Assembly (NCBI RefSeq): GCF_027497175.1
Contig: NZ_CP114901.1
Span: 5,270,001 to 5,334,000 of the forward strand
Source: Verrucosispora sp. WMMD573
Lineage (GTDB): Bacteria > Actinomycetota > Actinomycetes > Mycobacteriales > Micromonosporaceae
DNA length: 64,000 nucleotides
Reading direction: 5' to 3'
A program made the translations under genes and the position numbers. This document shows, piece after piece, positions 1 to 64,000 of this stretch (positions within the stretch are counted from its first letter, which is position 1; every line of letters starts with the position of its first letter). The notes below the pieces were generated by a model. The model did no database searches. It was given only the letters and a program-made list of their open reading frames with translations, and was not told the origin of the DNA.

Positions 1-906
1 CAGGTCACGGTTGTCGAACGGCGGCCGGTCGACCTTCATGGCGAACGACTGCATGGTGCTGTTCGGCATCCTGGTGACGGTCATCCGGCCGCCGTCGGCG
101 TGGGTACGGGCGGTGGTGGGGGTGATGTCGTGCGCGTAGTCGACCTGGCCGGCGAGCAGGGCGTTGACCCGGGCCGATTCCTCGTTGCTGATCAGATATT
201 CCAGCTCGTCGAGGTGCGCGGCACCCTCCCAGTAGCCGTCGTAGCGCTTGAGCAGCAACGACCGGCCCGGCTGCCAGGAGTCGAAGGTGAACGGCCCGGA
301 ACCGACGGGTCGCTCGAAGCTGTCGGCGCCCTCGGGGACGATGTACGCGCCGAACGCGGCCAGTGCGTTGGGGAACTCGGCGAAGGGCTGCTTGAGGGCC
401 AACTCCAGGGTGCGGTCGTCGACGGCCCGGCTGTTGGGCAGGTCGAGCAGGCCGAGGCTGGCCTTGGCCCGGAAAGCTCGCTTCGGGTCGGTGATCCTGG
501 TGTAGCTGTAGAGCACGTCGGCGGAGCGGACCGGCCTGCCGTCGTGGAAGGTGGCCTGGCGCAGGGTGATCCGCCAACGGGTGAGATCGCTGCTGGGCTC
601 CCAGCGTTCGGCGAGGCGGGGCTGGATCGAGACGTCCGGGCCGTAGTCGGCGAGCTTGTCGAACATCGCCTTGGCGCGCGATGCCTCATTGAACAGGTTC
701 GCCAGGTGCGGGTCCAACGTCTCGTTGACACCGCCGCCGGCGAACGCCACCCGCAGCCGGCCGCCGCGCTGGGGCTGCCCGGCCGGGGTGCTCGCCGAGT
801 CCTGGCCCGGGCCGCAGCCGGTGAGCAGGGCGGCGGAGACGGCGGCGGCGCCGCCGAGCAGGCCACGGCGAGACACCCTCGACGCGGTGACGGGTAGATG
901 AGGCAT
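1..906 (-). CDS. Nickel/peptide-type ABC transporter substrate-binding lipoprotein, partial
   Basis: The gene runs off the left edge; 302 N-terminal residues are visible and stay open to base 1. It belongs to the SBP_bac_5 family (DppA/NikA-like), whose members capture peptides, nickel or metal chelates outside the cell for an ABC importer. Residues 12-19 (SRRGLLGG) look like a twin-arginine signal and LLTGC ends at Cys31, a lipobox, so a Tat-exported lipoprotein is likely. Family features include ETLDPHL near residue 60 and the YWEGAAHLDELEY segment. It starts 29 bases after the methyltransferase stop and is the last visible gene of the seven-gene operon; permease and ATPase genes may follow outside the window. 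The ligand is unknown; a chelate made by the upstream genes is an inference. Confidence 0.9.
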   Translation of the reverse strand, partial: MPHLPVTASRVSRRGLLGGAAAVSAALLTGCGPGQDSASTPAGQPQRGGRLRVAFAGGGVNETLDPHLANLFNEASRAKAMFDKLADYGPDVSIQPRLAERWEPSSDLTRWRITLRQATFHDGRPVRSADVLYSYTRITDPKRAFRAKASLGLLDLPNSRAVDDRTLELALKQPFAEFPNALAAFGAYIVPEGADSFERPVGSGPFTFDSWQPGRSLLLKRYDGYWEGAAHLDELEYLISNEESARVNALLAGQVDYAHDITPTTARTHADGGRMTVTRMPNSTMQSFAMKVDRPPFDNRDL

Positions 907-935
907 GGTGAAATCCCTTCGGTGCGAAATGAGAG

Positions 936-1739
936 TTACGCCGCGTCGGTGCGGCGGCGGGCGACCAGGTGCAGGCGGTCACCGGACAGGACGGCGGACA
1001 GCGCGGCCGCCGGATGCCAGGGCGGGTCGGTCCGTGGCCCGGGTGTGTCGAACAGGGCCACGACGTCGAACCCGGCGCTGTCGAGCAGGTGCCGCAGTTC
1101 GGCGGGGAACAGCAGCCGCCACGCCGAGGTCTGCACCAGCGGTTGCGGGCATTCCGGCCAGGTCCAGACGCGTTCGCGGCGCAGCAGCTGCTCGCGGTGG
1201 TCGATCCACAGCCGCGTCGCGGAGGTGTACGTGACGTCGCGCCAGGTCACGCTGCGGGTACGGGCACCATCGAGGAGTTCGGTGTTGCCGAGGAAGAAGG
1301 CGCCGTTACGCATTTCCGCCAGCAGCAGTCCGCCGGGGCGCAGGTGCCGATGACAGCGCCGCAGGAACGCGGTCAGGTCGGCGTTGCGGTGGCAGTACAG
1401 CAACGCGCTGTCCAGGCAGGTGATGACGTCGAATTGGCCGGTCAGGTCGAAGGTGCGCATGTCGGCGTGCACGAATCGGACTCGGGGATGGCGGCGCTGC
1501 GCGTAGGTCAGCATCGGCACCGACGTGTCCAACCCGGTGGCGGTGTAACCGAGGGTGACGAGGTGCCCGGCGTCACGACCGGTGCCACACCCGACGTCGA
1601 GCAGCCGGGGCGCGACGACGGTGCGGTCGGCGTATCGGCGTACGAGGTCATCGACAAACCGGGCGGCCACGTGGCCCGGGTCGGGAAACTGTTGTTCGTA
1701 CAGCTCCGGGTTGTCGGTGAGGAAATTGTCTCCGCTCAT
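936..1739 (-). CDS. SAM-dependent class I methyltransferase
   Basis: 267 residues. A canonical Rossmann methyltransferase: motif I reads LLDVGCGTGRDAGHL, followed by TGLDTS (acidic end of beta-2), HADMRTFDL and FDVITCLDSALLY (motif IV region). The ATG overlaps the MFS stop by four bases, so translation is probably coupled. The family covers small-molecule N-, O- and C-methylation and the substrate cannot be read from sequence. Its position between an exporter and a binding protein, downstream of SbnA-like and ATP-grasp enzymes, suggests that it tailors the small molecule made by this operon. A longer reading frame continues upstream of the chosen ATG, but it runs inside the MFS gene in another frame and is not credible. 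Confidence 0.88.
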   Translation of the reverse strand: MSGDNFLTDNPELYEQQFPDPGHVAARFVDDLVRRYADRTVVAPRLLDVGCGTGRDAGHLVTLGYTATGLDTSVPMLTYAQRRHPRVRFVHADMRTFDLTGQFDVITCLDSALLYCHRNADLTAFLRRCHRHLRPGGLLLAEMRNGAFFLGNTELLDGARTRSVTWRDVTYTSATRLWIDHREQLLRRERVWTWPECPQPLVQTSAWRLLFPAELRHLLDSAGFDVVALFDTPGPRTDPPWHPAAALSAVLSGDRLHLVARRRTDAA

Positions 1740-2971
1740 GACACGCCCGCCGGTGCCGGTGCCGGCGTGAGCAGGCCGCCACGACGCAGCAGCCACACCG
1801 CACCCGCCGATGCCAGCCCGACGCCCGCGGTGAGCAGCCACGCCGCCGCGGGCACACCGGCGCCTGCGGAGTTGCCCACCGCCGCGCCGACGGCGGCGGT
1901 GCACCCGGCGGCGAGGATCCCGGACACCAGGTAGAACAGGCCGAAGTAGGTGCCGGTCAGTCCGGGCCCGGCGAAGGCGGGAATCAGGTCCAGAACGAAC
2001 GGCTGGGTGATCATCACCCCGAGAGTGAGCAGGACGGCAGCGGCCAGCACGGGCATCAGCCGTAGCACCGGTGGCGCCGATTCCACCCGCAGCAGCGGCA
2101 GCAGGAAACCTGCTCCCATCACGACCATACCCACGCTGATGCTTGTGCCGCGGCTGAGGCGGCGATGCAGCCAGCCGGTCAAGGGCAGTTGCAGGGTGAG
2201 CGTCACGACGGTGGAAACGACGAACAGCGCCGCGACCGCCACGGGCTGCCCGGTGACGTGTTCCGCCTGTACCGGAAGGATCAGGTACAGCTGGGTCTGT
2301 AAGGCGAACATGCCGGCCAGCGCCACGCTGAAGGCCAAGAATCGGCGGTCGACGATGCCGGTGCGCCAGTCCTGCCAGACGGTCGCCGCGCTGGACGTGA
2401 CCGGTTGGGCCGGCAGCCAGATCGCCTGCGCCACCGTGAGCGCGGCGAACAGCACCGCGGCGGTCACCGCGACGACCCGGAAGTCGACAAGCAGCAGTGC
2501 CGAGCCAAGCAGTGGGCCGAGCAACGCGCCAGCGCTGGCGAACACGTTGAACAACGCGAACGCCTCGGCGCGCCGGTCGGCGGCGGCCTGCGCCACATAG
2601 GTGCGCACGGCCGGGTTGAACAGCGCCCCGGCCAGCCCGGACAGGATCGACGCGGCCAGCAGCAGCGGCAGTGACGTGCTGAGCGCGAACAGTCCGAAGC
2701 CGACGGCGCGCAGGGCGCAGCCGGTGATGATGACGCTGCGGGCACCGAGCCGGTCGGCGGCAGAGCCGCCGAGCAGGAACAGCCCCTGCTGGCTGAGGTT
2801 CCGCACGCCGAGCACGACGCCGATCACGGCGGCGGACAGACCGACGTCGTCGGCCAGATAGCCGGCGAGGTAGGGCAGCAGCAGGTAGAAACCGATGTTG
2901 ACGCCGAGCTGGTTGACCACCAGCAGTCGGATCGGCAGCGGGAAGCTGCCCAGTGTGGCCCATGTGCTCAT
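1736..2971 (-). CDS. MFS transporter, probable exporter
   Basis: 411 residues, the usual length for a 12-helix major facilitator. Long hydrophobic stretches run through the protein, with short basic loops (DRLGARS, HRRLSRGTS) after helices 2 and 8 as in the drug-efflux branch. The chosen ATG overlaps the epimerase stop by four bases; an upstream in-frame ATG would add about 25 arginine-rich residues and lies inside the epimerase gene. In a coupled operon with biosynthetic enzymes and a binding protein it most likely exports the product. Metallophore loci such as staphylopine (CntE) pair an MFS exporter with a nickel/peptide-type importer in the same way; this is an analogy of layout, not proven homology of function. 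Confidence 0.88.
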   Translation of the reverse strand: MSTWATLGSFPLPIRLLVVNQLGVNIGFYLLLPYLAGYLADDVGLSAAVIGVVLGVRNLSQQGLFLLGGSAADRLGARSVIITGCALRAVGFGLFALSTSLPLLLAASILSGLAGALFNPAVRTYVAQAAADRRAEAFALFNVFASAGALLGPLLGSALLLVDFRVVAVTAAVLFAALTVAQAIWLPAQPVTSSAATVWQDWRTGIVDRRFLAFSVALAGMFALQTQLYLILPVQAEHVTGQPVAVAALFVVSTVVTLTLQLPLTGWLHRRLSRGTSISVGMVVMGAGFLLPLLRVESAPPVLRLMPVLAAAVLLTLGVMITQPFVLDLIPAFAGPGLTGTYFGLFYLVSGILAAGCTAAVGAAVGNSAGAGVPAAAWLLTAGVGLASAGAVWLLRRGGLLTPAPAPAGVS

Positions 2972-3990
2972 CCGGCCGCCCGCACGCCGAGACCGGGTTC
3001 GTCGGCAACCCGCAGGACACCGTCGTGGCCGCCGATACCGGTCCACGGATCGTCGGCGAGCAGCAGGTGCCCGTCCAGGTCGATCCAGCGGGCGTCACCG
3101 GTGAGGTGCACCGCTGGTGCGATGCCCAGCGAGCTGGCCACCAGGCAACCCAGCATCAGATCCATGCCGTACGCGCGGGCCGTGGCCGCGATCTGCTGTG
3201 CGGCGTGGATGCCGCCACACCTCGCGAGCTTGATGTTGATGCCGGCGACCGTGCCCGCGAGGGCGTCGAGGTGCGCCACCGTGGCGGCGTCCTCGTCGGC
3301 GATGACCGGCACGTCGGTGCGCGCGCTGATCCAGGCGAGTAGCTGCGGTGTTCCGGGCGCGATGGGTTGTTCGACGGCGTCGATCCGGTAGGGGCGCACC
3401 GTGTCGAGCAGCCGCACGGTCTGCTCGGCTGTCCAGGCCCCGTTGGGGTCGAGTAGCAGCCGGGCCTGCGGTGCGGCGGCGCGTACGGCGGCGATGCGGG
3501 CCGGGTCAGCGGCGTCGCCGCACTTGACCTTGACGAACTGGAAGCCGCGCCGCCCCAACGCCCGAGCGGTGGTGGCCGCGTCCTCGGGGGCGACCAGGCC
3601 GATGGTGTGAGCCGTGGGCACCGGGGAGAAATCCGGCCGGCCGAGCCACCGATGCACCGGCATCCCGGCGCGACGGCCCACCAGATCGTGAACGGCGGCG
3701 TCCAGGGCGGCCAGCACTCCGGCGGGCAGCTCAGCGGCGAACGCGGGCAGGCCCGCCACCAGCGTCTCGGGTTCGCCGTAGCCGCGCACCCGGTCGCTGA
3801 GCCCGGCGAGCAGGTCGAGGATGGCGGCCAGGTCGAGGCCGTAGTAGACGCTCGTCACGACCTCGCCGTGGCCGGTGACGCCGTCGTGGGACAGGTCGAT
3901 CTGGACGGCGTCGCGGCCCGGCATCGTCGAGCGGGAGATACGCAGCGGCTCGCGAAGCCGTAGCGGGTAGCTGCGCCAGCCGAGCCTCAT
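2968..3990 (-). CDS. Enolase-superfamily dipeptide epimerase-like enzyme
   Basis: 340 residues, normal length. Muconate-lactonizing subgroup of the enolase superfamily: catalytic KxK at Lys154/Lys156, metal ligands Asp181 (DPNGAW), Glu207 (VEQP) and Asp232 (ADED), and the opposite base Lys254 (NIKLARCGG). The C-terminal DxD at 304/306 (WIDLDG) is the element that binds the substrate amino group in L-Ala-D/L-Glu epimerases, so epimerisation of a dipeptide or N-acyl amino acid is the best call. All catalytic residues are present. It lies between the SbnA-like gene and the exporter with four-base overlaps at both ends. With an ATP-grasp ligase in the operon, a plausible job is inverting a stereocentre in a ligase-made dipeptide. 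The substrate is unknown. Confidence 0.87.
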   Translation of the reverse strand: MRLGWRSYPLRLREPLRISRSTMPGRDAVQIDLSHDGVTGHGEVVTSVYYGLDLAAILDLLAGLSDRVRGYGEPETLVAGLPAFAAELPAGVLAALDAAVHDLVGRRAGMPVHRWLGRPDFSPVPTAHTIGLVAPEDAATTARALGRRGFQFVKVKCGDAADPARIAAVRAAAPQARLLLDPNGAWTAEQTVRLLDTVRPYRIDAVEQPIAPGTPQLLAWISARTDVPVIADEDAATVAHLDALAGTVAGINIKLARCGGIHAAQQIAATARAYGMDLMLGCLVASSLGIAPAVHLTGDARWIDLDGHLLLADDPWTGIGGHDGVLRVADEPGLGVRAAG

Positions 3991-5063
3991 GCCGGCACCG
4001 CCAGGCGGCGCAGCGGGTCGAGGACGGTCCGGCAGCGACTCCACCGGGTGACCTCGACGGCATCCGGGTACGGAATCTCGATCGGGTGGCCCGGTGCGGG
4101 GGCGAGCAGCCCGTGGGCGGCGCAGAACGCGTCGTCGAAGATCGAGTCGAGGTAGCGGTGCGGACCGTCCGGGAAGATCGTGACCACCCGAGCGCCGGGC
4201 TGCATGCGGCTGATCCACGCGGCGACCCGGGCCACGGCCCCGGTGCTCCACCCGCCTGTCACGAACGCCGAACGTGCCAGCCGGCGGCAGGTGTCCACCG
4301 CCTCGACCGGGCCGATCCAGTGCACCTCGTCGAAGGCGGTGTAGTCGACATTGCGGGGAAAGATGCTGCTGCCCAGACCCCGCATCAGCCGTGGCCGCGC
4401 GGGCTGACCGAAGATCGTCGAGCCCACGGTGTCGACGCCGACGAGCCGCATCCGGGGCCAGTGCCGTCGCAGCGCCCTGGCCAGGCCGGCGCTGTGCCCA
4501 CCAGTGCCGACGCTGCACACCAGCACGTCGACGGCCTCGACCTGCCCGGTCAGTTCGGCGGCGAGGGTGTGGTAGCCGGCGGCATTGTCCGGGTTGTGGT
4601 ACTGATCGGGCCAGTAGGCGTTCGGAGTGCGCGCCAGGATCTCGCGCAGTCGATCCAGGCGGGCCTGCTGCCAACCGCCGACCGGGTGCGGCTGTTCGGC
4701 CACCTCGACCACCGCCCCGTACGCGGTCAGCAACGCCCGCATCGGTCGTTCGATGTCGCGGTCCACCACGAGGATGACCGGGTGGCCCAGGGCCTGCCCG
4801 GCGAACGCCAGACCGATCCCGAGAGTGCCGCTTGTGGACTCCACCACGGTGGCTCCCGGCCGAAGGTCACCGCGCTGCCGGGCGGCCTGGAGCATGGCCA
4901 CGGCGGCGCGTGCCTTCATGCCGCCGGGGTTCAGATACTCCACCTTGGCGTGGAAGCCGCCGTGCGGGTGCGGCAGCGGAGTGTCGACGTACGCCACCGG
5001 GGAGCGCCCCAGCAGGTCCAGCAGGTGTGGAGCGCACGTTCTCGGCGCGGCGCCGGTCAGCAT
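3987..5063 (-). CDS. SbnA/cysteine synthase-like PLP enzyme
   Basis: 358 residues, fold type II PLP enzyme. The Schiff-base lysine lies in NPGGMKAR (about residue 47), the substrate loop reads STSGTLG and the phosphate-binding loop GTGGHSAG. The later RGLGSSIFPRNVD block is also found, modified, in the second such enzyme of this window (51469-52521), so the two are paralogues. SbnA-type enzymes replace the beta-substituent of O-phospho- or O-acetyl-L-serine with an amine nucleophile such as an amino acid, making aminopolycarboxylate adducts. No SbnB-like dehydrogenase is next to it, so an adduct may be kept rather than cleaved. The start overlaps the DUF364 gene by seven bases. Ordinary cysteine synthase is less likely given the context. 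Confidence 0.87.
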   Translation of the reverse strand: MLTGAAPRTCAPHLLDLLGRSPVAYVDTPLPHPHGGFHAKVEYLNPGGMKARAAVAMLQAARQRGDLRPGATVVESTSGTLGIGLAFAGQALGHPVILVVDRDIERPMRALLTAYGAVVEVAEQPHPVGGWQQARLDRLREILARTPNAYWPDQYHNPDNAAGYHTLAAELTGQVEAVDVLVCSVGTGGHSAGLARALRRHWPRMRLVGVDTVGSTIFGQPARPRLMRGLGSSIFPRNVDYTAFDEVHWIGPVEAVDTCRRLARSAFVTGGWSTGAVARVAAWISRMQPGARVVTIFPDGPHRYLDSIFDDAFCAAHGLLAPAPGHPIEIPYPDAVEVTRWSRCRTVLDPLRRLAVPA

Positions 5064-5905
5064 GGCGACCCGGCGGCGGCACGGTAGCGGTAGACCGTCG
5101 TCGGTCCGCCGTCGAGCCAGAAGAACGGGTACGGTTCGGCGGACACGGCGCTGAGCCCGGCCCCGAGAAAGCACGGCAGGACGGCGCTGCCGGTCTGCGC
5201 GAAGGCCACCATCGGTTTGCCGGTGGCGCGGGCGTGCCGCAGCAGTGACTCGAAGGTGCCGTTGCCCAGCGTCATGCCGGACACCAGCAGCGCGTCGCAG
5301 CGTTCCAGCAGGGCGGCGGCGTCCGGCAGGCACGGCTCGTCCCACTCGGTGCTGCCGCCCGCCAGATCGCAGGGCAGGTAGCCGATGCCGCGGCGGCGCA
5401 GTTGGCCGAGCAGGGAGTTGACCACGCCGACGACCAGGACGTGCTGTCCCGGGGCCACCGGCATCAGGTCCACCACCGCGGCGGCTCTGGCGGTCGACTT
5501 GGCCAGCGAGGTGCCGGCGGGAATGGTGACCGTGTCGTCGGCAGCGTGCGCATGCGGACGGGCAGCGGCGAGGTAGGCGTCCAGGGCCGCGACACGGACC
5601 GCCGGCGCCGGGTGGGTTAGCAGTTCCGCGACGCTTCGACCCACGCAGTCGTACGCGACGTCGTCGGTCAGTTCAGCCGGCTCCGTCGAACAGGAACCGA
5701 CGGTGGTGCCCACCCGCAGACTCAACACGTGGTTGCGGTAGCTGCGGCCGCGTCCAGCGTGCCGGGCACCCTGCCGAGTGGTGAACGCGACGCTTACCTG
5801 CTCGGTGGCCGGGTCGGGACCGAATCGGGCAGCGCTGACGGCTTCGATCAGGTCCGTCACCGACATGAACGGCTCACCGGTGTCCACCGGCATCGGTGTC
5901 GTCAC
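5057..5905 (-). CDS. DUF4213/DUF364 family protein (putative heavy-metal chelation domain)
   Basis: 282 residues. The N-terminal half matches the DUF4213 pattern (an SYRNHVLSL segment followed by a block around DCVGRSVAELL and an AALDAYLAA helix). The C-terminal half has a Rossmann-like start (GQHVLVVGVVNSLL) and LLVSGMTLGNGTFESLL, typical of DUF364, which Pfam names a putative heavy-metal chelation domain. The biochemical function of the family is not established. The gene is coupled at both ends (four bases with the ATP-grasp gene, seven with the SbnA-like gene). A role in building or handling a metal chelator fits the neighbours but is inference. Recognition is by motif pattern only; a profile search would settle the family. 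Confidence 0.75.
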   Translation of the reverse strand: MTTPMPVDTGEPFMSVTDLIEAVSAARFGPDPATEQVSVAFTTRQGARHAGRGRSYRNHVLSLRVGTTVGSCSTEPAELTDDVAYDCVGRSVAELLTHPAPAVRVAALDAYLAAARPHAHAADDTVTIPAGTSLAKSTARAAAVVDLMPVAPGQHVLVVGVVNSLLGQLRRRGIGYLPCDLAGGSTEWDEPCLPDAAALLERCDALLVSGMTLGNGTFESLLRHARATGKPMVAFAQTGSAVLPCFLGAGLSAVSAEPYPFFWLDGGPTTVYRYRAAAGSPC

Positions 5906-7176
5906 GCCAGCGCTCCGGCCAACTCGTCGGCGTATCGCACACTCAGGCCGCCGACCAGTTCCTCGGCGCGGACGCGGGCACCATGGCCGGTGGTGTCCAC
6001 AGTCATGACATGGCCGAGGTAGGTGTTGTTGCTCACCGCGTCGCCGGTTCGGTGCCCGGCGGGCTTCACCGCCCAGTCGACCACGTCGGGCGCTGCGGCC
6101 AGCGTGGCCGCGCCGTCGATCCCGGCGACGGTTCCGGCGCGGGGCGGCAGCAGGAACGAGATGGCCGCGCTGCGCACGCCGGTGTCGGTCACTGTGATGT
6201 CCGGCTGTTCACCGAGGGCGAGCTGCGCGTACACCATGGGCAGATCCACCCCGGTCGCCCGCCGCACCAACTCGGTGATCTGGTTGCCCGCCGGGCGCGG
6301 ATTGATCTCCACCACCCGCGGCCCGGCCGCCGTCAGCCGCAGCTCGGTATGCGCCACTCCCCGGTCGAACCCGACCGCGGCGAGGGCGGCGAGGGCCGTG
6401 TCGCACACCGCGGTCACGGTCGCGGCGTCGAGCGCGGCGGGAAACATGTGCCCGGTCTCGACGAACCACGGTTCGCCGGCCAGGCTCTTGTCCGTCACGC
6501 CGAGCACCGTCGTCGTGCCGTCGGCGGTGACGGTCTCGACGCTGACCTCCGGCCCGAGGAGCACCTCCTCCAGCAGGATCTGCGGTGAGCGGTGTTGGCC
6601 ACGGGCGTTGACTGGAAACGCGTCGAGGGCGTCGAACGCCTCGCGCAGTTCGGTCCGGTCGGCCACCAGCCGGACGAACATCCCGGCGCACAGGTCGACC
6701 GGCTTGACGACCAGCGGGAAGCCCAGTTTGTCCGCGGCAGCCTCGGTACCCGGCCAGTCCTCGGCGATCGCGAAGGTCGGACCAGGCAGGCCGGCCAGTT
6801 GCATCCGTTGTCGTGCCAGGTCCTTGCGGCAGGCGTTTTCGACGGCTTGCGGCCGGGTGCCCGGCAGACCCAGTTGTGCGGCCAGCCGGGCAACCGTGCC
6901 CAGGTAGTAGTCGCAGGAGGTGACGACGCCGTCGAAGCGCAGTACCTCGTGCAGCCGCTGGACCTGGGGCAGCAGCAGCTCCGGGGCGTTGGTCTCGGCG
7001 GTAATCACGTTGTCCGCGGTGAGCAGCGGGTGCAGTCCGTCGCCGCTGCCCTGGACCAGGTAGTGGTGCAGGTTCCTGGTCAGGAAGGTGAACCGATGCC
7101 CTGCCTCCCGGATCGCCCGGGGCAGCAGGGTGCTCATCGCACCGACCCAGCTCTCGACCACCAGCACATGTCCCAC
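5902..7176 (-). CDS. ATP-grasp amino-acid ligase
   Basis: 424 residues. ATP-grasp fold of the carnosine-synthase/BacD-like amino-acid ligase group: lysine in LVVKPVDLCAGM, the grasp loop LLEEVLLGPEVSVE, and the Mg-binding end GPRVVEINPRPAGNQ. Such enzymes join a carboxylate to an amine through an acyl-phosphate. The first gene of the operon. I chose the GTG at 7176 because CGGGAG sits six bases upstream; an ATG at 7212 and a GTG at 7167 are alternatives. A homologue of similar length sits in the peptide cluster (48753-49994). In this operon it probably couples an SbnA-type product to another amino acid; the substrates are unknown. Confidence 0.87.
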   Translation of the reverse strand: MGHVLVVESWVGAMSTLLPRAIREAGHRFTFLTRNLHHYLVQGSGDGLHPLLTADNVITAETNAPELLLPQVQRLHEVLRFDGVVTSCDYYLGTVARLAAQLGLPGTRPQAVENACRKDLARQRMQLAGLPGPTFAIAEDWPGTEAAADKLGFPLVVKPVDLCAGMFVRLVADRTELREAFDALDAFPVNARGQHRSPQILLEEVLLGPEVSVETVTADGTTTVLGVTDKSLAGEPWFVETGHMFPAALDAATVTAVCDTALAALAAVGFDRGVAHTELRLTAAGPRVVEINPRPAGNQITELVRRATGVDLPMVYAQLALGEQPDITVTDTGVRSAAISFLLPPRAGTVAGIDGAATLAAAPDVVDWAVKPAGHRTGDAVSNNTYLGHVMTVDTTGHGARVRAEELVGGLSVRYADELAGALA

Positions 7177-7356
7177 CGCGCACTCCCGATGTTCAAGGGA
7201 TCCCCGACCCATCAGAAGATAACGGTTGTCATTTGCGATGGCTAGCCGAGCCCTTCGGGCCTCGCTCCCCTGTTCGACACCGACACCACCGGGTACCCCG
7301 GCTGAGGTGAGACGTCCCTCACTCGCGCAGGTCAGGACGAGACGTACGCTTGCGGC
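7177..7356. promoter_or_regulatory. Divergent promoter region with near-palindrome
   Basis: 180 bases between the metallophore-like operon and the marR gene. On the minus strand TAGCCA and TATCTT are 17 bases apart and could be -35 and -10 elements for the operon. Between them lies GATAACGGTTGTC (7218-7230), a palindrome with five of six arm pairs matching, followed by ATTTGC. The shape resembles actinobacterial Zur boxes (TGAAAATGATTTTCA core) but is a weak match, and it could equally be the site of the adjacent MarR protein. A short GC hairpin lies near 7249-7259. Promoter elements were picked by eye. Confidence 0.4.
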
Positions 7357-7842
7357 ATGGCTGAGGAACCTCGGTGGTTGACCGACCACGAGCGCGACAC
7401 CTGGCTCGCTCTGGCCAAACTCATGTTCAACCTGCCGAGCGCCCTCGACGCCCAACTCCTGCGGGACAACCACCTCACGCTGTTCGACTACTTCGTGCTC
7501 AGCGGCCTGTCCATGGCACCCGCACGCACCCTGCGGCTCAGCGATCTGGCCAGCCAGGTCAGTTGCTCGCTGTCCCGGCTGTCGAACGTCGTCAAGCGGC
7601 TCGAACAGCGGGGACTGCTGCACCGCGCGCCCGACCCGGAAAGCCCCCGCTACACCGTGGCCACGCTCACCGACGACGGTTGGGATCTTGTGGTCGCCGC
7701 AGCGCCCGGGCACGTCGCCGCCGTCCGTCGCTACGTCATCGACGGCCTCACCGCGAGCCAGATCGACGTCCTGCGCGAGGTGGCCTGCCACGTGGCCCGA
7801 CAGATTGCCGAGACCTCGGAGGCCACTGCGCGCCCCCGTTGA
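7357..7842 (+). CDS. MarR-family transcriptional regulator
   Basis: 161 residues. A winged-helix MarR protein: LRLSDLASQVSCSLSRLSNVVKRL is the helix-turn-helix and recognition helix, followed by the wing (GLLHRAPDPESPRYTVATLTDDG) and a C-terminal dimer helix. Divergent from the seven-gene operon with a 180-base shared promoter region, so it probably represses that operon and itself in response to a small ligand. There is no metal-binding Cys/His cluster, so it is unlikely to be the metal sensor. Convergent with the histidine kinase gene that ends at 7901. Confidence 0.9.
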   Translation: MAEEPRWLTDHERDTWLALAKLMFNLPSALDAQLLRDNHLTLFDYFVLSGLSMAPARTLRLSDLASQVSCSLSRLSNVVKRLEQRGLLHRAPDPESPRYTVATLTDDGWDLVVAAAPGHVAAVRRYVIDGLTASQIDVLREVACHVARQIAETSEATARPR

Positions 7843-7900
7843 CGCCGGCCGGTCAGCGTCCGTACCGCACGTCCCGGCCGCGTCGCCTGCCCCTTGCGGG

Positions 7901-9208
7901 TCAGGCGTCGCCGGAGACCGACGCGAGCGTCGACGCGGCCGGTTGCGGGCTCGTCCGCACGGGCAGCCGGACAGCGAACCGGGCGCCCCGACCGGGATGG
8001 CTGCGGGCGTCGATGGTGCCCCCGTGCCCGGTGACCACCTCGCGGAGCAGCGCGAGCCCGAGCCCGGTGTGCCGCTTCTCCGGGCCCGCGCCGCTGTAGA
8101 ACCGGTCGAAGATGCGGTCGGCCGGATCGAAGCCGTTGCCGGTGTCGGCGACGATCAACTCCGCCACGTCGGGAGCGGGCAGGCGCACCGTCACGTCGAT
8201 CCGGCCGCCGGCCGGAGTGTGCGTGAGAGCGTTGGTCAGCAGTTCACTGATCACCCGCCGCAGCGCCGATTCCACCCCGGAGACCGGGACCGCCACGTCC
8301 GGACGGCTGAGGGTGAGCGTCACCCCCTGTTCGTCGGCCCGGTCGTTCTCGGCGAGCACCGCGACCTCGGCGAGAGTGGCCAGGTCCACCGGGTCGGCGG
8401 CCGGCCGGTCACCCGGGGCGGCGGCCAACCGGACGGAGAGCAGCAGGTCGTTGACGACCTCGCCGAGCCGTCTGGTGGTACCGGTCAGACGATTCAGCTC
8501 CGACTGGTACTCGACCGGCATGCCGGCGGCGCCGGCCCGCCGCGCCAGCAACTGCGCCCGGGTGTGCACCTGTGCGATGGGCGTACGCAGTTCGTGGCTG
8601 ACGTCGGCGACGAATCGGCGTTGCCGGGCGAGAGAGTCGGCCAGCGGAGCGACGGCGAGCCGGCCCACCACCGAGCCGCTGGCGACGGCGACGACCAGCC
8701 CGAGCAGTTCCGCGACGGTGAGCGAGACGAGCAGGTGACGCCGGTCGGCGAGTTGGTAGCGGGCATCGAAGATCGCCTGCACGACGTCCTCGCCGCGATT
8801 CTCGGTCAGGACGAAGTAGACCGTGCCGTTGCGCGTGATCGTCGTCTCCGCCGGAACTCCGGTGCTGGCCGTGGCGGTCATCGCCGCCGCCAGCGGGAAA
8901 CCGGGCGGCGCTGGCACCGTACCGCCGCTGATCTCGCCGTCGCGGAGCAGGAACAGCCAGGTGCAACCCGGTGGACCGGACGGGTCGCTACGGCTGGCGG
9001 TGTAGGCGAGTTCGCGTTTGATCTGGCGCTCCTGGCCCCGGACCAGCATGCCGTAGGCGAGCACGCCGACCGCCGTGACCAGGACGGTCACCGCGAGCCC
9101 GACCAGCACGCCGACCCGGCGGCGGGCCCGGGTCACCACGATCCGCTCGGCCGCCATCCAGGAGAGGCCGGCCGGTGCCGGTCGCCACAGTCTCCGCCAC
9201 CGCGTCAC
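7901..9208 (-). CDS. Membrane sensor histidine kinase
   Basis: 435 residues. The N terminus has a basic start, TM1 at about 30-52, an extracytoplasmic segment of about 110 residues with little similarity to known sensor folds, and TM2 at about 163-185 (LTVAELLGLVVAVASGSVVG). The HisKA H-box is FVADVSHELRTPIAQ. The ATPase domain has LLTNALTHT (N box), VADTGNGFDP (G1) and GLGLAL (G2). The start codon overlaps the response-regulator stop by four bases (9205-9208). It is the last gene of the minus-strand run that begins with the tyrosine ammonia-lyase, so it may sense a product or stress linked to that pathway; this is inference from position. Confidence 0.92.
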   Translation of the reverse strand: MTRWRRLWRPAPAGLSWMAAERIVVTRARRRVGVLVGLAVTVLVTAVGVLAYGMLVRGQERQIKRELAYTASRSDPSGPPGCTWLFLLRDGEISGGTVPAPPGFPLAAAMTATASTGVPAETTITRNGTVYFVLTENRGEDVVQAIFDARYQLADRRHLLVSLTVAELLGLVVAVASGSVVGRLAVAPLADSLARQRRFVADVSHELRTPIAQVHTRAQLLARRAGAAGMPVEYQSELNRLTGTTRRLGEVVNDLLLSVRLAAAPGDRPAADPVDLATLAEVAVLAENDRADEQGVTLTLSRPDVAVPVSGVESALRRVISELLTNALTHTPAGGRIDVTVRLPAPDVAELIVADTGNGFDPADRIFDRFYSGAGPEKRHTGLGLALLREVVTGHGGTIDARSHPGRGARFAVRLPVRTSPQPAASTLASVSGDA

Positions 9209-9909
9209 AGCTCACCGAGCCGGTAGCCGAGGCCGTGCACGGTGCGGACCGCCGTCCGGCCGAGCTTGCGGCGCAGGTAGTACACGTAGGTGTCGACGAT
9301 GGAGGTCGCTGCCGCCTCGTCGAAGACCCGACGGCGCAGCTCGGAGCGGGTGTGCACCGCCCGAGGGCGTACGGCCAGCGCGCGGAGCAGTTCGAACTCC
9401 CGGGCGGAGAGTGCCACCCGGGTACCGTCCGCCAGCACCACGTCACGCAGGCCCAGGTCAAGCCGACCGCCGCCGATCGGCAGCGCCTCGGCACCGTCCG
9501 ACGTACGTCTGCAGAGCGCCCGTATCCGGGCACTGAGCTCGTCCAGGTCGAACGGCTTGATCAGGTAGTCGTCGGCACCCGCGTTCAGGCCGGCCACCCG
9601 GTCGTCGACGGTGCCGAGCGCGGTCAGCAGCAACGCGCGGGCGCCGATCGCGCGGGATCGCAGCCGGGTCAGCAGGTTGAGCCCGTCGAGCGCCGGCAGC
9701 AGGCGATCGATCACCATCACGTCGTAGGGTCGGGTGAGCCCGAGATGCAGCCCCCGCTGCCCGTCCCGAGCCACGTCGACCTGATATCCCTCGTCGACCA
9801 GCACCTCGGTGAGCATGTCCGCGAGTTCCGCGTCGTCCTCGACCAGGAGCAGCCGGTGTACGCCTGGTGATGCCCCGCTTACCTGTAGCACATGTCGAGA
9901 ATCCCACAT
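9205..9909 (-). CDS. OmpR/PhoB-family response regulator
   Basis: 234 residues. The receiver domain begins HRLLLVEDDAELADML, with the phospho-acceptor in VMVIDRLLPALDG and the switch lysine in YLIKPFD. The C-terminal winged helix has the usual ALSAREFELLRAL and TVHGLGYRLG blocks. The start at 9909 is preceded by GGGGA; about 13 extra residues (MWDSRHVLQVSGA) precede the receiver core, so a downstream GTG is possible. Coupled to the kinase gene and separated from the P450 stop by 82 bases, which could carry its own promoter. Likely target: the nearby tyrosine-derived genes, but nothing in the sequence proves it. Confidence 0.92.
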   Translation of the reverse strand: MWDSRHVLQVSGASPGVHRLLLVEDDAELADMLTEVLVDEGYQVDVARDGQRGLHLGLTRPYDVMVIDRLLPALDGLNLLTRLRSRAIGARALLLTALGTVDDRVAGLNAGADDYLIKPFDLDELSARIRALCRRTSDGAEALPIGGGRLDLGLRDVVLADGTRVALSAREFELLRALAVRPRAVHTRSELRRRVFDEAAATSIVDTYVYYLRRKLGRTAVRTVHGLGYRLGEL

Positions 9910-9991
9910 CGATCCCCGGCATCGATTGTGACCAATGTCTCTATGTTGTTTCGAACCGGGAACGCGGCCCTGCCCGAGCGACCGTCCGTGG

Positions 9992-11359
9992 TCATCGCCG
10001 CGCCTCCTCGAAGTGGCTCGCACAGAGGCGCTGACGCCGGGCGTCGAGGACCATCCAGGTGCCGAGCACCAGTTGGACCAGGCTGCGCCACACGTCGGAC
10101 CAACGATCGCCCCACCGCATCACCGACAGCCGGACCCGGCCAGGCGGTCGGGCACCGGTCGGGACGAGGAAGCAGGGCGCACGGTTCGGCAGCGACCGCG
10201 TGTGCCGCACGGTGGAGAACAGGGCGTACCGGCGCAGCACCTCCCGGGTCACCGCCCGCATCATCACCGGCGCGACGCCGCGGGCCGGGCAGGCCCGGTT
10301 GGCGGTGACACCGAACGGAACGAAGTGCGCCTCGCCGCGAGCCAGAGTCAGCCAGCGATCCGGCTCGAAGGTGTCGTCGGCCGCCGGTCCGCTGCGCTGG
10401 AAGGCCAGGTAGTTGAACAGCAGCACCGAGCCGGCCGGGATGGTGAGCCCCGCGTCGACCTCGATCGGGCCGGACGTGATCCGGTGCGCCACCCCGAAGA
10501 GCGGATGCACCCGCAGCGTCTCGTCGACCACCCGGTCCAGGGCGGCGTCGCCGTCGGGGTCGTCGAGGGCGGCGACCAGGTCCCGCTGCACCGTCGGGTG
10601 TTGCGCCACGGCGAGCAGGAGGTGCGCCATCGCCTCCGACATCTGCACCACCGCGGTGTTGAAGAAGGTGCCCTGGAGATACCACGCGGTCTCCTCGGCG
10701 GTGAAGGGCTCCGGCAGCGTCACCGGCGCCGTACCGGCCTCGACCCGGGCTCGGAGATAGCGGGTGAGCCGGTCGCGCCGGTCCAGATGCCGCAGCCCGC
10801 AGCACTTGAGCGCGGTGACCACGTCGTCGGCGTTGGCCACGATCAGCGCCCGGACGTCCGGCGGGCACGCCGCGCCGAAGACGAGTTCGTAGTAGACCTC
10901 CGCCCAGATCGGCATCATCAGATCCCGCACCCGGACGTGGCAGGTCCGACCGGCTGGCAGGCCGGCGAGCATCCGTCGGGTCGCCGCGCCGGCCAGCTCG
11001 GTCGAGCGCCGGTGTGACACCGCGACCACCCGCCTGGTCGTCCGGGCGACCGTCCGGTAACGCTCGCCCGGCTCCAGGTGTTCCTGGTGCATCTGCGGGC
11101 CGGGCACCAGCCAGTACCAGAACAGGTCCGAGATGCCGGCACCCCGGCTACGCCCGCTGGCCGCCGGGTGGGAGTAGATCCGTGCGAAGTGCTCGGGCCC
11201 GATCCGGGGACCGGGCACCGGGATCCCCTCGGCACCGTTCACCCGCCTGAAGATCCACTCGCGGAGCCGGATCACCGCCGGTGGCAACCGGCGTGGCAGC
11301 ACCCATCCCACGGCCAGCACACCGGCCAAACAGCACAGCAGCACCAGCGGGTGGGTCAT
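9992..11359 (-). CDS. Membrane-anchored cytochrome P450
   Basis: 455 residues. An N-terminal hydrophobic helix (residues 4-22, PLVLLCCLAGVLAVGWVLP) precedes a basic stretch and the GIPVPGPR proline-rich hinge, an arrangement more usual in eukaryotic microsomal P450s than in soluble bacterial ones. The I helix is unusual: GTFFNTAVVQMSEAMA lacks the classic AGxxT. The K-helix ExxR is DETLRVHP, and the heme loop FGVTANRACPARGVAP carries the cysteine. The start overlaps the oxidase stop by four bases. Without the acid-alcohol pair in the I helix, it may not use ordinary oxygen activation; a peroxide-using or non-monooxygenase role is possible. The substrate is unknown, perhaps a coumarate derivative. 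Confidence 0.88.
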   Translation of the reverse strand: MTHPLVLLCCLAGVLAVGWVLPRRLPPAVIRLREWIFRRVNGAEGIPVPGPRIGPEHFARIYSHPAASGRSRGAGISDLFWYWLVPGPQMHQEHLEPGERYRTVARTTRRVVAVSHRRSTELAGAATRRMLAGLPAGRTCHVRVRDLMMPIWAEVYYELVFGAACPPDVRALIVANADDVVTALKCCGLRHLDRRDRLTRYLRARVEAGTAPVTLPEPFTAEETAWYLQGTFFNTAVVQMSEAMAHLLLAVAQHPTVQRDLVAALDDPDGDAALDRVVDETLRVHPLFGVAHRITSGPIEVDAGLTIPAGSVLLFNYLAFQRSGPAADDTFEPDRWLTLARGEAHFVPFGVTANRACPARGVAPVMMRAVTREVLRRYALFSTVRHTRSLPNRAPCFLVPTGARPPGRVRLSVMRWGDRWSDVWRSLVQLVLGTWMVLDARRQRLCASHFEEARR

Positions 11360-12477
11360 CCCGATACCCGGCCGAGGATCATCTCGCGGCTGAGATCGGC
11401 GGGACGGACCGCACCGGCAAGCGTCATGGCCCGGGCCAGCTCGGCGCGGAGCAGGTCGAGCACGTGTCTGACGCCGTGCTCTCCCCGAGCCGCCAGCGCC
11501 CAGAGCACCGGTCGGCCGATCCCGACCGCGACCGCCCCGAACGCCAGCGCGGTGAGGATGTCGGTCCCCCGACGGATCCCACCGTCGAGCAGGACGGGGA
11601 TGCGTCCCCCGACCGCCGCCACGACCGCCGGCAGGGCGTCGATGCTCGCCGGTACCCCGTCGAGCTGCCGCCCGCCGTGGTTGGAGACCAGCACGGCGTC
11701 GACGCCGTGCGCCACCGCGAGGCGGGCGTCGGCGGGGTGCAGGATCCCCTTCAGCACGATGGGCAGCCGGGTCGTCGCGCGCAGCCACTCGATCCGGGCC
11801 CAGTCGAGGGTGTCGTCCATGACGATGTCCCGGACCCGGCCGGTCTCCGGGTCACGCATGTTCTCGCAGCAGTAGCCGGGCGGCAGGTCGAGGAAGCCGT
11901 TGCGCAGGTCGCGGTCGCGGCGGCCGAAGACCGGCGAGTCGACGGTGACCACCAGGGCGTGGCAGCCGGCCGCCTCGGCCCGCCTGATCACCGAGGCGGT
12001 GAAGCCCAGATCCGGCTGTGGGTAGAGCTGGAACCACAGCCGCGCTGGCCGGTCCGGCGGCCCGCACGCGTCGGCCACCGCTTCGATCGGCGTGGTGGCG
12101 GCCATGCTCACCACCAGTACGGTGCCGACCGCTCCCACCGCCCGGGCCGTCGCCACTTCCCCCTCCGGGTGCGCCAGCCGGTGGAAAGCGGTCGGCGAGA
12201 CCAGCACCGGCATCGGCAGGGTCTCGCCGAGCAGCACGGTCCGCAGGTCGCGCTCGCCGCCGCCACGCAGCACCCGGGGCAAGATCCGGTACGCGTCGAA
12301 GGCCGTCTCGTTGGCCCGTAGCGTCCGCTCGTCCCCGGCGCCGCCAGCGAAGAAGTCCCGGTACACCGGATCGAGCCGCAGCCGCGCCTCGGCTTCCAGA
12401 TCGCCGAGCCGGTGCAGGGGGTCCGGCTCGGCGGTCGCGGCGCGGCGTGGGGTCGCCTGCGCAGGCACCGACGGCAT
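11356..12477 (-). CDS. FMN-dependent alpha-hydroxy-acid oxidase/dehydrogenase
   Basis: 373 residues, full length for the lactate/glycolate/mandelate oxidase family. FMN barrel features: RILPRVLRG, the SPTAFHRLAHPEGE strand, the LKGI lysine, the catalytic His-Arg pair in SNHGGRQLDG, and LLDGGIRRGTDILTALAFGA near the C terminus. These enzymes oxidise 2-hydroxy acids to 2-keto acids. In a locus with tyrosine ammonia-lyase, an aromatic 2-hydroxy acid such as 4-hydroxymandelate or 4-hydroxyphenyllactate is a reasonable substrate guess, but the sequence alone does not say so. Coupled to the P450 gene; starts five bases after the flavin monooxygenase stop. Confidence 0.92.
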   Translation of the reverse strand: MPSVPAQATPRRAATAEPDPLHRLGDLEAEARLRLDPVYRDFFAGGAGDERTLRANETAFDAYRILPRVLRGGGERDLRTVLLGETLPMPVLVSPTAFHRLAHPEGEVATARAVGAVGTVLVVSMAATTPIEAVADACGPPDRPARLWFQLYPQPDLGFTASVIRRAEAAGCHALVVTVDSPVFGRRDRDLRNGFLDLPPGYCCENMRDPETGRVRDIVMDDTLDWARIEWLRATTRLPIVLKGILHPADARLAVAHGVDAVLVSNHGGRQLDGVPASIDALPAVVAAVGGRIPVLLDGGIRRGTDILTALAFGAVAVGIGRPVLWALAARGEHGVRHVLDLLRAELARAMTLAGAVRPADLSREMILGRVSG

Positions 12478-12481
12478 GGCC

Positions 12482-14062
12482 TCAGCCCACGGTGGTCGTC
12501 AGACAGCGGTTCAGGAAGGCCACCAGCGGCGCCCGGTGCACCTGCGGCTTGTTCCACTGGTTCTCCAGGTTCTCCGCCAGGTGATGCACCGCCACCACCT
12601 GGCCGCCCCGGTGGTGACGCACCACCGGATGCAGGTACGCCGCGTCGTGGGCCTGGCCGGGCACGTCCTGGGCGATCCGGCTCACCGAGATGTCGAAGGG
12701 GTCGACCTGGTCGTGGTCGGGGCCGTACTCAAGGGTGACCACGAACGCGTGCTCGACCGGATGGTCGGCGGTGGCCAGACCGGCCTGCCCGATGTGATCG
12801 ACGGGCAGTTCCTCGTGGTAGCGGGCACCCGCCCCGGCCACGGTGAGCACGTCGGCGAGCACCGCGAACTGCTGCCACAGACCGGAGGATCGGTTGACCC
12901 GCTCGATGATCGCGTCGGCTGCCGCCTCGGCGGTCGCGTCGAGCTTCTCCGCAGGCCACGGATTGTCGTGGTAGCGGTGCTCCAGGATGCGGTGCAGTGC
13001 CCGGACGCCGTACCGGAAACCATGAATGAAGCCGTTCGTCGACTTCTTGAAGTCCCGCTGCTGAGTCAGCGTGCCGGCGAAGTAGAGACCTGGGACGTTC
13101 ACCGATTCGAAGGCGGGGGTCTGGGCCGGGAAACGATCGTTGATCACCAGCGTCGGGCGACAGTCGTCGGCGAAGATCGACGCGTCGAAGCGGAACCCGG
13201 TGCAGGCCAGCACGCGGTCGTAGCGCAGCTCCTTGGTGACCTCGTTGGCTCGGGAGAAGCCGAAGGTGACCCGGTAGCCGTCGCCGTCCCGCTCGATGGC
13301 GCGCACCTGCCCGTCCAGGATCGCGTTGGCCGACTTGAGCTGGTAGGTGTCCAGGAAGTTGTTGTTCACCGCCCGCAGGTGCCCGACGTAGTGCGTCCGC
13401 CACGCCATCCGGACCGGACTGGGCCCTGCCACATGGACGAGTGTGGTGGTCTCCATCAGGCTGTCCGCGGTCTCGAAAGCGGAGTTGCCCTTGCCGATGA
13501 TCAGCACCCGCTGGTCGAGGAAGTCGCGCGGATCGACAGGCATCTCGTCGTACCGCTCCACCAGCTCGATACCGGGGATCGGCGCGACATACGGCTGCGA
13601 GACACCGGTCGCCACGACGACCCGACGCGCCCGGTAGGTCGTACCCTCCTCGTCGGTGACCGCGAAACCACAGTCGTCGGACCGGGCGACCCGGACCACC
13701 CGGCTGCGGTAGCGGACCCGGACCCCGGTGGCCGCCGCGAAGTCGGCCAGATAACGGACCATCACCTCGGCTTCCGGGAAGTAGCGCTCGGTGTAGCGGG
13801 TGAACCGCAGCGCCGGGTCGTCGCTGAGCAGCGAGTTCCAGTCCAGCCGCAGGTTCAGCTCCGGATCGTCGGATCCGGTGTGCGGCTTGTTGATCGAGAT
13901 GAGTTGACGGTGCCGGGGAAATCGGGTGAAGAAAGCGCCGGGAATGTCGGCGGACTCCAGCACCAGGTAGTCCCGTCGGCCGTCCCGTTCCAGGAGCGCC
14001 CCGAGCTGAAGCCCGGCCGGCCCCGCCCCGATGATCAGATAGTCGAGCATCTCTGCGGTCAC
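12482..14062 (-). CDS. FAD-dependent monooxygenase/oxidoreductase (pyridine nucleotide type)
   Basis: 526 residues. The FAD Rossmann motif is YLIIGAGPAGLQLGALLE at the N terminus and a second dinucleotide motif, VLIIGKGNSAFETADSL, lies near residue 190, as in class B flavin monooxygenases. CTGFRFDASIF and PGLYFAGTL complete the family pattern. The C-terminal 150 residues form an extra domain I do not recognise. I took the GTG at 14062; an ATG at 14050 gives a four-residue shorter protein. The first gene after the ammonia-lyase, on the same strand. A truncated relative of its N terminus is preserved at 15725-15856. Likely hydroxylates or oxidises a pathway intermediate. Confidence 0.85.
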   Translation of the reverse strand: MTAEMLDYLIIGAGPAGLQLGALLERDGRRDYLVLESADIPGAFFTRFPRHRQLISINKPHTGSDDPELNLRLDWNSLLSDDPALRFTRYTERYFPEAEVMVRYLADFAAATGVRVRYRSRVVRVARSDDCGFAVTDEEGTTYRARRVVVATGVSQPYVAPIPGIELVERYDEMPVDPRDFLDQRVLIIGKGNSAFETADSLMETTTLVHVAGPSPVRMAWRTHYVGHLRAVNNNFLDTYQLKSANAILDGQVRAIERDGDGYRVTFGFSRANEVTKELRYDRVLACTGFRFDASIFADDCRPTLVINDRFPAQTPAFESVNVPGLYFAGTLTQQRDFKKSTNGFIHGFRYGVRALHRILEHRYHDNPWPAEKLDATAEAAADAIIERVNRSSGLWQQFAVLADVLTVAGAGARYHEELPVDHIGQAGLATADHPVEHAFVVTLEYGPDHDQVDPFDISVSRIAQDVPGQAHDAAYLHPVVRHHRGGQVVAVHHLAENLENQWNKPQVHRAPLVAFLNRCLTTTVG

Positions 14063-14135
14063 CAGCCGACGGTACGAAGGCGAACTCAGAGAAAATTCAG
14101 CCGGCGGTCCGGGTCCGGGACCCCGTCGACGCCGG

Positions 14136-15650
14136 TCACTGTGCCGGCTCGGTCAGCAGGTCGAGCAGGTCGGCGGCGCGGCGGACATCGGCGTCGAGCG
14201 GCCGGTCCGGGTCGATCGCCGGCACCATCTCCGCGAGCCGCTCCAGCACGGCGACACAGGCCGGTGCGGTCGGGGTACGCGCACCGACGTGGACCGCCTG
14301 GCGCAGCCCGACCGCGAGCGTTCCGCAGATCAGCCGCAGCAACCGCGCCTGGTCCACGGCGCGTAGCGCGGCCTGGGTACCGAACGGCACGACGTCCTGG
14401 TTGTGCAGATTCGTCGGCAGGCTCTGCATCCCGGCCGGAGTGGCCTGCCGGCGGATCTCCGCGACCATCGCGGTCGCGGCGAGCTGGGCGCCCTGCAGCC
14501 CGTGCTGCCGTCCCGGCCCGGCCGCGAGCATCGGCGGCAGTCCGCCGTTGCGGACCGGGTCGACCAGGAGGTCGAGTTGGCGCTCGACGAGGTTGCCGAG
14601 CTGGGCGGCCACGGTCGCCAGCAGGTCGGCGGCGAAGGCCGCCGGTTGGCCGAAGAAGTTGCCGCCGTGCAGCACCAGGTCATCGTCGGGAAAGAACAGC
14701 GGGTTGTCGCTGACGCTGCGCAGATCCGACTCCACCACGCCGCCGGCGTACCGCAACGCGTCCTCGGCCGCACCGAGCAACTGCGGGGTGCAGCGAATGC
14801 TGTACACCTCCTGGAGCGGGCGCCCACCCGACGGCGTCGCGCCGGCGAGGCACTCCCGCATCCGGGCGCCGACCTCGACCGCGCCGGGATGCCCGTACGC
14901 GGCCAGCAGCCGGGGATGCAGGAACTGGCCGGGGTCGCAGCCGAGCACGTCGACGAGCAGGCAGCTCAGCAGCTGGGCGGCCCGGTGCGCGCGCCGGATG
15001 TCGTCCAACGCGAGCGCGGTGGCGGCGGTGGTCAGCGAGGTGCCGTTCACCAGCGCGAGCGCGTCGCGTCCGTCGAGGAGCAGCGGCGTAAGCCCGGCCG
15101 TGGCGAGCGCCTCGGCTGCCGGCCGCCGGTCACCGTCCAGATAGGCCCAGCCCCGGCCCCGCAGCGACTGGGTGGCGTAGGCGAGCGGGATGAGGTCACC
15201 GCTGGCCCCGACCGATCCGAGGCGGGGCATCGCCGGCACGAACGTCGTACCGAACATCGCCGCGAGCCCTTCGACGACTCGCGGCGACACGCCGGAGGTG
15301 CCCTGGCCCAGCGACCACACCCGGACCAGCATCGCCGCCCGGACCACCTCCGGGTCGATCTCCGGGCCCTGACCGGCGCCGAGGTGGGCGAGGGTGTTGT
15401 CGCACTGGTCCGCGTCGTCGTCGCGGCCGGCGAACCCGACGAGCGCGCCGAACCCGGTGGTGGCACCGTAGACCTGACGGTCGTCGCCGAGGACCGCGCG
15501 CAGGTGGTCGCGGGAGCGCCGCACCCGGTCGCGTACCTCGTCGCTGATGTCGACGGTGACCTCGGTCGCGGCCCGGCGCAGGTCAGCCACCCGCAGCGGG
15601 CGGGCCAGGTCGATCGGGGCGACCGCGTGGGGCGCGGTGTGGGTCGTCAT
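14136..15650 (-). CDS. Aromatic amino acid ammonia-lyase, probably tyrosine ammonia-lyase
   Basis: 504 residues, full length for the HAL/PAL/TAL family. The self-formed MIO cofactor comes from Ala-Ser-Gly in GSVGASGDLIPLA, and the catalytic tyrosine is in VYGATTGFG. The substrate-selectivity pair is His-Leu in the DNTLAHLGAG segment. In Rhodobacter TAL the same two positions are His89-Leu90, whereas histidine lyases carry Ser-His, so tyrosine is the predicted substrate and p-coumarate the product. A tyrosine aminomutase cannot be excluded because it shares the fold and cofactor. Divergent from the acid ligase gene across a 200-base region, and upstream of the monooxygenase, oxidase and P450 on the same strand. 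Codon use is like the neighbours. Confidence 0.88.
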   Translation of the reverse strand: MTTHTAPHAVAPIDLARPLRVADLRRAATEVTVDISDEVRDRVRRSRDHLRAVLGDDRQVYGATTGFGALVGFAGRDDDADQCDNTLAHLGAGQGPEIDPEVVRAAMLVRVWSLGQGTSGVSPRVVEGLAAMFGTTFVPAMPRLGSVGASGDLIPLAYATQSLRGRGWAYLDGDRRPAAEALATAGLTPLLLDGRDALALVNGTSLTTAATALALDDIRRAHRAAQLLSCLLVDVLGCDPGQFLHPRLLAAYGHPGAVEVGARMRECLAGATPSGGRPLQEVYSIRCTPQLLGAAEDALRYAGGVVESDLRSVSDNPLFFPDDDLVLHGGNFFGQPAAFAADLLATVAAQLGNLVERQLDLLVDPVRNGGLPPMLAAGPGRQHGLQGAQLAATAMVAEIRRQATPAGMQSLPTNLHNQDVVPFGTQAALRAVDQARLLRLICGTLAVGLRQAVHVGARTPTAPACVAVLERLAEMVPAIDPDRPLDADVRRAADLLDLLTEPAQ

Positions 15651-15724
15651 CGGGCCGACCGTAGCCGTGGATTCTCAGAGCGGTCTGAGTTATCTCTGAT
15701 GACCCGTCGCTACCGTCCGGGCAC
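15651..15724. promoter_or_regulatory. Divergent promoter with inverted repeat CTCAGA-N4-TCTGAG
   Basis: The gap between the ammonia-lyase and the remnant/ligase unit holds a perfect six-base inverted repeat, CTCAGAGCGGTCTGAG, at 15674-15689, followed by TATCTCTGATGA. A related half-site, CTCAGAGAAAATTCAG, lies at 14085-14100 upstream of the monooxygenase. Both are in promoter positions, so a shared regulator, perhaps the response regulator at 9205-9909, is possible. There is no clear -10/-35 pair. Role inferred only. Confidence 0.4.
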
Positions 15725-15856
15725 ATGACGCACGACTACCTGATCATCGGTGCGGGGCCGGCGGGGCCGCAACTCGGCGCGTTGCTCGAACGCGACGGTC
15801 ATGACTACATCGTCCTGGAAGTCGGCGTCGCCCCCGCCCTGGGAGCAGTCGGGTGA
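15725..15856 (+). pseudogene. Remnant of a flavin monooxygenase N terminus
   Basis: A 43-codon frame beginning MTHDYLIIGAGPAGPQLGALL and ending in TGA. The first 33 residues are a near copy of the N terminus of the FAD enzyme at 12482-14062 (YLIIGAGPAGLQLGALLERDG), including the dinucleotide motif, after which similarity stops. It cannot fold as a flavoprotein. Its TGA overlaps the GTG of the ligase by four bases, so it may survive as a leader whose translation feeds the ligase, after deletion of the rest of a duplicated gene. Confidence 0.8.
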
Positions 15857-17406
15857 CGGCGGGAGCCGCGCCGGGCTATCCGCAGGCGATCCTCGACCTG
15901 CTGCGCGGCGGGCGGACCCGTCCGGTCCTCGAACACGGTCCGCGTACCGTAAGCGCCGACGAGTTGTCCGAGCTGATCGCCCGGATCGCCGCAGGTCTAC
16001 AGGCGGCGGGAATCGGTCCCGGCGCCGGGGTGGCGGTGGCGCTCGGCGTGACACCGGAGGCGTTCGCCGCCATCGTCGCGGCCCAGGTGGTCGGGGCCCG
16101 GGTCGCCGGGGTACGCCCCGGACTACCTCCCGATCGCCTCCGGCACCTGCTCGGCCACCGGATCTCGGCGGTGCTCGTCGACCGCTCGACCGCGACCCCG
16201 CAACTGCGGGCCGTCACCGCCGACCTACCCCTGCTCGGCGTCGGCCCGGTCGACGAGACCCCTGACCTGAGCGCCACCCGCGCCGACGTCACACCGCCGG
16301 TCCCCGCCGGGCATCCGCACGACATCGCCCGGGTCGTCTACACCAGCGGCAGCACCGGCAACCCCAAGGGCTGCCTCCAGACGTACGCGTCCCTCGACGC
16401 CGCCTGGGTGGCGCACCCCGACCGGTGGCCACCGGCGGTCCGGGACCTCGCCGGCCACCTCGACCGCTACCTGGTTTTCGGGTCGCTGAACAGCCAGGTG
16501 ATGCTGGAGTACGGCGTGCTCACCCTGGCCGCCGGGGGCACCATGGTGATCGCCGAGCCACCCCCTGCCGGTGCGCCGTTCTTCCCCGATGCGCTGGTCC
16601 GGCACCGCGCCACCGCCAGCGTGATCACCGTGCCCCGGCTGGCACAACTGGTCGCCGCCCAGCGCGCCACGCCGGCCGACCTCGGCGCGCTACGCGCCCT
16701 GCTGGTCTCCGGCGCCCCCCTGCATCCGGCCCGGCTCGCCGAGGCGTTGCGCGTGCTCGGACCGGTCGTCTACCACGGCTACGGCCAGACCGAGACCGGC
16801 ATGATCTCCATGCTGACCCCGGCGGAGATGCTCGCCGCACCAGCCCTGCTCGCCTCGGTTGGCCGGCCACCAACCGCGGTCGAGGTGCAGGTCCGCGACA
16901 CCGACGGCCGGCCGGTCGCGGCCGGGGTCGAGGGGGAGGTCTTCGTCCGCACCCCGTCCCAGGCCGGCGGTTACTGGAACGACCCGGCAGAGACCGCCGA
17001 GGTCTTCACCGACGGCTGGGTACGCACCCGGGACCTCGGCCGGCTGGACCGCGACGGCTACCTGTACCTGCTGGGACGGGCCCGGGACGTGATCATCGTC
17101 AACGCCGACCTCCAGTACGCCGGCCCGATCGAACGTGTCCTCGCCACCTGTGACGACGTCGCCGAGGCGTACGTGGTGGCCGCGCCCGACGAGGAGACCG
17201 GCGAGGCGGTGCACGCCTTCGTGGTCCCCGCCCAGGGGCGGCAGCCGGATCCGGACGTGCTGCGCGAGCTGGTCCGGAAGCAGCTCGGCGAGGCTAGCAC
17301 CCCCCGGAGGATCACTTTCATCGCCGAGGCACCGGTCACGGCCGCCGGCAAGCCTGACAAGCGACGCCTGGCCAGCCTGGCCGACGAACGCGACGCCAGC
17401 GAGTGA
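15853..17406 (+). CDS. AMP-forming acid ligase (4-coumarate-CoA ligase-like)
   Basis: 517 residues, ANL superfamily. The P-loop is VVYTSGSTGNPKGCL (about 157-171), the adenine motif YGQTETG, the hinge region GWVRTRDLGRLDRDGYLYLLGRARD, and the C-terminal lysine lies in TAAGKPDKRRL. It activates a carboxylic acid as an adenylate and then usually transfers it to CoA or a carrier thiol. Divergent from a tyrosine ammonia-lyase, so p-coumarate or an oxidised derivative is the favoured substrate. No carrier protein, ketosynthase or acyltransferase is nearby, so the acceptor is unknown. Starts at a GTG inside the stop of the flavoprotein remnant, with no clear Shine-Dalgarno of its own. Confidence 0.88.
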   Translation: MTAGAAPGYPQAILDLLRGGRTRPVLEHGPRTVSADELSELIARIAAGLQAAGIGPGAGVAVALGVTPEAFAAIVAAQVVGARVAGVRPGLPPDRLRHLLGHRISAVLVDRSTATPQLRAVTADLPLLGVGPVDETPDLSATRADVTPPVPAGHPHDIARVVYTSGSTGNPKGCLQTYASLDAAWVAHPDRWPPAVRDLAGHLDRYLVFGSLNSQVMLEYGVLTLAAGGTMVIAEPPPAGAPFFPDALVRHRATASVITVPRLAQLVAAQRATPADLGALRALLVSGAPLHPARLAEALRVLGPVVYHGYGQTETGMISMLTPAEMLAAPALLASVGRPPTAVEVQVRDTDGRPVAAGVEGEVFVRTPSQAGGYWNDPAETAEVFTDGWVRTRDLGRLDRDGYLYLLGRARDVIIVNADLQYAGPIERVLATCDDVAEAYVVAAPDEETGEAVHAFVVPAQGRQPDPDVLRELVRKQLGEASTPRRITFIAEAPVTAAGKPDKRRLASLADERDASE

Positions 17407-17561
17407 CGGACTGCGACCCGCCGTCGAACGCATCGTGATCATTCGACCGCCACGACCAGTGACGCAGTGTCACCTGCGGTCATGACACCACGCCACTGAC
17501 GGGTTGGCGGCGTCCGCGCTGTCATGGATACATGCCCATCACCCCTGCCACCGAGGCTGCG

Positions 17562-18602
17562 ATGAACACCGACGTCGACCCTCGTCGTCGGCCGCGGCGA
17601 TGGCTGCGGATCGTCTCCAGCATCTTCGTCGCCGCCGCGGCCGTCATCAGTCTCGGCGTCGCCGCCCTCCAGCTCGGCCTGCCCTGGCAGATGAGCGAGG
17701 GCGACCACAACCATGTCTACCAGGGACCTGCTGGTTCGCAGCGTTACCAGGTCCATCTCCCGCCCCAGCAGGACGGGACCGCCCGGCTGCCGGTCGTCAT
17801 GGCGATCCACGGTTGCGCGATGACCGGCTACGGGTGGAACTCGATGAAGGCCACCACCCAGTTCAACAGCCTGGCCGACCGGGAAGGCTTCATCGTCGTC
17901 TACCCCACGCAGTTGATCTCCCGCAACGTGATCGCCTGCTGGAACTCGGCCGACCCCCGGCAGCAGCAGCGGCACACCGGAGAGCCCGCGCTGCTGGCCG
18001 GTGTCGCGCGCGAGGTGGTCGAGAAGTACGACGCGGATCCGGCGCAGGTGCACGTGGCCGGCGCGTCGTCGGGGGCGGGCACCGCCGTCATCCTCGCCGC
18101 GACCTATCCCGACGTCTTCGCCACGGTGACCTCGGTCGCCGGCGGCGAGTACGGGCTCAACCAGGTCGACCCGGACGACCCGGATTCGACCTCACCACTG
18201 GACACGGCCCGGCAGGCGTGGGCGCAGATGGGCGAGCGGGCCCGGCGGGTGCCGCTGCTGATCATTCAGGGTGAGCAGGACGATGTCGTGCCGTCCCTGG
18301 TCGCCACCCGACTCGCCGCGCAGTGGACCGCGGTGGGTGATCTCATCGACGACGGGCAGCCCAACGACAGCCTCGGCCTGACCGAGGAGACCGTGTCCGT
18401 GCCAGCCACGGCGGGACGACACGCGTACACGCGTACGACGATCACCGCGGCTGACGGCTCGTCGATCGTCGAGTCGTACCACGTCGACGGCATGGGGCAC
18501 GCTTGGCCGGGCCCGAACGGCGACGGCAGGTACACCGATCACGCGGGCCCGGACGCCAGCGAGATCGTGTGGCGGTTCGCCGAACGCCACCCCAAGCGAT
18601 GA
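17562..18602 (+). CDS. Secreted PHB depolymerase/LpqC-type esterase
   Basis: 346 residues. Basic N terminus, then a membrane or signal segment at about 17-39 (SIFVAAAAVISLGVAALQLGL), then an alpha/beta-hydrolase of the PHB-depolymerase/feruloyl esterase (CE1-like) family: oxyanion region VVMAIHGCAMTG, nucleophile serine in VAGASSGAGTA, aspartate in GEQDDVVPS, histidine in DGMGHAWPG. The ATG at 17562 is chosen because GAGG stands five bases upstream; an ATG ten codons earlier has no such site. Likely hydrolyses polyester or hydroxycinnamoyl esters outside the cell. It is downstream of the acid ligase but 155 bases away, so a link with the phenolic pathway is only suggestive. Confidence 0.87.
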   Translation: MNTDVDPRRRPRRWLRIVSSIFVAAAAVISLGVAALQLGLPWQMSEGDHNHVYQGPAGSQRYQVHLPPQQDGTARLPVVMAIHGCAMTGYGWNSMKATTQFNSLADREGFIVVYPTQLISRNVIACWNSADPRQQQRHTGEPALLAGVAREVVEKYDADPAQVHVAGASSGAGTAVILAATYPDVFATVTSVAGGEYGLNQVDPDDPDSTSPLDTARQAWAQMGERARRVPLLIIQGEQDDVVPSLVATRLAAQWTAVGDLIDDGQPNDSLGLTEETVSVPATAGRHAYTRTTITAADGSSIVESYHVDGMGHAWPGPNGDGRYTDHAGPDASEIVWRFAERHPKR

Positions 18603-18661
18603 GGACGGCCGTCAGCCAGGGTTGCCAGGGCCGGTACCCGCCCCGAGGTGCGTAGCCGAGA

Positions 18662-20008
18662 TCACCCGCCGGCGAGGCGGAAAAGCTCCGCGTGCACCTG
18701 ACGCTTCGGCACGCCGAGCCGGCGCAGGGTGTCCAGCACGGCCAGGGTGAGCGGCGGTGGACCGCAGATGAACACGTCACGATCGACGATGTCAGGTACC
18801 AACGTGGCGAGATTCGCCGGCGCGAAGGGATTGTTGTCCGGTCCGGTGCGCCCGGCCAGCAGGTGTAACCGGGCGCCCCGGGTCTTGGCGAGATTCTGTA
18901 ACTCTGCGAGCAGGGCGGCCTTGGCGGCGTCCCGAACGCGGTAGAGGACGACCACGTCGGTCAGGTCCGGATCCTCCAGGAGGGCACGGATGGGCGTGAT
19001 GCCGATTCCGCCGGCGATCAGCAGGGTCGAGTCACGAACCCGTTGTGAGGCGGTGAGTGCGCCGTACGGTCCCTCGGCGAAGACCCGGGTGCCGGCCCGT
19101 AGGCCACGTAGCCCCGAACTGGTGGTGCCGACGCCCTTGGCGGTCAGCCGCAAAGAGCGGCCGTCCGGGGCGGCGGACAGCGAGAACGGATTGACCTGCC
19201 ACCAGGGGTTGTGCCCGGGGAATCGCCACAGAAAGAACTGCCCGGCGCGGGCGGGCAGCAGGTGCAGATCCCGGCCGGTGATGTGCACCGAGACCGCGTT
19301 GTCCGGTTCGGGAACCACAGCGGCGACCCGCAGGCGGTGCCGGGCGTTGCGGGCCAGCGGAAGGAACAGCCGGCCGATCAGCAGTGCGCCGATGGCGAAG
19401 GCCCACAGACCCCACCAGTAGATCTGGGTCAGGGCGTTGCCGGTGAACGTGGTTCCCTTGTAGACCTGGTGCAGCACGGCGAGCAGGACCGCCGCGTAGA
19501 GCAGCAGATGAACGGCGTGCCAGACCTCGTACGGCAGCCGCTTTCGGGCGGCCTGCACCGAGAACGCGACCACGACGACCATCACGGCGACGGCGATCAT
19601 TCCCAGCAGGACCGGCATCTGCTGGGACAGGGTGAGCGTCTCACTCAGGAACGAGACGTTGCTGTAGGTGGCGAAGCCCAGCAGCACGACCACCGGGTGC
19701 AGCACGGCGAGCCAGAAGATCGCGAGGCCGGTCCACCGGTGCCAGACGGTGAGGTGGTCCATGCCGAAGCCGCGGTCCAGCAACGGCAACCGCGCGATCA
19801 GCAGCAGTTGCACGACCATCGCGAAGGCCAGATACAGGCCGAGGAGACGACCTATCGAACCAAGGGCGTTGTACGCCGGCGACCCGGCCAGGAAGAACAT
19901 CGCGTGGATCACGACAACGTTGGCGAGGAGAAAGGCCAGGGTCACGACGCGCGCGACGCTTGTGGAGTGGAAGGTGGTCGATATCGGTGGCTGAGAGACA
20001 GCGGTCAT
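18662..20008 (-). CDS. Ferric reductase-like transmembrane flavoprotein
   Basis: 448 residues. Six hydrophobic segments fill residues 20-220, with heme-ligand histidines in the paired patterns TVWHRWTG...AVLHPVV and YEVWHAVH...AVLHQV. The cytoplasmic half is a ferredoxin-NADP reductase module: FAD site NPFSLSAAP, pyrophosphate loop EGPYG, NAD(P) sites LIAGGIGITP and FICGPPP. It moves electrons from NAD(P)H across the membrane, for example to extracellular ferric iron or an oxidant. The start at 20008 has AGGAAGACAGG upstream. Divergent from the FAD monooxygenase, sharing a 190-base promoter region. Possibly helps iron release given the metallophore-type loci in the window, but no regulatory site supports that. 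Confidence 0.88.
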   Translation of the reverse strand: MTAVSQPPISTTFHSTSVARVVTLAFLLANVVVIHAMFFLAGSPAYNALGSIGRLLGLYLAFAMVVQLLLIARLPLLDRGFGMDHLTVWHRWTGLAIFWLAVLHPVVVLLGFATYSNVSFLSETLTLSQQMPVLLGMIAVAVMVVVVAFSVQAARKRLPYEVWHAVHLLLYAAVLLAVLHQVYKGTTFTGNALTQIYWWGLWAFAIGALLIGRLFLPLARNARHRLRVAAVVPEPDNAVSVHITGRDLHLLPARAGQFFLWRFPGHNPWWQVNPFSLSAAPDGRSLRLTAKGVGTTSSGLRGLRAGTRVFAEGPYGALTASQRVRDSTLLIAGGIGITPIRALLEDPDLTDVVVLYRVRDAAKAALLAELQNLAKTRGARLHLLAGRTGPDNNPFAPANLATLVPDIVDRDVFICGPPPLTLAVLDTLRRLGVPKRQVHAELFRLAGG

Positions 20009-20201
20009 CCTGTCTTCCTGTCGGTCCGTCGTGTCAGGGGCAGAATGGCCGCCGCCGCCGTCGATGGCAAGACCAGCAGGCAGCACCACGGTGAGCGCGG
20101 CCCCTGACCGGCGACTGAGGATCACGCACAGCCCCGGCAATGCCGTCACCGTGCCGAGCCGGCGGCCTTGCCCCAAACATCTTAGTCATTAAGATAATGG
20201 C
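20009..20201. promoter_or_regulatory. Divergent promoter; leaderless start and operator palindrome
   Basis: The 193-base gap holds, at its right end, TTGCCC (20168-20173) and TAAGAT (20190-20195) separated by 16 bases, with the ATG of the monooxygenase seven bases after TAAGAT: a good fit to a promoter that makes a leaderless mRNA. A perfect inverted repeat, ATCTTA-GTCAT-TAAGAT (20179-20195), covers the -10 element. This is where a repressor such as the co-transcribed MarR would bind. The left part, on the minus side, shows no obvious motif beyond the ribosome site of the reductase gene. Confidence 0.6.
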
Positions 20202-21449
20202 ATGAGGGTATCGACTGACTTCTCGGTGGCCATCGCCGGCGCCGGGTTATCCGGTCTCTGTCTCGCCCAGTACCTGATGCGCGCCGGCATCGACGTGCAC
20301 GTCTACGAACGGGACGCAGGCCCCTTCGTCCGGCGGCAGGGCTACCGCATCATTCTCGACCGGTACGGGCTGGCGGCGCTGCGCGAGAGCCTGCCCCGCC
20401 CGTTGTACCGCCTGGCGCTGACCACCGGCGACGAGCCCGGCGGGCAGCTGCGCTTCACCGACAGCCGGCTGCGGGACGCCTTCACCATCAACTTCAAGAA
20501 CGAGCCGTACGCGACCCGCCAGGTCGACCGGCTGACCCTGCGGTCGATCCTGCAGTCCGGGTTGGACGGGCGCATCCACTACGGCAAGACCGCCGTCGCG
20601 GTGGACAGTGACGACCCGGCCCGGCTGCGGCTGCGGTTCTCCGACGGCGGGGTCGCCGCAGCGACCGTCGTGGCCGGCGCGGACGGCGTCGGCTCGGCGC
20701 TGCGCGCGCAGCTCATGCCGGACGCGCACCCGGCGGACACCACGATGGTGGGCATCTACGGGCGATCACCCCTGCGGCACAACGGCGAGAGCGTCATCCC
20801 GGACGCGCTGCGTACCAGCGGGGTGCTGGCCATCGCGGACCGGCCCGGCCGCGCCTTCTTCTTCACCCCCATGCGGTTCGGCGAACGCCCGCCGGAGGCG
20901 TTCGCCCGTCTGGCCCCGAGCAGCTACGCGCCCACCGGCGAGGACTACGTCATGTGGGCAATGCTGCTCCGGCAGGAGGAGGTGCCCATCGACGTTCGCG
21001 GGCACCTGCTGACGCTGTGGAGGCTGGCCGCCCGGATGAGTGCGGACTTCCACCCACTCGTCCGGCGGCTGGTCGACACGGCGGAACTGGACGCCACGGT
21101 CCTCAACCTCTTCGCCACCGGCCGGCGCCCGCACCGCTGGACGGTACCCCGGGCAACGATGATGGGCGACGCCGTGCACGCCATGCCACCGTTCGGCGCC
21201 CAGGGCGGCAACACCGCGCTCCGCGACGCCGCCCTGCTCGGTCAACGACTGGTCGAGGCCCGCACGAACGGCACCCCGGTGGAGGTGGCGATCGCCAGGT
21301 ACCAGAACGAGATGGTGCCGTACGCCTTCCGTGCCGTCGACACCGCTGCCCGGCTGATGCGCCGCCTCACGGGGGGCGCTGCCGCACCGCACTGGGTGCT
21401 GACCCGGGTGTTACCTCGGTTGCACCGGGTCACCGTGCCGGAGGCATGA
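20202..21449 (+). CDS. FAD-dependent aromatic/antibiotic monooxygenase (class A)
   Basis: 415 residues, full length for the PHBH/TetX-like class. FAD motif VAIAGAGLSGLCLAQYL at the N terminus, arginine finger region VYERDAGPFVRRQGYRI, DG motif VVAGADGVGSALR, and GD motif MMGDAVHAMPPFGAQGGN. Such enzymes hydroxylate aromatic substrates or inactivate tetracycline- and rifamycin-like drugs. The ATG directly follows the -10 element, with no Shine-Dalgarno, so the mRNA is probably leaderless. A marR gene overlaps its stop, an arrangement typical of drug- or phenol-inducible defence operons. The substrate is unknown. Confidence 0.88.
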   Translation: MRVSTDFSVAIAGAGLSGLCLAQYLMRAGIDVHVYERDAGPFVRRQGYRIILDRYGLAALRESLPRPLYRLALTTGDEPGGQLRFTDSRLRDAFTINFKNEPYATRQVDRLTLRSILQSGLDGRIHYGKTAVAVDSDDPARLRLRFSDGGVAAATVVAGADGVGSALRAQLMPDAHPADTTMVGIYGRSPLRHNGESVIPDALRTSGVLAIADRPGRAFFFTPMRFGERPPEAFARLAPSSYAPTGEDYVMWAMLLRQEEVPIDVRGHLLTLWRLAARMSADFHPLVRRLVDTAELDATVLNLFATGRRPHRWTVPRATMMGDAVHAMPPFGAQGGNTALRDAALLGQRLVEARTNGTPVEVAIARYQNEMVPYAFRAVDTAARLMRRLTGGAAAPHWVLTRVLPRLHRVTVPEA

Positions 21450-21976
21450 TGGCGGTCATGTCCCACCAGCCGGCCCGTGCCGCCGCGATCGCCGACCTCA
21501 TGCGCGCCGGGCGGGAGACGTCCCGGCTGTCCATGGTGTTCCGGTACGCCGTCGCGGAACGGCTGGGCCTCACCGTGAGCGACCTGGAGTGCCTGGACTA
21601 CCTGGCAGACGTCGGCTCCGTCACCGCAGGGCAGGTCGCCGAGCGGACCAACCTCACCACCGGGGCGGTGACCAGCATGCTCCGCCGGCTCCGGCAGGCG
21701 GGCTACGTGACGGCCGAGCGCGATCCGGCGGACCGGCGACGGGTGATCGTCACCCTGCGGCCCGAGCGGATCGCCGAGCTGGCACGGCCGTACGAACAGT
21801 TCGCCGAGCGGACCGAGCGGCTCGTTGAGGGCTACAGCGTCGAGGAGGTCAACCTACTGGTTCGCCACTACGACCGGATGCAGGCGATGTACCTCGCCGA
21901 GTTGGACCGCCTCCGCAGCGACCCCGACGAAGGTGGGAACCGCGGGGACGCGGCGCGGAGCGGCCCGGTGAGGTGA
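21446..21976 (+). CDS. MarR-family transcriptional regulator
   Basis: 176 residues. HTH region TAGQVAERTNLTTGAVTSMLRRLRQAG, then the wing ERDPADRRRVIVTL, whose DPxDRR signature is classic MarR. Starts possible at 21446, 21449 and 21458; GGAGG lies just upstream and the first overlaps the monooxygenase stop by four bases. Same operon as the FAD monooxygenase, and probably binds the ATCTTA palindrome over that promoter for auto-repression. Ends 39 bases before the decayed kinase gene. Confidence 0.9.
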   Translation: MMAVMSHQPARAAAIADLMRAGRETSRLSMVFRYAVAERLGLTVSDLECLDYLADVGSVTAGQVAERTNLTTGAVTSMLRRLRQAGYVTAERDPADRRRVIVTLRPERIAELARPYEQFAERTERLVEGYSVEEVNLLVRHYDRMQAMYLAELDRLRSDPDEGGNRGDAARSGPVR

Positions 21977-22015
21977 TCAGTTCCGGTCGGGCGCCGGAGC
22001 GAGGACGGCCATCGG

Positions 22016-22666
22016 ATGTCCGACCACAGCGCCACCGTCACGGACGCCGTCGACGTCCCGGGCCCACTGCGGCTGACCCACTGGTTCGACGAGCGGCTGA
22101 CCCGGGTCGGGGTGACCGGTCGGTTCGCGCGGGACTGCCTGCTCGCGGCGCTGCTCACCGTGCTGACGTTCCTGGTCATGACGCTGTTGTTTCGGTTCGT
22201 GGCACCGACGCAGGGTCTCACCCTCGGCCCGGCGCGGGTCCCGGACCGCTCGCCACGACCATCGGACATCTGGCCACCAGCGCCCTGGCCTACGCCGGTC
22301 TCGTCCTCGTCGGCAGCTACGTAGCCACCTATCGGCGTTACCTGCAACTGGTGCGGGTCCGTGCGGACGAGGCGGTGCGGGCACAGCAGGCCATGGTGCG
22401 CGCCGCCATCGGCGCGGAACGCGCCCGGATGGCGCGCATTGCACGTCGTCGCCGCCCATCACCTGTCCGGCATGGTGGTGCCGGCGGCGGCCGAGCGACT
22501 GATCGACCCGGATCCGTCGGCGGCGAAGGCCGCGGTGGCGTGGATCCGGTCCCAGGGCAAGGAGACCCTCGACAATCCCCGGCTCGTCGTGGGGGTGCTG
22601 CGCGGTCGCCCGGGAGACAGCGACGGCAACCATCCGGTGCTTCCTCCCCCGGCAGGTCTCGCCTGA
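22016..22666 (+). pseudogene. Decayed NarL-type sensor histidine kinase
   Basis: Pieces of a two-component sensor lie in three frames. Frame one encodes an N terminus with a membrane helix (CLLAALLTVLTFLVMTLLF). A shift near 22240-22260 leads to a second helix and ERARMARIA. A further shift near 22440 leads to LHVVAAHHLSGMV, clearly the HisKA_3 box (normally ARELHDVVAHHLSGMVV). About 55 residues follow before a stop, with no HATPase domain. The broken H-box and missing kinase domain mean no activity. This is a true decay product unless the frame changes are assembly errors. Confidence 0.8.
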
Positions 22667-22690
22667 GGTGAGCAACGACCGGCCGGCCCG

Positions 22691-23039
22691 ACGGCCGTGA
22701 GGCGTCGAGCGGGTCCACCGCCGTCGAGCTGGCCCGCCGGCTCCGACCCGAGGTCATCTGCATGGACGTACGCATGCCCGGCGGTGACGGCCTCACCGCG
22801 ACCCGCCGGATCATCACCGAGGCGGTCGGGTCGCCGCCGCGCATCAGCTCACCGCGCGGGAGGTCGAGATCATCGGCCTGCTGGCCCGAGGGCTGTCCAA
22901 CGTCGAGATCGCCGACGAGTTGTTCATCGAGACCAGCACGGTCAAGTCGCACCTCGGCCGCGCCATGGCCAAGATCGGCGTGCGGGACCGGCTCCAGACG
23001 GTCGTCTGGGCCTACCGCAACGGCGTCGCATCGCGTTGA
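22691..23039 (+). pseudogene. Decayed NarL/LuxR-type response regulator
   Basis: The middle of a receiver domain is readable from about 22709 (EASSGSTAVELARRL, then VICMDVRMPGGDGLTATRRI with the phospho-Asp), but its N terminus is missing. It jumps, with a frame change near 22830, straight to a complete LuxR-type HTH (LTAREVEIIGLLARGLSNVEIADELF ... TVKSHLGRAMAKIGVRDRLQ). The second half of the receiver is deleted. Partner of the broken kinase just upstream. The HTH alone might still be translated from an internal start, but no ribosome site is evident. One 30-residue quote is avoided here: the HTH spans 22840-23036. Confidence 0.8.
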
Positions 23040-23060
23040 CGCGCGACGCGCGACGCTGGT

Positions 23061-23075
23061 GCATACCCAGTATGC
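23061..23075. promoter_or_regulatory. Inverted repeat GCATAC-CCA-GTATGC
   Basis: A perfect six-base inverted repeat ends ten bases before the ATG of the membrane protein at 23085. It overlaps TATGCT (23071-23076), which fits a -10 element, so it may be an operator over a leaderless or short-leader promoter. No regulator is assigned. Confidence 0.4.
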
Positions 23076-23084
23076 TCGCAGCCC

Positions 23085-23708
23085 ATGCGACCTGAACCCG
23101 ACAACCGGCGGGTGGTGCTCGCGGCGGCCCTGGGCGGACTGCCGCTCGGCTGCCTCGACTTCATCTGGATCAAGTACGTGCCGCATCCCGTCGGCGACCT
23201 CGGCAACTCCAGTGCGGTGTGGGCGGTCGCCGCCTACCTCTTCGGCCTCTGGGTGCGGTCGGGCACGCTGCGCGCGGCGGCGGGCGCCACTGTCGCGCTC
23301 GTGGTCGCGGTGCCCGGTTACTACGCCACGGCGGCCCTCGTGCAGGGAGACGACTGGGCCGTGCTGTGGGCACCGACCTCTCTGCTCTGGATGTGCTTCG
23401 GCGTCCTCGCCGGAGTGATCTTCGGCATCGCTGGGATATGGACACACGGGGCAGGTCGGCGACAGGTGGTCGGGCCAGCGCTGCCGGCTGCGGTGCTGTT
23501 CGCCGAGGCGGGGCTGGAGATCCGCCGGATCGGCCACCCGAACTACGGCGACGACCCGATCTGGGACGCCCTGATCAGGATCACGCTCGGCCTGCTGGTC
23601 CTCGTTCTCGCCGCGCGTACGAACCGGCAGCGGGTGCTGGCCCTCGCCGCGGCGTTGCCGCTGGCGCTGGCGGGCCTGGCAGCATTCCTGATCGCCGGTT
23701 TCCGCTGA
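23085..23708 (+). CDS. Conserved integral membrane protein, unknown function
   Basis: 207 residues with five or six hydrophobic segments (about 10-27, 43-60, 64-84, 91-115, 128-145, 165-203). Features that stand out are LDFIWIKYVPHP in the first loop and an acidic IGHPNYGDDPIWD segment before the last helices. I do not recognise a characterised family; it looks like one of the small actinobacterial DUF membrane proteins. Stands alone between the decayed regulator and the convergent cstR-like gene, under a probable promoter with a palindrome. Codon use is normal for the window, so it is very likely real. Confidence 0.8.
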   Translation: MRPEPDNRRVVLAAALGGLPLGCLDFIWIKYVPHPVGDLGNSSAVWAVAAYLFGLWVRSGTLRAAAGATVALVVAVPGYYATAALVQGDDWAVLWAPTSLLWMCFGVLAGVIFGIAGIWTHGAGRRQVVGPALPAAVLFAEAGLEIRRIGHPNYGDDPIWDALIRITLGLLVLVLAARTNRQRVLALAAALPLALAGLAAFLIAGFR

Positions 23709-23753
23709 CCGCAGCCCCGACTCCGCCGGGGCGCGACTGTTCGGCGACGAACC

Positions 23754-24113
<360 letters not shown>

Positions 24114-24130
24114 TCAATACTCGGATCCAG

Positions 24131-24146
24131 ATACCCCCCGGGGTAT
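24131..24146. promoter_or_regulatory. CstR operator-like palindrome 2
   Basis: ATACCCCCCGGGGTAT, a near-perfect inverted repeat 28 bases upstream of the rhodanese start. The arms ATACCC and GGGTAT are those described for CsoR/CstR-family operators. The following TATATCT may provide part of the -10 region. Confidence 0.7.
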
Positions 24147-24174
24147 ATATCTGGATCTGAGGATGGAGTGTCCC

Positions 24175-24765
24175 GTGACCGCCAGGAACAGTTCCCCGAC
24201 CATCGACGTGCCCACCGCGCGGGCCCTGGTCGCCGACAACCCCGACGTGCTGATCGTCGACGTACGCACCCCGAGCGAGTTCGAGACCGCACACGTTCCC
24301 GCCTCGATCAACCTCCCGCTCGACCAGGTCGACGCGCACCTCGGTCGGATCGTCGACGACGCGGGCGGCCGAATCCTGCTGATGTGCCAGTCCGGCAACC
24401 GGGCCACGACGGCCTGCACCCGGCTGGCGAACGCCGGACTGACCGATGCCACCGTCATCACCGGCGGCATGAACGCCTGGATCGCCGGGGGCGGACCGGT
24501 CGAGCGTGGCCGGCAGCGGTGGAGCCTGGAACGCCAGGTGCGCCTCGTCGCGGGCGGTGTGGTGCTGCTCACCGTCGTCGCCAGTGTCTGGGTGCCCGCC
24601 GCCCGGTTCGTGGCCGGCTTCGTCGGCGCCGGCCTGACCTTCGCCGCCCTTACCGACACCTGCGCGATGGGAGCGATGCTGTCCCGGCTGCCCTACAACC
24701 GCGGCGCCGGTTGCGACGTCGACCGGTCCCTGGCGCGGCTGCGCAACGATCGGCAACAGGCGTGA
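24175..24765 (+). CDS. Rhodanese-DUF2892 membrane protein
   Basis: 196 residues. The rhodanese domain fills residues 1-100, with VDVRTPSEFETAHVPAS and the catalytic loop LMCQSGNRA supplying the persulfide-carrying cysteine. Then two membrane helices (about 122-165) with the TDTCAMGAMLSRLPYNRG ending typical of DUF2892. It is expected to move sulfane sulfur at the inner face of the membrane. I chose the GTG at 24175 because GGATGGAG stands about six bases upstream; an ATG at 24163 lies too close to its GAGG. Downstream of an operator palindrome and coupled to the SulP gene by a four-base overlap. Confidence 0.87.
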   Translation: MTARNSSPTIDVPTARALVADNPDVLIVDVRTPSEFETAHVPASINLPLDQVDAHLGRIVDDAGGRILLMCQSGNRATTACTRLANAGLTDATVITGGMNAWIAGGGPVERGRQRWSLERQVRLVAGGVVLLTVVASVWVPAARFVAGFVGAGLTFAALTDTCAMGAMLSRLPYNRGAGCDVDRSLARLRNDRQQA

Positions 24766-26525
24766 ACGGTACGGAGTACGTCCGGCAGGACCGCACCGGC
24801 CCGGCCCGGGTGGTGCCCCTGCTCGGATGGCTGCGCCACTACGACCGCCGCACCCTGCGCCACGACCTGATCGCCGGTCTGACCGTGGCGGTCATGCTGG
24901 TCCCGCAGAGCATGGCCTATGCCGCGCTGGCCGGCATGCCTCCGGTCACCGGGCTCTACGCCTCGGTCGTGCCGCTGCTGGTCTACGCGCTGCTGGGTAG
25001 TTCCGGATCGCTGGCCGTCGGGCCGGTGGCCATCACCGCGCTGATGACCGGCACCGCGCTCGCTCCCCTGGCCGACGGCGACCCCACCCGTTACGCCGCC
25101 CTCGCCGGTCTGCTCGCCCTGCTGGTCGGCGCGATCCAGGTGCTGATGGGTGTGCTCCGGCTCGGGGCCCTGATCAACTTCATGTCCCACTCGGTGCTGT
25201 CCGGCTTCGCCTCCGCCGCCGCGATCGTGATCGCGACCAGCCAGGTGAAGGACCTGCTCGGACTCGACGCGGGGCGGGCGGAGACCTTTCCGGAGATCGC
25301 CGCGTCGCTCTGGCGTTCGGCCACCACCGTCCACCCGCTGACAGTCCTCGTCTCGGCGACCAGCGTCGCCGGTCTGCTACTGGTTCGCCGCTACCTGCCG
25401 AAACTGCCCGGCGCCCTGCTCGTGGTGGCGGGCGTCACCGTGGCCAGCATCGCCTTCTCCCTCGGCACGCGCGGCGTGCGGATCCTCACCGAGGTCCCCG
25501 GCGGACTTCCCGCTCCGGCCCTCCCCGCGCTCGGCGGCTCGGACGTGACGGCGTTGCTGCCGGCGGCGGCGGCGATCGCCCTGGTCGCCTACATGGAGGG
25601 CATCGCCGTGGCCAAGTCCCTCGCGGCGCGGAGCCGCCAGCAGATCAGCCCCAACCAGGAGCTCGCGGCGGTCGGTTCGGCAAACGTCGCAGCCGGCCTG
25701 TTCCAGGCGTTTCCGGTGGCCGGCGGCTTCTCCCGCAGCGCGGTGAACTACTCGGCCGGGGCACGCACCCCCCTGGCCAGTGTGGTCACCGCCCTGATGG
25801 TGGCCCTGACCGCGGTATTCCTGACGCCGGCCTTCCACCACCTGCCCAAGGCGGTGCTCGCCGCCATCGTGGTGGTGGCGGTGCTCGGGCTTGTCGACCG
25901 CCGGTCGGCGGTGACCGCGTGGCGGACCCGCCGCTCGGACGGGCTGACCCTCGCGCTCACCTTCGTGGTCACCCTGCTGTTCGGGGTCGAACCCGGTCTC
26001 GCCGCCGGCGTGACCTTCGCCCTGGCGGTCTTCCTGTGGCGTTCGGCCCGGCCGCATCTGGCCGAACTCGGCCGGGTGCCGGGCACGCAGACGTACCGCA
26101 ACGTGGCGCGCTACGCGGGCCTGATCACCGACCCCCGGGCCGCGATCGTCCGGGTGGACGGACCGCTGTACTTCGCCAACGCGCAGTTCCTGGAGGACCG
26201 GCTGCTCAGCCTGGCCGAGCAACGGCCGGAACTGACGGCACTGGTGCTCGACGCCAGCGCGATCAGCGACGCCGATGTCGACGGCGCCCACGCCGTCGCC
26301 GAGCTTCACGAACGTCTCGCGTCCCGGGGCGTGGCGCTGCACCTGGCCACCGTCCGTGGGCCGGTGCGCGACCTGCTCGGACGGGCGGGCGTGTGGCAGA
26401 CGGTACATGCCGCCGGTCAGGTGCACCCTGACCTGACCGCTGCGCTGACGGCCACCGGCGGCGGAGCGGCGCAGCCGGTGGTCGGCACACCCGCACGGCC
26501 GCCGTCGCCACAGGAGGTGTTCTAG
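24762..26525 (+). CDS. SulP-family anion transporter with STAS domain
   Basis: 587 residues. The membrane part starts with the family signature LIAGLTVAVMLVPQSMAYAALAGMPPVTGLY and has some 10-12 helices to about residue 425. A C-terminal STAS domain (about 440-555) carries YFANAQFLEDRL and LDASAISDADVDGAHAV. SulP proteins carry sulfate, bicarbonate or other anions. It begins with a GTG inside the rhodanese stop. A carbonic-anhydrase-like gene follows two bases after its stop, a pairing that usually points to bicarbonate, whereas the sulfur genes around it point to sulfate, sulfite or thiosulfate. Both remain open. Confidence 0.9.
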   Translation: MNGTEYVRQDRTGPARVVPLLGWLRHYDRRTLRHDLIAGLTVAVMLVPQSMAYAALAGMPPVTGLYASVVPLLVYALLGSSGSLAVGPVAITALMTGTALAPLADGDPTRYAALAGLLALLVGAIQVLMGVLRLGALINFMSHSVLSGFASAAAIVIATSQVKDLLGLDAGRAETFPEIAASLWRSATTVHPLTVLVSATSVAGLLLVRRYLPKLPGALLVVAGVTVASIAFSLGTRGVRILTEVPGGLPAPALPALGGSDVTALLPAAAAIALVAYMEGIAVAKSLAARSRQQISPNQELAAVGSANVAAGLFQAFPVAGGFSRSAVNYSAGARTPLASVVTALMVALTAVFLTPAFHHLPKAVLAAIVVVAVLGLVDRRSAVTAWRTRRSDGLTLALTFVVTLLFGVEPGLAAGVTFALAVFLWRSARPHLAELGRVPGTQTYRNVARYAGLITDPRAAIVRVDGPLYFANAQFLEDRLLSLAEQRPELTALVLDASAISDADVDGAHAVAELHERLASRGVALHLATVRGPVRDLLGRAGVWQTVHAAGQVHPDLTAALTATGGGAAQPVVGTPARPPSPQEVF

Positions 26526-26527
26526 CC

Positions 26528-26944
26528 GTGCCGGACCGCTTCGCCACGCTGCTGAGCTGCATCGACGGTCGCATCCAGCGTCCCCTCGACGAGTGGGTGA
26601 GACGGCATCTCGACGTCGAGTACCTCGACACCATCACCGAGCCCGGGCCGGAGGCACTGCTGGCCACGACAGGTGAGTCCCGACTGGACTCTCTGCTGGA
26701 GAAGGTGCGGGTCTCCCAGCGGGCACACGGCAGCGCGACGCTGGTCGTCGCCGCCCACTCCGACTGCGCGGGAAACCCGGTGAGCGTGGCCGAGCATCAT
26801 CGCCAACTGCGCGCCGGCCTGTCCCGGCTGGCCACCCGGCTGCCGGGCACCCGCATCCTGGCCGTGCATGCCGGCCGCTGCGGCCACCGGTGCTGGGCAC
26901 CCGAACTCGTCGCGGAGGTGACCCCGCCGAAAACCGGACCGTAG
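26528..26944 (+). CDS. Carbonic-anhydrase-like zinc protein
   Basis: 138 residues, shorter than classical beta-carbonic anhydrases (about 200). The residues that matter are present: Cys11 with the Asp13-Arg15 dyad (SCIDGR), and His77 and Cys80 in AAHSDCAGNP, giving the Cys-His-Cys zinc site. The C-terminal third has another GRCGHRC cluster. Best described as a member of the small putative carbonic anhydrase group (Pro_CA_2-like). Directly follows the SulP gene, so bicarbonate/CO2 exchange for that transporter is likely. The spacing of two bases implies one transcript. Confidence 0.7.
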   Translation: MPDRFATLLSCIDGRIQRPLDEWVRRHLDVEYLDTITEPGPEALLATTGESRLDSLLEKVRVSQRAHGSATLVVAAHSDCAGNPVSVAEHHRQLRAGLSRLATRLPGTRILAVHAGRCGHRCWAPELVAEVTPPKTGP

Positions 26945-26959
26945 CACTGTGCCCATCGC

Positions 26960-26975
26960 ATACCCCGGGGGGTAT
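26960..26975. promoter_or_regulatory. CstR operator-like palindrome 3
   Basis: ATACCCCGGGGGGTAT lies 45 bases upstream of the persulfide dioxygenase start. It is the same 16-base design as the sites at 24052 and 24131, so this gene probably has its own CstR-controlled promoter in addition to any read-through. Confidence 0.7.
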
Positions 26976-27020
26976 GTGGGAGAGTTCCGCCGACCGTTCT
27001 CGTCATGAAGGAGTTTGACC

Positions 27021-28406
27021 ATGCTGTTCACCCAGTACTACCTGGACTGCCTCTCCCAGGCGTCGTACCTGGTCGCCGACGACACCACCGGTCGGGCGGT
27101 CCTGGTCGACCCGCGCCGCGACATCGAGGAGTACCTCATCGACTCCCGGGCCCGGGGGCTGACCATCGAGGGCGTGATCAACACCCATTTCCACGCCGAC
27201 TTCCTCGCCGGGCATCTGGAGGTGGCGGCGGCGACCGGCGCCTGGATCGGGTACGGCCGACGCGCCGAGACCGAGTATCCGATCCGCAAGTTGACCGACG
27301 GCGACCGGATCAGCCTCGGCGAGGTGACCCTGGAGATCATGGAGACGCCGGGCCACACTCCGGAGTCGATAAGCGTGCTGGTGTACGAGCACGCCGACGA
27401 CCCCGTGCCGTACGGGGTGCTGACCGGTGACGCGTTGTTCATCGGCGACGTGGGCCGGCCCGATCTGCTCGCCTCGCTCGGCGTCACCGCCGACGAGTTG
27501 GGCAGCATGCTCTACCACAGCGTGCACCAGAAGCTGATGAACCTGCCCGATCAGGTGCGGGTCTTCCCGGCCCACGGCGCGGGCTCGGCCTGCGGCAAGA
27601 ACCTGTCGACCGAGCGGCAGTCCACCATCGGCGAGCAGCGCCGCACCAACTACGCCTGCGCGCCGATGGGTGAGGAGCAGTTCGTCGCGCTGGTCGCCGG
27701 TGGTCAGCCGGCGACGCCCGGGTACTTCGCCTTCGATGCGGTGCTCAACCGCAAGGCCCGCGAGCTGTTCGACCGCGCCCGCGCCGCCCGGCCGCTCACC
27801 CCCGCCGAGTTCCTCGCCGCCCGGGCCGACGGTGCCATCGTCGTCGACACCCGCGACCCGCACGAGTACGCCGCCGGGCACCTTCGTGGCGCGATCAACA
27901 TCCCTGCCGACGGCCGCTTCGCCGAGACCGCCGGTAGCGTCGTGGCACCCGAGCGCACCATCCTCGTCGTCGCCCACCAGGACCGCGAGGAGGAGATCGT
28001 GACCCGCCTCGCCCGGATCGGTTTCGACCATGTCGCCGGTTACCTGCGCGATCCCGAGGACGCGTTCCGCGAGATGGTCGCCGAGCTGACCCCGGCCAGC
28101 CGGGTCACCGCCACCGAGCTGCGCGAGGCGCTCGACCGGACCGAGCCGCCGCGCGTGCTCGACGTGCGCAACGCCGGCGAGCGCGAGCAGGGCGCGATCG
28201 CCGGATCGCTGCACATCCCGCTGGCCGAACTGCCCCGGCGACTCGACGAGGTGCCCGAGGACCGGCCCGTCGTCGTGCACTGCGCCGGTGGCTACCGCTC
28301 CTCGGTCGCGGCCAGCCTGCTGCGGGAGGCCGGCCGTACCGACGTCGCCGACCTGCTCGGCGGCTACGGCGCCTGGCAGGCGCTGCGGCAATCCACCGCG
28401 GCCTGA
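27021..28406 (+). CDS. cstB: Persulfide dioxygenase-rhodanese fusion (CstB-like)
   Basis: 461 residues. N-terminal metallo-beta-lactamase domain (1-235) of the ETHE1/persulfide dioxygenase type with THFHADFLAGH, the ETPGHTPES histidine, LTGDALFIGDVGRPD and FPAHGAGSACG. Two rhodanese domains follow. The first (about 265-355) lacks the catalytic cysteine, having AHQDREE in the loop. The second (about 365-458) has it (VVHCAGGYRSS). This layout, with a pseudo-rhodanese in the middle, is that of CstB, which oxidises persulfide to sulfite and makes thiosulfate. The ATG at 27021 has AAGGAG seven bases upstream. Last gene of the CstR regulon, convergent with the peptide cluster. Confidence 0.9.
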   Translation: MLFTQYYLDCLSQASYLVADDTTGRAVLVDPRRDIEEYLIDSRARGLTIEGVINTHFHADFLAGHLEVAAATGAWIGYGRRAETEYPIRKLTDGDRISLGEVTLEIMETPGHTPESISVLVYEHADDPVPYGVLTGDALFIGDVGRPDLLASLGVTADELGSMLYHSVHQKLMNLPDQVRVFPAHGAGSACGKNLSTERQSTIGEQRRTNYACAPMGEEQFVALVAGGQPATPGYFAFDAVLNRKARELFDRARAARPLTPAEFLAARADGAIVVDTRDPHEYAAGHLRGAINIPADGRFAETAGSVVAPERTILVVAHQDREEEIVTRLARIGFDHVAGYLRDPEDAFREMVAELTPASRVTATELREALDRTEPPRVLDVRNAGEREQGAIAGSLHIPLAELPRRLDEVPEDRPVVVHCAGGYRSSVAASLLREAGRTDVADLLGGYGAWQALRQSTAA

Positions 28407-28414
28407 GCCCGACC

Positions 28415-28456
28415 GGTGCGGGCGTGGCCGCTCCTGTCGCGGTCACGCCCCGCACC
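28415..28456. terminator. Strong hairpin between convergent units
   Basis: GGTGCGGGCGTGGCCGC and GCGGTCACGCCCCGCACC can pair over about 17 bases around a loop of about six (CTCCTGT), with one mismatch and one bulge. It starts nine bases after the persulfide dioxygenase stop and faces the end of the NRPS cluster from the other side, so it may serve both. No T-run follows, as is usual in actinomycetes. Confidence 0.65.
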
Positions 28457-28545
28457 GCTACCCGGCCGCGCGCCTGCCGGTTCCACACACCGCGCCCGGC
28501 CCAAGCTGCGGCCGGACAGCCGGGGACCGGGCCGACGGGACCGGC

Positions 28546-29730
28546 TCAGCCGTGCAACTTGAGGGCCCGGAGCAGTTCGTCGTTCTCCTCGGGAGTACCG
28601 ATCGACAGCCGAACACCACCGTCGATGACGCTGCTGCGGTCCCGCAGCCGGATGCCCTGCGCGGCCAGGGCGCCGCACAGCCGCTGCGGATCCTCGGTCC
28701 GCAGCAGCAGGAAGTTCGCGTCCGACGGGAACACCTCGATCACCGACGGCAGCTGCGCCAGGGCGTTGCGCACCCGATCCCGCTCGGCGACGATGCGCTC
28801 GATGGTGCGCCGACCGTGCGCGATGCCCGCGGGCGAGATCGCCGCGCCGATCGCGCGGATCGCCGTGACGGCGAGAGGGTACGGCGGCATGATGCGGCGC
28901 AGTACCCCGATGACCTCCGGGTGGGCGAGGGTGATGCCGCAGCGCTCACCGGCGAGGCTGTACTCCTTGGACAGCGACCGCACGACGACGAGATTGGGCC
29001 GGCCGGCGATGTCGCCCGCGAGTGACGGCTGACCCGAGTAATCGAGGTAAAGCTCGTCGACCACCACCATCGCCCGGCCGCGCAGCCGTTCGGCGAGCCG
29101 CAGCACGGACGCCCGGTCCATCAGGTTGGCGGTCGGGTTGTTCGGCGAGCAGACGAAGACGAGCTTGATCCCCGGGTCGGCGGCGCAGGCCGCCAGCATC
29201 GCGTCGGCGTCGAGCTGGTACGACCCGGGCACGAGGGGCACCCGGCACACCGAGGCGCCCTGGATGGCCGCGGCCGTCTCGTACATCACGAACGTCGGCG
29301 GTGTGATCAGGATGCCGTCCCGGCCGGCCGCACAGAACGCGCGGACCAGCAGGTCGATGGACTCGTCCGCGCCACGCGACAGGAAGAGCTGCTCCACCGG
29401 CAGGCCGTAGATCTCGGCGAAGCGGCCCAGCAGCGATGGTGGTTGCGGCTCCGGGTACCGGTTGAGGCCCTCCTGCTCGGGCCCGCCCGGGTACGGCGGG
29501 TAGGGGTTCTCGTTCGCGTCGAGGTGGATCCGGGCGGCCTGCTCGGCCTCGACGCGCGCCGAACTGTAGGGCCGCATCGCGTAGATCTCGGGCCGGACCA
29601 GCGAAACGATGTCATCCACGAGCTGCGCGATCCTCTCCGGCCGGGCCGGGTCCGCCCCGGTAGGCGCAGGGTACCGCCCCCGCCCGGTCGGCCTGCCCGT
29701 TGGTGGGCGCTGGCCGATCCCGTGGTGCAT
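28546..29730 (-). CDS. HisC-like class I/II PLP aminotransferase
   Basis: 394 residues from the ATG at 29730, or 357 from a GTG at 29619, which is closer to the usual HisC length. Typical histidinol-phosphate aminotransferase features: LDANENPYPPYP, GADESIDLLVRAF, VCSPNNPTAN, the VVDELYLDY aspartate/tyrosine pair, and the PLP lysine in VVRSLSKEYSLAGERCG. Last gene of the peptide operon, eight bases after the acylase stop. Inside an NRPS cluster such enzymes usually transaminate a precursor or intermediate rather than serve histidine synthesis, and no other his gene is near. The substrate is unknown. Confidence 0.85.
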   Translation of the reverse strand: MHHGIGQRPPTGRPTGRGRYPAPTGADPARPERIAQLVDDIVSLVRPEIYAMRPYSSARVEAEQAARIHLDANENPYPPYPGGPEQEGLNRYPEPQPPSLLGRFAEIYGLPVEQLFLSRGADESIDLLVRAFCAAGRDGILITPPTFVMYETAAAIQGASVCRVPLVPGSYQLDADAMLAACAADPGIKLVFVCSPNNPTANLMDRASVLRLAERLRGRAMVVVDELYLDYSGQPSLAGDIAGRPNLVVVRSLSKEYSLAGERCGITLAHPEVIGVLRRIMPPYPLAVTAIRAIGAAISPAGIAHGRRTIERIVAERDRVRNALAQLPSVIEVFPSDANFLLLRTEDPQRLCGALAAQGIRLRDRSSVIDGGVRLSIGTPEENDELLRALKLHG

Positions 29731-29738
29731 GCGGTCGC

Positions 29739-32093
29739 TCAACCTCTCGACGAACGTGACCGCCGCAGCGTGAGCGTCCGACCCGCCCTGCCCTCCGGGC
29801 CGGCGAGCGGCACCGGGTACGTCTGCCCCCGGGCATGTACCGGCGTCTGGTCGTCGTAGTGCAGGGAGCCGGGCAACCCCGAGCTGCCGTGCCGCAGGAC
29901 GTCCCGCAGCACCGGCCCGGCGGGGTCGACCTCGGCCACGAAGCGCCAGGGTGCGCCCTCGATCGCGGCGCCGCTGCGATCGGGCGTCATGAGACAGACC
30001 GTATGGCCGCTGCCTCCGACCGGGGTCTCGTCGCCACCGAAGAGCCCGCGTAGCCCGGGTAGCGCCTTGGCGATCGGATGCCGGTCGTCGACGCGGTGCA
30101 CCGCGTCGTAACGCCAACCAGCCGGGTCCGCGCCGTGTGCGGTGACGATTCTCTCGATCGCCGTGTGCAGCGCTTCGGCGACGACGACCGGCAGTGGCTC
30201 GGTCTCGCCGAGTCGCTGTCGGGCCTCCGCGTCAAGAATGAGATGATCAACTTGAAGGGTCAGATCGGGCATGCTGGTGGCCAGCTCCGCACCCAGTGGT
30301 TCGGTCACCCATCGGTCCACCAGGGCCTGGAGCAGACGGAGAAAGACAAGTGGCGCCGGCTGCTCACCTCGGGCGTGGCCGTCCCACTCACTGAGCAGGC
30401 GGTGCCCGATCCGCACCAGCTCATCCGTCGGCGGGCGGGCCGCCAGCGCGTCCAGCAGCACCGGCAACACCCGGGCCGCCCGTCCGTCGGCCACGTCGTT
30501 CTGCCAGCGCGCACACTCCTCCGCCGAGATCGACCCGGCGCGGATCAGCTGCTCGATGCGTTCGGCCCGGTACGGGGCGACCCAGTCGGCACCGACCTGC
30601 ACCCGCGCGTCGTCCGGCACCAGTTTGTGGTTCGCCGAGATGAGGTAGCCCTCGGCAGGGTTGACCGTCTCCGGCAGTTCGTCGAACGGGAGCAGGTCCT
30701 GCCACGACTCGGCGACGTCGGCGAACGATGCTGGGGCGAGCCCGCTGCCCGGCCGCCGCCGCGGCACGTTTCCGGCGGTCTTGAGCGCTATGACATCGTC
30801 GGCGGTGGCCACCACCACGTTGAGCACCGGCACCCCGAAGTCGCGGAGGGCCGCCCGGAAGCCGGGATAGTTCTCCGCCCGCCACATCCGCAGACAACCG
30901 ACGATCTCGGTGGAGGGGACGAAACCGCTCCAGAAGAGGCCCAGCCGGGCGTCACCGTCCGGACCTGGCTCGTCGAACTCGACGTGCCGCTGCCCGCCTG
31001 CGGCCCGGACCGCGACGTCCGCGCCGCCGCGTACCGAGATGACGCTCTCCTGGCTCCAGGTCGGTTGTGCTGCCGGGCCGTCGAGCAGGCAGAGATCCTG
31101 AGTGTCGACAGTGGCGTTGGTGATGCCCCAGGCCAGTCGGCTGTTGCTGCCGGCGATGAGTCCGGGCAGTCCGGGCACGGTGACGCCGTACGCCGTCGCC
31201 GGCACCGCCGGCAGCAGCAGGCCCATCTGGTACCAGATGCTCGGTTGGGTGAACAGCACGTGCGGATCGTTGGCCAGCAGCGGCGCGCCCGAGCGGGTGA
31301 GTCGCCCCGAGATCGCCCAGGCGTTGGATCCGGGCGACGTCTCCCCGCCCAGCAGCCCGCGCAGCCAGGCACGGGACTGCTCGGGCAGCTCGGCGACCGG
31401 GGCGGGCCCGGCTGCTACCGGGCTGCCGGGGCGTTGCTCGTCGCCCCGAAATGGACGCCTGATGGTCACGGCGCCGTCGATCGGGTAGCGAGGCGCGGAG
31501 AAACAGTCCGCGTAGCGGGGTCGCTCCGCCGCGAGTCGCATGCGGAAGACCTCCTGCCGGAGGTTGGTGCCGAGGTCGAACCCCAGATGCTTGACGATGA
31601 GCACGGAGTCGAGCGGCGTCCAGGGGTCGGGGCGGTAGCGGAGCAGCAGGAACTCCACCGGAAGACCGGCCCGCCGCCGGAGCCGGCGGATCGCCGCGTT
31701 GACGCCGTCGCTGAAGGCCGCCAGGCAGGCGTACGACTCAGGGTCCACCAGTTCCAGCGAGCGGCGGGCCACCCGTTCCAGAGCGAGCCTGCGGGCCCGC
31801 ACGTCCTCGGGCGCCACCGTCTCGCCCAGCACCTCCGCCAGTCGGCCGCGGGCCCGCCGTCGGAGCACGTCCATCTGCCACAGCCGGTCAGTGGCCTGCG
31901 CGAATCCGCTCGCGAAGTAGAGGTCGCGCTCGTCGTGGGCGACGATCCACGGCACCCCCCGGCCGTCGCGACGAACCGTGGCCCCGTCGGTCAGGCCGCT
32001 GAGCCGCAGCGAGCCGCGACCGACGTGTGCCCGTACGGCCGGCGCGCGCAGCAGCCGCAGTGCCGCGTCGCGTACCCCGTCACGTCGCGCCAT
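29739..32093 (-). CDS. Penicillin acylase-family Ntn hydrolase, candidate deacylase of the lipopeptide
   Basis: 784 residues, the usual precursor length. The autoproteolytic site and N-terminal nucleophile serine are at about 257-259 (ETSPGSNAWAISG). Family landmarks on the beta chain are NDPHVLFTQPSIWYQMGL, AYGVTVPGLPGLIAGSN and NHKLVPDD. PvdQ and related acylases remove a fatty acyl chain from a peptide or lactone. Because the NRPS starts with a fatty-acyl-AMP ligase, removal of that chain during maturation is the natural hypothesis. I see no signal peptide: the N terminus is MARRDGVRDAALRLLRAP, unlike periplasmic PvdQ. Overlaps the exporter gene by 14 bases. Confidence 0.87.
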   Translation of the reverse strand: MARRDGVRDAALRLLRAPAVRAHVGRGSLRLSGLTDGATVRRDGRGVPWIVAHDERDLYFASGFAQATDRLWQMDVLRRRARGRLAEVLGETVAPEDVRARRLALERVARRSLELVDPESYACLAAFSDGVNAAIRRLRRRAGLPVEFLLLRYRPDPWTPLDSVLIVKHLGFDLGTNLRQEVFRMRLAAERPRYADCFSAPRYPIDGAVTIRRPFRGDEQRPGSPVAAGPAPVAELPEQSRAWLRGLLGGETSPGSNAWAISGRLTRSGAPLLANDPHVLFTQPSIWYQMGLLLPAVPATAYGVTVPGLPGLIAGSNSRLAWGITNATVDTQDLCLLDGPAAQPTWSQESVISVRGGADVAVRAAGGQRHVEFDEPGPDGDARLGLFWSGFVPSTEIVGCLRMWRAENYPGFRAALRDFGVPVLNVVVATADDVIALKTAGNVPRRRPGSGLAPASFADVAESWQDLLPFDELPETVNPAEGYLISANHKLVPDDARVQVGADWVAPYRAERIEQLIRAGSISAEECARWQNDVADGRAARVLPVLLDALAARPPTDELVRIGHRLLSEWDGHARGEQPAPLVFLRLLQALVDRWVTEPLGAELATSMPDLTLQVDHLILDAEARQRLGETEPLPVVVAEALHTAIERIVTAHGADPAGWRYDAVHRVDDRHPIAKALPGLRGLFGGDETPVGGSGHTVCLMTPDRSGAAIEGAPWRFVAEVDPAGPVLRDVLRHGSSGLPGSLHYDDQTPVHARGQTYPVPLAGPEGRAGRTLTLRRSRSSRG

Positions 32094-33342
32094 CGCCGAC
32101 CGCCGTCCGTGCCCGAGGGGCGGCCTTGCCCATCTGCAGACCGGGAAGGTTACGGCCCACCAGGAGGTAGATCAGGACACTGATCACCGCGAAGACGCTC
32201 ACCCCGAGGAACATCGCCGTCCCGCCGTAGTGCGCCAGGATCAGCCCACCGGTGAAGGGTCCGATGAAGCCACCGAGCTGCGCGAAGGTCTGTGCCCCGA
32301 AGTAGCTGCCCCGCCGGTCCGGCGGTGCGATCCGGTCGATGACGGCGAACTCCGCCGGGATGATGAAGGTCTCCCCGACCGTGAAGATCACCATCGCGGC
32401 CACGAACTGCCAGCCCGGACCGGCGAAGGCGAAGCCCACCATGCCCGCGACGAGGAGCACCCCGCCGATGACGATCGACCGCACCGGGTCACGCTTGCGC
32501 GCGTACCGCGAGACGAAGAGTTGAACGACGACAACGGTGACGGCGTTGGTGGTCAGCACGTAGCCGAGGATCTTCGTTCCGTCGGCGAATCCGGCGGAGA
32601 GATGCTGTGCCAGCAGCGCCGAAATCTTGCTGTGTACCGCCTCCAGCAGCAGACCCGCGGCGATGAAGCAGAGCAGCCGGAAGTCCCGGACGACCACCCG
32701 GAAGCTGTCCCGCAGCCCTTCGAGATGGCTCCGAAGACCGGTGCTGGGCTCCTGCTCCGGCACCGCCGGTGTCACCGGCGGCAGGAACAGCAGTGTCAGC
32801 CCGAACAGGCAGAGATAGACCGCGTAGACCACGGCGCCGACCAGGAAGGCCACCCGGCCACCGGAGAGGCCGGCGTACGCGCCCAGCAGCGGCCCCACGG
32901 CGAACCCGACGTTTACCGCCATGTACTGGTACGAGAACCACCTCAGCCGGTCCTCCGCCGGCAGCAGATCACTCAGCAGGGCCTTCGCCACCGGGTTGAA
33001 GGTGCTGCTGCTGAGGGCCAGGGCGGCGTTGATGAAGAAGACCGCCAGCACCCCGTTGCTGTAGTAGAAGGCCACGAAGGAGGCGATGACCCCGGACAAC
33101 GCGAGCAGCAGCAGCCTGGTACGGCCCAGCGCGTCGGAGAGGGAGCCACCGACGAAGCCGGCGAAGATCGAGAAGAAGACCGACGACCCGATGATGAAGC
33201 CGATCGTGGTCGGGGTGAGTCCCAGCTCCCGATGGAGAAAGATCGCGAGAAAGGGGATCGCCACCGAGTTCGCCAGACTCATGATCCCGGCCCCGGCGAT
33301 CAGTAGTCGGGCCAACATCATGGGACGGGTTGTCGTCGTCAT
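32080..33342 (-). CDS. MFS transporter, probable product exporter
   Basis: 420 residues with 12 predicted helices. The loop after helix 2 reads GGSLSDALGRTR, the MFS motif A. The N and C halves are separated by a longer hydrophilic loop at about 195-220 (PEQEPSTGLRSHLEGLRD). Groups with the MDR-type DHA1 exporters. The start codon overlaps the stop of the last NRPS gene by four bases and the C terminus overlaps the acylase start, so it is firmly in the operon and probably exports the peptide or its acylated precursor. It is only distantly similar to the other MFS protein in the window (1736-2971). Confidence 0.87.
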   Translation of the reverse strand: MTTTTRPMMLARLLIAGAGIMSLANSVAIPFLAIFLHRELGLTPTTIGFIIGSSVFFSIFAGFVGGSLSDALGRTRLLLLALSGVIASFVAFYYSNGVLAVFFINAALALSSSTFNPVAKALLSDLLPAEDRLRWFSYQYMAVNVGFAVGPLLGAYAGLSGGRVAFLVGAVVYAVYLCLFGLTLLFLPPVTPAVPEQEPSTGLRSHLEGLRDSFRVVVRDFRLLCFIAAGLLLEAVHSKISALLAQHLSAGFADGTKILGYVLTTNAVTVVVVQLFVSRYARKRDPVRSIVIGGVLLVAGMVGFAFAGPGWQFVAAMVIFTVGETFIIPAEFAVIDRIAPPDRRGSYFGAQTFAQLGGFIGPFTGGLILAHYGGTAMFLGVSVFAVISVLIYLLVGRNLPGLQMGKAAPRARTAVGDGAT

Positions 33343-36300
33343 CGGGCGGCCGGCCCTGCCTCGTCCGTGGCGACGGGCCCGTGCTGACCGAGGAAGCGGC
33401 GCATCAGCTCCGCCACCTCGGTGACGTGGGGACGGTAGAGCATCGCCTCGTGCCCGGCGGCGACCGAGGTGTACGCCAACCTCGCCCCGACGATCCGCTG
33501 CCAACCCGATCGAGGCTGTTCGCCCTGGTCATGGCGAGTGTGCGCGGCCTCGATCAGCATGATCGACAGGTCCGGCGGGACCGTGACCGGCGGCCAACGC
33601 AGCGACGACATCCCGCTGAAGGCGTCGAACACCTCGGTGAGGTCACCGTTGAGCAGGTGTGGCGCGTCCGCCCCGATCAGCTCCTGAACCTCGGCGAGAA
33701 TCTGCTCCTCCGGCGTGGTCCGCAGCAGGGTCGGCAGGTCCGAGGGGGCGTGCTCGCGCACCGCCGGGAACATCTCCGCCAGGATCGCCAGGAACGAGAC
33801 GAGCTGCTCGACACGGGTGGTCCCCAGGCGACGCCCCACCGCCTCCGGGTCCACCGAGTCCAGCGCCACCAGGCCAGTGACCGGGACGCCCCGGGCCCGC
33901 AGCTCGTGCGCGACGTAGAGGCCGAGTGCGCCGCCGAAGGAGTGACCCACCAGATCAACCGGTCCGGTGCCCGCAGCCGCGGCGATCACCTCGGCGCATC
34001 TGCTGGCCAGCGCGGTGATGGTGCCGTCGACCCCCTCCTGGTACAGCTCTCTGGTCGACACCGCGAAGAACGAACGATCGTCGAACATGGCGCTCAGCTG
34101 GGCGAAGGAGGGACCGAGACCGAGCACCCCGGGGAGCGCGTAGATCGGCGTGGCGCCCTCGGGCCGCCGGCGCAGCGCCAGCAGCCGGCGGGCGCCGGGC
34201 TTCTCTCGGCCGAGCAGGGCCGCCAGACTGGACTGTGGCTCCGCCAGGGCACGTCGCAGCAGATCGACGTACTCGTCAGCGCAGGACTGGATGGTCGGCC
34301 GGTGGAACAGGTCGGGGTTGAAGTGCCAGCGCAGTTCGAGGTTCCGGCCGATGTCGAAAACATCGAGCATCAGCTCCGCCAGGGTGTCCTGACTCGGTGA
34401 CGGAAGCAGGTCGACAGCAAGCCCGTCCAGCTCGATGCCGCCGCGTTGGTCGTCCTGGTACGCGAACATGATCTGGAAGAGCGGCGAGTGGGCGGTCGAG
34501 CGGGCCGGATTGAGCCGGGTCACCACCATGTCCAGCGGCACATGCTGATGATCGAGGTCGAGCAGGGCCTCCTCGCGGACGTGCTGCACGTAGCTGAGGA
34601 AGGTGGGGGCGTCGTCCACCCGGGTCCGGCGCACCAGGGTGTTGACGAACATGCCGATGAGTCCGTCGAGTTCGGTGCCGTTGCGGTTGGCGACCGGAGT
34701 GCCGACGACCACGTCATCGCTGCCCGAGCGCTTCGCCAGCAGCATCGCGAAGACCGCGTGCAGCAGCACGAACGGGGTCCCACCAGAGGTCCGGGCCAGT
34801 GCTCGTACCGCCTCGGTGAGCTGCGGGTCGAGCCGCTGGATGATGCTCTCACCCGAATGGGTCGCCTCGACGGGGCGGGGCCGGTCCAGTGGAAGGCCGT
34901 GCACGAGTGGCAGATCCCGCAGACGCTCCTCCCAGTAGCCGAGGTCACGCGCCGCCTGCGGGCTGTCGGCCCAGCGCGTCACGCTGTAGGAGTAGTCGGC
35001 GTAGGTCACCGGCAACGGCGGCAGCTCGGCCTGGTCGGCTGCGGAGTCCCGGTGGAAGGCGCGGTAAAGCTGACCGACCTCGCGGGCAAGGATGCCGATC
35101 GACCAGCCGTCGGAGGCGACATGGTGCATGCTGATCAGCAGTGCGTGCCTGTGGGGCATCAGCCTGATCAGGCGGACCCGCAGCATGTCGTCGTGTTCGA
35201 GGTCGAACGGGCGGCGCAGTTCCTGCTCGGACAGCCGTTCGGCCACTGCCGTCAGATCCGTGCCAGACGGTACCTCCGCCGCCTCGACCGCCATCCGGAA
35301 CTGGCCGGCGGGACGGACGACCTGCACGATGCCGCTGTCGGCCAGGCGCAGGACCGTACGGAGGGCGGCGTGCCGGTCGACGATGGTCCGGAAGGCCCGT
35401 TCCAGGGCGTCGACATCCAGGTCGCCCTCGATCAGGGCGGTCTGGTGCAGGTTGTACGCGGCGCTGTCCCGCTGCAACTGGGCCAGGTAGTACAACCGTC
35501 CCTGGGGATCGGTCACCGGCACCGGCTCGCCCTCGGGAACGCGGTACAGCGGAATGCCGCCACCACCCGAGGTACGCCCGTCAGCGTCGCCGCGCCGGAC
35601 GAGTTGAGTGAGCCCGCGTACGGTCGGGTCGCGCAGGAACAGACGCAGCGGTATGTCCACGCCGAATTCGCTGCCGATCCGGGCGACCAGCCGGATGGCG
35701 AGGATGGAGTGACCGCCGAACTCGAAGAAGCTGGTCTGCGGATCGACCCGCTCGATGCCGAGCAGGTCGGCCACCACCTGCGCCACCCGGTCCTCGTCGA
35801 CGTCACCGCTCGACCGGGTCGGCACCGGCGCGGCGATCGGGGCCGGGCCGTGCTCGGTGTCGGGTAGGAGCGTCGCTTGGGCGGGATCCGGCAACGCCCG
35901 CCGGTCCACCTTGTCGTTCTGGTTGAGCGGCAGGGCGTCCAGGACGACGAAGACACTCGGGATCATGTACGCCGGCAGCGCGGTGGCCAACGCGCGCCGC
36001 AGGGCGACGGCGGTCAGTCCGGGCTGGCTCGGCACCAGGTAGGCCACCAGCGTGGGGCCACGTTGTGGCAGTTCACGGGCGACAACGGCCACCCCGGAGA
36101 CCGAGCCGAGGGCGCGGAGCGCGGTTTCCACCTCGCCGAGCTCGATCCGGAATCCGCGGATCTTGACCTGGTCGTCCTGCCGGCCCCGGTACTCGTACTC
36201 ACCGGACTTCACAAGCACGGCCTGATCGCCCGAACGGTAGCCGCGCTCCCCCGTCGCCGGCAGGCGCACGAAACGCGCCCGGTTCAGTCGCGGGCTGCCG

Positions 36301-37490
36301 AGGTAGCCGCTGCTCAGCGCGGGACCGGAGATGACGATCTCGCCCGGCTGGCCGGCCGGCACCTCGTTGAGGTCGGCGTCGACGAGGGTGAACCGCAGGT
36401 CCGCCAGCGGCACTCCGATCAGCGACCGCTCCTGCCCCAGGTCCTCCCGCCGCACCCGCCGGTAGCTGGCGTAGACGGTGGTTTCCGTCGGACCGTACAT
36501 GTTGATCAATTGTGGCCGCTCGTCGCCGTACCGGGCCACCCACGGTCGCAGGTCGCCGAAGTGCAGCGCCTCACCCGCGCTGATGACATAGCGCAGCGGG
36601 AGCCGACGGTCGCGGGTGGCGTCCTCGGCGATGAGCTGGTTCAGCGCGGTGGGCGTCTGGCACAGCACGGTGACCCGCTCCCGTTCCAGCAGGTCCCACA
36701 ACGCCTGCGGGTCCTGGGCGGTCTCCCTCGGCACGATCACCAGACAACCGCCGTACAACAGCGGCCCCCACATCTCCCACACGGACACGTCGAAGGCGAA
36801 CGAATGGAACATCGCCCACACGTCATCCGGACCGAACCCGAAATGACGCTCCGTCACCCCGAAAAGGCGCAACACGTTACCGTGCGAAATCTGCACCCCC
36901 TTCGGACGCCCCGTCGTCCCCGACGTGAAAATCACATACGCCCGATCATCCCCACCCGGCTCCGCCGCGGCCACCTCCACCGGACCACCGGCCAAACCCT
37001 CGTCATCCACGAGCACCGCCGGCACGCCCTCCGGCAACAACCCCACCAACCCACCACTGGTCACCACCACCGACAGATCAGCATCATCCACAATCAACTC
37101 CAACCGACCCGCCGGAGTCCCCACATCCAACGGCACATACGACGACCCCACCCGCAACACCGCAAGCACCGCAGCAACCATGTCAACCGAACGATCCAAC
37201 AACACCCCCACCGGCCGCGACACATCCACACCCGCAGCCCGAATCGCCCCCGCCAACACCCCCGCCCGACGATCCAACTCCCCAAACGTCACACCCCGAC
37301 CACCACACCGAACCGCCACCCGATCAGAAAAACACCGAACCGACTCCCCAAACGCCGCCACCAAACTCCGCGCCTGCCCCACCGACGGCACCGTCCGGCC
37401 GATCCGCGCATCGCCACCGGTGACCGTCGGCTCCGACTGACTACGCTGAATCACCCGCTGACGCAGAAGATCTGCAAGAACCTGATTCAC
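33339..37490 (-). CDS. NRPS, A-PCP-C-TE (final synthetase)
   Basis: 1383 residues. Adenylation domain about 40-520 (TSGTTGRPKG near 190; MYGPTETT; YRSGDQAV), pocket residues read by eye DVWCIAMVYK, so threonine-related but not a clean known code. PCP at about 555-625 with FGGHS (Ser near 592). Condensation domain about 650-1075 with intact HHVASDGWS near 790. Thioesterase about 1110-1370 with VGHSFGG near 1185. The order is odd: the C domain is followed by TE with no A-PCP of its own, so its acceptor is not carried on this protein. Large blocks of the A domain are identical at DNA level to the first A domain of the upstream synthetase. Starts 36 bases after the upstream gene's stop. Confidence 0.92.
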   Translation of the reverse strand: MNQVLADLLRQRVIQRSQSEPTVTGGDARIGRTVPSVGQARSLVAAFGESVRCFSDRVAVRCGGRGVTFGELDRRAGVLAGAIRAAGVDVSRPVGVLLDRSVDMVAAVLAVLRVGSSYVPLDVGTPAGRLELIVDDADLSVVVTSGGLVGLLPEGVPAVLVDDEGLAGGPVEVAAAEPGGDDRAYVIFTSGTTGRPKGVQISHGNVLRLFGVTERHFGFGPDDVWAMFHSFAFDVSVWEMWGPLLYGGCLVIVPRETAQDPQALWDLLERERVTVLCQTPTALNQLIAEDATRDRRLPLRYVISAGEALHFGDLRPWVARYGDERPQLINMYGPTETTVYASYRRVRREDLGQERSLIGVPLADLRFTLVDADLNEVPAGQPGEIVISGPALSSGYLGSPRLNRARFVRLPATGERGYRSGDQAVLVKSGEYEYRGRQDDQVKIRGFRIELGEVETALRALGSVSGVAVVARELPQRGPTLVAYLVPSQPGLTAVALRRALATALPAYMIPSVFVVLDALPLNQNDKVDRRALPDPAQATLLPDTEHGPAPIAAPVPTRSSGDVDEDRVAQVVADLLGIERVDPQTSFFEFGGHSILAIRLVARIGSEFGVDIPLRLFLRDPTVRGLTQLVRRGDADGRTSGGGGIPLYRVPEGEPVPVTDPQGRLYYLAQLQRDSAAYNLHQTALIEGDLDVDALERAFRTIVDRHAALRTVLRLADSGIVQVVRPAGQFRMAVEAAEVPSGTDLTAVAERLSEQELRRPFDLEHDDMLRVRLIRLMPHRHALLISMHHVASDGWSIGILAREVGQLYRAFHRDSAADQAELPPLPVTYADYSYSVTRWADSPQAARDLGYWEERLRDLPLVHGLPLDRPRPVEATHSGESIIQRLDPQLTEAVRALARTSGGTPFVLLHAVFAMLLAKRSGSDDVVVGTPVANRNGTELDGLIGMFVNTLVRRTRVDDAPTFLSYVQHVREEALLDLDHQHVPLDMVVTRLNPARSTAHSPLFQIMFAYQDDQRGGIELDGLAVDLLPSPSQDTLAELMLDVFDIGRNLELRWHFNPDLFHRPTIQSCADEYVDLLRRALAEPQSSLAALLGREKPGARRLLALRRRPEGATPIYALPGVLGLGPSFAQLSAMFDDRSFFAVSTRELYQEGVDGTITALASRCAEVIAAAAGTGPVDLVGHSFGGALGLYVAHELRARGVPVTGLVALDSVDPEAVGRRLGTTRVEQLVSFLAILAEMFPAVREHAPSDLPTLLRTTPEEQILAEVQELIGADAPHLLNGDLTEVFDAFSGMSSLRWPPVTVPPDLSIMLIEAAHTRHDQGEQPRSGWQRIVGARLAYTSVAAGHEAMLYRPHVTEVAELMRRFLGQHGPVATDEAGPAAR
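36358..36472. repeat. NRPS A-domain repeat block 0, copy A
   Basis: About 115 bases identical to 43174-43288 (offset 6816, as for block 1), covering the LGQERSLIGVPLADLRFTL segment. Sequence between blocks 0 and 1, which holds most pocket residues, has diverged. Confidence 0.8.
36712..36940. repeat. NRPS A-domain repeat block 1, copy A
   Basis: 229 bases that match 43528-43756 with three substitutions, all clustered at the codon pair that encodes pocket position 236 (Val here, Phe in the other copy) and its neighbour. Covers the TSGTTGRPKG to pocket region. Confidence 0.85.
37005..37393. repeat. NRPS A-domain repeat block 2, copy A
   Basis: A 389-base stretch of the third A domain that appears identical, base for base, to 43848-44236 in the first A domain. 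It covers the N-terminal part of the domain (LVDxx...AFGESVRCF). Codon use inside is unlike the rest: many TTG, GGG, GGT and AGT codons on the coding strand in place of C-ending ones. Confidence 0.9.
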
Positions 37491-37526
37491 GGTTGGCCCT
37501 TCATCAAAACAGTTGGTATCGGTGGG

Positions 37527-40500
37527 TCAGAACGCGAGCAGCAGCGCGGCGAGCAGGCCCGGCCGTGCCTGCACCGCCGCCAGGTAGTCCGGCCAGGACG
37601 GTGACTCGACAATCTGCGCCGCCGCCTTGCCGAGGTCGATGTCGTCGCCGCTGATCTCGCGCCAGAGGCGCTCCAGATCCGTCTGGTCGTCCTGATCGAT
37701 GAGCCGCATCTCGGAGAGCTTCATGTCGGGGTGCGTGACCAGGAACTCCAGCGCCCGGCCGATCGCGGCCAGGAGCCGGTCGACGGTGGCCCGGGTGAAG
37801 AGCGTCGCGTCGTACTGTGCGGACAGCTCCGGCTCCGGGTCGAGAACGAAGCGGAACAGCAGGTCGAACAGCGCAGTCGCCGGAGGCAGCTGCACCAGCC
37901 GACCGGTCACCTCGGGCAGCGTGCGCAGGTCCAGCGGGTAGTTGTCGACGGCGACCATGGCCTGGACCAACGTCGGCATGCCCGCGACCCGAGGCGGCCG
38001 CACCGCCCGCACGATCTCCTGGAACGACAGCTGCTGATGATCCAACGCGGAGAGCGCGCTGGCAGCGATCGCATTCACCAGGGCGGCGCCGGTCACGTGT
38101 GGCTCCACCCGGTACCGGAAGGGCAGCGTATCCGCGAAGTAGCCGACCAGGTTCTCCGTCTCCGCGAGGTCGCGGCCGGCGACCGGGGCGCCCAACACGA
38201 TGTCGGTGTGCTGGGCGAACCGGCTGAGCACGATCGCCGCCGCGCTGTGCAGGAGCATGAAGGTGGTGACCCCGGCCTCCTCCGCGGCCCGCTGCACGCG
38301 TTCCCGCTTTCCGGTCGGCCACCGCACCGCCACGTAGCCGGCCTCCCGACTGCGTTCCTCGGTCCGGGGGAGATCCGTCACCAGACCGAGGTCACCGGAG
38401 TAACCGTCCAGGTAGTTCCGCCAGAAGTCGACGTCCGCGCCAGCTGTGGCCGCCGCCTGGTCGTGCCGCCAGAGGGCATAGTCGGCGTACTGGATCGGCA
38501 GCTCCGGCAGTTGGGGCGGCAGCCCCTGCCGGTGTGCCCGGTACGCCTCGGTGATCTCGCTGAAGACCACGTTCGTGGACCAGCCATCCGACACTAGGTG
38601 GTGACTGCTCCACTGCAGCACATGCTCGGTGGGGGTGAATCGGAACAGGCGGGTGACCACGACCGGGCCACCGGTCAGGTCCAGCGCGAGCTCGCTGAGG
38701 GCCCGGTCCCGTACGTACCTGGTCATCTCCGTCGGATCGGTGAGCTGCTCCCCCGTCGCGTCCACCACGTCGAGGGTCACCACCGCGTACGGGTCGGGTC
38801 GCTGGTAGCTGCTGCCCTCCTCGGTGCCGAAGCGCATCGAGAACACCTCGTGCCGGCTGGTCACTGTCGTGATCGCGGAGCGCAGCGCGGCGATGTCCAG
38901 CACCCCGGACAGGTGCAGCAGCACCGTGTTGTCGTAGGAACGGTCGTCCGGGTCGACCTGACACAGGAACCAGAGGGCGGCCTGGTTGGCGGCCAGCGGG
39001 AACCGGTCCGGTCGGGGTTGTGCCGGCCGGATAGGCGTCCCGCCGGTCGCCGGCACGGCCCCGCGCCCGCTGGCGATCCGCTGGGCCAGGGCGCGGGGAT
39101 TCGGATTCTCGAACAGCAGGCGGATCGGCAGATCCATCCCGAAGCGGTCCCGAAGCCGGGCCATCACCTGCGCCGCGTGCAGGGAGTGCCCGCCCAGGCC
39201 GAAGAAGTCGGTGAGTGGACCGGGACGCGTCGGCATCCGCAGCACGCTGCGCCAGACATCCATCACGACGGCCTCGGTCTCGTTCGCCGGTTCGAGGTCG
39301 TCGGTCAGCTCGGGCGGCGGCGCCGGCTGCCATTCGGCGAGGGACCGGGTATCGACCTTGCCGTGCGGCGTGCGGGGCAGCACGTCGAGGCGGACAAGGT
39401 GATCCGGTACGGCGTATCGGGGCAGGATGGCGGCCAGTTGCTCGCGCAGCTCCCGCGGGGACACCTCGGCCCGGGCCGGGCCCGACTCGACGGCGTTCCC
39501 ACCGTCGCCGGTGACCGGCTGCGGGACGAAGAACGCGACGAGCTGGTTGCCGTGCTCGCCGTCCGAACGCACGATGACCACGCTCTCCTGCAGCGTCGGG
39601 ATCGCGGCGAGCGCCCCTTCCACCTCCGCCAGCTCCACGCGGTGTCCGCGTATCTTGACCTGCTTGTCGATCCGGCCGAGGAACTCGATGTTCCCGTCAG
39701 GTAGCAGCCGACCCCGATCGCCCGTCCGGTAGGCCACGATCCCGGGCTGCTCGGCGATGGGGTCGGGTACGAACGCGGCGGCGGTGCGCTCGACGTCGTT
39801 GACGTACCCGGCCCCGACGCAGAGCCCCCCGACGTACAGCTCGCCCGGGGTCCCCGTTGGCACCGGTTCGCGGTGTTCGTCGAGGACGTAGACCTTGGCG
39901 TTGTCGATGGGACGGCCCACCGGCACCGAGGCCGCCCGCTCGTCGGCCAACCCGATGATCTCGTAGTGGGTACAGTCGTCGGAGACCTCCGTGGCGCCCC
40001 ACATGTTGAGCAGGCGTACCTGCGGCAGGTGCCGACGGAACGCGTTGGCGCACTTCGGGGTCAACGTCTCCCCGCTGGAGACGACCCAGCGCAGCAGGAA
40101 CGGGGGGAAGGCGGTCAGGCCGTAGTGGGTCAGCTCGGCGCTGAACACGCTCAACACCGTGGGTGAGACCTCCAGTACGGTGATGCCGTCCTCGGCCACG
40201 GCGCGCAGCAACCGCGACGGATCCTGGCTAATCTCGTCGGGATAGATCACCGTGGTCGCGCCTACCGCCAGTGGCGCGAGCATCTGCCAGATCGAGATGT
40301 CGAAGGTGGCGGCGGCGTCCTGGGAGACAAGGTCGCCGGAACTGATGCCCAGCGCGCCGATCTTCGCTTCCAGGTGGTTGAGCATCCCGTCATGCCGGAT
40401 CGTCGCGCCCTTGGGCTCGCCCGTCGAGCCGGAGGTGAAGATGACGTAGGCGGCGGCCCGGCCGCCGGGCAGTGGCCCGGCGTATCGATCCTGCTCGTCA

Positions 40501-43500
40501 CCCGTGCCCACCAGCTCGTCAAGCAGGAGCAGCGCCGTCCGCCCGACCGCCTCGCGTAGCGCCGCCTCGCTCTGCCGGTCGCCGAGAACCAGCGCGGCCT
40601 GGCTGGTCCCCAGCACGCTGGCCACCCTGGCCGGTGGTCCCGAGGGCAGGGGCAGGTAGACCGCACCGATGCGCATCACCGCCAGCGCGGTGACGAACGA
40701 GTCGATGCCCCGGGCGGCCGACATGCCGACCACGGTTCCGGCCGTGACGTTTCGTCGCGCCAGCCGGGCCGCGACCCGCTCGATGCGTACGGCCAGCTCC
40801 GCGTAGGTCAGCGAATCCTCGTCGCAGCGCACGGCCACCGCCGTCGCGTGGGTCACGCACGACTTCTCCAGCAGGGTGAAGTAGCCGGGCGCCGACAGTG
40901 GCCGGGCGGGCGGTCCGAATGCGGCGACGAGTTCCTGCCAGTACGTCTCACCGAACAGCGTTCGCCGGCTGGGCACGGCCTCCGGGTGGGCAACGACATC
41001 GGCCAACGCGTGGCGGTACAGGGCGGCGATGAGCCGCACCTGCGGCTCGCTCAACCGGTGCAGATCGGCCTCAAGATCGAGGGAGAGCAGCTTGGTGAAG
41101 GGGTCCTTGTTGAACTCGGTACGGAGCGCGAAGTGCGTCTGGATGTACGCCTTCGCGTCCACCACGGTCAGGGACGTCGCGGATGCCAGCTGTTCGTAAC
41201 TGTGGAAGTGCGTGTAGTTGAAGCTGGCATCGGTGAGTTCCCGGCCGCCGTTGAGCCGCTGCAGTTCGGCGTAGGGAAACCGCCGTACCGGCAGCAGTTG
41301 CTGTTCCTTGGCGAACGCCGCCCGGACCAGCGCCGTCCAGGAGGTGCCGGAGATGGCCAGCCGGTACGGCAGCAGATTGAGGTGCACGCCGACCACCTCG
41401 GCGCCGCCCTCCTCCTCGACCCGACCGTTGGACTCCACGCCCAGCAGCAGGTCCGAGCGCCCGGTGACGGTGGCCAGCACCCGGGCGTGCACGGCCAGCA
41501 GCACGTGCTTGAGCGAGACGGCGCAGCGGGCGGCCAGTTCGTCGAGCGCCGTCGAGAGATCGGCGTCGACCTCGACGCTGAGGAAACCGATCTCGTTACG
41601 GGCAGCCGTCCCGGTCGCGGCGGCCTGCCGGGGCAGCAGGGTCGGCTCCACCCCGCTCAGCTCCCGCGCCCAGAACTCGCGGATCGACGGATCGCGCAGC
41701 GTCTCCTGCTCAAGCGCGATGAAATCGGCGTAGCGACGTCGCGGCGCGGCGGCCACCGGCCGGTCCCCCGCCCGCAGTTGCCAGTAGTCGGAAAGGATCT
41801 CGGTGATCAGCGATGACTCACTCCACCCGTCCAGCAGTGCGTCGTGAAAGCTGACGGAGAACTGGAACTCGTCGGCCGACAGCAGGTGCACCGTGTACCG
41901 CATCAACGGCGCGACGCTCCAGTCGTACCCGGTCTGCCGCTCCCGCAGCTGCCACCGACTCAGCTCCGCATGCTGCTCCTCCTCACCCAGGTGCCGCAGG
42001 TCCACCACGGTCACCCGGGACGGCACGCTGCGATGCACCAGTTGCAGCGGTTGCGAGTGGTCGGTGAACGTGAAGGAGGTACGCAGGATCTCGTGGCGGG
42101 CCACCGCTCGCGCGACCGCCTGCTCCATCGCCCGGTGGTCGTAGCCGGCCCGGAGCCGGAACATGAAGATGTCGCAGTACATGTTGACGTCAGCGTCGTA
42201 GGCGCTGTGGAAGAGCAGGCCCCCCTGGAGGGTGCTGACCGGGTAGGCGTCGGTCACGCCGTCCGGTAGCGCCGCGCGGTCCGCCGCGCTGATCAGGCCG
42301 AACGGTGGGGTGGGCGGGCGGTTCTCCGCCGGCGCCTGCGGGTGTCCGGCGAGAGCGGCGAGGCCGGCGGGAGTGGGCGTGGCGTAGATGTCGGCCAGGT
42401 TCAGCGTGACGCCGCGCTCCTGGGCGCGGGCACGCAGCCGCAGGGCCGTGATCGAGTCACCGCCGACGCTGAAGAAGGAGTCGTCGCTGCCGACGCTCGG
42501 TACGCCCAACACCTCGGCGAAAACCTGGCAGATGAGGGCCACCAGGTCGCTCCGCCCGGCGGCCTCCACCGGCCGGGACTCACGCAGGCTGTTCGCGGGC
42601 GTGGCGATCGGCAACCGGTCCCGATCGAGCTTGCCGTTCTGGGTGAGCGGGATGGCGTCGACGGGGACGACGAACGACGGCATCATGTAGTTCGGCAGCC
42701 GCGCCCGAAGTCGGGTGAAGAGTTCGTCGGGGTCGAGGGCGTCGTCGGCGACCAGGTGGGCGACGATCCGCGGGCCGGTACGCGGCGACGGGGCACGACG
42801 GCCCTCGCCGCGCAGCAGATCCCGCACATCGGTGATCTCCACCGACGCGGTCCGGTTCCGCAGCACCGGATCGGCGGTGGCCTCGGGCCGGACCACGGTG
42901 ACGACGACCTGCCGTACCCCGGGGATGCCGGCGAAGGCGGCATGCACCTCACCGAGTTCGATCCGGTGTCCGCGGATCTTGACCTGGTCGTCCTGTCGGC
43001 CCCGGTACTCGTACTCACCGGACTCCACAAGCACGGCCTGATCGCCCGAGCGGTAGGACCGCGCCGTACTGCCGGGCAGTCGGACGAACCGCTCGGCGTC
43101 GAGGTCGGGCCGGCCCAGGTAGCCTGCGCTGACACCCGGCCCGGTGACGATGATTTCGCCCACCTCGCCGGGCGGCACCTCGTTGAGGTCGGCGTCGACG
43201 AGGGTGAACCGCAGGTCCGCCAGCGGCACTCCGATCAGCGACCGCTCCTGCCCCAGGTCCTCCCGCCGCACCCGCCGGTAGCTGGCGTGCACAGTGGTCT
43301 CGGTGATGCCGTACATGTTGACCAGTTGCGGTTCCTCGTCGCCGTACCGGGCCACCCACGGCCGCAGATCGGCGAAGTGCAGCGCCTCGCCGCCGAATAT
43401 CACCCACTTCAGGGGCAGTCGACGGCCCCGGGTCGCGTCCTCGGCGATCAGTTGATTGAAGGCGGTGGGCGTCTGACACAGCACGCTCACCCGCTCCCGC

Positions 43501-44255
43501 TCCAGCAGGTCCCACAACGCCCGAGGATCCTGGGCGGTCTCCCTCGGCACGATCACCAGACAACCGCCGTACAACAGCGGCCCCCACATCTCCCACACGG
43601 AGAAATCGAAGGCGAACGAATGGAACATCGCCCACACGTCATCCGGACCGAACCCGAAATGACGCTCCGTCACCCCGAAAAGGCGCAACACGTTACCGTG
43701 CGAAATCTGCACCCCCTTCGGACGCCCCGTCGTCCCCGACGTGAAAATCACATACGCGCGGTCCTCGGCATCAGACACCGACTCATCGGTCGTCCCGGTG
43801 TCATCGACCACGTCGACCTCGACCGGGGCATGCGCCAACGCGTCGGAATCCACGAGCACCGCCGGCACGCCCTCCGGCAACAACCCCACCAACCCACCAC
43901 TGGTCACCACCACCGACAGATCAGCATCATCCACAATCAACTCCAACCGACCCGCCGGAGTCCCCACATCCAACGGCACATACGACGACCCCACCCGCAA
44001 CACCGCAAGCACCGCAGCAACCATGTCAACCGAACGATCCAACAACACCCCCACCGGCCGCGACACATCCACACCCGCAGCCCGAATCGCCCCCGCCAAC
44101 ACCCCCGCCCGACGATCCAACTCCCCAAACGTCACACCCCGACCACCACACCGAACCGCCACCCGATCAGAAAAACACCGAACCGACTCCCCAAACGCCG
44201 CCACCAAACTCCGCGCCTGCCCCACCGACGGCACCGGGATGTGCTCGCTGTTCAT
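37527..44255 (-). CDS. NRPS, A-PCP-C-A-PCP-C (two residues)
   Basis: 2242 residues. A1 about 10-520 (TSGTTGRPKG near 175), pocket DFWCIGMVHK by eye, one residue from the threonine code DFWNIGMVHK. PCP1 about 565-640 (VGGDSIT, Ser near 600). C1 about 655-1075 with FHDALLDGWS near 805: the catalytic second His is kept and the first is Phe. A2 about 1085-1610 (TSGSTGEPKG near 1275), pocket DIWEVSMDDK with Glu278 and Asp330/331, like diaminobutyrate/diaminopropionate-type codes. PCP2 about 1620-1690 (LGGHSLHA). C2 about 1705-2150 with HHLVSDGWS. No epimerase or methyltransferase domain. Starts with a four-base overlap after the FAAL gene. Confidence 0.92.
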   Translation of the reverse strand: MNSEHIPVPSVGQARSLVAAFGESVRCFSDRVAVRCGGRGVTFGELDRRAGVLAGAIRAAGVDVSRPVGVLLDRSVDMVAAVLAVLRVGSSYVPLDVGTPAGRLELIVDDADLSVVVTSGGLVGLLPEGVPAVLVDSDALAHAPVEVDVVDDTGTTDESVSDAEDRAYVIFTSGTTGRPKGVQISHGNVLRLFGVTERHFGFGPDDVWAMFHSFAFDFSVWEMWGPLLYGGCLVIVPRETAQDPRALWDLLERERVSVLCQTPTAFNQLIAEDATRGRRLPLKWVIFGGEALHFADLRPWVARYGDEEPQLVNMYGITETTVHASYRRVRREDLGQERSLIGVPLADLRFTLVDADLNEVPPGEVGEIIVTGPGVSAGYLGRPDLDAERFVRLPGSTARSYRSGDQAVLVESGEYEYRGRQDDQVKIRGHRIELGEVHAAFAGIPGVRQVVVTVVRPEATADPVLRNRTASVEITDVRDLLRGEGRRAPSPRTGPRIVAHLVADDALDPDELFTRLRARLPNYMMPSFVVPVDAIPLTQNGKLDRDRLPIATPANSLRESRPVEAAGRSDLVALICQVFAEVLGVPSVGSDDSFFSVGGDSITALRLRARAQERGVTLNLADIYATPTPAGLAALAGHPQAPAENRPPTPPFGLISAADRAALPDGVTDAYPVSTLQGGLLFHSAYDADVNMYCDIFMFRLRAGYDHRAMEQAVARAVARHEILRTSFTFTDHSQPLQLVHRSVPSRVTVVDLRHLGEEEQHAELSRWQLRERQTGYDWSVAPLMRYTVHLLSADEFQFSVSFHDALLDGWSESSLITEILSDYWQLRAGDRPVAAAPRRRYADFIALEQETLRDPSIREFWARELSGVEPTLLPRQAAATGTAARNEIGFLSVEVDADLSTALDELAARCAVSLKHVLLAVHARVLATVTGRSDLLLGVESNGRVEEEGGAEVVGVHLNLLPYRLAISGTSWTALVRAAFAKEQQLLPVRRFPYAELQRLNGGRELTDASFNYTHFHSYEQLASATSLTVVDAKAYIQTHFALRTEFNKDPFTKLLSLDLEADLHRLSEPQVRLIAALYRHALADVVAHPEAVPSRRTLFGETYWQELVAAFGPPARPLSAPGYFTLLEKSCVTHATAVAVRCDEDSLTYAELAVRIERVAARLARRNVTAGTVVGMSAARGIDSFVTALAVMRIGAVYLPLPSGPPARVASVLGTSQAALVLGDRQSEAALREAVGRTALLLLDELVGTGDEQDRYAGPLPGGRAAAYVIFTSGSTGEPKGATIRHDGMLNHLEAKIGALGISSGDLVSQDAAATFDISIWQMLAPLAVGATTVIYPDEISQDPSRLLRAVAEDGITVLEVSPTVLSVFSAELTHYGLTAFPPFLLRWVVSSGETLTPKCANAFRRHLPQVRLLNMWGATEVSDDCTHYEIIGLADERAASVPVGRPIDNAKVYVLDEHREPVPTGTPGELYVGGLCVGAGYVNDVERTAAAFVPDPIAEQPGIVAYRTGDRGRLLPDGNIEFLGRIDKQVKIRGHRVELAEVEGALAAIPTLQESVVIVRSDGEHGNQLVAFFVPQPVTGDGGNAVESGPARAEVSPRELREQLAAILPRYAVPDHLVRLDVLPRTPHGKVDTRSLAEWQPAPPPELTDDLEPANETEAVVMDVWRSVLRMPTRPGPLTDFFGLGGHSLHAAQVMARLRDRFGMDLPIRLLFENPNPRALAQRIASGRGAVPATGGTPIRPAQPRPDRFPLAANQAALWFLCQVDPDDRSYDNTVLLHLSGVLDIAALRSAITTVTSRHEVFSMRFGTEEGSSYQRPDPYAVVTLDVVDATGEQLTDPTEMTRYVRDRALSELALDLTGGPVVVTRLFRFTPTEHVLQWSSHHLVSDGWSTNVVFSEITEAYRAHRQGLPPQLPELPIQYADYALWRHDQAAATAGADVDFWRNYLDGYSGDLGLVTDLPRTEERSREAGYVAVRWPTGKRERVQRAAEEAGVTTFMLLHSAAAIVLSRFAQHTDIVLGAPVAGRDLAETENLVGYFADTLPFRYRVEPHVTGAALVNAIAASALSALDHQQLSFQEIVRAVRPPRVAGMPTLVQAMVAVDNYPLDLRTLPEVTGRLVQLPPATALFDLLFRFVLDPEPELSAQYDATLFTRATVDRLLAAIGRALEFLVTHPDMKLSEMRLIDQDDQTDLERLWREISGDDIDLGKAAAQIVESPSWPDYLAAVQARPGLLAALLLAF
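43174..43288. repeat. NRPS A-domain repeat block 0, copy B
   Basis: Partner of 36358-36472. Confidence 0.8.
43528..43756. repeat. NRPS A-domain repeat block 1, copy B
   Basis: Partner of 36712-36940 at an offset of 6816 bases. A 92-base linker of different sequence separates it from block 2 in this copy and a shorter one in the other. Confidence 0.85.
43848..44236. repeat. NRPS A-domain repeat block 2, copy B
   Basis: Partner of 37005-37393 (offset 6843 bases). Followed on the 5' coding side by unrelated start-codon sequences, so the identity ends abruptly at both edges. Confidence 0.9.
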
Positions 44256-47200
44256 CGTCCTGCCTCCTCGACGGCCGGCGCGGGGCCGGGCGCTGCGATC
44301 TCATTCAGGGCCGACTGGAACTCCGCCACGATCCGGGCTGCGGTGGCGGCGTCGATCCGCTCCACCTGGTAGACCAGACGGAACGTCAGGCGGTCGGCGT
44401 GCCGGGTGCCGTACAGACTGACGGTGAAGGCGACATCCCGTGGAGGTACGTCCACCACCGACACCTCGACCTCCCCGAGCCGCTGGCGGCATCCGCTGGA
44501 GGGGATCGAGAAGCCGTCGTCGAGCAGCCCGTCCGTCGACTGCTGAAAGGTGAACGTGGCCTGGAAGAGGGGTGTCTGCCCGTGCCGGTCCGGGCTGAGC
44601 GCCTTGACCAGCCGGGCGAACGGCAGGTCGGCGTCGGCCAGGGCGGTGCGCAGTTCGGCGCGGCTGCGGTCCTCGATCGCCGCCAGGCCCTCCTCGCCGT
44701 CGAAGCGACCGGCCAGGGGCAGCATGTTGACCAGGTAGCCGACCGTGTCGGCGAATCGCCAGTCGTCCCGCCCGTGGTGTGGCGTTCCGATGACGATCCG
44801 CTCTTCGCCGGTCGTCCGATGCAGTGCCCTCAGATACGCCGCGACCAGGCTGACGAACGGCGTGTGCCCACGGAGTTGGGCTCGCCGGTAGAGGCGTTCG
44901 GCCCCGTCCACCTCGAAGTCGAGGTTCGCGGCGGGGTTGCGGCCCGCGGTGGCTCCCGTTCGGACGGTCGGGAAGAGCAGGTGATCGCGCAGTGGACGCC
45001 ACCGCTCGGCGAGCGCGGTGAGTCGACGCCGGGCAGACTCCTCGCCGGTTGACGCGGACAACCAGCGCTGCCGCTGCACGTAGTCGCCCCGGTCGACGGC
45101 AGGAAGCTGGCCAGCCAGGCGCACCCCGGGCAACTCCGCCAGGATCTCCATGAAGATCACCCGCATCGACCAGTGGTCGACGATCGCGTGGTGGCAGACG
45201 AGCATGAAGACGGTGCTCTCCGGCGTCAGCACGACGGCGGCCCGGACCAGCGGACCGTCGGTGAGGGAGAACCGCCGGTCGGCGACCTCGCGTAGGAAGG
45301 CGTCGACCGACTCGTCCGCGTCGGTGAGCGCCACCTGCGACCAGTCGAGCTGAGGGCTGTCCCGCACGATCTGCACACCGCTGCCGGGGGACCCGAGCAC
45401 CGTGCGCAGCGCCTGGTGGCGGCCCACGGCCGCCGACACCGCGGCGCGCAGCAGGTCGGGGTCGTACCGACGGGACAAGCGGGCGGCGCTGGTCAGGTTG
45501 TTCGCCGTGTCCTGCGGGTGGAACTCGTCGTAGAACTGCATCTGCACCTGGCCGTCGGCGGCGGGTGCGACCCGTTGCGTCAATTCCGTGGTCGGCTCGG
45601 GCTGCGCGGGCTGCGAGGGCTGCCCGGTCAGCACCACCAGGGCCTCGGCGATCTCCTCGATCGAGCGGTCGCTGGTGAAGATTCGACTGTCCAGGGAGCG
45701 GCCGAGCTGCTGTTCGCACCGTACCTTCACGGTGGCGGCGCGCAGCGAGTCGAGCCCGAGTGCGGCCAGCGGCCGGGACCAGTCCTGCGCCGTCAGGTGC
45801 TGCCCTGCGGCGCCCACCAGCGCGGCCAGCAGTTGACGCACCAGTTGCCGCCGTGTTTCCCGGTCGCGAAGGTGTAGCGCGTCGAGCTGGTCGGCGGTGG
45901 GTAGCGCCGGACGCGGCGGTGGCTTCTCCGAGTGCCCCAGCACCCGCAGCCGGCCGGTGCGGTGGCGGGTCCGGGTCTCGCTCCGCCGAATCTTCCCGCT
46001 CGACGTCTTGGGCAGGGAGCCCGGGAAGACCAGCACCACCTCGGCCAGTTGGAGGTCACATTCGACACCGACGGCGCGCAGCACCTCCGTCCGCACCGTG
46101 GCCGCCGCAGCCGGGTCGCGCAGCCGGGCCAGGGACGCCCGGGCCACCTCGGCCACCAGGATCACCACCGGCGCGTCGGGATCCGGCTGGAATGCCGCTG
46201 CGGCGCCGCCGCGCAGGTCGGCACAGGCGGTCAGCGCGACAGTCTCGACGTCATGGGGGTAGAAGTTGCGCCCGGCGACGATCAGCAGGTCCTTGCTGCG
46301 GCTGACCGGGTACAGCTCGCCCTGCCAGGTGAAGCCGAGGTCCCCGGTTCGCAGACAGACCCCCTGGTGAGCGGGAGTGTCGGCGTGGAAGGTCTCCCGG
46401 GTGGCCGTCGCGTCGTTCCAGTATCCCTGGGCCACGCCCGGCCCCCGGACCCAGATCTCGCCGATCTCCCCGTCGGGCATGACCCGGTCGTCAGCGCCGC
46501 GAATGACGATCTCGGTGTGCCGGGCCGGTCGTCCCGACGACACGAGGCTCGTGCCGGCCTCGGTTGTCTCCTCCGGCAGCTCAACCAGCCGGCCCCGCTC
46601 CAGTGCCCGACGGCTGACGTGTCGGGACCGGTACCCTCTTCCCGGTTCCGCTCCGGCGACGAAGAGGGTGGCTTCGGCCAGCCCGTAACAGGGGAAGAAG
46701 GCGTCGCGGTGGAAGCCGTGCACGCCGTAGTACGTCGCGAAGTCCCGCATGGTGTCCGCGCGTACCGGCTCGGCGCCGTTGAACGCGATCCGCCACCGGC
46801 TCAGGTCGACGTCGGTGAGCCGGGTCCGGTCGTAGCGTTCGACGAGCAACTGGTAGGCGAAGTTCGGGCCACCGGAGCAGGTGGCGCCGAAGCGGTCCAA
46901 GGCCAGCGGCCACAGCATCGGATCGTGCACGAACGCGAAGGTGTCCAGCAGCACCGAGGGAATGCCCCGGTAGACGGGCAGCAGGGCGGTACCGATCAGG
47001 CCCATGTCGTGGTACATCGGCAGCCAGCTCAGGACGGTGTCGTCGGGGCGGATGCCGAAGCCTTCGGCGATCGCCTCCTCGTTCTGCACGAGGTTGCGGT
47101 GGCTGACCATCACGCCCTTGGGGTGGCCCGTCGAGCCGGAGGTGTACTGCAGGAAGGCCAGATCCTCACCACCGAGCCCGAGCCCGAACCTCGCGGAAGC

Positions 47201-47668
47201 CACTCCCGCGCTGCCGGGTTCCGCGTGCAGTAGGGACTTGAGCGGATGGATCCGCATCGAGGCGGTGGCGTCCTCACCGAAGAAGGCGGTCAACTGTTCG
47301 ACGAACAGATCCGTGGTGACCGCGTGCCCCGGTTGGCAACTGCGCACGACGCTCTCGATCCGATCGAGTCGCGCCCCCGGGCGGGGCGGGTAGAGCGGCA
47401 CCGCGACGACACCGCCGTACAGGCAGCCGAGGAACGCGGTCAGGAAGTCGAGGCCGGGTGGGAGGATCAGCAGAACGCGGTCGCCGGGCCGCGTCGATTC
47501 CCGCAGGGACAGCGCGACCCGTAACGCGTTCTCCTCAAGCTGCGCGTAGGTCACCTGCTCGCTCGCGCCGCCGGCCTGGAGGAACGTGAATGCCACCGCG
47601 TCCGGACGCTGTTGTGCCCAGTGACTCAGCGCGGCGGGGATCGAAGGGAACTCGGGGAGGCTACTCAT
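44252..47668 (-). CDS. Fatty-acyl-AMP ligase-ACP-condensation protein (chain starter)
   Basis: 1138 residues. The FAAL domain occupies 1-590: QYTSGSTGHPKGVMVSHRN near 179, WLPMYHDMGLIG, SGGPNFAYQLL and CYGLAEATLF are the FAAL rather than CoA-ligase pattern. A carrier domain follows with the serine in LAALGLDSLRA near 639. The condensation domain is at about 705-1125, with CHHAIVDHWS near 831, where the usual Gly after Asp is His; the catalytic His-Asp remain. It loads a fatty acid as AMP ester onto its own ACP and joins it to the first amino acid on the next protein. AGGAAGG lies upstream of the ATG. Equivalent to the FAAL start of pyoverdine-type assembly lines. Confidence 0.92.
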   Translation of the reverse strand: MSSLPEFPSIPAALSHWAQQRPDAVAFTFLQAGGASEQVTYAQLEENALRVALSLRESTRPGDRVLLILPPGLDFLTAFLGCLYGGVVAVPLYPPRPGARLDRIESVVRSCQPGHAVTTDLFVEQLTAFFGEDATASMRIHPLKSLLHAEPGSAGVASARFGLGLGGEDLAFLQYTSGSTGHPKGVMVSHRNLVQNEEAIAEGFGIRPDDTVLSWLPMYHDMGLIGTALLPVYRGIPSVLLDTFAFVHDPMLWPLALDRFGATCSGGPNFAYQLLVERYDRTRLTDVDLSRWRIAFNGAEPVRADTMRDFATYYGVHGFHRDAFFPCYGLAEATLFVAGAEPGRGYRSRHVSRRALERGRLVELPEETTEAGTSLVSSGRPARHTEIVIRGADDRVMPDGEIGEIWVRGPGVAQGYWNDATATRETFHADTPAHQGVCLRTGDLGFTWQGELYPVSRSKDLLIVAGRNFYPHDVETVALTACADLRGGAAAAFQPDPDAPVVILVAEVARASLARLRDPAAAATVRTEVLRAVGVECDLQLAEVVLVFPGSLPKTSSGKIRRSETRTRHRTGRLRVLGHSEKPPPRPALPTADQLDALHLRDRETRRQLVRQLLAALVGAAGQHLTAQDWSRPLAALGLDSLRAATVKVRCEQQLGRSLDSRIFTSDRSIEEIAEALVVLTGQPSQPAQPEPTTELTQRVAPAADGQVQMQFYDEFHPQDTANNLTSAARLSRRYDPDLLRAAVSAAVGRHQALRTVLGSPGSGVQIVRDSPQLDWSQVALTDADESVDAFLREVADRRFSLTDGPLVRAAVVLTPESTVFMLVCHHAIVDHWSMRVIFMEILAELPGVRLAGQLPAVDRGDYVQRQRWLSASTGEESARRRLTALAERWRPLRDHLLFPTVRTGATAGRNPAANLDFEVDGAERLYRRAQLRGHTPFVSLVAAYLRALHRTTGEERIVIGTPHHGRDDWRFADTVGYLVNMLPLAGRFDGEEGLAAIEDRSRAELRTALADADLPFARLVKALSPDRHGQTPLFQATFTFQQSTDGLLDDGFSIPSSGCRQRLGEVEVSVVDVPPRDVAFTVSLYGTRHADRLTFRLVYQVERIDAATAARIVAEFQSALNEIAAPGPAPAVEEAGR

Positions 47669-47712
47669 CTCGGCCTTCCTGCCACGGACGGCGGCGGTCG
47701 GAGCGGGGTCGG

Positions 47713-48756
47713 TCAGCGCGGGAGGCGTTCGGCGGTGGTGCGGATGACGTGGGCCGCGTGTCGCGCGTCCGCTCCGCTGACCCCGCCGTGGAAGACCGCC
47801 CGCACCCAGCCGGTTTCGAGTTCGAGCAGGCGGACTCCCCCGTCGGCGCAGTGCCGCAGCAACGAGGTTTGACTCGCGATGCCGGCGGCGCGGAAGAAGA
47901 CGATGTTGGTGCGGGGTGCCCCGTCGCGCAGTTCCAGCGCGTCCGATTCCATGAGCAGCTTGGCGAAGGTGGCGGCATGCTCGTGATCGCGCCGCAGCCG
48001 CTGCTCGACATCGTCGAGGGCGATGAGCCCGGCCGCCGCGAGCAGACCAGCCTGGCGCATGCCCCCGCCGAGCATCTTTCGGATCCGCTGGGCCCGGTCG
48101 ATCACCTCCGCGCCACCCACCAGCAGCGAGCCGACCGGCGCGCCCAGTCCCTTCGACAGGCAGAACTGCACCGAATCGGCGAGGCTGGTGATCTCGCCTA
48201 CCGGTACACCGAGCGCGACCGCGGCGTTGAAGACCCGCGCACCGTCCATGTGTAGCCGGAGACCGTGTTCCTCGGTGAGATCCCGCAGGTGCTTGAGGTA
48301 TGCCAGGTCCAGTGGCACGCCCCCGGCCATGTTGTGGGTGTTCTCCACGCAGAGCAGCGCGGGCAGCGCGAACTGTGGGTCCTTCCGGTCGACGGTCAGC
48401 TCCTCCGTCAACCGACGCGGGTCGAGCGTCCCGTCCGGCAGGTTCGGCACCGGGCGTAGCACTGTGGCGCCGAGCACCGACGGCCCGCCGGCCTCGAACA
48501 GGTACAGGTCGCTGCGGTCCCCGACGATCACCGCTCGCCCACGGTCCGCCTGAGCCATGACCGAGCAGAGGTTGGCCATGGTGCCACTCGGTGTGAACAA
48601 CGCCGCCTGATGCCCGGTCAGCGCGGCCGCCCGCCGCTCCAACGCCCGCACGGTCGGGTCCTCACCGTAGACGTCGTCACCGACGGCGGCCTCGGCGATG
48701 GCGTGCCGCATGGTCTCGTCGGGCACCGTGAAGGTGTCACTGCGCAACTCGATCAT
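47713..48756 (-). CDS. Low-specificity L-threonine aldolase family enzyme
   Basis: 347 residues, standard for fold type I PLP threonine aldolases. RSDTFTVPDETMR at the start, GDDVYGEDPTV, ENTHNMAGGVPLDL, HMDGARVFNAAVALG, and the PLP lysine in FCLSKGLGAPVGS. It splits or forms beta-hydroxy amino acids from glycine and an aldehyde. In the operon between the ATP-grasp gene (four-base overlap) and the FAAL gene (44-base gap). It may supply threonine or another beta-hydroxy amino acid to the threonine-like A domain, or shape the precursor pool. Confidence 0.9.
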   Translation of the reverse strand: MIELRSDTFTVPDETMRHAIAEAAVGDDVYGEDPTVRALERRAAALTGHQAALFTPSGTMANLCSVMAQADRGRAVIVGDRSDLYLFEAGGPSVLGATVLRPVPNLPDGTLDPRRLTEELTVDRKDPQFALPALLCVENTHNMAGGVPLDLAYLKHLRDLTEEHGLRLHMDGARVFNAAVALGVPVGEITSLADSVQFCLSKGLGAPVGSLLVGGAEVIDRAQRIRKMLGGGMRQAGLLAAAGLIALDDVEQRLRRDHEHAATFAKLLMESDALELRDGAPRTNIVFFRAAGIASQTSLLRHCADGGVRLLELETGWVRAVFHGGVSGADARHAAHVIRTTAERLPR

Positions 48757-49994
48757 TTGCCGGCCATTCCTTTCTCCGCCTGGTCCGCGAGCCGTACGGT
48801 CAGTCGCCCCAGCGCCGTCTCGGCCTGCCGGGCGGCCTCCGGACCGGTGTCGGCAGCGGTGATGACCGAGCCGATCCGGTCGGTGAACGCCCCGGTCACC
48901 GTGACGCGGTCCCCGACCGCCACGCTGATGTTCACGGCGCGGACCGCCGCGGTCCGTGCCGCCGGCTCGACCCCGTCGACCTCGGCTATCTCCCCGTCGC
49001 CGGGCGCGATGAGGAATCGGATCGCGGCGTGCACGTTGCGCAGCGGACGTAGTTTGGGCAGGTCACCGCTTGCCCGCGCGATGACGCAGTCCACCAGGTC
49101 GATGCCGAGGGCCGCGCGCACCAGCTCGGGGATCAGGCCGCCGGCGAGGCGTGGGTTCACCTCGATGATCGTTGGGCCGGCGTGGCTCAGCCGTAGCTCG
49201 GTGTGCGTCGCACCCCAGGTCAGGCCGAGCGCCTGCAACGCGGTTCGCGCGCACTCGGTGAGCGCGGCTGCCGCCGTCGGCTCCAGCTCCGCGGGAAAGT
49301 CGTGCCCGGTCTCGACGAAGTGGGGCGGCGGGCCGAGATGCTTGGCGGTCAGGCCCACCAGCTCACCGTCGAAGAACTCCGCGGAGAACTCGGGCCCGCT
49401 GACGAAGCGCTCGACGAGGACTCTCGGCTCAACCGGCAGACCCCGCTCGTTGACCCTGGTGGCGAGCAACCGGGTCGCGTGCCCGACGACCTCCCGGCTG
49501 GTACGGCAGAGCCGCACCCCCACCGAGCCCGAGCCCCGCACCGGTTTCACCACCACCGGACAGCCGAGTTCGGCCGCGGCCGACGTCGCCTCGGCCGGCG
49601 TACGGATCACGCGGAAGTCAGGCACGGGTACACCCGCCGCCAGCAGCGTCTCCCGTTGCAGTCCCTTGTCGCGGGCCCGCTCGACGGCGACGGGATCCGG
49701 GCCGGCGAGACCCAACCGCAGTGCCGCCCGGGCGGCAACCGGGACGAAGTACTCGGAGCTGGAGGTGACGCCCGCGACCGACCCCAGCTGCTGGCAGGCC
49801 CGCGCGACCGCCTCGGCGTCACCCGTGTCGAGGACGAGCGACTCGATTCCGTCCTGGTCGAGGTACGGGTACCGGGACGGATCGCGGGCGAGCATGACCG
49901 GACGTAGTCCGCGGTGCCGAGCTGCGCGGCAGTAGAGCCGACCGGTCCCCGTGGTGTTGCTCTCCACGAACACCATCACCCCCGAGGTGTCCAC
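48753..49994 (-). CDS. ATP-grasp amino-acid ligase
   Basis: 413 residues. VFVESNTTGTGRLYCRAARHRG starts the N-terminal domain, with the ATP lysine in VVVKPVRGSGSVGVR, grasp strand VLVERFVSGPEFSAEF, and metal end GPTIIEVNPRLAGGL. A homologue of the ligase at 5902-7176: both have a VETGHxFPAxL segment and TELRLxxxGP. ATP-grasp ligases in the operon of an NRPS usually attach an extra amino acid or make a precursor amide. With a diamino acid pathway alongside, ligation onto its second amine is conceivable. Overlaps the lyase gene by 19 bases. Confidence 0.87.
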   Translation of the reverse strand: MDTSGVMVFVESNTTGTGRLYCRAARHRGLRPVMLARDPSRYPYLDQDGIESLVLDTGDAEAVARACQQLGSVAGVTSSSEYFVPVAARAALRLGLAGPDPVAVERARDKGLQRETLLAAGVPVPDFRVIRTPAEATSAAAELGCPVVVKPVRGSGSVGVRLCRTSREVVGHATRLLATRVNERGLPVEPRVLVERFVSGPEFSAEFFDGELVGLTAKHLGPPPHFVETGHDFPAELEPTAAAALTECARTALQALGLTWGATHTELRLSHAGPTIIEVNPRLAGGLIPELVRAALGIDLVDCVIARASGDLPKLRPLRNVHAAIRFLIAPGDGEIAEVDGVEPAARTAAVRAVNISVAVGDRVTVTGAFTDRIGSVITAADTGPEAARQAETALGRLTVRLADQAEKGMAGK

Positions 49995-51472
49995 CGATCC
50001 TCCTTCTGCTGGTTGGCCGTGGTCGTGCCGTACCGCAGCTCACGGACGGCGCTGTCCAGTTCGGCACGGGCGTCGCCCAGCCGGGCCGACTCCCGCTGAC
50101 TCCGGTCGCGCAGCACCCGCAACCTGCCGTACACGTCGTCGTACCCGCGCTGCCAGTCACCGGGCCCGCCGCCGGCGTCGGTGAGGCTCACCGCGACCGC
50201 CGGATCGGCGACCTTGGCAGCCGCCGGGAATCGCTGCGCCATCCAGTCGACGCCGGTCGGCTCGCCATCGGCCTCGGCCAGTTGCTCCCGGATGGCCGCA
50301 CCGACGGTGTGGTGCGCGACCCGGAAGGGCATGCCGTCCTGGACCAGTCGGTTGGCCACCGCCGTGGCCGTGGTGATCCCCTCCACCGCCCGCTGTCGCA
50401 TCCGGCCGGGACGTGGTCGGGCGCCGCTGACGAGAACCTGACCGAGCTGTACGACGTCGGTGGCGGCTCGCAGACCCGGCCAGGCGAGTCCGACCGCCTC
50501 GGTGCCGACCTCGATGGAGTTGGTGAAAGGTGCGCCCTTCATCGCGGTGACCGCACCCACCCAGGACGAACTCACCCTCCCGACGGCGGCCGTGACGTGT
50601 TCGAGCAAGAAGGCGTTGCGTTTCTGCGGCATCGCCGAGCTGCCCCCGACGAGACGGTCGGGAAACTGGATGAAGCCGAACTCCTCGGTGCTCCACAGTT
50701 GCAGGTCGGTGCCGAGCCTGCTCAGCACGACGGCGACGCCGGTGGCGTCCGCCAGTAGCCGCAGCGTGACGTCCCGGCTGGCGATGGCGTCCAGGGCGTG
50801 CACCGGTGGTTCCTCGAATCCCAGCAGCGCGGCGACCCGGGCCGGATCGATCGGCAGGTCGCTTCCGGCGACCGCACCAGCGCCCATGGGGCAGCGCCGT
50901 AGTCCTCTGGCCGAGTCCCAGGCCGACTCGATCTCCCGGGTCAGCCCGGCCGCGACGCCCGTGAGGTAGTAGCCGTAGGTGATCGGCATCGCCGCCTGAT
51001 AGTGGGTGTGCACCGGCATCACGACGTCGCGGTACTCGCGTCCCCGGCTCAGCAGCACCGCGACGAGCCTCGTCGTCTCCTGTAGGAAGGCCAGCAGCCA
51101 CTCCCGCAACCGGGTCAGGGTGATCGTGGCCTTCATGTCGTTGCGGGAGCGTCCGGTGTGCAGTACGCCGCCGACGTCCTCGCCGAGTTCCGCGGTGAGG
51201 TACTGCTCGTAGGCCAGGTACAGCCCGCGCGGCAGGCGGGCGGTGGCGAGGGCGGCGAACCGGCTGTCGCGAAGCTGCTCGATCAGCGTCACCAGCGCGA
51301 CCGCCGCCTCGGGCGCGATCAGCCCCCGCTCCCTGAGCATGATCACGTGTGCCAGGTCCACCAGGGTGGTGCGGTCGAGTTCCTCGGCGATCTCGGCCGG
51401 CGTCGGCTCACCGTAGATCTGCCGCTGCGTCCGTAGGCCGATGGGCGCCTTGATCCGGCCCGTGTCGCTCAT
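49976..51472 (-). CDS. Argininosuccinate lyase-like enzyme (aspartase/fumarase superfamily)
   Basis: 498 residues. HTGRSRNDMKATITL is the first conserved region, THYQAAMPITYGYYL the second, and GSSAMPQKRNAFLLEH the superfamily signature with the flexible catalytic loop. Family enzymes cut a C-N bond to release fumarate. True ArgH is about 470 residues and normally sits with other arg genes, absent here. Between an SbnA-like and an ATP-grasp gene, cleavage of an N-(2-amino-2-carboxyethyl)aspartate-type adduct into fumarate and a diamino acid is a logical role. The N terminus (MSDTGRIKAPIGL) overlaps the SbnA-like stop by four bases. The 40-residue charged tail is unusual. Confidence 0.87.
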   Translation of the reverse strand: MSDTGRIKAPIGLRTQRQIYGEPTPAEIAEELDRTTLVDLAHVIMLRERGLIAPEAAVALVTLIEQLRDSRFAALATARLPRGLYLAYEQYLTAELGEDVGGVLHTGRSRNDMKATITLTRLREWLLAFLQETTRLVAVLLSRGREYRDVVMPVHTHYQAAMPITYGYYLTGVAAGLTREIESAWDSARGLRRCPMGAGAVAGSDLPIDPARVAALLGFEEPPVHALDAIASRDVTLRLLADATGVAVVLSRLGTDLQLWSTEEFGFIQFPDRLVGGSSAMPQKRNAFLLEHVTAAVGRVSSSWVGAVTAMKGAPFTNSIEVGTEAVGLAWPGLRAATDVVQLGQVLVSGARPRPGRMRQRAVEGITTATAVANRLVQDGMPFRVAHHTVGAAIREQLAEADGEPTGVDWMAQRFPAAAKVADPAVAVSLTDAGGGPGDWQRGYDDVYGRLRVLRDRSQRESARLGDARAELDSAVRELRYGTTTANQQKEDRWTPRG

Positions 51473-52521
51473 CGCGCCGCCACGCTGGCGGTGCCGCGAT
51501 GGTCGAGGACCTCCTGCAGGCTCCGTCGTGCCCAGTTGAACCAGGACCACTCCGCATGCTCGGCAAGGGGGTGGCTGGTCTCCACCGGCCGATCCTCGGT
51601 CGGGTCGGCCAGGTGCCCCTGCTTGGCCAGCCACCTGTCGTCGTAGACGGTGGACTGGTAGCGGTAGCCCTGGTCGGGCAGCATGACCACGGTCACCGCG
51701 TCGGGGTTCGTCATCGCCGCCCACTCGGCCACGAGAAAGGCGGCGCCGCTGGTCGGTCCCTGGAAGACGGCGTGCTCGCGGTGCAGTTTCCGGGTGGCCC
51801 GGTAGGCCTGACCGGCGCTGCACCAGTGCACCTGATCGAACGCGCTGTGGTCGAGGTTGGGCGGGATCAGACTGTTGCCGAGGCCGCGCAGGGCTCGCGC
51901 CCCGTCGGGCTGGCCGAACAGCACACTGCGATGTGTGTCGACGCCCGTCAGCCGCAGGTCGGGATTGACAGACCGGAGGAAGGAGGCCGTACCGCACATG
52001 GATCCGCCCGACCCGACCGGTCCGATCAGCAGGTCGACCCGGGGTAGCGCCTCGCTGAGCAGCTCGGCCACCAGGGAGTAGGAGCGGGGATTGTCCGGGT
52101 TCGCGTACTGCTCGGGGCAGAACGAGTCGTCGTGTTCGGCCCGGATCTCCGCGAGCCGTTCCAGCCGCGCTCCCTGGTAGCCACCGCTCGCGGCCATGTG
52201 CCGGACGATCTCCACGGTTGCGCCGAGGTCGGTCAGCCGCCGGTACAGTTCGTCGTCGATCACCGGGTCGCTGACCAGGATCAAGCGTCGGCGCAGCAGC
52301 GCGGTCTGCATGGCCAGGGCCAGTCCGAAGGTGCCCGAGGTCGTCTCCACGATGAGGGTGTCGGGACCGATGTCGCCGCGCGCGACGGCCTGCCGCAGGA
52401 TGTAGCGTGCCGGGATCATCTTCATCAGCGTGAACACGACGCCGAAGAGGTTGGGTCCCAGTCGGACGATCTGCGGTCGTTCGACCCCTGCGGTGATCTC
52501 CTCGAACACTGAGGATCTCAT
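51469..52521 (-). CDS. SbnA-like PLP beta-replacement enzyme
   Basis: 350 residues, fold type II PLP. The lysine lies in LMKMIPARYIL (about 34), in place of the NPGGSxK motif of cysteine synthase. Substrate loop ETTSGTFG, phosphate loop GPVGSGGS, and RALRGLGNSLIPPNLDHSAF, which parallels the enzyme at 3987-5063. SbnA makes N-(1-amino-1-carboxy-2-ethyl)glutamate from O-phosphoserine and glutamate on the way to 2,3-diaminopropionate. Here an SbnB partner is absent and a lyase follows instead, suggesting aspartate as the amine donor. Coupled to the kinase gene by four bases. Confidence 0.86.
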   Translation of the reverse strand: MRSSVFEEITAGVERPQIVRLGPNLFGVVFTLMKMIPARYILRQAVARGDIGPDTLIVETTSGTFGLALAMQTALLRRRLILVSDPVIDDELYRRLTDLGATVEIVRHMAASGGYQGARLERLAEIRAEHDDSFCPEQYANPDNPRSYSLVAELLSEALPRVDLLIGPVGSGGSMCGTASFLRSVNPDLRLTGVDTHRSVLFGQPDGARALRGLGNSLIPPNLDHSAFDQVHWCSAGQAYRATRKLHREHAVFQGPTSGAAFLVAEWAAMTNPDAVTVVMLPDQGYRYQSTVYDDRWLAKQGHLADPTEDRPVETSHPLAEHAEWSWFNWARRSLQEVLDHRGTASVAAR

Positions 52522-53555
52522 CCCCGTCCTCCCGTCTTGGCCGGCTGCGAGCAGAACACCTCGGTGTGGGTGATGCCGGCATGTCTCATGGCGCGGATAC
52601 AGCGGCCGATGTCGTCCGAGACGGACGCGCGCTGCGGATCGAAGATCAGGCCGGCGACGGAGCCGCTGTGCGCGACCTGCACCCCCGCGGCGGCGTGCGC
52701 CTCACCGATTGCGATCAACGTTTCGAGTTCAGGTTTGGGTAGGAAGCGCTGGTTCATCCGGGCGCTCGCCGTCGCCACGGCACCGATCAGCGCCACGTCG
52801 GCGGTGGCGATGCCGTGCCGCAGCGTCGAGAGCATGACCTGTAGTCGGATCAGCTCGTCCGGGTCGTACTCGGCGGGCGCGAGCGCCAAGGTGTCGATGC
52901 TGAGATCGGGACCGGCCACACAGCCGACGACGATCACCGGCGGCAGCGGGGTGGTGAAGTCCTCCAACACCACCCCTTCGCGCTGCGCGAAGAGCACGGC
53001 CCGGTCCTCGATCATGATGGAGTCGGAGGCCCGCTCGGCGAGTACGCTCAGTCGGGCGGTCTCCGCCGGTTGCAGGGACAGCCGGTACCAGTCGGCCACG
53101 GCACGGATGCTGGCGACGACATCGCTTGTGGACGCGCCCAGGCCCAGACCGCTCATGACCGCCGTGTGGTTCACCAGGTGACCGTGCACGGCGGGGCTTC
53201 CGGAGCGCCGAGCGCAGTAGTCGACGGCGAGCTCGGCGGCCCGCCGGGCCTTGTCCTTGCTGCCCGGCTCGACCGTGATCTGCACCGGACCGGACCCGGC
53301 CCTGCCCCGGAATATCGCCACCGTTTTCAGGTCGACCACCGGCATGGTGACCAGACCACGACGAGGCTCACCATATTTGTCGTGGAAAACACCCTGAAGC
53401 AACTCGCCATGGTGTCCCATGGCGGTACCAACGCCGACTCTACCCCACCAGGAAGATGTCGAATCCGTCGCCAAAACGTTCTGCGTAAAAGACCTCGGTT
53501 GATGTGTACGCAGCATTTCGCGGATGTCCAACAATTCTCCCCGGACTAGGGACAT
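52518..53555 (-). CDS. GHMP kinase, L-threonine kinase (PduX)-like
   Basis: 345 residues from the ATG at 53555. Core begins MGHHGELLQGVF (about 46), followed by LVTMPVVDLKTVAIF. The phosphate-binding loop is SGLGLGASTSDVVASI and the C-terminal block VAHSGSVAGLIFD, as in PduX-type L-threonine kinases and related amino-alcohol kinases. It could phosphorylate the side chain of threonine or serine, giving the O-phospho amino acid an SbnA-type enzyme needs. The first gene of the peptide operon, about 42 bases below a good promoter. The first 45 residues lie outside the conserved core, so an internal start such as 53420 is possible, though its leader would be long. Confidence 0.82.
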   Translation of the reverse strand: MSLVRGELLDIREMLRTHQPRSFTQNVLATDSTSSWWGRVGVGTAMGHHGELLQGVFHDKYGEPRRGLVTMPVVDLKTVAIFRGRAGSGPVQITVEPGSKDKARRAAELAVDYCARRSGSPAVHGHLVNHTAVMSGLGLGASTSDVVASIRAVADWYRLSLQPAETARLSVLAERASDSIMIEDRAVLFAQREGVVLEDFTTPLPPVIVVGCVAGPDLSIDTLALAPAEYDPDELIRLQVMLSTLRHGIATADVALIGAVATASARMNQRFLPKPELETLIAIGEAHAAAGVQVAHSGSVAGLIFDPQRASVSDDIGRCIRAMRHAGITHTEVFCSQPAKTGGRG

Positions 53556-53846
53556 ACTGCGACCGCCGGAGGCTCTCACGACATCGCAACGGCTCAGTTG
53601 CAAACAGTAGCCGCGACCACCAAGCATGTCAATGCGAGTTATAGAGTTCACGGATGCGCAGGTAGGATGGAGTTGAGCAAGTTTTTGATCAACGCTCTGT
53701 GACATTCGACGAGGCATTCATCGATCGCGTTGTCATGGATGTGCAAAATTAATACCCCAGCCACCTTTCAGCATCATGACATGATTAGCAGGCCGAGGCG
53801 GTGTGTGTAGTAGGATCACCCGACATCGTGTGCGATGACGGCATTG
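53556..53846 (-). promoter_or_regulatory. Promoter region of the peptide operon
   Basis: 291 bases, clearly more AT-rich than the rest of the window. On the minus strand TTGACA (53627-53632) and TACTGT (53604-53609) are exactly 17 bases apart, a strong primary-sigma-type promoter for the GHMP kinase and everything downstream. An imperfect inverted repeat, GTTGA/TCAAC, lies around a T-rich loop at about 53672-53692 and may end the ABC operon upstream. I searched by eye for a DtxR/IdeR iron box here and found none. Confidence 0.6.
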
Positions 53847-54500
53847 TCAATTTTGGCCATGCAGCCGGTGAACGCGGTCCGTCCAATATGCGAGCAGGTC
53901 GTCGTCATGGCTGATGGCGAGGATTCCGGCACCTTCCCGATCCCGGTACGCGTTGAGCGCGTGGACGAGAGCGGCGGTGGTGGAGGCGTCGAGCATGGCG
54001 GTCATCTCGTCGCAGATCAGATACCTGGGCCGCAACGCGAGCGCACGAGCGAGACAGGCCCGCTGGAGCTGGCCGTCACTCACCGCGTGCGCACGGCGGC
54101 CGAGCAGGTCCTCGGTGAGTCCGACGGCCCCGGCCAGCTCGGGCAGTCGCCGGGCCGTCTCCGCGCGCCGACCGTTGGCGCGCAGCGGTTCCGCGATGAC
54201 CTGGCGCAGCGTCAGGCGGGGGTCGACGGAGATCCGTGGCTGCTGGAACAGCACACCGATGCGGGTCCTCAGCGCGCGTGACACGGCGTACCGGTGCCCG
54301 CGCACCGAATGGCCGTCGATGCGCACCACGCCGGCCATGGGCCGGTGCAACAGGGCGAGCACCCGGGCCAGGGTGGACTTGCCACAGCCACTGGGGCCCT
54401 GCAAGCCCAGCACCTCGCCAGGTTCGAGGTCGAGGTCGACCCCTTGGACGACGGGCCGGCCCGGCGTCCAGCCGGCGGTGATCCCGCGAGCGCTCAGCAT
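53847..54500 (-). CDS. Peptide/nickel ABC transporter ATPase (DppF/NikE-like)
   Basis: 217 residues. Walker A GPSGCGKST, Q-loop FQQPR, signature VSDGQLQRACLARAL, Walker B RYLICDEMT, H-loop ISHDDD. Two oddities: the signature has Asp in place of the first Gly-Gly position (VSDGQ for LSGGQ), and the protein ends about 50 residues earlier than DppF, lacking the C-terminal oligopeptide extension. It forms the pair of ATPases with the next gene upstream. The ATG at 54500 overlaps that gene by seven bases; a longer frame would start with arginine-rich residues inside the neighbour. Confidence 0.88.
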   Translation of the reverse strand: MLSARGITAGWTPGRPVVQGVDLDLEPGEVLGLQGPSGCGKSTLARVLALLHRPMAGVVRIDGHSVRGHRYAVSRALRTRIGVLFQQPRISVDPRLTLRQVIAEPLRANGRRAETARRLPELAGAVGLTEDLLGRRAHAVSDGQLQRACLARALALRPRYLICDEMTAMLDASTTAALVHALNAYRDREGAGILAISHDDDLLAYWTDRVHRLHGQN

Positions 54501-55465
54501 GGCCGGTGACAGGCGACCAGATGCCCGCCGTCGGCCGTCGCCGGAGGCGCCTGCGCACACTCGGCGCCGGCGCGCTGGCAGCGCGACTCGAATGCGCAGC
54601 CGCCCGGTAGCGAGTCGAGCTGCGGCGGCAGGCCGGGGATCGGATGGAAACCGTTGCGCGGCAGGGCGGCCAGCAGACCGGCAGTGTACGGATGCCGAGG
54701 CCGGTGCAACACCGCCTCCACCGGCCCGGTCTCGACGATGCGGCTGGCGTACATGACCGCGACGTCGTCGGCGATTCGAGCGGCGGCGTCCAGGTCGTGA
54801 GTGATCAACAGGACCGCATGCCCAAGGTCGACGAGCTGCCGCAGCTCGTCCAGTGTCCTCCTGGCCAGGGATGCGTCCAGGCCGGTGGTGGGTTCGTCCG
54901 CAAGCAGGACCTCAGGATCGCCGGCCAGGGCGAGGGCGGTGACGGCACGTTGCGCCATGCCGCCGGAAAGCTCGTGCGGGTAGTGCGCCAGTGCGGTCGC
55001 GGGCAGACCGACCCGCGCACCGGCCTCGACGGCGGCCTGGTCCGCCGCCCGTCGCCGCTGCCGGGGCATCGTCCGTCCGGTCTTCGGGCGCAGCGTGCCC
55101 AGGGTCTCGGTGAGGTGACGACGCACCGTGTGCACGGGGGTCAGGTGCGCGGCCGGTGACTGGGGCACGAGACCGATGCGCCGGCCGCGGATCCGCCGGG
55201 ACAGCACCGGTTCCGGGGCGGTGAGCAGGTCCACCTGGCTGACGCCGTCGGTGAGCACAGCGGTGCCGGCCACCTCCGCGTTGCCGGGCAGCAGACCGAG
55301 CAGGGAACCGACCAGCACGGACTTGCCGCAGCCGCTCTCGCCGACCAGAGCGAGGCACCGCCCGGCCCGCAGTTGGAAGGACGCGCCGGTCACCGCCCGC
55401 ACGGCGGTCCCGCGCGGCAGCCGAAAGCGCACCGACAGATCTCGCACGTCGACCAGGACCGTCAC
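54494..55465 (-). CDS. Peptide/nickel ABC transporter ATPase (DppD/NikD-like)
   Basis: 323 residues, normal length. Walker A GESGCGKSVLVG, Q-loop VPQSPAAHLTP, signature ELSGGMAQRAVTALAL, Walker B EVLLADEPTTGLD, H-loop LITHDLD, and the oligopeptide-type C terminus HPYTAGLLAALP with a cluster of cysteines in CAFESRCQRAGAECAQ, which in this family can hold an iron-sulfur cluster. Starts with a GTG inside the permease stop (55462-55465). Drives import with the permeases and binding protein of the same operon. Confidence 0.9.
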   Translation of the reverse strand: MTVLVDVRDLSVRFRLPRGTAVRAVTGASFQLRAGRCLALVGESGCGKSVLVGSLLGLLPGNAEVAGTAVLTDGVSQVDLLTAPEPVLSRRIRGRRIGLVPQSPAAHLTPVHTVRRHLTETLGTLRPKTGRTMPRQRRRAADQAAVEAGARVGLPATALAHYPHELSGGMAQRAVTALALAGDPEVLLADEPTTGLDASLARRTLDELRQLVDLGHAVLLITHDLDAAARIADDVAVMYASRIVETGPVEAVLHRPRHPYTAGLLAALPRNGFHPIPGLPPQLDSLPGGCAFESRCQRAGAECAQAPPATADGGHLVACHRPC

Positions 55466-56370
55466 CGGATCAGCTCCGAACTCCGATACGGGTCGGTGCG
55501 CTCGCGGACGTAGCCGGCGAGCCCCGCGATGGCCAGCGCGGCAGACACCAGCAGCAGCCCGGGGAAGAAGGAGTTCCACCATCCGCCGGTGAGCAGGGAC
55601 TGCTGGCCGTCGTTGAGCATGTTGCCGAGACTGGCCAGGTGGGCCGGCAGTCCGAGGCCGAGGAACGACAACGCGGTCTCGTGCCAGACCGCGTGCGGCA
55701 CGACGAGGGTCGCGGCGAGGGCGGCGTGCCCGGCGACATTGGGCAGCAGGTGCCGCCGGATGACGTACCAGCGGGAGGCACCGCCGAGAACTGCGGCGTC
55801 GATGAACGGTCGTTCCCGCAGGGACAGGATCTCCGATCGGACGATGCGGGCGGTGCCGAGCCAGTGGGTGAGCCCGATCGACGCGATCACCGGCACCAGG
55901 CCGGGTTGGAACATCGCCACGATGAAGATGCCCAGCAGCAGATGCGGTACGGAGGCGACGGCGTCGACGCCGCGCATGAGGACGCGATCGACCCAGCCGC
56001 CGAAGGCGCCGGCCACCGCGCCGACCGCGACGCCGATGACGGTGGCCACCGCAGCGGCGACCAGCCCGACGATGAAGGAGACGCGCAGCCCGTACACGCA
56101 GCGCAGCAGGACGTCCCGACCGACCTCGTCGGTGCCGAACGGGTGGGCGGGCGACGGTGGCAGCAGGGCCTGCCGCAGGTCGACGCTCTGCTGGTCGAGG
56201 TCCACGACGGGCGGGACGATCAACACCGCGAGGGTCAGGGCGGCGAGCACCGTCACCGAGACGGCCAGCCGGAGGCGGGCCCGGCGCCGGTACGCCTGGC
56301 CGGGCCGGGCGGATCCGGCCCGGCGGCGGGCGGCGGGCCGCCAGCGCGGTGCGAGAGCCTGCTCAGCCAT
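55462..56370 (-). CDS. Peptide/nickel ABC transporter permease (DppC/NikC-like)
   Basis: 302 residues. A basic N-terminal tail of about 30 residues, TM1, then HPFGTDEVGRDVLLRCVYGLRVS, the family's periplasmic signature, and five more helices. The ATPase-coupling EAA-type loop is DAAVLGGASRWYVIRRHLLPN. Overlaps the next permease gene by eight bases. Supplies half of the membrane channel. Confidence 0.9.
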   Translation of the reverse strand: MAEQALAPRWRPAARRRAGSARPGQAYRRRARLRLAVSVTVLAALTLAVLIVPPVVDLDQQSVDLRQALLPPSPAHPFGTDEVGRDVLLRCVYGLRVSFIVGLVAAAVATVIGVAVGAVAGAFGGWVDRVLMRGVDAVASVPHLLLGIFIVAMFQPGLVPVIASIGLTHWLGTARIVRSEILSLRERPFIDAAVLGGASRWYVIRRHLLPNVAGHAALAATLVVPHAVWHETALSFLGLGLPAHLASLGNMLNDGQQSLLTGGWWNSFFPGLLLVSAALAIAGLAGYVRERTDPYRSSELIR

Positions 56371-57379
56371 CGGCGCGCACCCGGGGGTCGACGATCGAGT
56401 AACCGATGTCGGCCAGCAGGTTCCCCACGATCACCGCGGCAGTCCCCAGCAGGGTGAGCGCCGCCAGCAGCGCGAAGTCGACGGTGGTCGCGGCGGTGAC
56501 GGTGGCTGCGGCGACGCCGGGCCAGGAGAAGACCGCCTCGACGAGCACCGCGCCGGTGATCAGTTCGGGTATCCGCGCGCCGACCAGGGTGATCAGCGGG
56601 AGCAGGCCGGTGCGCAACGCGTGGCGCAGCACCACCGTGCGCTCCCCCAGGCCACGGGCGCGCGCACCGAGGACGTAGTCCTGGGTCAGTCCGTGCGCCA
56701 CCGACTCGCGGATGAACAGCAGGAACCACGGTGCCTGTGCCACACCCAGCACGGCGGCGGGCAGGATCAGATGTTCGACGACCTGGGCGGCGGAGATGTC
56801 GGCGCCGGGGTCGGTCAGCCCCGCCGCCGGCAGCCAGTGCAGTCGCACGGCGAACAGCGACAGGACGCCCAGCGCCAGCCAGAACACCGGCGTCGCCTCC
56901 AGGGTGTAGGCCACCGAGGAGACCGCCCGGTCGAACCACCCGCCCCGGTGCCACGCCGCCGCCGTGCCGGCGAGCAGTGCCAGCGCCAGCGCCACTGCCA
57001 GGCCCGTGCCGGCCAGTAGCGCGGACCAGCCGAGTCGGTCACCGATGAGGGTGGCGACCGGCAGCCCGAACGTGCGGGAGTCGCCGAGATCGCCGGTGAG
57101 CAGGTGTTTCAGCCACCGACCGTACTGCACCAGAGCGGGGTCGTCCGCGCCCCAGTCCCGCCGGATCTGCTCCACCTGCTCGGGGGAGGCACGCAGAATC
57201 CGCACACCGAAGTACGAGGCGACGGGGTCGAACGGCGACGCCTTGCCGAGGACGAAGATGGTGGCGCTGACGGCGACCAGCACCGGGACGGCGAGCAGCA
57301 GCCGGCGCAGGATCAGGCGACCCAGCGCACCGGCCAGCGACCGGCGCGGCGGTGCGCTCGTCGGCTCGGCGACCGTCAC
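56363..57379 (-). CDS. Peptide/nickel ABC transporter permease (DppB/NikB-like)
   Basis: 338 residues. TM1 is at about 25-45 (LLLAVPVLVAVSATIFVLG), followed by the periplasmic DPALVQYGRWLKHLLTGDLGDS segment typical of DppB. The EAA loop reads YVLGARARGLGERTVVLRHALR, and the end motif is NLLADIGYSIVDPRVR. The GTG at 57379 is used because it overlaps the binding-protein stop (GTGA); an upstream frame exists but runs within that gene. The other half of the channel. Confidence 0.9.
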   Translation of the reverse strand: MTVAEPTSAPPRRSLAGALGRLILRRLLLAVPVLVAVSATIFVLGKASPFDPVASYFGVRILRASPEQVEQIRRDWGADDPALVQYGRWLKHLLTGDLGDSRTFGLPVATLIGDRLGWSALLAGTGLAVALALALLAGTAAAWHRGGWFDRAVSSVAYTLEATPVFWLALGVLSLFAVRLHWLPAAGLTDPGADISAAQVVEHLILPAAVLGVAQAPWFLLFIRESVAHGLTQDYVLGARARGLGERTVVLRHALRTGLLPLITLVGARIPELITGAVLVEAVFSWPGVAAATVTAATTVDFALLAALTLLGTAAVIVGNLLADIGYSIVDPRVRADG

Positions 57380-58983
57380 CGGCCCGCCGCCGCAGCCGGA
57401 GTCCACTCCTCCAGGTTCCACCACGGCCCGTGGATCAGACCGTGGTCGTGCGGTTCGACCTGGTCGCGCAGGCCCGTCCAGCCCTCACGCAACACGTACG
57501 TGTGGTTCAGGAAGACCAGGAACGCCCATCCCGGATCGTCGGCGTAGGCGCGCTGGAAGTCGTGGTAGGCCGCGACCCGTACGGCGGAGTCACCGGCACG
57601 CCGGCCACGGTCCAGCGCGGCGTCGACCTCGGCATTGCGGTACCGGGTCATGTTGACGTAGCCGCCGACGTCGGCGTACTTCGAATGCAGCAGTGGATAG
57701 GCGGCACTGTCCGGGTCGTACGGGTCGCCGCCACCCCACAACCCGGCGGTGCTGGTGCGTCGTCGCAGCATCTGCTCGAAGGTGGCGCTCTCCGCCCGGG
57801 CCTCGATGCCGATCTCGGAGATGTCGCTGGCCGCCGCCACCGCCAGTTCCTTGCGCAACACGTCGTCGCCGGGATACAGGACCGGCAGTTCGGCACGTAC
57901 GCCGTTTCTGACCCGTACGCCGTCCGGGCCCGGCCGCCAGCCGGCCTCGTCGAGCAGCCGGCCCGCCTGCGCCCGGTCGAAAGCGAACGCCGCGCTCGGC
58001 ACGTACCACCGGGCCAGCGCCGGGGCGACCGGGCTGCTCGCCGGTACGCCCTGGCCAGCGAGGATGGTGTCCACCATGGCCTGCCGGTCGAGGGCCAGGT
58101 TGATGGCGCGACGGGTCTGTCCCGTCGCGGTGATCGGCAGGTCGGCGGGCAGCCCGAGGCCACGGTAGTCAGCGCTGCGGCTGGAGATCACCCGATAGCC
58201 GGTTTTGCCTTCGTAGGTTCGGGCAAGCTTCGGCGGCAGCGCGGCGGCGTCGAACTCCCCGGCGGCCATCCGCTGGGCGCGTACGTTGTCGTCGGCGGCG
58301 AAGACGATAGTCACGTCGGTGACCTTCGGGGCGCCCCGGTAGTAGTCGGGGTTGGCCGTCAGCACCATCCGCTCGCCGGCCCGCCAGTCCACCAACCGAT
58401 AGGGACCGGTGCCGACCGGCTTCCGGTTGAACGGCGCCGTGCGGATGTCCTGCCCGGCCAGCGCCTGGCTGGGCACGATGCCCAGGGTCAGCCGCTGCGC
58501 CCACGGCTGGTACGGGTACCTGAGCCGGAACTCGACCGTGTCCGTGTCGACGGCGCGTACCGATTCCAGCGCCTCGTAGTCCGCGGCGATCGGCGACTGC
58601 GACGCGGGTGCCACCACCGCCTCGTAGGTGAAGACTACATCCTGCGCGGTGACCGGTTGGCCGTCGGAGAAGGTGATGCCCTGCCGCAGATCCGCCGTCC
58701 AGGTCAGGCCGTCGGTGGAGACCCGGGGCAGTTCCGCCGCCAGCGCCGGTCGCAGGGTCAGGTCGGCGTTCCGGTCCACCAGACCGTCGAACAACTTGCT
58801 CGCCCCGTTGGGTGCGTAGCCGAGTACCGGGTTGAGGTTGTCCGGTTCCGACGCCGCACCGATCACGATGCTGGTGCCGCCCGGCGCACGACCGTCCCCG
58901 GGCGGGCCACCGCAACCGCTGACGAGCGCCACGGTCAGGGCAACGGGCAAGCCGACGGCGGCGCGGATCCACGAGATGGCCAC
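57376..58983 (-). CDS. Nickel/peptide-type ABC substrate-binding lipoprotein
   Basis: 535 residues, normal for SBP_bac_5. Signal peptide with lipobox LVSGC at Cys24, then SEPDNLNPVLGYAPNGASKLFDGLV, TGPYRLVDWRAGERMVLTANPDYYRG and the C-terminal RREGD-like WAFLVFLNHTYVLREG region. It begins with a GTG six bases after a -10 element, so the mRNA may be leaderless. First gene of the importer operon. A family relative of the truncated binding protein at 1-906, but not close. The ligand may be the peptide metallophore of this cluster or a nickel/peptide substrate. Confidence 0.9.
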   Translation of the reverse strand: MAISWIRAAVGLPVALTVALVSGCGGPPGDGRAPGGTSIVIGAASEPDNLNPVLGYAPNGASKLFDGLVDRNADLTLRPALAAELPRVSTDGLTWTADLRQGITFSDGQPVTAQDVVFTYEAVVAPASQSPIAADYEALESVRAVDTDTVEFRLRYPYQPWAQRLTLGIVPSQALAGQDIRTAPFNRKPVGTGPYRLVDWRAGERMVLTANPDYYRGAPKVTDVTIVFAADDNVRAQRMAAGEFDAAALPPKLARTYEGKTGYRVISSRSADYRGLGLPADLPITATGQTRRAINLALDRQAMVDTILAGQGVPASSPVAPALARWYVPSAAFAFDRAQAGRLLDEAGWRPGPDGVRVRNGVRAELPVLYPGDDVLRKELAVAAASDISEIGIEARAESATFEQMLRRRTSTAGLWGGGDPYDPDSAAYPLLHSKYADVGGYVNMTRYRNAEVDAALDRGRRAGDSAVRVAAYHDFQRAYADDPGWAFLVFLNHTYVLREGWTGLRDQVEPHDHGLIHGPWWNLEEWTPAAAAGR

Positions 58984-59019
58984 AGATGCAAGCTAAGTGC
59001 ATCTGCACATCTTTGGCAA
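58984..59019 (-). promoter_or_regulatory. Probable leaderless promoter with inverted repeat
   Basis: On the minus strand TTGCCA (59014-59019) and TAGCTT (58990-58995) are 18 bases apart and the GTG of the binding-protein gene follows six bases after TAGCTT. A perfect seven-base inverted repeat, AGATGCA-N7-TGCATCT (58984-59004), overlaps the -10 element, as an operator would. So the importer operon may have its own control apart from the ECF genes upstream. Confidence 0.5.
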
Positions 59020-59025
59020 TAGTGC

Positions 59026-59586
59026 TCAGCCCCGCGTCGCCGCGACACGGCGGGCCGGCGCGATGCCCCGGGCCACCCCGGTCGCGGTCAGCCGGCGCGC
59101 GACGACGAGCCCGAGCGCGGTGAACGCCACCTGACTGGCGAACATGAGCGCGAAGAAGACCACCTGGACCAGCACCGACATGGTGGAGATGTTGAACGCC
59201 GCGTACGCGGACAGGGCGTACAGCGCGGTGAAGATGACCGCGGTGAGCTGGAACAACCACGGCCGCCAGATCCGGTATCGCGTCACCAGGAACCCCAGTT
59301 CCAGGGCGACGCCGACCATCAGGCAGGTGACGATCGCGCTGGGGCCGGCCGGGGTGGGCGTGCTGATGACCCCCGCGATGAACATCGTCAGCACGGCCGC
59401 GCCGGGTCGACGCAGCACCGCCAGCGCGACCACGGGTCCGATGAGCCACAGCCCGACCATCGGGGCGTACGCCAGCGGCACGGTCGCGGAGACGCTGAAG
59501 GCCGCGAAGTTGGCCGGAATCAGCAGCACTCCGGTAGCGGCGCCGATCGCGGCGCAGGCCATCAGGAAACGGGTCGTGAACGTCAA
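59026..59586 (-). CDS. ECF transporter S component, YkoE-like
   Basis: 186 residues with five or six hydrophobic helices: FLMACAAIGAATGVLLIP, LAYAPMVGLWLIGPVVALAVL, AVLTMFIAGVISTP and two C-terminal ones. Recognised as the substrate-capture unit by its size, pattern and place after ATPase and EcfT genes in the ykoEDC order. YkoE proteins are annotated for hydroxymethylpyrimidine/thiamin precursors, but in this iron-box operon another ligand is possible. The start is a TTG within the EcfT stop (TTGA), with GGAGG six bases upstream. Confidence 0.82.
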   Translation of the reverse strand: MTFTTRFLMACAAIGAATGVLLIPANFAAFSVSATVPLAYAPMVGLWLIGPVVALAVLRRPGAAVLTMFIAGVISTPTPAGPSAIVTCLMVGVALELGFLVTRYRIWRPWLFQLTAVIFTALYALSAYAAFNISTMSVLVQVVFFALMFASQVAFTALGLVVARRLTATGVARGIAPARRVAATRG

Positions 59587-60419
59587 GGGGTACCTCCGGT
59601 CAGGTGGTGAGCGAGCAGCGGAACCAGCGGAGCGCAGGCCAGCAGCAGCGTGAGAAGCGCTCCGTCGCGCAGGCGGAACGGGATGTGGCGGCGCTCGGTC
59701 CGGCTCGGATAGGCACCGAAGCCGCGCGACTCCATGGACAGTGACACACGGTCGGCGTGCCGGATTCCTCCCGCCAGGAGCGGGATGGCGTACCCGGCGT
59801 AGCGCCGGACGCCGGCGACCGGCCCTCGCCCGCCGGACAGCCCGCGAACCCGGTGCGCGTTGCGGATCGTGTCGAGTTCCTGCGCGAAGCGCGGGACGAA
59901 GCGCAGCGCCGCCAAACCGGCATAGCCGATCCGGTAGGGCACGCGAAGTTGCGCGATCATCGACCGGACCAGGTCGGCTCCATGGGTGGTCAGCCCCGAG
60001 AGCAGGGCCAGCAGCACCACCGCGCCGACCCGCAGGCCGGTGGCGAAGCCGGTTTCCAACGCCCCGGACCAGAGGGTCAACGGGCCGAGCCGCAGCAGGG
60101 CGTGGGTATGGTCGACTCGGGACGGGTCCGTCCAGATCCCGAACGACACGGTCATCACCGCCACCAGTGTGGCGACGCCGATCAGCAAGCCACCCAACGT
60201 CCGTGCGGCGAGCCGGCTCCCGCCCAGCAACAGGGCCAGCGTGAGGGCCGCGAACAGGGCTGGGGTGAGCAGATCCCGCGAGCCGATCGCCACGACCATG
60301 GCCGGTATCGGCCCAAGCGCCTTCACCAGTGGGTTGTAGGTCCGCAGATCCCACACCGAGCCGTTCAGGTCCGGCTCGGTCAACACCACGACCGAATTAC
60401 GTACCGCGCGGACCGTCAC
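59583..60419 (-). CDS. ECF transporter T component (EcfT/YkoC-like permease)
   Basis: 278 residues. Four to five membrane helices, with the EcfT coupling motifs in the cytoplasmic region: LRFVPRFAQELDTIRNAHRVRG and HADRVSLSMESRGFG (the two conserved Ala-Arg-Gly-type helices that contact the ATPases). The GTG at 60419 overlaps the ATPase stop by four bases. Works with the double ATPase and the S component of the same operon. Confidence 0.87.
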   Translation of the reverse strand: MTVRAVRNSVVVLTEPDLNGSVWDLRTYNPLVKALGPIPAMVVAIGSRDLLTPALFAALTLALLLGGSRLAARTLGGLLIGVATLVAVMTVSFGIWTDPSRVDHTHALLRLGPLTLWSGALETGFATGLRVGAVVLLALLSGLTTHGADLVRSMIAQLRVPYRIGYAGLAALRFVPRFAQELDTIRNAHRVRGLSGGRGPVAGVRRYAGYAIPLLAGGIRHADRVSLSMESRGFGAYPSRTERRHIPFRLRDGALLTLLLACAPLVPLLAHHLTGGTP

Positions 60420-62167
60420 GCCGCCACCCCCGCCGCGCCGGTCGGCAGGTCGGCCAGCCGGGTGACCGCGCGCCACGACTCATGACACACCAGGGCACCG
60501 GTGGCGCGGGCCAGCGGAGGCGGACGAAGACCTGCCCGGGTCAGCAACCCGGCGTCGGCGAACAGCTCAGCCGGCGGCGCGTCGGCGAGCACCCGCCCGT
60601 CGACGAGTGCCACGACGCGGCTCGCGTGCTCGGCGACCAGGTGCATGTCGTGGGTCACCATGACCACGGTGGTGCCGGTACGGTGCAGGTCGGTGAGGAG
60701 TTCGAGCAGTTCCGCGGCCCGCTGCCGGTCCTGACCGAAGGTGGGTTCGTCGAGCACCAGCACCCGCGGACGGCAGATGATCGCGGTCGCGACCGAGAGT
60801 CGTCGCTTCTGGCCGCCGGAGAGCAGGAACGGGTGCCGGTCGCGGAGTTCCAGGAGGCCGAACCGGCTCAGTACGTCGTCGACCCGGCTCGCCATCTCGT
60901 CCTCGGCCACCCGACGGATCCGCAGCCCGTGGGCCAGTTCGTCGTCGACCCGAGCGGTGACGAACTGATGCTCCGGATTCTGGAAGACGAATCCGACCAG
61001 CCCGGCCAGGGTCCGGCCGTCGACCCGGGCCGGATCGACGCCGGCCACCCGAACGGTGCCGCGGGGCGGCCGGGTCACGCCCGCGATGGCCTGGGCCAGG
61101 GTGGTCTTGCCGGCACCGTTCGGACCCACCACGGCGACCAGTTCGCCTGCGGAAATGGCGAGGTCGATCTCGTGCAGCACGGCAGCCCGTCCACGCCTGA
61201 CCGTCAGGCGGGACACCTCGACTGCCACCTCATCCCGACTTGCGGGCGCGACCGGGTCGGCCACAGCCGACGGCGGTGCCGGCAGGACCGGGTAGGCGTC
61301 GAGTGCGGCGCCCAACTCGGTCGGGGTCAGCGGCAGCGGTTCCAGCTCGATGCCGGCTCGGCGCAGCCGGAGCGCCGCCAGTGTCGCCTGTGGCAGCCAG
61401 ACCCCGAGCCGGATCAGCCGGTCGGCGTGCTCGGTGAGCACCTGCCGAACCGGTCCGTCCAGAATCAGCCGACCCTTGTCGTCGAGCACGACCACCCGGT
61501 CGACCAGTTCGACGGCGGTGTCCAGGTTGTGCTCGACCAGCAGGACGGCGCGTTCGCCGGTCGCGACGATCCGCCGCAGCAGAGCGTGCACCTCCTCGAC
61601 GCCGACCGGGTCGAGATTGGCGGTGGGCTCGTCCAGGACCAGCAACGGCGCCCGCAGCGCCAGCGCGCAGGCAATGGCCAGCCGTTGCCGGCCACCACCG
61701 GACAGCTGACTCGGATCGTCGTCGCGCCGCTCCCACAGCCCGACCGCCCGCAACGCCTCCTCGGCCCGTACGAGCACCTCGTCGGCGGGCAGACGCAGGT
61801 TCTCCGGCCCGAAGCAGACCTCGTCGAGCACCGTCGCCATCACCACCTGGGCGTCCGGATCCTGGAAGACCATGGCGACGTCCGCGGCGAAAGTCGGCAC
61901 CGGATGGTCGGCGACCGGCCGACCGGCGGCGCGCACGGCGCCCGCCACCCGGGCGGCCACCACGTTCGGAATCAGCCCGTTGCTGGTCAGGGTCAAGGTC
62001 GACTTGCCGCATCCCGAAGGACCCAGTAGCAGCACCGCCTCGCCCGGCCACACCCCGAACGAGACCGCACTCGGGCTGGGCAGCCCGTAGTGGACCACGT
62101 CGTCGCCGTGCTGCGGCAACTCGTGGCGTACGGAGACGCCCGCGAACGAGAGAAGAGGCTGATGCAC
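60416..62167 (-). CDS. ECF transporter double ATPase (YkoD-like)
   Basis: 583 residues, two ABC domains in one chain. First: Walker A LGPSGCGKSTL, signature LSGGGRQRLAIACAL, Walker B LLVLDEPTANLD. Second, from about 305: Walker A VGPNGAGKTTL, signature LSGGQKRRLSVATAI, Walker B VLVLDEPTFGQD. Both sites look active. Starts with a GTG at 62167 that follows a TATCCT element by six bases, inside the iron-box promoter, so the mRNA is probably leaderless. Energises the ECF importer. Confidence 0.9.
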   Translation of the reverse strand: MHQPLLSFAGVSVRHELPQHGDDVVHYGLPSPSAVSFGVWPGEAVLLLGPSGCGKSTLTLTSNGLIPNVVAARVAGAVRAAGRPVADHPVPTFAADVAMVFQDPDAQVVMATVLDEVCFGPENLRLPADEVLVRAEEALRAVGLWERRDDDPSQLSGGGRQRLAIACALALRAPLLVLDEPTANLDPVGVEEVHALLRRIVATGERAVLLVEHNLDTAVELVDRVVVLDDKGRLILDGPVRQVLTEHADRLIRLGVWLPQATLAALRLRRAGIELEPLPLTPTELGAALDAYPVLPAPPSAVADPVAPASRDEVAVEVSRLTVRRGRAAVLHEIDLAISAGELVAVVGPNGAGKTTLAQAIAGVTRPPRGTVRVAGVDPARVDGRTLAGLVGFVFQNPEHQFVTARVDDELAHGLRIRRVAEDEMASRVDDVLSRFGLLELRDRHPFLLSGGQKRRLSVATAIICRPRVLVLDEPTFGQDRQRAAELLELLTDLHRTGTTVVMVTHDMHLVAEHASRVVALVDGRVLADAPPAELFADAGLLTRAGLRPPPLARATGALVCHESWRAVTRLADLPTGAAGVAA

Positions 62168-62171
62168 GAGG

Positions 62172-62190
62172 TTAGGATAGGCGAACCTAA
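62172..62190. promoter_or_regulatory. DtxR/IdeR iron box
   Basis: TTAGGATAGGCGAACCTAA agrees at 17 of 19 positions with the iron-regulator consensus TTAGGTTAGGCTAACCTAA, and the symmetry extends to GG...CC on both sides (62170-62192). It lies five bases above the GTG of the double ATPase and covers the minus-strand -10 element TATCCT (62174-62179). In actinobacteria such sites are bound by iron-loaded IdeR/DmdR to shut off iron-uptake genes. The box is near-symmetric, but only the leftward genes start from it. Confidence 0.85.
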
Positions 62191-62237
62191 CCTGCTATTT
62201 CCACGTGCCAGCCGAATGGCACGCGACCGCAGGTGCC

Positions 62238-63623
62238 CTACGTCAGCAGTTGGAGCGCTCGCTGACGAACGTCGACGTAGCGCTGGTGCACGTCCGGAGT
62301 GCCGGTGGCGGTCGCCTCGTCGGCAGCGACCGGCCACTGCGGGGGTTCGGTCCGACCTGACAACGCCCAGGCGGCCTGGCGTGCCGCGCCGAGCGCGACG
62401 TACTCGGCAGGTCTCGGCACGCTCACCGGCACGCCGAACAGCGCCGGCGCGACCGCCCGCACCGCGCGTGACCGGGCCGCGCCGCCGATCAGCAGCACCC
62501 GGCCGACCGGGACGTCCTGGGCGCGGAGGGCGTCGAGGGCGTCGGCGAGACCACCGAGCATCCCCTCCACCGCGGCCCGCGCCAGATTCGCCGCCGACGC
62601 GTTCGCCCGGGTCAGCCCGGCGAGCAGGCCACGGGCGTCAGGCAGGTTCGGGGTGCGCTCCCCGTCCAGGTACGGCAGGAGCGTCAACCCGTCCGCGCCA
62701 GGTGAGGCCGAGAGCGCCAGCTCGTCGAGTTCGGCAAGGGACCGGCCCAGCAGATCAGCGACCGCGACCAGCACCCTTGCCGCGTTGAGCGTGCACACCA
62801 GCGGCAGAAACCCGCCCGTCGCGTCGGCGTAGCCGGCCACCAGCCCGCTCGGGTCGGCGGTCGGGACCTCACTCAGGCCGAACGCGCAACCCGAGGTGCC
62901 CAGCGACACCACCACGTCGCCAGGTCGCAGGCCGACGCCGAGGGCCGCGCCCATGGTGTCGCCGGTGCCGGCGGCGAGTATCGCACCGGACGCGGTCTCG
63001 CCGACCGTCTCGGCCGGTCCGGCGACCCGAGGCAGCGCCACGTCCCGACCGAAGGCGAGCCGCACCAGGTCCCGCCGGTACTGCCCCGTCGCCGGTGACC
63101 AGTACCCGGTGCCGGAGGCCTCACCGCGATCGGTAGTCGGCTCTCCCCCGCCCGCGCGCAACCGATGGGTGAGCCAGTCGTGCGGCAGCAGCACCGTGCT
63201 GGTCCGGGCCGCGAGCTCCGGCTCGGCGCGAGCGAACCAGCGCAGCTTGGTGACCGTGAAACTGGCCACCGGCACCAGCCCGACCGCGTCGGCCCACGCC
63301 TGCGGGCCACCGAATTCATCGGTGAGGTCGACCGCGGCGCGCGCCGAGCGGGTGTCGTTCCACAGCAACGCGGGACGCACCACCTCGCCAGCCTCGTCGA
63401 GGCAGATCATGCCCTGCTGCTGCCCGCCGACACCGATCGCGGCCACACCGTCCAGCAGCCCGGCGCTGGCCCGCTCGAAGGCGACCCACCACAGGTGCGG
63501 GTCGACCTCCGTCCCGTCGGGGTGCGGGGCGCGCCCCTCGCGGAGCACCTCGCCGGTGTCCGCGTCGCACACCACGACCTTTGTCGACTGGGTGGACGAG
63601 TCGACGCCGGCTACCAGTGTCAT
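62238..63623 (-). CDS. xylB: Xylulokinase
   Basis: 461 residues, FGGY carbohydrate kinase. [15 protein letters not shown] is the N-terminal phosphate loop, [16 protein letters not shown] and LLWNDTRSA the xylulokinase substrate motif, with the catalytic aspartate in WNDTRS-region family position. [22 protein letters not shown] and [21 protein letters not shown] complete the pattern. Phosphorylates D-xylulose to the 5-phosphate. The ATG at 63623 has GGAG seven bases upstream; a GTG four codons earlier lacks one. Not part of the iron-box operon, 70 bases from it, and unrelated in function. Confidence 0.9.
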
Positions 63624-63798
63624 CGCACGCTCCACAGGGGTCGGTGCCCGTAGGTCGAAGGCACTCGGACGATGCCGTCGCGCCCGACTCTACGTGCGGC
63701 CTCCAACCCACGCACGTGCCCGGCGGTGAGCCGTACGGCCGCTCAGGGAACGATCACCACGCCGCCCACATGTCCGGGTACCGCACTAGTCTGCCGTC

Positions 63799-64000
63799 AT
63801 GGCGAGCGCTGAACTGGATGAGTTGATCGTCGCGAACGCCGACGCGCTGCGTGCCTGGTTGTCGGCCAACCACGCCACGTCGCCCGGCGTCTGGCTCGCC
63901 CTCACCAAGAAGGGCGGCTCGGTCACCACGCTGACCTGGCAGCAGGCGGTCGACGAGGCCCTGTGTTTCGGTTGGATCGACGGGCAGGCCCGGAAACGGG
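63799..64000 (+). CDS. YdeI/OmpD-associated-like protein, partial
   Basis: The first 67 residues before the right edge. LRAWLSANHATSPGVWLALTKKG and a WQQAVDEALCFGWIDGQ segment are the N-terminal signature of the YdeI family of small cytoplasmic proteins linked to stress and peptide resistance in some species; the biochemical function is unknown. Divergent from the xylulokinase gene with a 175-base gap in which nothing specific was recognised. Confidence 0.85.
   Translation, partial: MASAELDELIVANADALRAWLSANHATSPGVWLALTKKGGSVTTLTWQQAVDEALCFGWIDGQARKR

Follow-up and report, generated by a model that had tools for sequence, protein, structure and literature searches.

What do the closely packed genes at the start of this stretch make, and for which metal? 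The window (the whole 64,000-nucleotide stretch of Verrucosispora sp. WMMD573 analysed here) begins with an operon that the first-pass annotation took for a seven-gene system producing a small metallophore outside the known classes.

Results

Gene content and order of the operon

All seven genes named in the first-pass annotation are present on the minus strand, with the lipoprotein gene cut by the window edge. In minus-strand order, the operon and the site preceding it comprise:

7217..7231, minus strand: Zur-like box TGACAACCGTTATCT, some 40 bp upstream of where the ATP-grasp gene probably starts (GTG 7176)
5902..7176, minus strand: ATP-grasp ligase of the L-amino-acid-ligase type (Pfam PF13535, E 1.7e-20; LAL_C2, E 7.2e-15); start approximate (GTG 7176, with ATG 7212 as the alternative)
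5057..5905, minus strand: DUF364 protein, a putative biosynthetic enzyme (PF04016, 39.2 bits, above the gathering cut-off of 23)
3987..5063, minus strand: SbnA-like PLP-dependent enzyme (PF00291, E 5.5e-54)
2968..3990, minus strand: enolase-superfamily enzyme of the dipeptide-epimerase type (MR_MLE_C, E 8e-38)
1736..2971, minus strand: MFS protein, presumed exporter, MdtH-like (PF07690, E 2e-34)
936..1739, minus strand: SAM-dependent methyltransferase (PF13649, E 1.4e-20)
1..906, running on outside the window, minus strand: family-5 solute-binding lipoprotein (SBP_bac_5, E 3.3e-52)

The operon is longer than the seven-gene description. Past the window edge the lipoprotein gene is followed by two BPD permease genes, the second fused to two ABC ATPase domains, and by a GNAT acetyltransferase gene, making ten genes in all. 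The overlaps of 4-7 bases described through the first six genes are borne out by the coordinates: 7 bp between the DUF364 and PLP enzyme genes, and 4 bp each at the PLP enzyme/enolase, enolase/MFS and MFS/methyltransferase junctions. The ATP-grasp and DUF364 genes overlap by 4 bp with the DUF364 start at GTG 5905; the alternative start, an internal ATG at 5866, would leave a gap instead. We favour GTG 5905 because the close homologues have 282 aa and P0008 lacks a methionine at the internal start. A gap of 29 bp separates the methyltransferase from the lipoprotein.

The gene set is not a chance grouping, since nine of the operon genes share one arrangement in 69 of the 80 named loci, which are the best 80 of 357 DUF364 relatives, are related by descent and had their homologues assigned by tblastn only. 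The methyltransferase is counted in 73 of the 80 (same strand, at least 35% identity); it is genuinely absent from L055 and L132, whose MFS and lipoprotein genes are directly adjacent.

Biosynthetic enzymes

The nearest solved relatives of the ATP-grasp ligase are the L-amino acid ligase BL00235 and BacD. The alignment profile of the DUF364 protein matches the solved DUF364 protein 3npg (E 2e-6), whereas a single-sequence search of the PDB gave no match; among the matches listed, no homologue has a functional name beyond that of the family. The nearest solved chains of the PLP enzyme are Rv1077 and SbnA, and its best NCBIfam model is the SbnA equivalog TIGR03945 (261.6 bits, below the cut-off of 349.95). 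A widened pattern finds an MKAR motif, containing the presumed PLP lysine, in 80/80 homologues; earlier patterns, which were too narrow, had found the lysine in 2/80 and the GTG loop in 5/80, and only the lysine was recounted.

The enolase scores best in NCBIfam against DgcA (229.4 bits, cut-off 400) and reaches 144.1 bits against PRK15129 (cut-off 343), thus falling below both the DgcA and the L-Ala-D/L-Glu epimerase equivalogs. Named dipeptide epimerases are among its nearest PDB chains, the top one being an annotated muconate cycloisomerase. The motif set of dipeptide epimerases comprises KxK, acidic metal ligands, a second lysine and a C-terminal DxD. In the enolase homologues KxK is found in 79/79, D-x-N, (A/V)DE and DxD in 78/79 each, and the second lysine motif NxK in 77/79 (72/79 with a narrower pattern).

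Export and import

The MFS protein scores 180.5 bits against MdtH, below the cut-off of 469. The full lipoprotein gene (L003:11341-12906) encodes 521 aa with a twin-arginine-like signal and a lipobox, both recognized by eye; its nearest solved chain is AgaA, followed by peptide/nickel-type binding proteins. The operon thereby holds a complete importer of the peptide/nickel type, consisting of the family-5 binding protein, two BPD permease domains and two ATPase domains.

Dipeptide epimerases, like Dpp-type importers, typically serve the use of peptides, and the genes could accordingly function in uptake and catabolism of peptides under zinc starvation, with no secreted product. We consider this very improbable: the presumed exporter, the ligase and the methyltransferase indicate synthesis, and the core of DUF364, PLP and MFS genes is kept without the epimerase in the sister operons described below.

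A conserved Zur-like box

The box at 7217-7231 matches in sequence, with one mismatch, the 7-1-7 Zur box of the actinobacterial Zur regulon, and is the only site in the window within one mismatch of the published core TGANAANNNTTNTCA. Genome-wide it is one of 19 sites at this threshold, against 6 for the reversed control. It is also one of five genome sites within one mismatch of TGANAACNGTTNTCA, against 2 for the reversed control, this pattern having been shaped on the window's own copy, which has one mismatch. The other four adjoin zinc-starvation genes (CobW-type, L28-L33-S14 and znu). Support for the box from its own genome is moderate, and the counts are not far above chance.

The relatives provide strong evidence for the box. 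Among the 77 readable promoters of the 80 loci, the published pattern occurs near the ATP-grasp start with at most two mismatches in 72 (reversed pattern, 2) and with at most one in 46 (reversed, 0); control windows in the same loci contain it at the two-mismatch level in 42 of 3453. The five promoters with no site within two mismatches belong to four Streptomyces and one Frankia, and all ten Zur sites in Lentzea carry two mismatches. In further regions bearing the ATP-grasp gene, a site with at most two mismatches lies 1.28-1.47 kb before DUF364 in 14/14. Over 5 kb this threshold makes a weak test, with sites in 9/9 regions upstream yet also in 4/9 downstream; with at most one mismatch the figures are 7 and 1. 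Iron control was rejected, as no IdeR-like site with up to five mismatches is found upstream of the ATP-grasp gene in the 80 loci, nor anywhere in seven regions of the sister form (type B).

Sister operons under a cobalamin riboswitch

The sister form consists of DUF364, PLP and MFS genes with no ATP-grasp or enolase gene beside them. A cobalamin riboswitch precedes it at all 24 places examined, and these operons carry no Zur box. In the same set, the six places that include an ATP-grasp gene show a Zur site with at most one mismatch and no riboswitch. Both forms occur together in three genomes. The riboswitch suggests a cobalt version of the putative metallophore. Sequence identity alone was rejected as a means of sorting the two forms because of one locus: L213 is 55% identical to the type-B query, a value resembling that of the ATP-grasp form, yet possesses the riboswitch and no ATP-grasp gene.

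In 48/48 regions examined, of 62 places found, DUF364 has a homologue of the PLP enzyme close by. DUF364 alone was rejected as a marker of the system, as the same genome has another DUF364 gene with different genes around it.

A product mainly for nickel, cobalt or copper, with Zur as no more than one input, would fit the family of the importer and the riboswitch of the sister operons. It appears unlikely, as the ATP-grasp form conserves the Zur box and scans of 15 other places of this form revealed no cobalamin riboswitch. Positions 1-12000 of the window yield no Rfam match, to a cobalamin riboswitch or otherwise, and RNA control of the window operon was rejected on this ground.

Another alternative is that Zur controls production of a dipeptide-like antimetabolite or an inhibitor of zinc enzymes, which competitors take up through their peptide transporters and which has no role as metal carrier. 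An ATP-grasp ligase, an SbnA-like enzyme and an MFS exporter are also found in dapdiamide-type pathways. The DdaF model scores only 24 bits here, and a complete importer is part of the operon; moreover, of 10 regions with the bare form that were examined at length, 7 still have importer genes, under the B12 switch. We regard this alternative as quite improbable.

Discussion

The complete importer, the Zur-like boxes of homologous promoters and the riboswitch before the sister operons support the first-pass reading of a small-metallophore operon. Judging by the gene set, the box, the conserved order and the importer, the operon is probably repressed by Zur and devoted to making, exporting and re-importing a zinc-binding metallophore, a predicted zincophore. 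On our best reading, the DUF364 protein and the SbnA-like enzyme would form the metallophore core, which the window version elaborates with ligase, epimerase and methyltransferase. The SbnA-like enzyme would link an amino acid to a unit derived from serine, giving an N-(2-amino-2-carboxyethyl) amino acid. DUF364 may act, in a putative catalytic role, on the same route, because these two are the only biosynthetic genes of the sister operons. The ATP-grasp enzyme would attach another amino acid by an amide bond, the epimerase would invert one centre of the dipeptide-like product, and the methyltransferase, dispensable in some loci, would cap it. The MFS protein presumably exports the product, and the lipoprotein and ABC importer would recover the metal complex. 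Going by enzyme families only, the product may be a methylated, epimerised aminopolycarboxylate or dipeptide.

We lean slightly towards a broader view, in which the DUF364 and SbnA-like core defines a new class of actinobacterial metallophores, with Zur governing a zinc version and the cobalamin riboswitch a bare two-enzyme version dedicated to carrying cobalt. One core would then be reused for two metals under two unrelated regulators, suggesting a metallophore family. DUF364, a family named for putative heavy-metal chelation, would acquire a concrete function that can be tested, as one half of a core of two enzymes. The predicted zincophore operon is widespread in actinobacteria, many of them from antibiotic-producing genera, and genomes with both forms provide natural paralogue pairs as test material.

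The opine-like zincophores (staphylopine, pseudopaline and bacillopaline, from cnt loci) have the zinc role in common with the predicted product, and pseudopaline is described as Zur-controlled. Their clusters encode efflux systems and, in several cases, also place genes for ABC import of the dipeptide/oligopeptide type next to the biosynthetic ones (PMC7438024); the window operon likewise pairs an efflux protein with an ABC importer. The cnt loci differ in biosynthetic enzymes: the ten operon proteins have no Pfam match to the nicotianamine synthase CntL, the staphylopine-type dehydrogenase CntM (PF10100), or an NRPS or NIS domain. A genome search for CntM (PF10100) also gave no match, a weak result as the same search matched no control genome either. 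Coelibactin of Streptomyces coelicolor is another actinobacterial zincophore cluster reported as Zur-repressed (PMC5472717), but is described as a non-ribosomal peptide (PMC3430247) with genes unrelated to the window operon.

The claim of a system outside the known classes stands in part, for the nicotianamine synthase, opine dehydrogenase, NRPS and NIS enzymes; it overlooked the aminopolycarboxylates EDDS and EDHA. As outlined in PMC9252823, PMC4993170 and PMC6103462, EDDS is an actinobacterial zincophore, Zur-controlled in Amycolatopsis and made by a route distinct from NRPS and NIS, and antiSMASH 7 is described as including a rule for aminopolycarboxylic acid metallophores (PMC10320115). 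EDHA is presented as a siderophore that responds to iron and whose operon, AesA-D, has four genes. The window operon might be a relative of this pathway, its DUF364 and SbnA-like proteins being aes enzymes and its product a decorated EDDS-type zincophore. We hold this to be possible though doubtful; it is compatible with our best reading. Divergent actinobacterial DUF364-PLP loci are consistent with it, 16 of 24 having a Zur-like box (at most one mismatch) within 5 kb upstream, against 0 of 24 in an equal downstream stretch. No protein named aes is among the best 120 matches in each of two homologue listings, and the window operon would have a ligase, epimerase and methyltransferase in addition. 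To our knowledge EDDS has neither a peptide bond nor a methyl group, so these three enzymes would be surplus for its synthesis. In the openly accessible literature covered, we found no description of the operon, and make no claim of its absence from print.

The 2,3-diaminopropionate pathway of staphyloferrin B relies on SbnA, which is among the solved chains closest to the PLP enzyme, and on SbnB. The operon differs from it by having no SbnB partner, though the genome has, outside the operon, three genes belonging to the Pfam family of SbnB. The SbnA loop ESTSGN reads ESTSGT in 79 of 80 PLP-enzyme homologues.

Organisation of the operon

The first-pass annotation had described a coupled set of seven genes on one strand at 1-7176. 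Gene reading and domain matches bear out this set on the minus strand, and its genes one to six are joined throughout by overlaps of 4-7 bp.

from 7176, minus strand: ATP-grasp ligase (first gene)
second gene, minus strand: DUF364 protein
3987-5063, minus strand: SbnA-like PLP enzyme (third gene)
fourth gene, minus strand: dipeptide-epimerase-type enolase
fifth gene, minus strand: MFS protein, presumed exporter
sixth gene, minus strand: methyltransferase
seventh gene, minus strand, crossing the window edge and ending in L003 (the region covering the rest of the operon): family-5 solute-binding lipoprotein

On the 3' side of the lipoprotein gene, L003 carries three further genes, for a permease, a permease fused with two ATPase domains and a GNAT protein. 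The gene set and this continuation therefore form a ten-gene unit that combines biosynthetic genes with a presumed exporter gene and a complete importer. The genome is a single contig of 6.5 Mb; judged from the DUF364 gene, its nearest named relatives among the best 80 of 357 are Verrucosispora and Micromonospora.

By eye, a MarR-like regulator gene (7357-7842) diverges from the operon, with a Zur-like box in between, and the minus strand of 7901-14062 carries genes resembling those for FAD monooxygenase, alpha-hydroxy-acid oxidase and cytochrome P450, followed by a two-component pair. The second DUF364 gene of the genome (L004:10665-11600, at 4.83 Mb of the genome) has kinase-, TfuA- and YcaO-like genes (by eye) on the same strand at a distance of about 3-8 kb, a RiPP-like setting.

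Conservation and predicted zinc regulation

A collection scan with the DUF364 gene returned 357 relatives, and the best 80, all labelled actinobacterial, were tallied for each gene (best tblastn match, same strand, >=35% identity). Among these best 80 of 357, the ATP-grasp, DUF364 and PLP enzyme genes are each present in 80/80 loci, the enolase in 79, the MFS gene in 77, the ATPase in 75, the methyltransferase and lipoprotein in 73 each and the permease in 72; all nine occur in 69/80 loci, in constant order. Some loci without all nine are short contigs; the methyltransferase is genuinely absent in two (L055 and L132).

The 460 bp around the ATP-grasp start of the same best 80 of 357 loci were searched with a published pattern derived from the 21-bp Zur consensus in PMC5472717; 77 promoters could be read, leaving out two that were too short (L058, L111) and one consisting of N (L061). 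Matches with at most two mismatches, which denote predicted regulation, occur in 72/77 promoters and in ten genera as labelled, against 2/77 for the reversed pattern; with at most one mismatch the counts are 46/77 and 0/77. The five promoters lacking a site at two mismatches belong to four Streptomyces loci and a Frankia locus, and all ten Lentzea sites carry two mismatches. Counted over all 80 loci, sites are found in 73 and 47 at the two thresholds, against 42/3453 and 12/3453 control windows; these counts are not independent, because homologous loci are related by descent. The best sites of the 77 promoters represent 35 distinct 15-mers.

In the window genome, a Zur-like box, TGACAACCGTTATCT, lies at 7217-7231, about 40 bp 5' of the likely ATP-grasp start. 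The pattern TGANAACNGTTNTCA, modelled on the window's box together with the actinobacterial Zur box, matches the whole genome five times when up to one mismatch is allowed and 50 times when up to two are allowed; its reverse matches two and 14 times. The four sites outside the window fall at three places:

156 kb of the genome: one site, by a CobW-type gene
163 kb: one site, between ABC ATPase and ABC-3 permease genes; some 2.2 kb further lies a ZnuA gene
1.276 Mb: two sites, with a second CobW-type gene on one side and the ribosomal genes L28-L33-S14 on the other

According to a table in PMC6103462, Zur regulons of actinobacteria usually include COG0523 (CobW-type) genes, znuABC and alternative ribosomal proteins. 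The published core TGANAANNNTTNTCA occurs at 19 places with one mismatch or fewer, against six for its reverse; these comprise the five TGANAACNGTTNTCA sites, a further one at 6.416 Mb, some 145 bp ahead of where the best ZnuA gene matches, and 13 others, and neighbours were read for six. Fur-family matches number five in the genome. The own-genome case for Zur control of the operon is moderate, and it is the promoters of the relatives that carry the weight for the predicted control.

The 148-167 kb region (L189, L005, L006, L021, L174, L177) is a probable zinc island: within about 18 kb it contains znu genes, a CobW-type gene, two genes of the Fur family and one of the ornithine-cyclodeaminase family, together with Zur-like sites.

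Three forms of the DUF364-PLP locus

DUF364 relatives (E <= 1e-15) are found in 54/397 genomes of the order, at 62 places, 48 of which were hand-picked for region analysis and assigned to forms by tblastn. A PLP-enzyme homologue is present in 48/48 regions, at most about 3.3 kb away from DUF364.

Form A, defined by the ATP-grasp gene, accounts for 14 of the 48 regions, two of which (L154, L165) have fewer other genes. A Zur site (at most two mismatches) lies 1.28-1.47 kb 5' of DUF364 in 14/14 (9/9 and 5/5), and 5 kb downstream control stretches hold one in 4/9; with at most one mismatch, the 5 kb counts are 7/9 upstream against 1/9 downstream. Form C (24 regions) pairs a divergent DUF364 (39-46% identical) with a PLP enzyme at 30-35%, and has Zur sites within 5 kb upstream in 16/24 against 0/24 downstream at one mismatch, and in 22/24 against 5/24 at two. 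Its neighbours, read in L136, L138 and L145, include FecCD-type or peptide-type importers, a methyltransferase, and GHMP-kinase-like or dioxygenase-like genes. L138:8738-12201 and L136:6295-9900 (reverse strand) each have a methyltransferase and differ in importers; the former has the GHMP-kinase-like gene and the latter, by eye, the dioxygenase-like gene.

Form B (10 regions) has the DUF364-PLP-MFS core, joined in 7/10 by lipoprotein and ABC genes; the ATP-grasp, enolase and methyltransferase are unmatched by tblastn, and Zur sites with at most two mismatches are absent within 5 kb upstream. An Rfam cobalamin riboswitch precedes DUF364 in 7/7 and a further 3/3 form-B regions, against 0/7 and 0/4 form-A and 0/7 form-C regions (7 of 24 scanned). 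A form-B DUF364 search of 249 genomes in one family gave 48 matches in 42 genomes, and 30 of these places entered a wider test. At 24 (L190-L213) the riboswitch is present in 24/24 (85-103 bits) and the MFS gene immediately follows the PLP enzyme gene; ATP-grasp and enolase are unmatched, and Zur sites are missing save one chance-like two-mismatch match in L193. The other six (L214-L219) all have ATP-grasp, enolase and a Zur site at one mismatch or fewer, with the riboswitch in 0/6. Ten of the 24 places repeat the earlier ten regions, so the form-B places examined total 24; form A is riboswitch-free at 15 scanned places (7 + 4 + 6, with two repeats) and at the window's own. Three genomes (G302, G385 and G314, the last two apparently near relatives) have both forms, in each case one form A preceded by a Zur site alongside one riboswitch-led form B. 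The riboswitch-led operons constitute a candidate cobalt metallophore family, exemplified by one locus:

L155:8952-9144 (= L190): cobalamin riboswitch, before the DUF364-PLP-MFS operon

On the 5' side of this riboswitch, L155:7001-8190 carries class-II aldolase (MtnB)- and acireductone dioxygenase-like genes (by eye).

Predicted chemistry

Since the same DUF364-PLP-MFS core appears to be controlled by a zinc repressor in some loci and by a B12 switch in others, the core is most simply explained as making a metal carrier. The existence of the bare form B suggests that these two enzymes, DUF364 and the PLP enzyme, could be enough for its product. SbnA-type enzymes attach a unit derived from serine to the nitrogen of an amino acid, and the result is an aminopolycarboxylate. 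The motif MKAR, with the presumed PLP lysine, is conserved in 80/80 homologues. The SbnA loop ESTSGN reads ESTSGT in 79/80 homologues of the window enzyme (3987-5063). In the window's form, an ATP-grasp enzyme of L-amino-acid-ligase type would form an amide, the enolase would epimerise the product and the methyltransferase would methylate it; these steps are suggested by the ATP-grasp type, the enolase motifs of the homologues (KxK 79/79, DxD 78/79, NxK 77/79) and the presence of the methyltransferase. The authors of the first DUF364 structure suggested that the protein has a catalytic cleft and is linked to metal uptake (PMC2954201).

If the genes for the aminopolycarboxylate metallophores EDDS and EDHA include DUF364, the operon would be a decorated branch of that class; if they do not, it would be a separate class. 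Three PF02423 (SbnB family) genes lie elsewhere in the window genome, and an SbnB-like step may be supplied in trans.
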